Translations under genes and position numbers: made by a program | Shown: positions 1 through 33,056 of the stretch, piece by piece | Numbering within the stretch: the first letter of the stretch is position 1 | Layout of the letters: the number at the start of each line of letters is the position of its first letter | Assembly (NCBI RefSeq): GCF_010692555.1 | Contig: NZ_JAAHHG010000064.1 | Location: 1-33,056 of the forward strand | Length of the DNA: 33,056 nt | Source of the DNA: Okeania sp. SIO3B5 | Lineage (GTDB): Bacteria; Cyanobacteriota; Cyanobacteriia; Cyanobacteriales; Microcoleaceae | Direction: 5' to 3' | Notes under the pieces: model-generated | What the model saw: the letters and a program-made list of their open reading frames with translations, nothing else | What the model was told of the DNA's origin: nothing | Database searches by the model: none

Positions 1-1
1 T

Positions 2-931
2 CATCAGGTCATAGCAGAATGGCTTCAACAAATTGGTCTAGAACTCAACCAGTGTAAAACCCGAATAGCCCACACCCTTGAATCATACAGAGGAGAGGAA
101 AAAGGCTTTGACTTCCTGGGATTTCATATATACCAATATAAAGCAGGTAAATGTCGTTCAGGAAAAGATACAAAAGGCGATTTGCTCTTGTTCAAAACCC
201 AAATCTCCCCCTCAAAGAAAGCCCAGAAAAGGCACTACGCCAAAATAGCTGAAGTAATAGAAAAACATAGAGGGAAATCCCAGGTAACGTTAATCAAAAA
301 CCATTACCCTATCATCAAAGGATGGTGTAATTACTTCAAGCCATACCAATGTAGTAAAGTGTTCTCCAAAATGGATTACCTCATATTCTGGAAACTCTGG
401 AAATGGGGGAAACACAGACACCGGAACAAAGGGAAAAAATGGATTAGGCAGAAATACTGGCACACAATCAAAGGGGATAATTGGGTGTTCTCCACAAGAG
501 AATATTCAAATCCATATCACCTGATTAAACACTCAACCGTATCCACTAATATTGGGTACATAAAAGTCAAAGGTGAATCATCCCCTTACAATGGCGACTT
601 AATATATTGGAGTTCCCGAATGGGCAAAAACCCCCTAGTTTCAAAGAGAATGGCAACATTACTCAAAAGACAAAAGGGAATATGCCCATACTGTGGATTA
701 CATTTCAAAGATGGAGTAAATATCGAACTTGACCATATCATTCCTAAGTCGTCAGGCGGTTTGGATGAATATCAAAACTGGCAATTACTCCATCGGCATT
801 GTCACGATAGTAAGACTTCCATTGATGGAAGTTATGGCACAAAATCTGACTGTAATAGAGTCAAGCCCAAACCACTGTTTGATATTCCAAAGAATTATCA
901 ATGGATAGAAGATATGCTGGTGGTGACGTAG
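2..931 (+). CDS. Group II intron reverse transcriptase/maturase with HNH domain (outer intron; 5'-truncated by window)
   Basis: The frame is open from base 2, so this is the C-terminal 309 residues of a longer protein and the TTG at 182 is not the real start. Visible parts, in order, are: the end of the RT palm/thumb (a GFDFLGFH motif, RT7-like, near 106-129); the maturase X domain (IIKGWCNYF, then WKWGKHRHRNKGKKWI); and an HNH endonuclease with CPYC, ELDHIIPKSSGG and a final H-x3-C-H. Maturases of this kind bind their own intron RNA to promote splicing and use RT plus endonuclease activity for retrohoming. The frame ends 25 nt before domain V, the usual position for a domain IV-encoded maturase. 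The C-terminal part shows no break. The catalytic YADD lies outside the window, so overall integrity is unknown. Confidence 0.9.
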   Translation, partial: HQVIAEWLQQIGLELNQCKTRIAHTLESYRGEEKGFDFLGFHIYQYKAGKCRSGKDTKGDLLLFKTQISPSKKAQKRHYAKIAEVIEKHRGKSQVTLIKNHYPIIKGWCNYFKPYQCSKVFSKMDYLIFWKLWKWGKHRHRNKGKKWIRQKYWHTIKGDNWVFSTREYSNPYHLIKHSTVSTNIGYIKVKGESSPYNGDLIYWSSRMGKNPLVSKRMATLLKRQKGICPYCGLHFKDGVNIELDHIIPKSSGGLDEYQNWQLLHRHCHDSKTSIDGSYGTKSDCNRVKPKPLFDIPKNYQWIEDMLVVT

Positions 932-1584
932 ACTTGACAAGTCCCGTTTCATTGAGGAGCCGTATGATGCGAAGCGCGACGTGCAAAGTCGCTGTTGATG
1001 AATAGAGAGCCGACTCTCTCTGGGGTACTTCTGTCCAGTTCCCCTATAAAAGACTCTACAGAGTCCGGTCACGGCGGGAGTAAGTAATGAAACCGTTGGA
1101 GTGCAGACCATAAAAGCGTCTAAGCTGATAGCCTAAACTGGTAGTGATGCGAGGGGAAGAATTGGAAGGGTTAACGATAAGTGAACTGTTAATCTAGCTC
1201 CGTGATATACGGAAAGGTGAAATTAGGCTGAAACACCTTAACCAAAATGGTAAGTAGCAAGGTTGTTGAAAGTTTCGTGGTTCAACAAAGAAGTCCAAAC
1301 GCTACCGGAGTATGAACAGAACCCTAACCAATTCGCAAGTCATCAACGGCGAAACACGATAAGTCCAATAGACTCTTTGTTGTTTCACAGCAAAGTAAGC
1401 CCAGAGCAATCAAAGCCGAATGTCTAGGGGATAAAGGAAGTCAGAAAAAGCGAACGCCCCTGTGTAATGCAGAGGATAAGGGTTGAGGAATTGTTCCAAC
1501 ATCACACCGCCTGAAAATGGCAGCCCAATTCTGACAGGTCTTAAACGATAAACACATTTCAAAGAAACCCAACTGAGTTAAAAG

Positions 1585-3264
1585 ATGGAAACCATAACGG
1601 TTATCGGAGACAAAGGACATCTTCAAGACTGGCAACAGATTAACTGGAAACCAGTGATGAAGAACGTTAGGAATCTAAGGAAGCGAATTTATCGTGCTAC
1701 ACAGAACGGTCAGTGGAATCAGGTCAGAAGCCTGACAAAACTGATGTTAAGGAGCTACAACAACCTACTTTGGTCTGTGCGAAAAATCACCCAACTAAAT
1801 CTGGGAAAACGAACACCTGGTGTAGATAAGGAGGTGGCATTAACACCAGAACAACGGGTCAAACTTATCCATGAAATGGGACAACAGACTTTGTGGAAAG
1901 TAAAACCGACCAAACGGGTCTATATCCCAAAAGCCAACGGTAAGCAAAGACCATTAGGCATACCCACTATCAAAGATAGAGTCGCACAAACCATCGTCAA
2001 AAACGCCCTAGAACCCATCTGGGAAGCCCAATTCGAGCCAAACAGCTTCGGGTTTCGAGCTGGAAGAAGTTGCCACGATGCCATAGAACAATGTTTCTTA
2101 CGCCTACAAGGTAACAGAGACACATGGGTATTAGATGCCGACATCTGCGGATTCTTCGACAACATTTCCCACCAAGTTATTCTCAATTCCATCAGGAATT
2201 TCCCCGCCCGCAACCTCATCAAACAATGGCTAAAGGCAGGATACTTGGATAAAGGACAACACCACGACACTCCCAGCGGTACACCACAAGGAGGCACGAT
2301 TAGCCCTCTTTTAGCAAATATTGGACTACATGGCCTGGAAAACTTCCTCAACCAATTCCAGAAGAAGAAAGGCAATTACAAATCCAATCGATATGGCTTC
2401 ATTCGGTACGCGGATGATTTCGTTGTAACCGCTACCTGTCGAAAAGACCTTGAAGAAATCCTACCCCAAATTGAAGAATGGCTAGCACAAAAGGGACTAC
2501 AACTGAATAGAGAAAAAACCCGCATCGTACATATAAGCGATGGATTCAACTTCCTAGGGTTTAATCTCAGACAATATCAAGGCAAGCTTGTGATCAAACC
2601 GCAAAAGCAAAAAGTTCTAGAATTCCTACAATCAATTAGGGATTGGCTCTCGACTAACCGGGCGGTCGAACAGAAAATTGTCATTGAACAACTCAACCCT
2701 AAACTTCGCGGCTTTGGGAACTATTATCGTCATGCAGTCAGCAAAGAAGTGTTCAATTATATACGTTCAGAAGTGTGGATAGCACTTTGGAGATGGGCCA
2801 AAAGACGACACCCTAATCAGGGAAAAAGGTGGATTGCTAACCGATACTTTCAAATTCGAGGCAAAGGATGGGAATTTGCTTGTCAGGTCAAAGACCGAAA
2901 AGGAGTTTCAAAAGAAATTATCCTATTTAATATTGCAAGTATCCCCATTGAACGCCATATTAAAGTCAAAGGAACCGCATCCCCGGACGACCCCAACCTA
3001 CAAGAATATTGGGCAAAAAGAGCCATTAAATCTGGCAAAACCATCTGGGATAAAGGGTCTAAATATTACAAAATCGCCCAAAACCAGAACTGGAAATGCC
3101 CAATTTGTGGGGAAAAACTAAATAAGGTCGAAGCTCTAGAAACTCACCACATCATAGCTCTGGCGAAAGGTGGTACAGAGGATATTGACAATCTTCAACA
3201 CCTACACAAAATTTGCCATAAAACCATACACAGTGGTAGACGTTCTGTTAAAGCGGAGGCTTGA
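1585..3264 (+). CDS. ltrA: Group II intron reverse transcriptase/maturase/HNH endonuclease (inner intron)
   Basis: A 559-residue full-length intron-encoded protein. RT blocks are intact: PKANGKQRPLGIPTIKDR (RT1/2), SFGFRAGRSCHDAI, the catalytic Asp in LDADICGFFDNI, TPQGGTISPLLANI (RT4), YADD at 275-278, and GFNFLGFNL (RT7). The maturase X domain follows (LRGFGNYYRHAV, WRWAKRRHPNQGKRWI), then an HNH domain with CPIC at 505-508, THHIIALAKGGT and KICH. All these residues look functional, so the protein could support splicing and mobility of the inner intron. The TGA stop overlaps the first bases of domain V (3263 onward). The ATG at 1585 gives the family's usual N-terminus, but no strong ribosome-binding site is visible. 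The outer maturase has the same architecture but clearly different sequence, so the two introns are relatives, not recent copies. Confidence 0.93.
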   Translation: METITVIGDKGHLQDWQQINWKPVMKNVRNLRKRIYRATQNGQWNQVRSLTKLMLRSYNNLLWSVRKITQLNLGKRTPGVDKEVALTPEQRVKLIHEMGQQTLWKVKPTKRVYIPKANGKQRPLGIPTIKDRVAQTIVKNALEPIWEAQFEPNSFGFRAGRSCHDAIEQCFLRLQGNRDTWVLDADICGFFDNISHQVILNSIRNFPARNLIKQWLKAGYLDKGQHHDTPSGTPQGGTISPLLANIGLHGLENFLNQFQKKKGNYKSNRYGFIRYADDFVVTATCRKDLEEILPQIEEWLAQKGLQLNREKTRIVHISDGFNFLGFNLRQYQGKLVIKPQKQKVLEFLQSIRDWLSTNRAVEQKIVIEQLNPKLRGFGNYYRHAVSKEVFNYIRSEVWIALWRWAKRRHPNQGKRWIANRYFQIRGKGWEFACQVKDRKGVSKEIILFNIASIPIERHIKVKGTASPDDPNLQEYWAKRAIKSGKTIWDKGSKYYKIAQNQNWKCPICGEKLNKVEALETHHIIALAKGGTEDIDNLQHLHKICHKTIHSGRRSVKAEA

Positions 3265-3339
3265 GCCGGATGATGGGAAGAGTGTCAAGTCCGGTTCTCA
3301 GGGGAGGGAGATACGGTGACGTATGCTCTCTTACCCGAC
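3263..3339 (+). ncRNA. Domains V and VI of the inner group II intron
   Basis: Domain V at 3263-3298 has the closing helix GAGCCGGA/TCCGGTTC and a GATG...TGTC distal helix. Domain VI at about 3303-3339 folds around GATAC/GTAT with an unpaired A at 3333, and ends CCCGAC, giving the AY terminus. These are the catalytic and branch-point domains of the ribozyme. Confidence 0.8.
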
Positions 3340-3397
3340 AGTATCAAGTACGGTTTTGGAGAGCAGCGGTTCTCGTGAGGGAGTCGCTGACTTTAAT
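3340..3397 (+). ncRNA. Displaced 3' half of domain V plus domain VI of the outer intron
   Basis: AGTATCAAGTACGGTTTT (3340-3357) is complementary to the orphan 5' half-hairpin at 957-973, 2.4 kb upstream. Domain VI follows, with a single bulged A at 3390. Neither segment makes sense alone. Together they form a canonical domain V, which is direct evidence of nesting. Confidence 0.85.
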
Positions 3398-3551
3398 CTA
3401 TAATGGTGCAAAAAATATAGCTGCTTTGGGGTTGAGTGTAAACCAGCCTGGAGGTCCCTGGTTATCCTGTGAAGTTAGCAGTCTTGATTTCGTGCCAAGA
3501 CAGCCGATTATATGGGATATACTGGAGGGCTACGAAAAGCCCGCATCATAA
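3398..3551 (+). pseudogene. tnpB: 3' exon of a TnpB-family gene interrupted by the twintron
   Basis: Immediately after the outer intron, a frame reads YNGAKNIAALGLSVNQPGG and continues to a stop at 3549-3551. In TnpB proteins the last RuvC aspartate motif (DRD) is followed by N-A-A-x-N-I; the intact TnpB at 31197 in this window has DRDINAAVNI. The outer intron would therefore sit next to that catalytic motif, with the 5' exon outside the window. A right-end hairpin typical of IS200/IS605-type elements follows at 3540-3579, which supports the assignment. Whether splicing restores a working TnpB cannot be judged without the 5' exon. The match is short, so the identity is inferred. Confidence 0.55.
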
Positions 3552-3579
3552 TCTCTGATTTGATGCCGGGTAGTTTACA
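3540..3579 (+). other. IS200/IS605-type right-end hairpin
   Basis: CCCGCATCA (3540-3548) pairs with TGATGCCGGG (3561-3570) with one bulged C, followed by TAGTTTACA. The architecture matches the orphan end at 5878-5916 (hairpin, GGG, then a short tail). It lies just after the tnpB 3' exon, where the right end and the 3' end of a TnpB-associated guide (omega) RNA would be expected. Confidence 0.5.
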
Positions 3580-3735
3580 TAATGTAATAACAATCAGGAA
3601 ATGGTTTTAAGTTGCAATTTGTTCAACAAAATATTGTAAGCTTGGCTGTAGTCGCAGACTAACAGCAATTGTTTTTCGTCTGCACATAATTCAAAAACAC
3701 CAAACGTAAATTAATAAAAAACACTCAATCTATTC

Positions 3736-4275
3736 ATGGCTCAAGCAGAAGGAACACCAGATGTACCCGATATGGGACGTCGCCAATTTATGAATCTTCT
3801 CACCTTTGGTACTGTAACCGGGGTCGCTCTAGGAGCGCTCTATCCAGTAGTTAACTACTTTATTCCTCCATCCAGTGGTGGTACAGGTGGTGGGGTGACA
3901 GCCAAAGATGCCCTTGGTAACGATATTATCGTTAGTGACTTTGTGGCCAATCACAATCCTGGAGAAAGAACTCTGGCACAAGGTCTCAAGGGAGACCCTA
4001 CCTATGTAGTTATTGAAGAAGACCAAACTTTGGCCAACTATGGCTTAAATGCAGTTTGTACTCATTTAGGTTGTGTAGTCCCTTGGAATGGTAGTGAAAA
4101 TAAATTTATCTGTCCCTGCCATGGCTCTCAGTACAACAGTACAGGTAAAGTAGTTAGGGGGCCAGCACCTTTGTCTTTGGCATTAGTCCATGCCAATGTT
4201 AGTGATGATAAACTGGTCTTTACTCAGTGGGAAGAAACAGACTTCCGCACCGGAGAAGACCCTTGGTGGACTTAA
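3736..4275 (+). CDS. petC: Cytochrome b6f complex Rieske iron-sulfur protein
   Basis: A 179-residue protein, normal length for cyanobacterial PetC. It carries the 2Fe-2S cluster of the b6f complex and passes electrons from plastoquinol to cytochrome f. An N-terminal GRRQFMNLL twin-arginine-like motif (14-22) leads into one transmembrane anchor (about 21-43), then a glycine-rich hinge (SSGGTGGG, 46-53) that lets the head domain move. The cluster-binding boxes are CTHLGC (108-113) and CPCHGS (126-131), with both Cys/His pairs and the disulphide cysteines present. petA follows on the same strand after 278 bp, the usual cyanobacterial order, although this gap is long and holds a dispersed repeat. 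No change to key residues was seen. Confidence 0.97.
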
Positions 4276-4403
4276 AGAAGCGGTCAACACTCAGCACTCA
4301 GCAATTAGATTAGTAAGCTCGTTTTTTTGACCTTGAGAAGAGGAATTTTAACCCCGACTCAACCATCCAGCGTAATAGTTGCTGGGAATTTTTAACCCAG
4401 AGT

Positions 4404-4463
4404 TGCTAAAAGTTGATAGCTTTTTGCAAAGCATTCCGCAGGAAATGCTAAAAGCTGATAGCT
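4404..4463 (+). repeat. Dispersed palindrome-containing repeat between petC and petA
   Basis: The core GCATTCCGCAGGAAATGC is an imperfect palindrome flanked by AGTTGATAGCT and AAGCTGATAGCT. The same composite occurs at 16841-16890 and 18949-19008, with a variant near 26048 (AGCATTCCATAGGAAAGC). It sits in the 278-bp petC-petA spacer, so any petCA read-through transcript would contain its hairpin. Nothing else is recognised in this spacer. Confidence 0.7.
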
Positions 4464-4553
4464 AGTGAAGAGATTTTTGATTGGTCAGCAATCAGTAAAT
4501 CCAAAATATTTATTTGTAAAAGTTTTTGATTTTGAGAGAAGACAGAACAACTG

Positions 4554-5543
4554 ATGTCAAAAGTAGACCGAGCGGCAATGTTGGGTAGTATGAATAAGGC
4601 GATCGCCAAGATGATGGTAGTCGCGATCGCAACTATAGCCCTATTCCTCACTAATGATATAGTCCATCCCCAGGCAGCAAATGCCTATCCATTCTGGGCA
4701 CAGGAAACTGCTCCAGCAACTCCTAGAGAAGCTACAGGCAGAATTGTTTGTGCTAATTGTCACCTTGGTGCTAAACCTACGGAAATAGAAGTACCTCAGT
4801 CTGTACTACCAGATACAGTATTTAAGGCTGTTGTAAATGTTCCTTATGATACTGAGGTTCAACAAGTCTTGGGTGATGGTAGCAAAGGTGGCTTAAATGT
4901 AGGTGCTGTATTGATGTTGCCTGAAGGCTTCAAAATTGCACCTGAAGATAGAATACCTGAAGAATGGGAAGAGGAAGTTTCTGGTCTTTACTTCCAACCC
5001 TATGCTGAAGACCAAGAAAACGTTATTTTAGTTGGGCCAATACCTGGAGAAGAATATCAAGAGATTGTTTTTCCTGTTTTATCTCCAGATCCTGCCACTG
5101 ATAAATCTATCCACTTTGGTAAATATGCTATTCATGTAGGCGGAAACCGAGGTCGTGGTCAGGTTTATCCTGCTGGTAATAAGAGCAATAATACTGTTTA
5201 CAACATCTCTGCTAGTGGTAAGATTACTGATATTACTTTTGAAGAGTATGTAGGTAATAATATTACTATTGCAACTACTGATGGTGAGACTATTGTGGAT
5301 ACAGTGCCTCCAGGTCCCGAACTTTTAGTTGGTGTAGGAGATACTGTTGAAGCAGGTCAAGTTATTACAAATGACCCTAATGTCGGTGGTTTTGGTCAAA
5401 CAGATATTGAAATTGTGCTGCAAGATGCAAATCGAGTTAAATGGTTGATGGCATTCTTTGCTCTCGTCATGTTAGCTCAGATTCTGTTAGTTCTGAAGAA
5501 GAAACAAGTCGAGAAAGTTCAAGCTGCTGAAATGAATTTTTAG
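4554..5543 (+). CDS. petA: Apocytochrome f
   Basis: A 329-residue precursor of the c-type cytochrome of the b6f complex, which reduces plastocyanin or cytochrome c6 in the thylakoid lumen. The signal peptide runs to ANA at 42-44, so the mature protein begins at Tyr45 (YPFWAQ); the N-terminal amine of that Tyr is the second haem ligand in this family. CANCH at 66-70 is the covalent haem site. The lumenal domain is followed by a single anchor (about 297-314) and a short stromal tail ending [15 protein letters not shown]. Met13 is an alternative start giving a shorter signal peptide; a purine-rich GAGAGAAG about 13 bases upstream fits the first ATG. It is co-oriented with petC. A strong hairpin follows 60 bases after the stop. 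Confidence 0.97.
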
Positions 5544-5604
5544 CTAAACCGTCGAGAAGCCTCAGACCATAATTTTCAAGAGAAGTGTGAGATGAATCGG
5601 CGGT

Positions 5605-5635
5605 AAATGAATGGGACGTTTAGTCCCATTCATTT
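5605..5635 (+). terminator. Strong hairpin downstream of petA
   Basis: AAATGAATGGGAC and GTCCCATTCATTT form a perfect 13-bp stem around the loop GTTTA. No long T-run follows (GCAAATTCT), so it is not a textbook intrinsic terminator. It may end or stabilise the petC-petA mRNA. Confidence 0.65.
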
Positions 5636-5794
5636 GCAAATTCTATGTTATAGTTAGGATCAAGCTGGAAATAAGAGTTAACAACCACCAGTGATGAACC
5701 ATAAAAATCAAATAGGATATGAGGTTGTATGCCAAAAATCCTAGTAACCTGTTGAGAGCGTAAAATCTTATTGCGGAACTAGGTGCGTAGTTTT

Positions 5795-5916
5795 TCGCTC
5801 TGCAAAAAGGGCGGCGGGGCATCCCGTCCTTAAAGCTCGTGGAGTCGGATGCAATGGCAGGACTGTGAAGCGAGAAGCCCATACTATACCGAATGGTTAG
5901 TGTGGGAGTATGTCAC
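5795..5916 (+). other. Orphan right end of a TnpB-type (IS200/IS605-like) element, possible omega-RNA remnant
   Basis: GGGCGGCGGGGCATCCCGTCC forms one hairpin. It is followed by GTGAAGCGAGAAGCCC and a 9-bp stem, CCCATACTA (5878-5886) with TAGTGTGGG (5898-5906), then AGTATGTCAC. This layout resembles the right end and guide-RNA scaffold of cyanobacterial TnpB elements, as recalled, and parallels 3540-3579. No TnpB reading frame could be followed upstream, so this looks like a leftover end. The A-rich and mixed sequence from 5640 to 5795 shows no gene. Confidence 0.5.
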
Positions 5917-6031
5917 GTAGACTGAGTTATTTCGCTGAATAATTACTAATGAGGAGTAAAGCATTAGGAGTGAGGGATAAAACTTCATTTCTAAACCTTT
6001 ACTCCTTATCATATTTTTATAGATAGCAGTC

Positions 6032-6391
6032 ATATCATGTCCGCTTGAATACTTAGGGTTTGCCCTCATAAAGCTAAAAATCAGGATAGCTTACGGTAAT
6101 AGAGCTTTTTATATTCAATTTATCTCCGAGTTATTAGCTAGTTTTGCATCAATTTACTGAAATTTTCTGCTGAAATTCAAGAAAATTTCTTCACATCAAA
6201 TGGCCGAAACCGTTGCTTGTTTCCCTCATCTCCGCGTCCCCAGGTCTCCGCGTCCCCGTGTCCTACCCCCACCAACCAATTTTTTCAGCAGACCCTACTT
6301 ATTCTTTGATGGAAGGAAGGCAGAGGGCAGAAGCTTTTCTTCCCATTGTGATTTAATTGTATACACGCTCCGATGCTACCGGACATGGTAT
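6032..6391. mobile_element. Possible degenerate MITE of the ATATCATGTCCGG family
   Basis: ATATCATGTCCGC at 6032-6044 and CCGGACATGGTAT at 6379-6391 are imperfect inverted copies of the ends of the two clearer elements (6691-6839 and 16683-16810). The 360-bp interior has no convincing gene and includes a C-rich CCCCGTGTCC stretch near 6240-6275. The longer size and mismatched ends make this tentative. Confidence 0.35.
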
Positions 6392-6573
6392 CGTACCAAA
6401 TCCGTTTAATTTGGCATAAAAAAATATTCTATTTTCAGTGATTGCCGAATCTTTTTAGGTCATTAATTATTAATGTAGTGTTTAAATATCTCAGTGTATA
6501 TTACTATCCCACATTCCGCATTACAAGATGTAGTTTTTATAATAAACATTCAAAGTTTTGGCTAACAATAATT

Positions 6574-6951
6574 ATGGAGATTATAAATGTAGGGGTTCCT
6601 CCTATTGTTACTGATGGCGGTGATGATGATTCACTTAAGGATGACGATACTTCTATACAACATATAGAGGCAATTTATCGCTTCCAACTTATATCATGTC
6701 CGGTTGAACAGTGATAAATAAATAACTACGGAGGAGTCAGTCCTCAGTCCTCAGGAGTCAGGAGTAAAGAGGGAAGAAAGAAGAAGAACTGGAGTTGAAG
6801 GAGAAAGTTTTTTTATAACTAATTATCCGGACATGATATTAATGATAATATCTCTGTTACTCCTGGTTTATTTGTGATTACTAATCCGAATCACGATGAT
6901 TCTAATGATACTATTTGGGTGACAACATTACGGACTACTTTTAGGTTTTAA
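6574..6951 (+). pseudogene. Small hypothetical ORF split by a MITE
   Basis: An ATG at 6574 opens MEIINVGVPPIVTDGGDDD and continues with acidic residues to FQL, where the MITE at 6691 begins and soon brings a stop. Directly after the MITE (6840-6951), an open frame reads INDNISVTPGLFVITNPN and ends at a stop at 6949-6951. Joining the halves at the insertion site gives a plausible protein of about 75-80 residues, rich in Asp and Val with no signal peptide. No family was recognised. The split frame is visible in the sequence; that it was once a gene is inference. Confidence 0.5.
6691..6839. mobile_element. MITE-like element, 149 bp, copy 1
   Basis: Terminal inverted repeats ATATCATGTCCGG (6691-6703) and CCGGACATGATAT (6827-6839) are perfect over 13 bp. 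The interior is purine-rich with no ORF. A second copy, 128 bp with one mismatch in its left end, lies at 16683-16810 and shares the TTTTTTTAT segment before the right end. No transposase of this family was seen. Confidence 0.75.
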
Positions 6952-6956
6952 CTGGA

Positions 6957-7300
6957 ATGGAGTGAGGGAGTAGGGGAGTGGGGGAGTGGGGGAGTGGGGG
7001 AGAAGTAAACATAAGAATAATTAATAGGCTACTGGCTAATAATACCAAATCTCAAAAAGTTTGCTATATATCTTTGTAATGGGGAGGTAGGGAGTAGTGA
7101 GATAGTAATCAAACATAGCATTACTTTACTATTCAGAAATGGTATAATTAGGGCTTGCTGAATCAAGTATTTTGCTAGGGGTAGGAGTCAGGAGTCAGGA
7201 TAAACAGGGAATTTAGAGGAGGTAGAAGTAAGAATTGTCCCTCAATTTTTTTGTCCTTGATTTGCCCAAAATGCTAACTTTATTAATCATGGAATATATT
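6957..7300. repeat. GGGAGT-type low-complexity run and a truncated GGGCTTGCTGA element
   Basis: From 6957 to 7006 a G-rich GGAGTGGG unit is repeated about five times. At 7149 TTAGGGCTTGCTGA matches the terminal repeat of the MITE at 16291-16557. The interior (GGAGGTAGAAGTAAGAATTGTCCCT) also matches, but no right end is found before the stop of the downstream gene, so this copy is truncated. Confidence 0.55.
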
Positions 7301-7304
7301 GATC

Positions 7305-8648
7305 TCAACGTAGCTTTTCGGTAAGTTGCTCTAAACTAGAATAATTGTTGCGCCCAGATTTTTTTGCCTGGTACAACGCTCGATCAGCACTCCGAAGTAA
7401 AGTACCACTATCTAAACCATCATCAGGGTACACTGCTATTCCGATGCTAACTGTGGCATGAATACGATGGCCTTCCAGAATAAATTCAGGTTGCAGAGCT
7501 GTAACTAATCTATGAGCAATCTCTCCTGCATCCTTTCGAGAGCGAATTTGGGGTAAGACAATCGCAAATTCATCTCCTCCCCAGCGCGCAATCAAATCAA
7601 CTTCCCTGAGACAACTGACAAGGCGCTGAATCACACCCTGTAACAATAGGTCTCCTACTGAGTGACCGAATGTATCATTAACTTCCTTAAATCGGTCTAA
7701 ATCAAGAAACATCATTGCCATGATTTCTGAGTTATAAGCTGCATAGGTTAGGGCTTCGGAAAGTTTCTGATCGAATAAAGCTCGATTTGGGAGGTTAGTG
7801 AGAGGATCGTGCAATGCTTGATATTTGAATGCTTCTTCTGTTTGCTTTTCCTGAGTTACATCTCGAAAACTCCAAACCTGACCAACAATTTTACCTGCCA
7901 ACTGTTGAGGCTGTAAATAATACTCAATCACATTACCATTTTTTAATCTTAATAAATCCCGTTTTTTGATATTCTCTTGCATAAGTAATGCTTTAAAGGC
8001 GATCGCATCTGCTTCTATTAATGGTTCTAAAATCAAATCAACTAACTTTTGGCTATCATCCGTTGAGGTTGAGGCAGGCAAATTCCAAATTGCAGCAAAC
8101 TTTTGATTAAAACTGACCACTTTTCCCGCAAAGTCCAAAACCAGAACTCCATCAATTGTTGCTTCTAAACTCGCTAATAGTAATGATAAAGAGCTTTCTA
8201 ACTTGGCATTAATTTCCTTAAGTAGCTGATTTTGAGAAGCAAGTCGTTGTTCTTGCTCAAAGCTTCGCAAAGCTTCAGCAACTGTAAGAATTAAATCGGT
8301 TTCATCCCAAGGTTTACGGATATAACGGTACAAAGCAGCAGCATTAACAACATTCCCTACTGAATCAGCATCAGCTTGCCCAGTCAGCATAATTTTTAAC
8401 ATTTTGGGATAAAGCTTGTGGAGTTGAATTAACAATGTATCCCCTTCCATTCCTTGCATCCGTTGATCGGAAATCACTAGAGGAATTTCTAAACCTTCTG
8501 CTGTCAATTCTACACAGAGTGAAAGTGCTTCTGCACCACTATTGGCTAACTCAATTTCATAGTCTTTGCCAAAATAACGCTTGAGTTGTTGTCCCAAAGT
8601 TGTAAGTATTGTCCACTCATCGTCAACACAAATAATTGCTGCTTTCAT
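7305..8648 (-). CDS. Response regulator with PAS and GGDEF (diguanylate cyclase) domains
   Basis: A 447-residue protein. REC domain (about 1-125): acidic pair D9/D10, phosphoacceptor D61 (SDQRM), LTGQAD and a conserved KPW. A short coiled linker (130-160) follows, then a PAS-like domain (about 165-275) with GVLVLDFAGKVVSFN and FRDVTQEK. The GGDEF domain (about 285-440) has DPLTNLPNR, the signature GGDEF at 357-361 and an intact RxxD inhibitory site (REVD) just upstream. The family makes cyclic di-GMP from two GTP, and the REC domain would gate it by phosphorylation. It is the last gene of a four-gene minus-strand cluster, 75 bp after the single REC protein, so phosphorylation by the operon kinase is likely but not proven. 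Confidence 0.92.
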   Translation of the reverse strand: MKAAIICVDDEWTILTTLGQQLKRYFGKDYEIELANSGAEALSLCVELTAEGLEIPLVISDQRMQGMEGDTLLIQLHKLYPKMLKIMLTGQADADSVGNVVNAAALYRYIRKPWDETDLILTVAEALRSFEQEQRLASQNQLLKEINAKLESSLSLLLASLEATIDGVLVLDFAGKVVSFNQKFAAIWNLPASTSTDDSQKLVDLILEPLIEADAIAFKALLMQENIKKRDLLRLKNGNVIEYYLQPQQLAGKIVGQVWSFRDVTQEKQTEEAFKYQALHDPLTNLPNRALFDQKLSEALTYAAYNSEIMAMMFLDLDRFKEVNDTFGHSVGDLLLQGVIQRLVSCLREVDLIARWGGDEFAIVLPQIRSRKDAGEIAHRLVTALQPEFILEGHRIHATVSIGIAVYPDDGLDSGTLLRSADRALYQAKKSGRNNYSSLEQLTEKLR

Positions 8649-8723
8649 TTTATAAAGCTTTTGTGGGTCTTTATTTTTATTTTAAGGGCCTGATACCTTT
8701 TGCTACACAATATGCTATACTTA

Positions 8724-9116
8724 TTACCGATTTAAAGCTGTACTAATAATTTGCTGCAATTGTTCTTCTGTCCAGGGTTTGTAGAGGCAAGCATAAAGAT
8801 TGGCTTGTTGTCTAGCTCGCTCAATGGCAGCTTCATCAGCTTGTCCGGTCAGCATCACGGTCACTACGTTTGGAAAACGTTGATGGACCTGGGTTAAAAA
8901 CACATCACCTTTGACATTAGGCATCAGCCAGTCAGAAACAATGGCCAGAATTTTAATGTCTTCCTCTTCTAGCTCATCAATAACAATCCAGGCTTCTTCA
9001 GCACTTTGAGCAACCTCATAAATATACTTATTGCCGAAGCAACGTTGTAGTTGTTCCTTGAGAACCTTGAGAATAGGCATTTCATCATCTACACAAAGAA
9101 TAGCTGTATCACACAT
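8724..9116 (-). CDS. Single-domain (CheY-like) response regulator
   Basis: A 130-residue stand-alone REC domain with no output domain. D10/D11 (CVDDE), phosphoacceptor D62 (SDWLMP), LTGQADE and YKPW are all present. It resembles the REC domain of the next gene (shared CVDDE, LTGQAD, KPW), which suggests duplication within the operon. It lies 28 bp after the kinase gene. A free REC protein may act as a diffusible phosphate relay or sink between the kinase and another target. Confidence 0.93.
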   Translation of the reverse strand: MCDTAILCVDDEMPILKVLKEQLQRCFGNKYIYEVAQSAEEAWIVIDELEEEDIKILAIVSDWLMPNVKGDVFLTQVHQRFPNVVTVMLTGQADEAAIERARQQANLYACLYKPWTEEQLQQIISTALNR

Positions 9117-9144
9117 ATTTAATCTTGCTCCACAGATTAAAAAG

Positions 9145-11226
9145 TTAAGGAGAACCAGTAGGCAACTCTATACAAAATAAAGTATATCCTGGTTTACTGT
9201 CCACTGTAATCTTTCCTTGATGTTTGTTAATTATTTTCTGACAAATGTGGAGTCCCAAACCACTTCCTTCACCTGCTGACTTGGTAGTGAAAAAGGCATC
9301 AAATATTTTGGACTGCACTTCTGCTGGTATCCCTGTTCCGGTGTCCTGAATACTCACCTGAATGCCATTTTCCTGTTTACGAGTGGCAATTGTCAGTGTT
9401 CCTCCAGATTCCATGGCTTGAATGGCATTGTGTACTAGATTTGTCCACACCTGAATCAGTTCGTCGTCATATCCCCAAATCTCCGGAATATAACCATAGT
9501 CTCTTACCAGATTGATATTACGTTTGAGTTGATTATGGTAGATTTCTAATACAGTTTCTAGACCATTAACTACTTGTACCAACTGCTTCTTTCCAGAAGG
9601 CTGAAAACGAGCATAGCTTTTGAGGGCAAAAATGGTCTTGGAACAGCGTTCAACGGCACGGAGGATAATCTGATTGTTCAAACAGGAGGAGGCTAAGTTA
9701 TAGGCAAATTCAATGGCCCATTCTCCCTGTTCAGTCTTGAGTATAGGTAGCCAAAGCTCGGGAGTTTCAGGAACTCCCATGTCTGCTAGGAGGTCTGCAA
9801 TATATCGAGAATTTGTAATGTCATGTTCTCGAAGTTTAGCTGCTATTCTACGCTTGAGGGCGCGAGTTTCTTGAGAGGCAATAGAAGATTTGCTTGAGAG
9901 TGCCTGATCGATGAGTTCAAACAGATTGTTTTCTTCTTCACCACTGAGATTTTGGTGTAAATGGGGGAGTTGATGAAGGAATTCTTTTAAAGCTTTATCG
10001 GTATTGTTTGCTGAGGCTTGAATTGCACCGAGGGGGTTATTGATTTCATGGGCAATTCCGGCAATTAGTTGTCCTAAAGCTGCCATTTTTTCTTGTTGAA
10101 TTAATTTATCTTGAGTGTGATTTAATTCTTTGAGGGTATTACTGAGTTGCTGCATTTGTTGATTCAGTTGACGATCGCGGGCATCAAGCTGCTTTGCCAT
10201 TTTATTGAATTCCTCTGCTAACTCCCCAATTTCATCTTCTGTATCAACTGGAATAAGAGTAGTTAAGTTGCCATGAGCTAATTGTTTGGTTGCTTGAGTT
10301 AGGTTGTGAATGCGATGACTCAACCTATGGGTTACATGGAACCCTGCAATGATTACTCCAGCAAACAGAAGACCTCCTAGTAAACCAAAACATCCAACAA
10401 TCAACCACAACTGTTGCTGTGCCTTCTCTGTTTCTTCGGCAGATTTAAGTACAGCAATTTTGAGTGTCTCCCGATCAAGACTAGGAAGTTCAACTACTTT
10501 ACTCATGTAAGTTTTGCCTGCTATTTCTATTCGACTAGGTGGGGTATTGGGTGGGGGAAATTTCCATAGTTGAGAGCTGTCTAGGGAGAGGGTAGAGGCA
10601 GTTACTTGATCGCCTCGGTAGGCAATGAGAATCATGGATGTTAAGCCGCGAATTTGCCGGAGGAGGGCATCATCTATGGCAACTGCTGTAATTAAAGTTC
10701 CTAGGATTTTTTCAGAGGATTTGATTGAGATGAAACTAGCTAGGGTAGGTGGAGCTGAATTTTCTGCTAGAAGAATGTCTGATACCTCTATCCCGGTTTG
10801 ACTGATGGAGGCGATCGTGGCATCCTCAAATTTAACTTTATCTAAGGATCGCTGGTGGGAAGAAATTAGGGACTGATTATTTGTATCAACTATTCTAATC
10901 AAATCCAATTCTAAAGATGATTGGATCGGTAACATTGTCCGAAGTAATAAGGTGCGATCGTCTGCAGCTACCGCTTGAATCACACTATTTTCTTGACTAA
11001 TCCAGCGAGTCTTCAAACTAAGCAATCTTTGCTTTTGCTGCAAATCTTGTTGGAACAAGATAGCCAGGTCTTTTGTCTCCTGGCGCATCGTCCGCTCTAA
11101 GCTATTTTTAGCATAATAACCAAATGCTAATGTTCCAGCTGTCCAGAGGGTGAGGAAGACAATCAAGATGGGAGATAATAGCTTGATCGAAACGGGTAGT
11201 CTTTCATAATTGTTATAGATTCTCAT
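9145..11226 (-). CDS. Membrane sensor histidine kinase with extracytoplasmic sensor and HAMP
   Basis: A 693-residue protein. TM1 is about 14-36 and is followed by a periplasmic domain of roughly 235 residues (probably Cache-like, from size and topology). TM2 is about 273-297, then HAMP (about 298-350, ending DEIGELAEEFNKMAKQL) and a coiled coil. The H-box is GQLIAGIAHEINNPLGAI with H393. The ATP-binding boxes are N (NLVHNAIQAM, from 596), G1 (DTGTGIP), F (FDAFFTTK) and G2 (GEGSGLGL). The H-to-N box distance, about 200 residues, is much longer than the usual 100-120, so an extra helical region is inserted. It starts 11 bp after the binding-protein stop, with a GGAAAG ribosome-binding site. The last 315 residues are nearly identical to those of the kinase at 14067. 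Confidence 0.93.
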   Translation of the reverse strand: MRIYNNYERLPVSIKLLSPILIVFLTLWTAGTLAFGYYAKNSLERTMRQETKDLAILFQQDLQQKQRLLSLKTRWISQENSVIQAVAADDRTLLLRTMLPIQSSLELDLIRIVDTNNQSLISSHQRSLDKVKFEDATIASISQTGIEVSDILLAENSAPPTLASFISIKSSEKILGTLITAVAIDDALLRQIRGLTSMILIAYRGDQVTASTLSLDSSQLWKFPPPNTPPSRIEIAGKTYMSKVVELPSLDRETLKIAVLKSAEETEKAQQQLWLIVGCFGLLGGLLFAGVIIAGFHVTHRLSHRIHNLTQATKQLAHGNLTTLIPVDTEDEIGELAEEFNKMAKQLDARDRQLNQQMQQLSNTLKELNHTQDKLIQQEKMAALGQLIAGIAHEINNPLGAIQASANNTDKALKEFLHQLPHLHQNLSGEEENNLFELIDQALSSKSSIASQETRALKRRIAAKLREHDITNSRYIADLLADMGVPETPELWLPILKTEQGEWAIEFAYNLASSCLNNQIILRAVERCSKTIFALKSYARFQPSGKKQLVQVVNGLETVLEIYHNQLKRNINLVRDYGYIPEIWGYDDELIQVWTNLVHNAIQAMESGGTLTIATRKQENGIQVSIQDTGTGIPAEVQSKIFDAFFTTKSAGEGSGLGLHICQKIINKHQGKITVDSKPGYTLFCIELPTGSP

Positions 11227-11237
11227 TTTCTTTCCGG

Positions 11238-12134
11238 TTATTTTGCTTGAGTGATAGAAGCAAAGCCAGATTTTTCTAAAGCACTGGCTCCGGACTGGCT
11301 CAAAATATAATTCACAAATGCTTGAGTAGCATCTGAAACATCTCTACTCCAGACAATTCCAATTGTACGTGCCATTGGATATTTACCTGTCTTCAAGTTT
11401 TCTGGTGTGGGTACTATCCCATTCAGCTTGAGACGGTTTACAGGTAAGTTGTGAGAAATGGCGTAAGCTAAGGAAAATGTACCAATGCTGTTAGGGGTGT
11501 TTTCCAGGGTTTCGATTAGTTCACCTTCCTTACGAAGCACAATGGCGTTTGGGGAACTTGGCAAATCTTGACCGAGATAATGTTCCCGCAGAAGTCGTTT
11601 AGCAGATTCATCTTCTGGGCGATCGAGTAACAGTATCTCAGCATCAGGTCCTCCTAATTGCTTCCAATTAGTCAAACTACCACTGTAAATAGCTTTGAGC
11701 TGCTTGGTAGTGAGGTTTGTTACTCCTGTTACGCTAGGGTGTATGGCCACTACTAGAGCATCTTTAGCTACTTTACGGAAGTTCAAGGCATCATCGTTTT
11801 CTTCGGGTTTTATCTCTCTGGAAATGCTTCCCATATCTATTAGTCCTTGTTTCACTCCCGCAATTATATTTTCGGTTTGACCTGGTTGTAATACGGTAAT
11901 TTGTCCAGTTTTGGAGGTGGATTCGTAAGCAGTTTTTAAGGTGTGCAGAAAATCAACTGTACTGCTTGAACCTCCTGTTTTGATTGGAGCAGTTTCAGCA
12001 TTATTTGTGAGAGTTGTCGCAGTTGGAGCTGGAGAGGTGGTAGTTTGAGTCGAACAACTGGAGGTTCCTACAAGGGCGATCGCTCCCAGCATCAAAATAA
12101 TCAAATTATGTCTCAAATGATTTTGCATTATCAT
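11238..12134 (-). CDS. PstS-like periplasmic substrate-binding lipoprotein
   Basis: A 298-residue exported binding protein. The N-terminus has a hydrophobic core (LIILMLGAIALVG) and a Cys in TSSCS that probably acts as a lipobox, though Thr at -3 is not canonical. A Thr/Ala/Pro-rich linker follows, then a PBP-like fold: GSSSTVDFLHTLKTAYE, GLIDMGSISREIKPEE, and the phosphate-binding-type stretch VVAIHPSVTGVTNLTTKQL with LKAIYSGSLTNWKQLGG. These are typical of the PstS/PBP-like family. No pstC, pstA or pstB permease gene accompanies it. It heads an operon with a membrane kinase, so a role as the periplasmic ligand-sensing partner of that kinase is more likely than transport (inference). The ligand may be phosphate or another oxyanion. 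Confidence 0.85.
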   Translation of the reverse strand: MIMQNHLRHNLIILMLGAIALVGTSSCSTQTTTSPAPTATTLTNNAETAPIKTGGSSSTVDFLHTLKTAYESTSKTGQITVLQPGQTENIIAGVKQGLIDMGSISREIKPEENDDALNFRKVAKDALVVAIHPSVTGVTNLTTKQLKAIYSGSLTNWKQLGGPDAEILLLDRPEDESAKRLLREHYLGQDLPSSPNAIVLRKEGELIETLENTPNSIGTFSLAYAISHNLPVNRLKLNGIVPTPENLKTGKYPMARTIGIVWSRDVSDATQAFVNYILSQSGASALEKSGFASITQAK

Positions 12135-12331
12135 AATAATTAAGCTTGGTAGGCAAAATTTTTTGTATAATTATTAGTGCAGGATGGCAGAAATAACTAA
12201 ACAGTTACAAAATCCTAAAAGCCTTACAAATCAATACTTTTGAATGCATGACTTTTGAATGCATGACTTGATAACTTCCGCGTAGCTGCACTAGCTTAAT
12301 TATAGCAAATCTAGTTTACTAACTATTAGTT
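12135..12331. other. Upstream region of the PstS-like/kinase operon
   Basis: About 200 bp precede the minus-strand operon. It contains TTTTGAATGCATGACTTTTG-type repeats at 12238-12270, which recur in inverted orientation at 13545-13571. No clear promoter boxes could be picked by eye. Confidence 0.4.
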
Positions 12332-12865
<534 letters not shown>

Positions 12866-13052
12866 AAGTAGAGCGATCGCTATAATCTGTTAAGCGATTG
12901 CTGACGCAAAGCTCCGCTAACGCCCCAAGACAAGTATCATTATGAAAACAAGAGTCAAAAAATACCTATCAAATAAAAACAGCTCTGAATTTGATTGTGG
13001 GTTTCTTCAGTTCTTGGAGCAGATAATCACGCCTAGCAATTCATGTTTAACT

Positions 13053-13262
13053 TTATAAATTGTTTTTCCTATTTTTACTGCTAATATGCATTAAAAAATT
13101 CCAGACTAACATCCCACAAGCAATACGATTTATTTGAATTTGTTTCAGACGACATTGACAGGAACATAGACCTGTTAATTGCTTAATTCTGGTGTGAAAT
13201 TCTTCAATTTTCCATCTGGTTTGAGATTCAAATTCTACATCATCTTTGCTGCATTGGTTCAA
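13053..13262 (-). pseudogene. Transposase C-terminal fragment (IS4/IS701-like)
   Basis: The 69-residue frame contains RWKIEEFHTRIKQLTG, then a CQCR motif and ACGMLVWNFL. This resembles the C-terminal part of DDE transposases of the IS4/IS701 type, where Y/RWKIEEFH carries the catalytic Glu region. The catalytic Asp domains are missing and the frame is not continued upstream, so it is a decayed insertion sequence. Family placement comes from motif memory only. Confidence 0.65.
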
Positions 13263-13503
13263 GTCAGTGGTAGCTAGAAATCATCAGCTATAATTCAGGA
13301 GTTATATCGTAAGCATTCAGCCGTCAGCTATCAGCTATCAGAAGAGTGCTTTTATCACTCACTAAAAGCAATATTTAATTAAGCTAGAAAAATCTGACTA
13401 AAAGTCAGTTCCAAAGTCTATATTCATTCGGTTAAAACCGAGAGGATTGAATATAAGGAAATCTGATTTCTTTTTTTCTCCTTAAAAGGAGAGGCTTTAA
13501 CCT

Positions 13504-13745
13504 ACATTCCGCACGACAAAACGTAGCATAAAAATATAAGTCAAAAGTCATGCATTCAAAAGTCATGCATTAAGAGTTAAGAAGTAAATTATAGTGGTCA
13601 ATAGGAATCAATAATTCAGTAAGTATTTATGCTTAATATTTAACTGAAAATTTGACTTTTGAGAAGTAATTTATACAGTATAAATATTTACCAATAATAG
13701 AAATTGTATACTACTTTTAATGTTAGAAATTGACGTGCGGAATGT
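13504..13745. mobile_element. MITE-like element, 242 bp, with ACATTCCGCACG ends
   Basis: ACATTCCGCACG at 13504-13515 and CGTGCGGAATGT at 13734-13745 are perfect 12-bp inverted repeats. The interior has no ORF. A related left end (ACATTCCGCATTACAAGATGTAG) is near 6510. The flank at 13486-13500 (AGGAGAGGCTTTAACC) resembles 17284-17300 and may mark an older tnpB-type end. Confidence 0.6.
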
Positions 13746-13799
13746 GGGCTTTAAACCTTTGGTGATTAATTATCAATTATCAATTGTTAATTATCCATT

Positions 13800-13907
13800 A
13801 GACATCTCCAAAAAATCAAAATAAATCAATTATTATCCATAAATTATCAATTATTCTTCCCTTTTCCCTGTTTCCTTTTCCCTGTTCCCTCTTTTTTGGA
13901 GATGTCT
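13800..13907. mobile_element. MITE-like element, 108 bp, with AGACATCTCCAAAAAA ends
   Basis: AGACATCTCCAAAAAA (13800-13815) is inverted perfectly at 13892-13907, and TA flanks both GACATC ends. The interior is A/T-rich, then pyrimidine-rich (CCCTTTTCCCTGTTTCC). It is non-coding. Confidence 0.65.
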
Positions 13908-14066
13908 ATTGTAAATTTACACTTAAATCATACAGTAGGTAGGTGTTGGGAGTTAGTTTGCAAAACTTAAATATAATTAAGCTTTTTTGTGCGTACCTAC
14001 TTAATATTAATTACTTAATAACTAGAAGTGCTACCTAAGTTAAGCATTAATCCATGGGAATTAGTA
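13908..14066. other. Short intergenic region downstream of second kinase
   Basis: A/T-rich sequence with GTAGGTAGGTGTTG near 13935 and GCGTACCTACTTAATATTAATTAC near 13990. GTAGGTA/TACCTAC could pair as a long-loop hairpin. No gene was seen. Confidence 0.3.
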
Positions 14067-15686
14067 TTAGGGAGAACCAACAGGCAACTCTATACAGAAT
14101 AAAGTATATCCTGGTTTACTATCCACTGTAATCTTTCCTTGATGTTTGTTAATTATTTTCTGACAAATGTGGAGTCCCAAACCACTTCCTTCACCTGCTG
14201 ACTTGGTGGTGAAAAAAGCATCAAAGATTTTGGACTGCACTTCTGGTGGAATCCCTGCTCCGGTGTCCTGAATACTCACCTGAATGCCATTTTCCTGTTT
14301 ACGAGTGGCAATTGTCAGTGTTCCTCCAGATTCCATGGCTTGAATGGCATTATGAATTAGGTTTGTCCACACCTGAATCAGTTCGTCGGCATATCCCCAG
14401 ATATCAGGAATTTCCTCATAATCTCGAATTAAATGGATATTACGTTTGAGTTGATTATGATAAATTTCTAATACAGTTTCTAGCCCATTAACTACTTGTA
14501 CTAATTGCTTCTTTCCAGTAGGCTGAAAACGAGCATAGCTTTTGAGGGCAAAAATGGTCTTAGAACAGCGTTCAACGGCACGGAGGATAATCTGATTGTT
14601 CGTACAGGAGGAGGCTAAGTTATAGGCAAATTCGATGGCCCATTCTCCTTGTTCAGTCTTGAGTATGGGTAGCCACAACTCGGGGGTTTCAGGAGCTCCC
14701 ATGTCTGCTAGGAGATCTGCAATATATCGAGAATTTTTAATCTCATGTTCTCGAAGTTGAGCTACTATTCTACGCTTGAGGGTACGCGTTTGTTGAGAGG
14801 CAATAGAAGGTTTGCTTTCTAGTACCCGATCAATCAGCTCAAACAGATTGTCTTGTTCTGGGCAACTGAGATTTTGATGTAAATGGGGGAGTTGATCGAG
14901 GAATTCTTTCAAAGCTTTATCGGTATTGTTTGCTGAGGCTTGAATTGCACCGAGGGGGTTATTTATTTCATGGGCAATTCCGGCAATTAGTTGTCCTAAA
15001 GCTGCCATTTTTTCTCGTTGGATTAATTGATTTTGTGCTTGTTGGAGATTGATTAAGGCAACTTTTAATTCCTGATTCTTGTTCAACAATCTTTTACTAA
15101 ATATGTAGGATAAACTACCAATCACAATGGCTGCCATAATTAGGGTAAAGGTGGTTCCAATATCGGCAAGTTTTCGGGTTTGCCGATGCTGCTCTATATA
15201 ACCTTTTTCTAAAGTTTGAATTTCATCATATAGTTCATCATAAATTTCATCAATTTTATTGGCATTAATCTCTATTGCTTCCTGGGTTTTTTTCTGAGCA
15301 ATTAGCTCCAGGGAACTTTCCATTTTGGTTTGATAACTGATATATAGCTCCCAAAGATTTTTCAGATAGTCCTGTTCTTCAAGTTCTTGAATTCCTTGAA
15401 TAATTGCATCAGTATTTTCTTTATTTTCAGCAATTTCTTCAGTTAAATTTTGATCTATTTCTCCTTTAGAGATACCTTCCCATTCTAGAGAATTAAGTCG
15501 GCTAACTTGCTCTTTTAATTGAGTTAAGAGTAGTCTGGCATTACTACTGTTTTCTGTTATATGATTGAGTTGATAAATTGCAGTTGCACTGGCGATCGCT
15601 ACTACCATTGCAGCTCCAAATACTAATCCTGTTGATAATATGGACTTGAGTTTGGGGAAGGAGGAAATTTTTGTCACATTGAACAT
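14067..15686 (-). CDS. Membrane sensor histidine kinase with helical (4HB-like) sensor; core paralogous to the upstream kinase
   Basis: A 539-residue protein. TM1 is about 17-41, followed by an extracytoplasmic helical region (42-172) rich in Glu, Gln, Leu and Ile, resembling a four-helix-bundle sensor. TM2 is about 175-196. A short coiled coil (NKNQELKVALINLQQAQNQL) joins directly to the H-box with H239; no HAMP domain is evident. The N box (NLIHNAIQAM), G1 (DTGAGIP), F and G2 (GEGSGLGL) boxes are intact. From MAALGQLIAG to the stop it is nearly identical in protein and DNA to the kinase at 9145-11226, and the similarity runs up to the stop. The N-terminal sensors are unrelated. No response regulator is adjacent, so it may signal to the regulators of the upstream operon (inference). 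Confidence 0.92.
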   Translation of the reverse strand: MFNVTKISSFPKLKSILSTGLVFGAAMVVAIASATAIYQLNHITENSSNARLLLTQLKEQVSRLNSLEWEGISKGEIDQNLTEEIAENKENTDAIIQGIQELEEQDYLKNLWELYISYQTKMESSLELIAQKKTQEAIEINANKIDEIYDELYDEIQTLEKGYIEQHRQTRKLADIGTTFTLIMAAIVIGSLSYIFSKRLLNKNQELKVALINLQQAQNQLIQREKMAALGQLIAGIAHEINNPLGAIQASANNTDKALKEFLDQLPHLHQNLSCPEQDNLFELIDRVLESKPSIASQQTRTLKRRIVAQLREHEIKNSRYIADLLADMGAPETPELWLPILKTEQGEWAIEFAYNLASSCTNNQIILRAVERCSKTIFALKSYARFQPTGKKQLVQVVNGLETVLEIYHNQLKRNIHLIRDYEEIPDIWGYADELIQVWTNLIHNAIQAMESGGTLTIATRKQENGIQVSIQDTGAGIPPEVQSKIFDAFFTTKSAGEGSGLGLHICQKIINKHQGKITVDSKPGYTLFCIELPVGSP

Positions 15687-16288
15687 AGTTTAAAGTTTTG
15701 TAAAATACATATAGTAATCCTATTTCAGTTGTAACATTTTGAATCTGACTAGAAGTGATATTTGTGAGGTAATGTCAGGATTTTAAATTTTTTTTAGTTA
15801 ATATTAACTATTCTCAAATTTTCTAAAAATCCTGAAAATATGGTTATAAATTACAGCAGTTCTGGAGTTCATGAGGTACAGTTAGAAAAAAGAATTTGGT
15901 AATATAGTTGTGAAATAATATTCAACAGATATCCGAGAAAAAATAGTTACTACACATCCTTTACCAGAAAATATCAATTCGTCAGGTAGGTATCATATTT
16001 GCAGTCAGTAAAAGTTTAGTCCTAAATGACAACAGAAATGAAAAAGTTAACCAATTATTCCTGGCTAAATTCTACTTAATATACACCTTTTTGTAAACTC
16101 TGATGTGGTATTAATCAGAGTTAACTGTATATTGAGACAGACAAGTGTATAAATTTCATAATTCTGTAAGCCTTAAATAAAATTTGGATAAGCTGCTAAA
16201 GGTTGAATTTGAAGGTTACGAATTGACTTACGATCATGGAGTAATCAATTACTGAAAAAAAACTCGAAAAACTGAATATTAAAATAAT
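15687..16288. other. Gene-free upstream region of second kinase
   Basis: About 600 bp, strongly A/T-rich with in-frame stops everywhere. ATATTGAGACAGACAAG and TTAATCAGAGTTAACTGTATA stretches occur without a recognisable gene. Promoters for the kinase (minus strand) should lie at its left end, but no box is convincing. Confidence 0.4.
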
Positions 16289-16290
16289 TA

Positions 16291-16557
16291 GGGCTTGCTG
16301 AAAACGTTTTATGGGTGAGGGTAGGAGACAGGAGACAACCCACCCCTAGCCCCTCCGGTGGAGGGGAGGGGAAGACAGGAGAAATGGGAATATAGAGGAG
16401 GTAGTAGTTAAGAATTGTCCCTTGATTTTTCTGCCCAACTATGCACCTAAAATACTAACTTTTTGAGTGTTTTAGACTGAAACAGGCGCATTTTTTTCGA
16501 TCCTAAAAAGGTTAAAATCTTTACCTGTAAATGCTTTGATATTTAATCAGCAAGCCC
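16291..16557. mobile_element. MITE-like element, 267 bp, with GGGCTTGCTGA ends and TA flanks
   Basis: GGGCTTGCTGA at 16291-16301 and TCAGCAAGCCC at 16547-16557 are inverted ends, each bordered by TA. Its reverse complement matches 12613-12850 (CGCCTGTTTCAGTCTAAAAC, then CATAGTTGGGCAGAAAAAT), and its left part matches the truncated copy at 7149. It has no ORF. The TA flanks suggest an IS630-like source. Confidence 0.75.
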
Positions 16558-16682
16558 TAATTATATTGTAAGCATTTAGCCGTCAGTTATCAGCTATTAA
16601 TTCATTGCCTTAATAGCAGGAAATAATATTAAAAAATTTAAGGATAATTATAAACTATTGGAAAAAAACTGACCTTGACCTT

Positions 16683-16810
16683 ATATCATATCCGGTTGAA
16701 TACTTACACTTTGGAGGGGGTAAGGCAGCTATGCTGGAGGCAGGAGGCAGAAGGAAAGAAAAGGTTAGAAGGGAAAAGTTTTTTTATCACTGATTATCCG
16801 GACATGATAT
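16683..16810. mobile_element. MITE-like element, 128 bp, copy 2 of the CCGGACATGATAT family
   Basis: ATATCATATCCGG (16683-16695) and CCGGACATGATAT (16798-16810) form the ends, with one mismatch. The purine-rich interior and the TTTTTTTATCACTGATTAT segment match the copy at 6691-6839. Confidence 0.7.
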
Positions 16811-16840
16811 TAGCAGTGTATATACATTATCTATGAAACA

Positions 16841-16890
16841 GCTAAAAGCTGACCGCTAATAGTTGTTTGCGCAGCATTCCGCAGGAAATG
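16841..16890. repeat. Dispersed palindrome-containing repeat, copy 2
   Basis: GCTAAAAGCTGACCGCTAAT, then a GTTTGCGCAGCATTCCGCAGG core and AAATG. It is the same composite as 4404-4463 and 18949-19008. Confidence 0.65.
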
Positions 16891-16936
16891 TTTACATTAC
16901 ATTAATTCAAAATTAAAAATATTAAATCATCTCTTC

Positions 16937-16966
16937 AATATGCAACATCTGGCTTTGTTGCATATT
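16937..16966. other. Perfect 11-bp hairpin
   Basis: AATATGCAACA and TGTTGCATATT flank an 8-base loop (TCTGGCTT). No T-run follows. It may be a transposon-end scar or an RNA hairpin. The remaining sequence to 17441 has a remnant-like GGAGGCTTTAGAACAC at about 17286 and no convincing gene. Confidence 0.5.
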
Positions 16967-17441
16967 GTTCATATAATACCAAATTCAAAAAAGGTAGTTA
17001 CATCTTAATTTGTGATTTATTCCTAAAAGAAAAAATCATAAATTCCATAAATTCTAAAGTTTTCACTTTTTTTCCTCTTTTTTATTATGTTTTTCTTTCC
17101 CTATTGCCTGTTGCCTAAAAGCGATAAATTTTTGGCTTTATTCAAAATTGAGATACACCCAATAAGGAAGCTTGAGATAAGGAATATTTTCTTTCTCTTA
17201 ATCGATTTGATATGGCGCAGATTTCCTCCTCATCCCACCCTACGGGAAGTTCTGAAGATAAACCGCTTTTTACTCCGTTGAAAGGGGAGGCTTTAGAACA
17301 CAATTTTTCGGTAAAAACATTGATAATTTGTTTCTGATTCAGTAATATAATCCTATAAATTATCAAGATTAACGAATATAATAGTAGTAACAAAAAAATT
17401 ATTTCTTGATCTGTGTATCCGTCTACAAACTAACTAAAATC

Positions 17442-18653
17442 ATGGAAGATATCAACGATAAAATTTTAGATATAGTGGCAGATTTTTTTGCCTATTTTGG
17501 CCAAAAAGAAACATTTACTATGTTACTGGCAATGGACCGAGAAAAAGTATATGACGATTTCTTAAAAGCTGAAGCTGGTTTTAACAGTTATAAACTAGCT
17601 TTTCTGGATAAAGGTATTAAAAATTCTCCCTATCAAAACCAATTAGAAAATTATCCAGAACATTTAACTAGGCTGCCTAGTTTAGCAATCCCAGGAACAA
17701 AAACTTTTCCTAATGTTGGCGAATTTCCTGATATTGATGAACAGGCTCTTAATTTTATTCATCCTGATATTAGAGAGGCTTGTATTTGTCTGGCTGGTAC
17801 TGCTGGCGGACCTTTTAAATCTCGTTGGCTAGGTAGAAATTCTCTGGATAAATGTCAATATTGGAGTTCTACTAAAATTCTCGCAATCTTAAATGTTATT
17901 TGTTCTATTAATAGTGATATTAATACTTGTAAAATCCGAGGAGATGGAAAAAAGTTAGACTTTAATGAAGTTGTGGAAGATATTTTTACTTATGGAGAAA
18001 AAATTGGTAGTTCAAATGCTTTGGCTGCAATGTTTAAATGTTTTCAAAATTATGTAGATTTAGAGTCATGGCTCAAGGAGATTACAGGTAATAATCATAC
18101 GGAATTTCAAGGTTTATATGGCGAAGAACCGTTTATTTTTTCTCCCCAAATAACACAAGATGACCGAGTGTTATTAAGTGCAGTATCAGAAAGTAAAAAG
18201 CGAGCAGAACAACCTGGAGAAAATACTGTCGCTACTTATGATTTAACTAGAATTATGTCAATGGTTGGTTGCTATTATCATTTATCAGAGTCGGCAAAAC
18301 TGCCAGGAATGTCTTGGGAAAATTTACAACCTTTTATTCGTAATGCGGGTAAAGATACTGCACGTTATGTTGATGTAGCTCTGGAAAAATTAGGGATTCA
18401 AAATAGTATTAAATATCCTGTTATTTTATCTAAATTAGGTTTTGGATATAGTAGTAGTCGCAAACGTACAGAACTTACTTATACTTGTTTTACCCAATTT
18501 GAATATCAGGAAAAAATTAGGTCTATAGCGATGACTTTACGAGCAGCAAGAGCTTTAGGAGATTTTGACAAAGAAGCAGTAGAAATAGATGCTCGGATGG
18601 CAACGGAAGTTACAGAAATTCTGAGACGTTTAGTAACTGATGAACTAGGCTAA
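17442..18653 (+). CDS. Uncharacterised cytosolic protein with possible serine-hydrolase (beta-lactamase-like) motifs
   Basis: A 403-residue protein starting at ATG 17442 (MEDINDKILDIV); the frame stays open 12 codons upstream only through a weak TTG. No signal peptide or membrane segment is visible. WSSTKILAIL places an S-x-x-K motif at 142-145, in the helical context seen in beta-lactamase/penicillin-binding folds. SSN at 190-192 could be the S-x-N motif, and RKRTE at 340-344 sits where a K-[ST]-G strand might be but lacks the Gly. The family is known for acyl-serine hydrolysis, but cytosolic location and the weak third motif make this only a suggestion. It is rich in Asn and Lys with low G+C, like its neighbours. 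It stands alone between repeats and sodA. No family was recognised with certainty. Confidence 0.75.
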   Translation: MEDINDKILDIVADFFAYFGQKETFTMLLAMDREKVYDDFLKAEAGFNSYKLAFLDKGIKNSPYQNQLENYPEHLTRLPSLAIPGTKTFPNVGEFPDIDEQALNFIHPDIREACICLAGTAGGPFKSRWLGRNSLDKCQYWSSTKILAILNVICSINSDINTCKIRGDGKKLDFNEVVEDIFTYGEKIGSSNALAAMFKCFQNYVDLESWLKEITGNNHTEFQGLYGEEPFIFSPQITQDDRVLLSAVSESKKRAEQPGENTVATYDLTRIMSMVGCYYHLSESAKLPGMSWENLQPFIRNAGKDTARYVDVALEKLGIQNSIKYPVILSKLGFGYSSSRKRTELTYTCFTQFEYQEKIRSIAMTLRAARALGDFDKEAVEIDARMATEVTEILRRLVTDELG

Positions 18654-18948
18654 AAAATTAATAATTAATTATTAATAATTAATAATTAATTAGGGTTTGC
18701 GTATGGAAAGTCTTTTTGCTGGTATAGGGAGTAGGGAGTAGGGAGTAGTTAGGAGGTAGAAGAAATGGGAATTACAGAGTCAGTTACCTCGAAAAGGCAT
18801 AAATCCTGAATAAGCATGGGTTCTAGCCATTTTTAATGCTTTGACGTAATTCCCTTATCTAGACTGACTTTGACGCATTTTTCCTACCAAAAAATTTCTA
18901 AGTACCACTAAGAAACTTCAAAACATTACAGTTAAAAGTTTTGACTCT
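18654..18948. other. Intergenic region with AT palindromes and a partial GGGTTTGCG element
   Basis: 18660-18692 is a TTAATAATTAATTATTAATA palindromic run. TTAGGGTTTGCG at 18689 matches the end of the 12332 element, and GGGAGTA tandem units follow at 18727-18748. No matching right end was found, so the copy is truncated. Nothing coding was seen. Confidence 0.45.
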
Positions 18949-19008
18949 AGCTGATAGCTGATAGCTGATAGCTGTTTGCGGAGCATTCCGTAGGAAATGC
19001 TTATAGCT
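18949..19008. repeat. GCTGATA heptamer repeat and palindrome, copy 3
   Basis: Three to four AGCTGAT heptamers precede GTTTGCGGAGCATTCCGTAGG and AAATGCTTATAGCT, the same composite as 4404-4463. The ATG inside the palindrome (18997) is in frame with the sod gene 13 codons upstream of its likely start and could be mistaken for it. Confidence 0.65.
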
Positions 19009-19035
19009 ATAAACTATTTTTCTGAGAAACTAATA

Positions 19036-19812
19036 ATGAACATTAATCGGCGCAATTTTTTAATCTTAACGAGTGCTTCTTTGGGGTATATGATTCTAGG
19101 TGCTTGCCAAGGTTCGGGAGATAATTCTTCTTCATCTGTAACTCCTTCTACTTCAGTAAATGATACTAAATTAGTGGAAAATTATGGGGGTTTTCAATTA
19201 ACACCTCTACCTTATAGATATGATGCTTTGGAACCTTATATTGATAAAGAAACTATGCAGTTTCACCATGATAAACATTATGCTGGTTATATTAAAAATT
19301 TGAATGGAGCGATCGCTAAGTATCCTGAACTTAAGGACAGAAATGCAGAAGATTTATTGCGTAATTTGAATACTTTACCGGAGGATATTCGTACTGCTGT
19401 ACAAAACAATGGTGGTGGTTATGTTAATCATAAAATGTTTTGGGAAATTATGACTCCTAATGGTGGGGGCGAACCTGATGGAAAAATAGCCTCAGCTATT
19501 CAAGAAAGTTTTGGTGATTTTGATAGTTTTAAGGAAAAGTTTAATGCTGCTGGCGGTAGTCGTTTTGGTAGTGGTTGGGCTTGGCTGGTTTTGGGTAAAG
19601 ATGGAAAGTTAAAGGTGACAAGCACTCCTAATCAAGATAGTCCTTTTTTCCAAGGGGATTATCCGATTATGGGTAATGATGTTTGGGAACATGCTTACTA
19701 TTTGAACTATCAAAATCGTCGTGGTGATTATTTGAAGGCTTGGTGGAATGTTGTTAATTGGCCGGAAATTAATCGCAGGTATGAAGGGGCGATCGCTTCA
19801 AATATTAAGTAA
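19036..19812 (+). CDS. sodA: Exported Mn-type superoxide dismutase (lipoprotein)
   Basis: A 258-residue superoxide dismutase (2 superoxide + 2 H+ to O2 + H2O2). The ATG at 19036 gives a proper export signal: NRRNFLI resembles a Tat motif (5-10), a hydrophobic core follows, and ILGAC is a lipobox with Cys24. A Ser/Thr linker leads to the SOD fold. Metal ligands are H77 ([10 protein letters not shown]), H132 (VNHKMFW), D215 and H219 ([11 protein letters not shown]). NQDSP (Gln200) and GSGWAWLV point to the Mn type rather than Fe. The protein is therefore a membrane-tethered SOD outside the cytoplasm, probably facing the thylakoid lumen or periplasm. It is monocistronic, with repeats on both sides. 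Metal preference is inferred from sequence. Confidence 0.93.
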
Positions 19813-19860
19813 TGCTTAATTGCTCAGAGCTGATTGGTTTATCTAGTATTAAAGATTGTA

Positions 19861-22060
19861 TTTTTAGTTGAATAAAAAGTCATGCGTAGGGGCGAACAAC
19901 TCCTAATAAATTAATAGTATCAAAATTTTTTTGGGGATGCAATGGCAATTTCTGCCGTTTTTTTTTGAGCTTCACAGAATGATAATTTTTGTGGTGAGGA
20001 ATCATAGTTTAGGCTTGAGAAATTTGGTAGTTAATTTATTTGATTTTTGATGGTTGAGAAAATGAGTGAATTTCGTGTAGTGGAAATTTTGGGGAGAGTA
20101 GGGAGCAGTATTTCTCGGCAAGGTTGAGGTGATCACTAGAAAACAAAGATGTGGTTGTTTTTTTAGAGCTTCACAGAATGATTTCCTGGTGGTTTTAAGT
20201 GAGTGTATATCTTCTGCTCTTTCTAGGGGTTTTATTTGCTTTTAGCGATACGGCTGATGCCACACTTCGTGATCGCTACTATCTCTTAATATCCTAACCT
20301 TACTTTTTTAGTTGAATAAAAAGTCATGTTTAGGGGCGAACAAGTCCCAATAAGTTAATAGTATCAAAATTTTTTTGGGGATGCAATGGTAATTTCTGCC
20401 GTTTTTCTTGGAGCTTCACAGAATGATGATTTTTGTGGTGAGGAGTTAATAGGTTAGGTGGGAATTATCGAATAGATATTAATTTGATTGATAATTTGAG
20501 AAATTTGGCGGTTATATTTATTTGATTTTTGATAGCTGAGAAAATGAGTGAATTTCGTGGAGTGGAAATTTTGGGAAGAGTAGGGAGCGATATTTCTCGG
20601 TAAGGTTGAGGCGATCGCTACAAAACTTTTTAGGTGCTTCAAAGAATGATTTTCTCTGGTTTTAAGTGAACCTGTATCTTCTGCTCTTTCTAGGAGTTTT
20701 ATCTACTGTTGACGATGCGATTGATGCCACGCTTCGCGATCGCTACTATCTCTTAATATCCTATACCTTACTTTTTTTAGTTGAATAAAAAGTCATGCGT
20801 AGGGGCGAACAACCCCCACTAAGTTTATAGTATCAAAATTTTTTTGAGGATGCAATGAGAAATCCTTCCGCGCGCCGTTTTTTTTCAGGAGCTTCACAAG
20901 ATGTTTTTTTGTGAGGAGTTATAGCTGGGAATCATCGAAATGATATTTATTTGATGAATAGAAAGATTTAGTGGTGATATTTATTTGATTTTTGATAGCT
21001 GAGAAAATGAGGGGGTTTCGTGGAGTGGAAATTTTGGAAAGAGTAGGAAGCGATATTTCTTGGCAAGGTTGAGGCGATCGCTAGAAAACAAAGATGTGGT
21101 TGTTTTTTAGTGTGCTTCACAGAATGATTTTTCTGGTGGTTTTAAGTGAACCTGTATCTTCTGCTCTTTCTAGGAGTTTTATCTACTGTTGACGATACGA
21201 TTGATGCCACGCTTCGCGATCGCTACTATCTCTTAATATCCTATACCTTACTTTTTTTAGTTGAATAAAAAGTCATGCGTAGGGGCGAACAACCCCCACT
21301 AAGTTTATAGTATCAAAATTTTTTTGAGGATGCAATGAGAAATCCTTCCGCGCGCCGTTTTTTTTCAGGAGCTTCACAAGATGTTTTTTTGTGAGGAGTT
21401 ATAGCTGGGAATCATCGAAATGATATTTATTTGATGAATAGAAAGATTTAGTGGTGATATTTATTTGATTTTTGATAGCTGAGAAAATGAGGGGGTTTCG
21501 TGGAGTGGAAATTTTGGAAAGAGTAGGAAGCGATATTCCTTGGCAAGGTTGAGGCGATCGCTAGAAAACAAAGATGTGGTTGTTTTTTAGTGTGCTTCAC
21601 AGAATGATTTTCTGGTGGTTTTCAGTGAACCTGTATCTTCTGCTCTTTCTAGGAGTTTTATCTACTGTTGACGATACGATTGATGCCACGCTTCGCGATC
21701 GCTACTATCTCTTAATATCCTAACCTTACTTTTTGGGTTGAATAAAAAGTCATGCGTAGGGGCGAACAACCCCCAATAAGTTAATAGTATCAAAATTTTT
21801 TTGAGGATGCAATGAGAAATCCTTTCGAGCGCCGATTTTTTTTCAGGAGCTTCACAGGATGATTTTTTTGTGGTGAGGAGTTGTAGGTGGGAGTTACGGA
21901 AAAGACACTAATTGAATGAATTGAAAAATTTGGCGGTATTTTTATTTTTCGGCGAGAAAATGAGTGAATTTCGTGGAGTGAAAATTTTGGGGAGAATAGG
22001 AAGGGATATTGCTAGGCAAAGTTGAGACGATCGCTCCTCAAGAACAGCCACATCATTTAT
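19861..22060. repeat. Tandem array of five long units (about 444-480 bp each)
   Basis: Units begin at about 19861, 20305, 20774, 21254 and 21733 with TTGAATAAAAAGTCATG, then GGGCGAACAA, ATAGTATCAAAATTTTTTT, GGATGCAATG and a GAGCTTCAC(A)GATG segment. They continue through GAAAATGAG, TTTCGTGGAGTGGAAATTTT, GGTTGAGGCGATCGCT and CTTCTGCTCTTTCTAGGAG to GATGCCACGCTTCGCGATCG. Units 3 and 4 (480 bp apart) differ at only about three positions, so at least one duplication is recent. No long ORF runs through the array. It ends about 120 bp before the start of the NACHT-associated small protein. Confidence 0.9.
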
Positions 22061-22184
22061 TTTATTTGCCAGACTAAATATCTACCTTCAGCTCTAAATT
22101 TTGATAGTCTCCCAATCGCCTATTTCCAGCTATGAAAAATCAGTTGATATAATCGTAAATATCCCAATTAATCTAATAATACCT

Positions 22185-22556
22185 ATGGAATCAAGCGGAA
22201 ATAATTACGACCAAAAAAGTTTAGTTAGTATAGGCAATCAAAATGTTCGTATAGTTAAAGACAATGGTAAAGTTGCAGGGGTAATCTATGAAGCTCAAGA
22301 GCAAAATTTAGCTGAGACAGTGGCAGAGGTTCAACAAATTTTACAACAGCTTTCTCAAAGCTATTCTACTAATACCACTACCGAACAAATGATTGTGGCA
22401 ACTGAAACTATTAAAAAGATAGAAAGTGACCCTAATTTAAAACAAAAATTAATTAGTGCAGGTACATCAGGTGGGTTAGCAGCTTTTGAAAAAGCTTTGG
22501 ATAATCCAGTGGGTGCCTTTATTGTTAGTGCGATTAAAGGATGGCAAGAAAGCTGA
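22185..22556 (+). CDS. Small NACHT-associated protein with RHIM-like N-terminal motif
   Basis: A 123-residue protein from ATG 22185, chosen because this start aligns with the N-terminus of the NACHT protein; a TTG at 22101 would add 28 residues. The first 36 residues share Y-x-Q-x2-L-x2-IGNQN-[VI]-R-x-VKD-x2-K-x-A-x3-I-x-E with the NACHT protein encoded 295 bp downstream. The core V-S-I-G-N-Q-N-V resembles the RHIM consensus (V/I)-Q-(V/I)-G-x-x-N. After it comes a helical region (LAETVAEVQQILQQLSQSY) and a C-terminal Gly/Ala-rich amphipathic part (SAGTSGGLAAFEKALDNPVG, then AFIVSAIKGWQES). Similar small proteins recur beside cyanobacterial signalling ATPases, from memory. It may be an adaptor or membrane-acting effector. 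No enzyme motif was seen. Confidence 0.8.
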   Translation: MESSGNNYDQKSLVSIGNQNVRIVKDNGKVAGVIYEAQEQNLAETVAEVQQILQQLSQSYSTNTTTEQMIVATETIKKIESDPNLKQKLISAGTSGGLAAFEKALDNPVGAFIVSAIKGWQES

Positions 22557-22713
22557 AGTCAAAATTCAAAATTCAAAAGTCAAAAGTTAGAAATTAGAAG
22601 TCAAAAGTTAGAAGTTAAACTCTTGCTGTGAAAAAAATTTACAAGCTGAAGTCAAAAGTCAAAAGCTAGAAATTAGAAGTCAAAAGTTAGAAGTTAGACT
22701 CTTGCCGTGAATA
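22549..22713. repeat. Direct repeat of about 95 bp between the two NACHT-locus genes
   Basis: Two copies of AGCTGAAGTCAAAA, then GAAATTAGAAGTCAAAAG, GTTAGAAGTTA and ACTCTTGC(T/C)GTGAA start at about 22549 and 22644. Each is built from shorter GTCAAAA and TTAGAA units. The copies separate the small gene from the NACHT gene. Confidence 0.65.
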
Positions 22714-22851
22714 AATTTGACAGTTTGAGAATGCTCTAACTACTCTAATAACTACTATAAATCAATCTTTCAGGAATTTGTTGATGGAAGGTATAGTTAG
22801 CTGCTCAGTTAACTATACTTTTTGGTTGAAATGGGGAAATTTTACCTAAGT

Positions 22852-24765
22852 ATGGGAAATAAAGATAAGTATAACCAAAGTGATTTAACTGGAATTGGTA
22901 ATCAAAATATTAGGGAAGTTAAAGATCAAGCTAAAGCGGCAGCTTTTATCAATGAAGGTTCATATATTAATTTTAATTTTGCTGGTTTTCTGCAAGGCTT
23001 TCTGAATTTTTTTCGTCCGGAAGACCGGGAGGCGAAAGTTAGGTCGGAACTTCTGAAAGGAATTAAGGTTGAAGTTGTTAAACGACTGGAAGATTCTCTA
23101 CAGCAAAATCAATTGTTGGTAAATCAATATTTAGAATTACCGATGTTTTCTCAGAAGGAAGCTGTTGGTAGATATGAGAGAAAAAAGATAATTTCTCTAC
23201 CTCCTGAAACTAAGATTATTGATGTTTTTTATCGGCAGGATGTGGCGGGTAAGTTATTAATTTTGGGTAAACCAGGGGCGGGAAAAACTACTACTTTATT
23301 GAGGTTGGCAAAGGAGTTAATTGAGGAGGCGGAAAATAATCTTGATGCTCCTGTACCTGTGATTTTTGAATTGTCTAATTGGCAGAAGGATAATTTATCT
23401 ATTGGAAATTGGTTGATTCAGTATTTAAAAGATTTTTATGGGATGAGCGATCGCCGATTTAGTAGAAGTTTATTAAGTCAGAGAAAAATTATGCCGTTGT
23501 TGGATGGTTTGGATGAATTAGGATTAGTTCGGCAGCGACTTTGTATTGAAAAAATTAATGAATTTATTGGGGAAGATATTCGGACTTGTTTGGTTGTTTG
23601 TTGTCGGGATGAGGAATATCAAGAGGGAAATATTAGGTTGGAAAAGTTGAATGGTGCTTATTGTTTGAGGTCTCCTGAAGGAGAGGAAATTTATCGTTAT
23701 TTGGAAGGTTTGGGTAAGGTTGATTTGTGGGAAGTGATTCAAAATAATTCTCAAATGTGGGAGTTGGCAAATATTCCTTTGTTGTTGAATATTATGGTTA
23801 CTGTTTATCAAGGGGAGCCTATTTATGATGAGGAAAAATTATTTGCAGCTTATATTGATGAATGTTTACCTTATATTGATGAATGTTTACAACGAGTGCG
23901 TAATAAAGTGGAAAAACGTGAAAAATTGTTCTATTCTGAAAAGCAAACTAGGCATTGGTTAACTTTTTTAGCAACGCGGTTAGAGGCTGAAAATCAAACG
24001 GAGTTTTTGATTGAAAATATCCAGCCTAGTTGGTTAAAAAATAATGCTCAAAAGCTTATTTATGGGCTGATTTTTGGGCTTATTTATGGGCTGATTTTTG
24101 GGCTGATTGTAGGGCTGATTGGAGGGCTGATTGTAGGGCTGATTGGAGGGCTGATTGTAGGGCTGATTGTAGGGCTGATTTTAGGGCTGATTTTTAAGGC
24201 AGGAGACATTAAATGCCAAGAAGTTTTCAGCTTTTCCTGGCAAGCAATCAAGAAAAGTCTGATTTATGGGCTGATTTTTGGGCTGATTGGAGTGCTGATT
24301 TTAGAGCTGATTGGAGGGCTGATTTTAGGGCTGATTTTTGGGCTGATTGGAGGGCTGATTGGAGGGCTGATTTTAGGGCTAAATACAGACATTAAATTAA
24401 AGCATACTCCTAACCAAGGAATTAAAGAATCACTAAAAAATTCTCTATATATTTCTATAATAACTACTCCATTTTTTTTATTAATTCCCTACTTGTACAC
24501 CTTAGCTACAGACAATACATTTTTGCAAAATTCACTAATATTTAGCTTATATTTAGGAGTAATAATGGGTTTATCAACTGGAGGCGTACCATGTATTCAA
24601 CACTTTAGTTTAAGACTAATTCTCTGGCAAAATGGTTTAATTCCTTGGAACTATGAAAAATTTTTGAAATATGTTGCTCAGAGAAAATTAATTCAACAAG
24701 TCGGAGGTCGTTTTCGCTTTATCCATGATTCTTTGCGTCAACATTTTGTTGGCTATAACAGATAA
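22852..24765 (+). CDS. NACHT-family NTPase (NLR-like) with RHIM-like N-terminus and repeat-built membrane domain
   Basis: A 637-residue protein from ATG 22852 (MGNKDKYNQ); ATG 22831 and TTG 22822 are in-frame alternatives. N-terminus: the IGNQNIREVKD motif shared with the preceding gene. Residues 35-130 form a helical linker containing an NFAGFLQGFLNFF patch. NACHT: Walker A GKPGAGKT at 139-146, and Walker B LLDGLDEL at 216-223 with the extra acidic residues typical of NACHT. A WELANIPLLLNIM winged-helix-like segment follows. The C-terminus has no LRR, TPR or WD repeats; instead residues 403-448 and 470-510 are runs of x-G-L-I tetrapeptides, certainly membrane-seeking. Another hydrophobic pair (about 528-575) and a soluble tail (RFRFIHDSLRQHF) come next. 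NACHT ATPases act as oligomerising switches in bacterial antiphage immunity. A membrane-disrupting output is inference. Confidence 0.9.
   Translation: MGNKDKYNQSDLTGIGNQNIREVKDQAKAAAFINEGSYINFNFAGFLQGFLNFFRPEDREAKVRSELLKGIKVEVVKRLEDSLQQNQLLVNQYLELPMFSQKEAVGRYERKKIISLPPETKIIDVFYRQDVAGKLLILGKPGAGKTTTLLRLAKELIEEAENNLDAPVPVIFELSNWQKDNLSIGNWLIQYLKDFYGMSDRRFSRSLLSQRKIMPLLDGLDELGLVRQRLCIEKINEFIGEDIRTCLVVCCRDEEYQEGNIRLEKLNGAYCLRSPEGEEIYRYLEGLGKVDLWEVIQNNSQMWELANIPLLLNIMVTVYQGEPIYDEEKLFAAYIDECLPYIDECLQRVRNKVEKREKLFYSEKQTRHWLTFLATRLEAENQTEFLIENIQPSWLKNNAQKLIYGLIFGLIYGLIFGLIVGLIGGLIVGLIGGLIVGLIVGLILGLIFKAGDIKCQEVFSFSWQAIKKSLIYGLIFGLIGVLILELIGGLILGLIFGLIGGLIGGLILGLNTDIKLKHTPNQGIKESLKNSLYISIITTPFFLLIPYLYTLATDNTFLQNSLIFSLYLGVIMGLSTGGVPCIQHFSLRLILWQNGLIPWNYEKFLKYVAQRKLIQQVGGRFRFIHDSLRQHFVGYNR
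24058..24384 (+). repeat. In-frame 12-bp minisatellite encoding x-G-L-I repeats
   Basis: The unit GGGCTGATT plus a variable codon (TTT, TAT, GTA, GGA, TTA) occurs about 20 times in two blocks, 24058-24195 and 24259-24384. Because the unit is 12 bp, gain or loss of units keeps the NACHT frame and changes membrane-domain length by four residues at a time. The unspaced near-identity of codons points to replication slippage rather than old protein divergence. Confidence 0.85.
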
Positions 24766-25159
24766 CTTTTTTATCTCCTCAGTCAGACAAAAATTCCTGG
24801 CTAATAATTATTATTTTTTGGGTTAATAGTTTTAAACTTTAAGATGTAAAATAATTTTCTGAAATGACTGTAGCGAAGAAGTTTTGACGATATAAAATCT
24901 TACTTTTTACTTTTAACTTCCCTGAAAAAGTATCACTCCAACAACCAAAATATTTACTTCAGCTATATAAACAAAAAACTGGTTTTTCAGCAATATAATT
25001 TACTTACAAATGGCGTAACTTAGAAATAGGAAATATAATAGATTTTTGGCGTAACAAAGAAAAATGTTTTGACCGAAAAACAAGGTATCAAGTCTCTCGT
25101 TTTCAGGGAATGAAAAAAATAAACTTCAGTATTTTAAGCAAGATATTTCATCCTGAGAT
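24766..25159. other. Gene-free region downstream of the NACHT gene
   Basis: About 390 bp of A/T-rich sequence. GGCGTAAC occurs twice (25013, 25050) and CGTTTTCAGGGAATG appears at 25099. No ORF, hairpin terminator or TIR element was recognised. Confidence 0.35.
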
Positions 25160-25191
25160 ACTGATAACTGATAACTGATAACTGATAACTG
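25160..25191 (+). repeat. AACTGAT heptamer tandem repeat (STRR-type)
   Basis: About four tandem AACTGAT heptamers end in GAAATG. The same run, also ending in GAAATG, abuts the uvrA start at 27341-27382. Heptameric tandem repeats are a known feature of filamentous cyanobacterial genomes. Confidence 0.8.
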
Positions 25192-25206
25192 AAATGCCCG
25201 ACTCAA

Positions 25207-25344
25207 GATTACGACGAGATAAAAATAGAAGTACCAGAAAATTACTATCTAGTTTTAGGCAAACATCCAGATAAAAATGACGAATTACTCGGAGGCTGAA
25301 TTCATAAAAAAGAAATTATCGGGCAAGTATTATTCAAGATTTGA
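25207..25344 (+). pseudogene. lepB: Fragment of a signal peptidase I (S26 family) gene with an in-frame stop
   Basis: The frame reads DYDEIKIEVPENYYLVLG, then a Lys/His/Asp-rich turn, LLGG, a TGA stop (25297-25299), then IHKKEIIGQVLFKI and a natural stop. Signal peptidase I ends with V-P-x-x-x-Y-x-V-L-G-D-N, then a W-G-x-V-P-x-x-x-I-I-G-x-A-x-F motif, so the TGA stands where Trp (TGG) is expected. The N-terminal catalytic Ser/Lys region is absent; the heptamer repeat lies directly upstream. This is a dead gene fragment, recognised by motif pattern. Confidence 0.65.
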
Positions 25345-25422
25345 TAAATCACATATTCAACCATTAACAAAAGTCGAATATTGATAATTATTAGCCAGTT
25401 AGTGTTCATTATTTATGTTTTA

Positions 25423-25463
25423 CTACTCCCCTACTCCCCTGCTCCCCTACTCCCCTACTCCCC
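25423..25463. repeat. CTACTCCCC tandem run at the 3' end of the Uma2 gene
   Basis: About five CTACTCCC(C) units, the complement of the GGGAGTAG-type runs at 6957, 12364 and 18727. It ends five bases before the Uma2 stop codon. Confidence 0.7.
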
Positions 25464-25467
25464 GTAC

Positions 25468-26028
25468 TTATCCCAATATTTCATCTACTTGAATATTAAT
25501 ATCTGGAAACCTTTGAACAAACAAATTTTCACCACGCTCTAACTTTTTTACTTGTTTATAACCACCACCAATAGGTTGTCGATACACCTCCAAACATTCC
25601 TCATTAATATCTACCAACCAAACCTCAATTACATTATTTTCAGCATAAAGAGGAACTTTAACTTCACGGTCAAACTTAATCGTACTATCTGCCACTTCAA
25701 CTATCAAAAATAAATCCTCAGACTGGGGATGTCCTGACTCGTAAAAATCTGCTTTTAGCTCCAACAAAGCAATATCTGGTTCTGGTTCAGAATAATCACC
25801 TAATTCAATCGGGTTTTGAACGCTTACTAAAACTCGATCGCCTAACCTTTGAGAAAATAGTCTAGTTAAACGATTTACACAAGCTGCATGGTGACGACCT
25901 ACTGGGGACATTTTGAGAATTTCTCCTCTTATTAGTTCTACTCGCTCATTTTCTTTCAGGATGCCTACTTCAGGCATTTTGTTATATTCTTTGACGTTGA
26001 ATTGTCGTTTTAGCAGTTGGACTGACAT
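25468..26028 (-). CDS. Uma2-family (DUF820) PD-(D/E)xK nuclease-fold protein
   Basis: A 186-residue protein, normal for this cyanobacterial family. N-terminal VKEYNKMPE and VELIRGEILKMSPVGRHHAACV (around 30-52) match the family entry. The nuclease-like core has EPEPDIALL, then LIVEVADSTIKFDREVKVPLYA with the E-x-x-x-S-x4-D-x3-K pattern, and IEVWLVDI. The fold is related to restriction endonucleases, but the cellular role of Uma2 proteins is not established; they are abundant in cyanobacteria and often near mobile elements. It is convergent with the NACHT gene and separated from it by the lepB fragment, so there is no operon link. No strong ribosome-binding site was seen. Confidence 0.9.
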   Translation of the reverse strand: MSVQLLKRQFNVKEYNKMPEVGILKENERVELIRGEILKMSPVGRHHAACVNRLTRLFSQRLGDRVLVSVQNPIELGDYSEPEPDIALLELKADFYESGHPQSEDLFLIVEVADSTIKFDREVKVPLYAENNVIEVWLVDINEECLEVYRQPIGGGYKQVKKLERGENLFVQRFPDINIQVDEILG

Positions 26029-26098
26029 GGCACACCAGTTTTTGAGAGTAGCATTCCATAGGAAAGCGGAATGGAGTTCTATCGCAGAGAAGCAATAC

Positions 26099-27300
26099 TA
26101 TTTTTAGTTGAATAAAAAGTCATGCGTATGGGCGAACGACTCCCAACGGTTTTTATGATATCAAAATTTTTATCAGGATGCAACCAAAAATCCTTTGACG
26201 CGCGAATTTTTCTTAGGAGCTTCTGAGAATGAAAATGTTGGTGATTTTTCACTGGGAAGGAAAGGAATAGATGGAAAGATTTTGAGAACCACAAGCATAT
26301 CTTTATTGGTGCTTCGCGGGATGAAAATATTCTGGCATTGCTTCTGGGGAAGATTCCTGAAAATCCTTTGACATTGCTCATTTTTCCGGAGCTTCACAAA
26401 ATGAAAATGTTGGTGATTTTTCACTGGGAAGGAAAGGAATAGATGGAAAAATGTTGAGAACCACAAGCATATATTTATAGGTGCTTCGCAGAATGAAAAA
26501 AATTCTGCCATTGCTTCTGGGGAAGATTCCTCAAAATCCTTTGACATTGCTCATTTTTCTGGAGCTTCACAAGATGAAAATATTGGTAATTTTCCACGCT
26601 AGGAGAGATGGATGGAAAAATGTTGAGAACCACAAGCATATCTTTATTGGTGCTTCACAGAATGAAAAAAATTCTGCCATTGCTCCTGGGGAAGATTCTT
26701 GGAAATCCTTTGACATTGCTCATTTTTCCGGAGCTTCACAAGATGAAAATATTGGTAATTTTTCACGCTAGGAGAGAAAGATGGATGGAAAGATTTTGAG
26801 AACCACAAGCATATATTTATAGGTGCTTCGCAGAATGAAAAAATTCTGGCATTGCTCATGGGGAAGATTCTTGAAAATCCTTTGGCATTGCTCATTTTTC
26901 CGGAGCTTCGCAAGATGAAAATATTGGTGATTTTTCACTGGGAAGGATATAGATGGAAAAATTTTGAGAACCACAAGCATATATTTATAGGTGCTTCGCA
27001 GAATGAAAAAAATTCTGGCATTGCTCATGGGGAAGATTCTTGAAAATCCTTTGGCATTGCTCATTTTTCCGGAGCTTCGCAAGATGAAAATGTTGGTGAT
27101 TTTTCACTGGGAAGGAAAGGAATAGATGGAAAAATTTTGAGAACCACAAGCATATATTTATAGGTGCTTCACAGAATGAAAAAAATCTGCCATTGCTCCT
27201 GGGGAAGATTCCTCAAAATCCTTTGGCACGACTAATTTTTTCGGAGCTTCACAAGATGAAAATGTTGGTGATTTTCCACGCTAGGAGGAATAAATGGAAA
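26099..27300. repeat. Second tandem array: one leader module plus about six units of 169-173 bp
   Basis: 26099-26230 matches the first module of the 19861-22060 array (TTGAATAAAAAGTCATGCG, GGGCGAAC, ATCAAAATTTTT, GGATGCAA, GGAGCTTC). From 26216 the segment GGAGCTTC(A/G)C recurs at 26388, 26561, 26730, 26902, 27071 and 27243. Each unit contains ATGAAAAT(G/A)TTGGT, a GAGAACCACAAGCATAT segment, GGTGCTTCGCAGAATGA and a GGGGAAGATTC block. CAGAAT and ATTCTG flank an A-run to form a small hairpin in each unit. Unit lengths are not multiples of three, so the overlapping ORFs on both strands are by-products. The array fills the gap between the Uma2 gene and uvrA. Confidence 0.88.
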
Positions 27301-27340
27301 GATTTGATGGTGGGAAAAAATTTAACAGTTCACCGATAAT

Positions 27341-27377
27341 TGATAACTGATAACTGATAACTGATAACTGATAACTG
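27341..27377 (+). repeat. AACTGAT heptamer repeat directly before uvrA
   Basis: Five or so tandem heptamers run from 27341 to the bases AACTGAA immediately before the uvrA ATG (27380). They occupy the place of a ribosome-binding site, and no GGAG/AGGA-like motif is present in the last 20 bases. Confidence 0.8.
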
Positions 27378-27379
27378 AA

Positions 27380-30343
27380 ATGACCATCCGCATCCGAGGT
27401 GCCAGACAACATAACCTCAAAAATATCGACCTCGAATTACCACGCGATCGCCTAATTATCTTCACAGGAGTCTCTGGCTCCGGCAAATCCTCCCTCGCCT
27501 TCGACACAATTTTCGCCGAAGGGCAACGTCGCTACGTCGAATCCCTCAGTGCCTATGCCCGACAATTTCTCGGACAACTCGACAAACCAGACGTAGACTC
27601 CATCGAAGGATTAAGCCCAGCCATTTCCATCGACCAAAAATCTACATCTCATAATCCTCGCTCCACCGTCGGCACTGTCACGGAAATTTATGACTATCTC
27701 AGATTACTATTTGGCCGAGCGGGAGAACCTCATTGTCCCATCTGCCACCATAATATTGCCCCACAAACCATAGATGAAATGTGTGACAGAATTATGGCTC
27801 TGCCAGACCGCACTAAATTTCATATCTTAGCTCCCGTGGTTCGAGGCAAAAAGGGGACTCATAAGAAACTTTTGTCTAGTTTAGCCGCTCAAGGATTTGT
27901 TCGTTTGAGGGTTGATGGAGAAGTCGTAGAAATTGCTGAAAACATCAATTTAGATAAAAATCATACACATACGATAGAAGTTGTTATTGACCGACTGATT
28001 AAAAAGCCAGGTATAGAGGAACGTTTAGCGGATTCTCTCAGTACTTGTCTACGTCAATCTACTGGAATTGCTTTGATTGACGTAGTAAATGATACATTTG
28101 CAGAGGTAGGTGCAGTGCAGAGTTTTAATAAGTATAACCTAACCTCAGCAAAAATAGCAACTTCAGCTAATTCTAAATCTGCTAATAATTCGACTAATTC
28201 CAGTCAGGAACTAGATACAGAAATAAAAAAATCTCATACTCAAATAGTATTTTCGGAAAATTTTGCCTGTCCGGAACATGGGGCAGTGATGGAAGAACTC
28301 TCGCCGCGACTCTTTTCCTTCAACTCTCCCTACGGTGCTTGTCCGACTTGTCACGGCTTGGGTAGTCTGAAGCAATTTTCCCCGGACTTAATCGTACCCG
28401 ATCCTAATGCACCCTTATATTCAGCGATCGCTCCTTGGTCGAATAAGGAAAATCCCTATTATTTTTCTCTGCTTTATAGTTTGGCTGAAGCTTATGACTT
28501 TGAGATAGAAACTCCCTGGAATAAATTGAGCAAGAAAGAGCAAAAGTTGGTACTTGAAGGTAGCGACGAACCTATTTGGATAGAAACGAAAAATGGAGAA
28601 GGAGATTATCGTTACTATCCTGGAGTTATCCCGATATTGGAAAAGCAATATAAGGAGACTGGTTCGGATTTAGTCAAACAAAAATTAGAACAATATTTAG
28701 TTAACCAAACCTGCGAAACTTGCCAAGGTAAAAGATTGAAGCCAGAAGCACTTTCTGTAGAAGTAGGGCAATACAAAATTACCGACTTTACAGAAGTTTC
28801 GATTCGGGAATGTTTGGAGAAAATCAATAATTTACAACTGAGCGAACGGCAAGCAAAAATTGCCGAATTAGTATTGAGAGAAATTCGGGCAAGATTACAA
28901 TTTCTGTTGGATGTTGGCTTAGATTATCTAACATTAGACCGAGCAACAATGACACTTTCTGGAGGAGAAGCTCAAAGAATTAGATTAGCAACACAAATTG
29001 GTTCTGGTTTAACAGGAGTTCTCTATGTTTTAGATGAACCAAGTATTGGTTTACATCAAAGAGATAATAGTCGTCTTTTGCAAACTTTAATCAAACTTCG
29101 AGATTTAGGAAATACATTAATAGTTGTGGAACATGACGAAGAAACTATTAGAACTGCCGACCATATTATTGATATAGGTCCGGGGGCAGGGGTACATGGG
29201 GGGCGGATAATTTCTCAGGGAAATTTTCAGACATTATTAGCAACTACAGAGTCGGTAACGGGTGCTTATTTATCTGGTAAAAAAGTTATTGCTACTCCAC
29301 CGGAAAGAAGAGAAGGAAATGGAAAGTCTCTACTTCTAAAAAATTGTCATAGAAATAACCTCAAAAATATAGATGTAGAAATTCCTTTGGGAAAACTTGT
29401 CTGTATTACTGGAGTTTCTGGTTCGGGAAAATCTACTTTAATTAATGAATTACTTTATCCTGCTTTGCAAAATCATCTGAGTCGAAAAGTTCCTTTTCCC
29501 AAACAGTTAGAAAAAATCAAAGGATTAAAAGCAATAGATAAGGCAATTGTTATCGACCAATCACCTATTGGTAGAACTCCCCGTTCAAATCCGGCAACTT
29601 ATACAGGAGTATTTGATGTAATTCGGGGAATATTTGCGGAAACTATAGAAGCAAAAGCCAGAGGTTATAAACCGGGAAGATTTTCTTTTAATGTTAAAGG
29701 TGGTAGATGTGAAGCTTGTAGCGGACAGGGTGTAAATGTAATTGAAATGAATTTTCTACCAGATGTTTATGTGCAATGTGATGTTTGTAAGGGTGCAAGA
29801 TATAACAGAGAAACTTTGCAGGTGAAATATAAAGATAAGTCAATTGCTGATGTTTTGGATATGACTGTGGAGGAAGGTTTGAAAGTATTTAAAAATATTC
29901 CCAGGGCGGCGAGTCGATTACAAACTTTGGTAGATGTGGGATTAGGTTATGTCAAATTAGGTCAATCTGCACCGACTCTTTCTGGTGGGGAAGCGCAGAG
30001 AGTAAAATTGGCTTCGGAGTTATCTCGGCGGGCAACTGGAAAAACTATTTATTTAATAGATGAGCCAACAACTGGTTTATCTTTTTATGACGTTCATCAG
30101 TTATTAAATATTTTGCAGAGGTTGGTGGATAAGGGAAATTCGATTGTGGTAATTGAGCATAATTTAGATGTGATTCGTTGTGCTGATTGGGTAATAGATT
30201 TAGGTCCGGAAGGTGGAGATAAAGGAGGAGAAATTATTGTCTGTGGAACGCCGGAGGATGTGGCAGAGAATTCAGAGTCTTATACTGGGAAATATTTGCG
30301 AGAAGTGTTGGAAAAGTATCCGCCTAAAGTGGAGGAAAATTGA
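27380..30343 (+). CDS. uvrA: Excinuclease ABC subunit A (UvrA)
   Basis: A 987-residue ABC-type ATPase that finds bulky DNA lesions, loads UvrB and starts nucleotide excision repair. Walker A motifs are GVSGSGKSS at 30-38 and GVSGSGKST at 678-686. Signature motifs are LSGGEAQRIRLA and LSGGEAQRVKLA, with VLDEPSIGLHQRD and LIDEPTTGLSFYD as Walker B/D-loop regions. Zinc motifs: a C-terminal CEAC...CDVC pair, complete; the first-half pair reads CPEH...CPTC, with His at the fourth ligand position. Residues about 250-300 hold an extra Ser/Asn/Thr-rich stretch that explains the length above the usual 940-970. The start is set by the conserved IRIRGARQHNLKNIDLELPR. A heptamer repeat replaces the usual leader. 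It is not in an operon with other repair genes here. Confidence 0.97.
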   Translation: MTIRIRGARQHNLKNIDLELPRDRLIIFTGVSGSGKSSLAFDTIFAEGQRRYVESLSAYARQFLGQLDKPDVDSIEGLSPAISIDQKSTSHNPRSTVGTVTEIYDYLRLLFGRAGEPHCPICHHNIAPQTIDEMCDRIMALPDRTKFHILAPVVRGKKGTHKKLLSSLAAQGFVRLRVDGEVVEIAENINLDKNHTHTIEVVIDRLIKKPGIEERLADSLSTCLRQSTGIALIDVVNDTFAEVGAVQSFNKYNLTSAKIATSANSKSANNSTNSSQELDTEIKKSHTQIVFSENFACPEHGAVMEELSPRLFSFNSPYGACPTCHGLGSLKQFSPDLIVPDPNAPLYSAIAPWSNKENPYYFSLLYSLAEAYDFEIETPWNKLSKKEQKLVLEGSDEPIWIETKNGEGDYRYYPGVIPILEKQYKETGSDLVKQKLEQYLVNQTCETCQGKRLKPEALSVEVGQYKITDFTEVSIRECLEKINNLQLSERQAKIAELVLREIRARLQFLLDVGLDYLTLDRATMTLSGGEAQRIRLATQIGSGLTGVLYVLDEPSIGLHQRDNSRLLQTLIKLRDLGNTLIVVEHDEETIRTADHIIDIGPGAGVHGGRIISQGNFQTLLATTESVTGAYLSGKKVIATPPERREGNGKSLLLKNCHRNNLKNIDVEIPLGKLVCITGVSGSGKSTLINELLYPALQNHLSRKVPFPKQLEKIKGLKAIDKAIVIDQSPIGRTPRSNPATYTGVFDVIRGIFAETIEAKARGYKPGRFSFNVKGGRCEACSGQGVNVIEMNFLPDVYVQCDVCKGARYNRETLQVKYKDKSIADVLDMTVEEGLKVFKNIPRAASRLQTLVDVGLGYVKLGQSAPTLSGGEAQRVKLASELSRRATGKTIYLIDEPTTGLSFYDVHQLLNILQRLVDKGNSIVVIEHNLDVIRCADWVIDLGPEGGDKGGEIIVCGTPEDVAENSESYTGKYLREVLEKYPPKVEEN

Positions 30344-30349
30344 AGTAAA

Positions 30350-30415
30350 GGAAGAAGGAAGAAGAAAGAAGAAAGAAGAAAGAAGAAAGAAGAAAGAGGG
30401 AAGAAGGAAAAAAAG
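30350..30415 (+). repeat. GAAGAAA heptamer purine tract after uvrA
   Basis: Tandem GAAGAAA/GAAGAAG units form a roughly 65-base pure-purine strand starting six bases after the uvrA stop. Such a mirror-like purine tract can form triplex DNA. No hairpin terminator is visible after uvrA. Confidence 0.7.
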
Positions 30416-30439
30416 TACATGAATCTATAGTATTAATAG

Positions 30440-30502
30440 TAGAGCGATAGCCTCTTACCTCCCCTCAACTTTTTACCAGTTCTTCTCAGAGATAAAAATT
30501 GA
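30440..30502 (+). repeat. Isolated copy of the 3'-edge repeat unit
   Basis: AGAGCGATAGCCTCTTACCTC, then CCCTCAACTTTTTACCAGTTC and TTCTCAGAGAT, matches the units at 32620-33056. It lies between the purine tract and the promoter region of the small secreted protein. Confidence 0.65.
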
Positions 30503-30586
30503 CAAAATAAATAACTTCTCACTACAATAGCAATCAAATAATTCTAACTAATAATTATCTAAATCCATTCTACAAAGGTTTTGAGT

Positions 30587-30955
30587 ATGAAAAAGTTATT
30601 AGCAACATCCTTCTTAGCAGTGGGAATGATTGTTTTTGGGTCTAACACAGCTTATGGAATGACTTGCAGAGAAGCTATTTCTGTAGCAATGAGACAAATT
30701 TCTTCTAAGCAAAAAGCTTTTTTCTGGGCACAATCTAGTCAATTAGGTGGTCCAGCTTTTCGGGAAAAGCATGAGTTAAATCTGGCAATACAATTTGGTG
30801 AACGTGTTTTAAATAGTAATTGTGGTAGACTAGCATACCAAACAAATCTTCCTCCAATGATTGAAAGCGCAAAGTATACACTAGGTAATGTTCGTAAACC
30901 TGCGAGTTTTCATCAACCTGAACCAATTATCACTCCTATACCTGCCCCCCGCTAA
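30587..30955 (+). CDS. Small secreted protein of unknown function
   Basis: A 122-residue protein from ATG 30587, ten bases after an AAAGG ribosome-binding site; a TTG two codons upstream is unlikely. The signal peptide MKKLLATSFLAVGMIVFG is followed by SNTAYG, with cleavage after AYG, giving a mature protein of about 97 residues. The mature part has two cysteines (MTCREA and NSNCGR) that could form a disulphide, basic and aromatic residues, and a Pro-rich tail (PIITPIPAPR). No family was recognised. It stands alone, flanked by a repeat unit upstream and a MITE downstream. A periplasmic or secreted location is inferred from the signal peptide. Confidence 0.8.
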   Translation: MKKLLATSFLAVGMIVFGSNTAYGMTCREAISVAMRQISSKQKAFFWAQSSQLGGPAFREKHELNLAIQFGERVLNSNCGRLAYQTNLPPMIESAKYTLGNVRKPASFHQPEPIITPIPAPR

Positions 30956-30989
30956 TGGAATTTATAGAGTAACAAGTTAGCTATAAGGC

Positions 30990-31089
30990 AATACGGTTCA
31001 GTTAAGGATTTTTTTTCCATTTCTGTAGTTTGAAAAGCCTATCTAACGGTTCCATATCATGGGAGTTTTCGTCTTAACTGAACCGTATT
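30990..31089. mobile_element. MITE-like element, 100 bp, with 17-bp perfect ends
   Basis: AATACGGTTCAGTTAAG (30990-31006) is perfectly inverted at 31073-31089. The 66-bp interior has no ORF. When transcribed it would form a long hairpin 35 bp after the secreted-protein gene, so it could double as a terminator. Confidence 0.7.
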
Positions 31090-31110
31090 TGTCTAAATGT
31101 TGGCAGAAGA

Positions 31111-32530
31111 CCCGCGCTCTCCCGTAGGGGAGCGTCGGGATTAATGCCAACCCATGCTATAATAATACTACTTAATATTAGTAACAGGCTAAAACATTGA
31201 AAGCCAGATACAAGTATCGCATATATCCAAATCATATTCAAATAATCAAATTAAATCAACTATTTGGTTGTTGCAGATACGTTTGGAATAGCGCATTAGC
31301 ACACTGTAACCAACTGTATACTAATGGTCACAAGAGACCGGGCTATGTGGACTTAACTAAACAATTCATAACTCAAGCTAAAAAAGAATTATTTTGGTTA
31401 AAGGAAGTTGCATCTACTCCATTACAACAATCTCTCAAAGACTTAGACAAAGCTTACAAAAACTTCTTTAATAGTTGCGCTGGAAAACGTTTTGGAATCA
31501 AGGTTAAACCACCAAAGTTCAAGTCCAGAAAATCTAGGCAAGCTGCAAGATTTGTAGGTGCAAATTATCAGGTCGGTCAAGATAAAATCTATCTCCCAAA
31601 AGTAGGAAAAATTAAAATAGTTTTGTCTAGACCACTGGCTAGTAAACCTAGCTCAGTTACTATAATTAAAGATAGTGCAGGACGTTACTTTGCTAGCTTT
31701 GTTGTAGAAACTTGTGCTGAACATTTACCTAAGACTGAAAACTCAATAGGTATTGATTTGGGAATTTCAACTTTTGCAACTTTGAGTAATGGTGAGAAGT
31801 TTGAAGCTCCTAAGCCTCTCAAAAAAAACCTCAATAAATTAGGTAAGTTTCAACGTAAATTTGCCAAAACTGAGCTAGGTAGCAAACGTCGTGAAAAGGC
31901 AAGGGTTAGAGTTGCTAAACTTCACGCAAAAGTCAAAGACATTCGTACAGATTTTCTACACAAACTATCAACTGATTTAGCCATAAATTACGATACTATC
32001 GTATTAGAAGACTTAAATGTTTCCGGCATGGTTAAAAACCGCAAATTAGCGAAAGCAATTAGTGATTTAGGTTGGAGGCAATTTAGAACTTTAACTGAGG
32101 CTAAGTGCGAGAAATATGGTAGAGAATTTAGAACTATTTCTAGGTGGGAGCCTACATCTCAAAAGTGTTCTAATTGCGGTTTCAAAGGAGGCAAAAAAGA
32201 GCTAAATGTTAGAGAATGGACTTGCTTAAATTGTGGCACGTTTCACGACAGAGATATTAATGCAGCAGTTAATATTTTAGAAGCTGTTCAACCGAAAAAC
32301 AAGGTTGAAATAGTCAAAGGAACAGTAGCAAAAAATCCTGTACAGCTATCACTTTTTAATGAAGTCGCCGAGGGTCAACGGTCGATTATTTATTGGACAC
32401 GGAGGAAACGTCAGACTGAAAAGCCAGCAGATTCCAATGATGTGTCAACCCGCCCTGAGTCATTCCTTCAGCTTAGTCTGTTTGATTGATGGATGGGAAT
32501 CCCGCGCTGTCTCGCAGAGTAGCGTCGGGA
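31111..32530 (+). mobile_element. tnpB-only IS200/IS605-type element with paired terminal hairpins
   Basis: Both ends carry the same kind of imperfect hairpin: CCCGCGCTCTCCCGTAGGGG then AGCGTCGGG at 31111-31139, and CCCGCGCTGTCTCGCAGAG then TAGCGTCGGG at 32501-32529. Between them lies a single tnpB gene and no tnpA (Y1 transposase), the IS1341-like arrangement. Mobility would need a TnpA supplied elsewhere. Exact cleavage sites beyond the hairpins were not determined. Confidence 0.75.
31197..32489 (+). CDS. tnpB: TnpB, RNA-guided RuvC-like nuclease of an IS200/IS605-type element
   Basis: A 430-residue protein from TTG 31197 (no ATG fits the conserved KARYKYRIYPN start). The N-terminal HTH/wedge region (CCRYVWNSALAHCN, STPLQQSLKDLDKAYKNFF) is intact. 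RuvC motifs are complete: D in IGIDLGISTFATL, E in VLEDLNVSGM, and D in HDRDINAAVNI. The zinc finger has CSNC and CLNC. TnpB enzymes cut DNA guided by an omega RNA from the element's right end and favour element retention after excision. The C-terminus after DRD is extended by about 75 residues and ends in a doubled QLSLF motif (VQLSLFNE and LQLSLFD). Most catalytic features look active. The guide would start near the stop and end at the right-end hairpin, about 32530. Confidence 0.93.
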   Translation: MKARYKYRIYPNHIQIIKLNQLFGCCRYVWNSALAHCNQLYTNGHKRPGYVDLTKQFITQAKKELFWLKEVASTPLQQSLKDLDKAYKNFFNSCAGKRFGIKVKPPKFKSRKSRQAARFVGANYQVGQDKIYLPKVGKIKIVLSRPLASKPSSVTIIKDSAGRYFASFVVETCAEHLPKTENSIGIDLGISTFATLSNGEKFEAPKPLKKNLNKLGKFQRKFAKTELGSKRREKARVRVAKLHAKVKDIRTDFLHKLSTDLAINYDTIVLEDLNVSGMVKNRKLAKAISDLGWRQFRTLTEAKCEKYGREFRTISRWEPTSQKCSNCGFKGGKKELNVREWTCLNCGTFHDRDINAAVNILEAVQPKNKVEIVKGTVAKNPVQLSLFNEVAEGQRSIIYWTRRKRQTEKPADSNDVSTRPESFLQLSLFD

Positions 32531-33056
32531 GGATGTCAAATATAGGTAGCCGAAAATTTGCCAGATAATTTTCCCAGATATCTGCTGTTTCTTGAGGGAA
32601 GTAGATATTTTCTGAAGTCGAGCGATCGCCTCTTACTTCCCATCAACTTTTTACAAGTTTTTCTCAGATATGAAAATTTCACTTCTATATATTAGGTATA
32701 TGAAAATTTCACTTCTATATATTAGGTAGTAGAAAATTTGCTAGAGACTTTTTCCAGATATTTACTCTTTACCACAGGTAAGTAGATATTTTCTGAAGTC
32801 TAGCAACTACCTCTTGCCTTCCCTCAACTTTTTACAAGTTTTTCTCAGATATGAAAATTTCATTTCTATATACTAGATAGGTCGCAAATTTGTCAGAGAC
32901 TTTTCCAAGATATCTGCGGTTTCCACAGGGAAGTAGATATTTTCTGAAGTGGAGCGCTCGCCTCTTACTTCCCATGGACTTTTTAGTAGTTTTCCTCACA
33001 GATGAAAATTTCACTCTTATATATAGGTAGTTGTTGAGTTGTCGCCTCTTACTAGA
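32531..33056. repeat. Tandem array with about 151-bp period at the right edge
   Basis: GTAGATATTTTCTGAAGT recurs at about 32601, 32782 and 32933, each followed by CGCCTCTTAC-like sequence, TCAACTTTTTACAAGTTTTT and CTCAGATATGAAAATTTCA. The first interval is 181 bp because TGAAAATTTCACTTCTATAT and its flank are duplicated as a 30-bp tandem (32671 and 32701). The array continues past the window. A single copy lies at 30440-30502. No ORF runs through it. Confidence 0.8.

Follow-up and report, generated by a model that had tools for sequence, protein, structure and literature searches.

The NACHT-domain protein P0001 of Okeania sp. SIO3B5 carries two in-frame arrays of a 12-bp coding minisatellite. 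In its predicted structure these arrays form the first two of three membrane hairpins, and this cassette splits the winged-helix domain. Computation of the repeat and comparison with relatives showed that the arrays are repetitive at the DNA level and that their length changes in frame between species. In one clade the glycines are conserved after the DNA repeat has decayed, and in some close pairs the whole cassette is replaced. The window, that is, the whole stretch of DNA analysed, comprises 33,056 nt (contig NZ_JAAHHG010000064.1, positions 1-33,056, forward strand). L numbers denote the loci of relatives (L001 is P0001) and G numbers denote genomes (G000 is the window's own). The features are listed in Table 1.

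Table 1. Coordinates of P0001, its parts and adjoining features in the window
Feature	Position	Strand	Remarks
P0002, small gene upstream of P0001, 123 aa	22185..22556	+	first ~40 residues share a motif with the NACHT N-terminus
NACHT-domain protein P0001, 644 aa	22831..24765	+	PF05729 above gathering score; alternative ATG at 22852
N-terminal motif of P0001 common to P0002, proposed homotypic adaptor	22864..22971	+	aa 12-47; phmmer
NACHT core with P-loop	23257..23538	+	Pfam match, aa 143-236
In-frame tandem duplication, 21 bp (YIDECLP)	23849..23890	+	single copy in the G004 orthologue
Winged-helix domain, first part (predicted)	23938..24036	+	helix 370-386 to QPSWL; AlphaFold2 model; VIA range on NLRC4/NOD2
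Minisatellite array 1, predicted membrane hairpin 1	24055..24195	+	aa 409-455 (47 aa), 12 units; helices 405-431 and 433-453; TRF, repeat analysis, AlphaFold2 model
Non-repetitive spacer KAGDIKCQEVFSFSWQAIKKS, predicted cytosolic	24196..24258	+	21 residues between arrays 1 and 2 (aa 456-476)
Minisatellite array 2, predicted membrane hairpin 2	24259..24381	+	aa 477-517 (41 aa), 10 units; helices 470-495 and 497-517
Predicted cytosolic loop with PNQGI motif	24382..24438	+	alignment, AlphaFold2 model
Predicted membrane hairpin 3, not repetitive	24415..24630	+	helices 529-560 and 566-600; AlphaFold2 model
Winged-helix domain, second part (predicted)	24640..24762	+	helix 608-617, beta wing 621-630, helix 633-642; AlphaFold2 model, VIA
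Decayed remnant of signal-peptidase-like (S26) domain	24766..25341	+	tblastn matches at window 24759-25088 and 25198-25341

Two 12-bp arrays and the predicted fold of P0001

A period-12 array was called by TRF at 24064-24192 (10.8 copies, score 186), and a second period-12 call spanned 24059-24380 (score 173). The arrays are in frame with the 644-aa ORF of P0001, and the 12-bp unit, mostly GGG CTG ATT NNN, encodes G-L-I-x. The preliminary description had reported one minisatellite of about 20 x-G-L-I units in a NACHT protein. This observation was found to be real, as judged by TRF, PF05729 and codon homogenisation; the minisatellite consists of two arrays flanking a spacer, and 22 LIxx units were counted in both together, 19 of them ending in G. 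A linker resembling the spacer (E..xxSW) was seen again in relatives.

The arrays have a nucleotide identity of 0.86 at lag 12. When the same protein was resampled 5000 times with synonymous codons drawn from the rest of the gene, the mean was 0.68 and the highest value 0.76. CTG is used for 20 of the 27 leucines in the arrays and for 4 of 72 elsewhere in the gene. Because the codons agree more often than the protein sequence and the codon preferences of the gene would predict, the arrays are a repeat at the DNA level, and a convergent repeat at the protein level alone is ruled out by this homogenisation. Tandem DNA identity together with differences in unit number between species identifies them as a coding minisatellite (VNTR). 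At the protein level, residue identity at lag 4 was 0.77 and 0.70 in the arrays; when the membrane region was shuffled 1000 times, it never exceeded 0.39. Both arrays have glycine at every fourth residue (GxxxG) over about 10 units each; this is a sequence pattern, and the membrane insertion is predicted.

The K and R residues within aa 399-603 (positions 403, 408, 456, 461, 474, 475, 522, 524, 532, 536, and 595) fall ahead of array 1, within the two linkers, or at R595. The arrays themselves have no K or R, and array 2 contains a single acidic residue, E492. By the positive-inside rule, linkers with K/R residues are expected on the cytosolic side. The linkers would be cytosolic if each array is taken as a hairpin, in agreement with this rule, and we infer the membrane insertion and topology of the cassette from the model on that basis. 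The membrane character proposed in the preliminary description is thus supported by the charge pattern and by the helical hairpins of membrane type predicted by AlphaFold2.

PF05729 (NACHT) matched P0001 at 30.4 bits, above the gathering score of 26.7, which places the protein in this family. The Pfam scan of P0001 gave no N-terminal domain and no repeat family among its matches, and the lowest E-value in a PDB sequence search was 0.035. An AlphaFold2 model (pLDDT 80, pTM 0.72) was built from alignment A1, comprising P0001 and 44 of 49 trimmed relatives (L034, L042, L087, L121, and L151 excluded); alignment A3 comprised the window and 22 of 27 (L005, L025, L033, L142, and L151 excluded). The model runs from the NACHT core through a helical domain, helix 370-386, hairpins 405-453, 470-517 and 529-600, and a further helix to a beta wing and the last helix, so that the three hairpins stand between helix 370-386 and beta wing 621-630.

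The best PDB match of the model in Foldseek was NLRC4 (E 1e-6). In the VIA comparison, for which the structures were Foldseek's own candidates and the alignment is known by its range ends rather than by residue pairs, model residues 63-644 aligned with residues 94-456 of NLRC4 (4kxf_B; Z 16.2, 330 residues, rmsd 5.5) and 61-644 with residues 193-595 of NOD2 (5irm_A; Z 16.2, 326 residues). The last aligned model residue, 644, corresponded to NLRC4 456, NOD2 595, and NLRP3 534. From the domain limits, we take the aligned NLRC4 and NOD2 ranges to be NBD-HD1-WHD; judged from the range ends, the predicted model therefore has the NLR fold across all three. Some NLR structures in the open form matched model residues 63-354 only.

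In the model, P0001 stops two residues past the last helix of the winged-helix domain, and it lacks the C-terminal LRR, WD, or TPR sensor of a tripartite NLR. The arrays had been thought to replace the C-terminal sensor repeats. The model and VIA put them instead inside the winged-helix domain, with one part of it on either side; since the protein ends with this domain, there is no C-terminal sensor for the arrays to have replaced.

The family, its partners and the gene neighbourhood

Relatives were sought with a profile of the terminal part (124 positions) in 386 cyanobacterial genomes, with up to 11 candidates scored per genome, and were found in 49 genomes when the one-hairpin form was counted. 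The 101 members include 89 with a measurable insert of at least 50 aa; L019 and L046 are one gene. Members with p≤0.001 for codon homogenisation and at least six units were termed repeat-bearing. By this rule, 36 of 88 members are repeat-bearing, the other 52 having no codon-homogenised array. The tree contains 86 members (35 repeat-bearing and 51 other), L046 having been dropped as a copy and others, including L016, as too short. Since the membrane helices of many members are plain, the repeat represents just one of the states of the cassette. A short form of about 450-480 residues is present in the window's own genome and in nine other fetched relatives (10 of 101 members); by eye, L007 and others of this form have one short membrane hairpin at the cassette position. 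The AlphaFold2 model of a one-hairpin relative was poor (pLDDT 44).

When a genome collection (84,980 species) was scanned for stretches of six G-[LF]-[IVM]-x units, at least 119 were found. Of the 119 listed, 16 are in frames classed as NACHT-like on the strength of at least two motifs, a Beggiatoa record among them, and many of the others listed look by eye like low-complexity DNA. Streptomyces (L062) and Anaerolineae (L069) records also matched both family profiles. P0001 matched 60 plasmid records (23 of Streptomyces and 16 of Nostoc). Since 80% of the query is covered at a single place, many of these matches may be to the NACHT part alone. A phage-borne gene was also considered and rejected: P0001 had no match in 50,697 phage records at E 1e-5.

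The N-terminus of P0001 shares a motif with the product of the small upstream gene, P0002 (phmmer, P0002 aa 6-41, E 2.4e-5 in a small local set). A P0002 copy lies directly upstream in all four orthologous loci checked (the window, L016, L017, and L018), and the window's own genome has 21 matches to P0002-like domains. By eye, such domains end pentapeptide-like membrane proteins and a CHAT-like protein in the loci fetched from the genus and family, and a P0002-like stretch precedes the NACHT domain in L028. The P0002 family thus appears expanded and adaptor-like by sequence. Proteins ending in a P0002-like domain often have membrane stretches rich in A/G/V/I that look repetitive (L245, L262).

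Other N-terminal parts occur on the NACHT-membrane-winged-helix module. L023 has an N-terminal protein kinase (Pfam), and cyclase-like, CHAT-like, and AAA-like parts were seen by eye among L039, L027, L005, and L006. At the C-terminus, the S26-like domain that is decayed downstream of P0001 is still fused in the G016 relative L017. PF10502 was found in L017, L020, and L021, and a signal-peptidase-like C-terminal profile, built from three of the members that it matches, matched 5 of 101. The loci of G004 and G001 also have S26-like stretches in their flanking DNA.

Ten ORFs of the window were scanned. The recognisable ones encode SOD, UvrA, PetC, PetA, histidine kinases, and an intron maturase, that is, housekeeping or signalling functions, and no known defence island was recognised among the ten. 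The best PADLOC match of P0001 was PDC-S60 (E 8.5e-6), covering the NACHT core only. Three further elements were observed in the window: a 480-bp tandem unit (4.2 copies, 20034-22035), not obviously coding, directly upstream of P0002; a 172-bp tandem unit (6.3 copies, 26229-27305) between the NACHT gene and uvrA; and a group II intron with a reverse transcriptase/maturase and HNH domain (1585-3339) adjoining petC-petA.

A candidate membrane-anchored switch

The reading that we favour, with evenly balanced confidence, is that P0001 is a membrane-anchored NLR-like switch that has a fast-evolving membrane cassette as its input and gives its output through the N-terminus. Three transmembrane hairpins would have been spliced into the winged-helix domain of a NACHT switch, the first two being glycine-zipper helices born by amplification of the 12-bp unit. 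The repeat would drift in length in frame and later decay to ordinary membrane sequence, with the glycines kept in at least one clade, and the cassette as a whole would be a fast-changing module, exchanged at times. A disturbance of or in the membrane would move the hairpins and pull the winged-helix domain off the NACHT core; the freed core would then undergo nucleotide exchange and oligomerisation, and the output would leave through the N-terminus, probably via the motif common to P0002.

In animal NLRs, the winged-helix domain keeps the ATPase off. The cassette is proposed as the input because it is set in this ATPase-locking domain, changes fast in many pairs, and is exchangeable in some. 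The coupling of output or sensing to membranes that was put forward in the preliminary description is likewise an inference. The motif common to P0001 and P0002 suggests an adaptor relay, as in the motif-sharing NLR-effector pairs described in PMC7889193.

The model resembles animal NLRs (NLRC4, NOD2, and NLRP3) across NBD-HD1-WHD, with Z up to 16.2; P0001 differs from them by its three predicted hairpins in the winged-helix domain and by having neither HD2 nor a C-terminal repeat sensor. Clade 14 of bacterial NACHT proteins (bNACHT) has short C-terminal SNaCT domains, according to PMC12169576. P0001 is like bNACHT proteins of this sort in being a NACHT switch in which neither an N-terminal effector domain nor a large repeat sensor is recognised, and differs in its membrane cassette; the likeness is one of architecture. 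In BASS gene pairs, the partner's motif is C-terminal, mostly after a BELL domain (PMC7889193). The likeness here is a motif of about 36 residues common to the P0001 N-terminus and the adjacent gene at four loci. The motif is N-terminal in P0002, which differs from the C-terminal position in the BASS partners as given there, and the likeness is one of sequence.

Glycine zippers of transmembrane helices have the pattern GxxxGxxxG. Both P0001 arrays share the glycine at each fourth residue for about 10 units and differ from such zippers in being encoded by a live minisatellite inside an NLR switch. No paper joining a glycine zipper with NACHT was found, and among the literature titles listed as matches, drawn mostly from outside subscription journals, none dealt with NACHT proteins that have a membrane cassette or a 12-bp repeat. 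The part of known NLRs that varies and senses the ligand is at the C-terminus. If the proposed switch is right, a cassette in the autoinhibitory domain would sense the ligand and undo the lock in a single physical step, and this would be a bacterial NLR design with direct readout of the membrane.

Evolution of the cassette and competing readings

Close pairs were defined by cores at least 78% identical (n=38, overlapping), and 12 of the 89 members, which gave no clean split of the terminal part, were left out of the hairpin 3 comparison. In 21 of the 38 pairs, the identity of hairpin 3 was lower by over 0.15 than that of the core and also than that of the terminal winged-helix part. In the clearest case, between L009 (G000, C579) and the G004 orthologue L219, identity was 0.96 in the core, 0.44 in hairpin 3, and 0.95 in the terminal part, and codon identity at shared residues was 0.91, 0.18, and 0.80, respectively. 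DNA profiles were drawn for four pairs. That of L009/L219 fell from 0.87-1.0 to 0-0.6 at QPYWL and returned to 0.82-0.93 around IPWNY. As synonymous divergence of the core is only 0.13, the cassette difference is beyond point mutation, and recombination seems the simplest reading of the profile. L176/L199 changed at the same two edges and had patches of higher identity between them, the dip in L004/L024 was milder, and L001 (P0001)/L017 (the G016 orthologue) showed only ordinary divergence of the cassette. No donor of the L009 cassette was found among the 101 members (best identity 30%). A tentative extension of the switch reading, possible but with the balance against it, is an exchangeable membrane-sensor cassette in the winged-helix domain of cyanobacterial NLRs, diversified by slippage of the 12-bp unit and by replacement as a whole at the fixed junctions QPxWL and IPWNY; the lock itself, rather than a C-terminal repeat domain, would then be the variable receptor part.

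Among members with 14 or more GLx units, 33 of 40 (one gene, L019/L046, counted twice) showed codon homogenisation against synonymous resampling (p≤0.001); the counts were 3 of 16 at 8-13 units and 2 of 33 below that. The unit is spelled in a gene-specific way, with CTG in L020 and L021, CTA in L022, mostly TTG in L028, and mixed codons in others, which is what local amplification predicts. L191, L193, L202, and L203, which form one clade, have 18 units each and codon identity at chance level. In L191, L202, and L203, which have the same length, all three residues agree in 30 of 31 glycine columns and in 49 of 72 hydrophobic ones, and the same codon is used in only 8 of the 30 conserved glycines. 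Since the glycines are identical despite changed codons, selection on the protein holds them in that clade, and a repeat without a protein role is unlikely there. The family thus offers a natural series from minisatellite to selected membrane fold: young arrays, in which the codons are identical, old arrays, in which glycines are kept and codons randomised, and plain helices.

These glycines would also suit a cassette that is itself the output, in which the glycine-zipper hairpins of oligomerised NACHT cores pack into a ring and form a pore, a membrane-killing effector. Glycine at every fourth residue favours tight helix packing, the glycines outlast the DNA repeat in one clade, and P0001 has no N-terminal Pfam domain. 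However, the kinase of L023 occupies the usual effector place at the N-terminus, so that the cassette would be a second effector; the orthologue L018 has only short GLx runs; and wholesale replacement of an effector between orthologues is less expected. We consider the pore rather unlikely.

Alternatively, the cassette could be an anchor only, with the minisatellite in near-neutral drift and any hairpin-making sequence accepted. This is compatible with the tree of cores and terminal parts, on which the cassette switches between the repeat-bearing and the plain state 14 times, starred branches forcing at least 11 of these changes; the shuffled mean was 27 changes, so the repeat label is also clustered. 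It is compatible as well with the raised omega of hairpin 3 in 4 of 19 pairs (chosen by hand from the 38 for dN/dS), namely 1.71 in L194/L168 and 0.72-0.88 in three more, a fast change that weak constraint on membrane helices could also produce. The terminal part of L001/L017 was no slower by omega (1.02, few changes). However, in the decayed arrays of the one clade, conservation is higher at glycine columns than at the remaining hydrophobic ones, and three pairs from two clades (L203/L202, L203/L191, and L031/L219) keep hairpin 3 tightly, with omega 0.06-0.17. Because of these three pairs, fast change of hairpin 3 is not universal, and the evidence on its generality points both ways. A mere anchor appears improbable to us, the proposed input role being preferred.

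Length was compared with one genome per species, over the segments from QPSWL to the spacer and from the spacer to PNQGI. For P0001 these measure 62/62 residues; the values for the orthologues are 70/38 (G004), 58/90 (G016), and 65/88 (G001). P0001, G004, and G016 differ only by multiples of four residues, P0001 being set apart by +2 and -6 units' length in the G004 comparison and by -1 and +7 in the G016 comparison, and gaps of 12 and 72 were found in a DNA alignment that begins inside array 1 and covers part of the region. The in-frame change of unit number anticipated in the preliminary description thus occurs between species, in whole four-residue units, and the length in relatives is variable: all 26 repeat-bearing pairs differ in insert length. 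The G004 orthologue is 95% identical to P0001 over the aligned part; it has an in-frame TGA within hairpin 3, and the uncharged stretch of its array 2 is, at 19 residues, short for a hairpin. The G001 orthologue, L018, has runs of three units only and no codon homogenisation (p 0.13), so the repeat is dispensable for the family. Among the 36 repeat-bearing members the insert is 89-226 residues long, with a median of 123; the other 52 have inserts of 57-290 residues, with a median of 140. The somewhat narrower range of the former speaks neither for nor against a preferred length.

The preliminary description had proposed that unit number tunes hydrophobic length, a claim left unproven by L018, which lacks long arrays, by the 52 of 88 members without a homogenised array, and by the overlapping insert ranges. 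Slippage as a tuning or phase-variation device within a population is therefore highly improbable: the whole-unit differences between species, the differing insert length in 26 of 26 repeat-bearing pairs, and the multiple-of-four differences in 15 of 26 such pairs against 17 of 63 differing plain pairs (pairs not independent) speak for it, but the comparison covers one genome per species, the L018 orthologue lacks long arrays, and in-frame units are unable to switch a gene off.

Two further rearrangements of arrays were observed. In L033 (G007, 622-2736), the spacer EIKTVESLKWSSQEFKKSIKQG and part of the next array are duplicated, giving an extra block. In L022 (G027), the GGGCTAATT array extends to the frame end and the terminal part is a separate match nearby, so the gene looks broken at the array.
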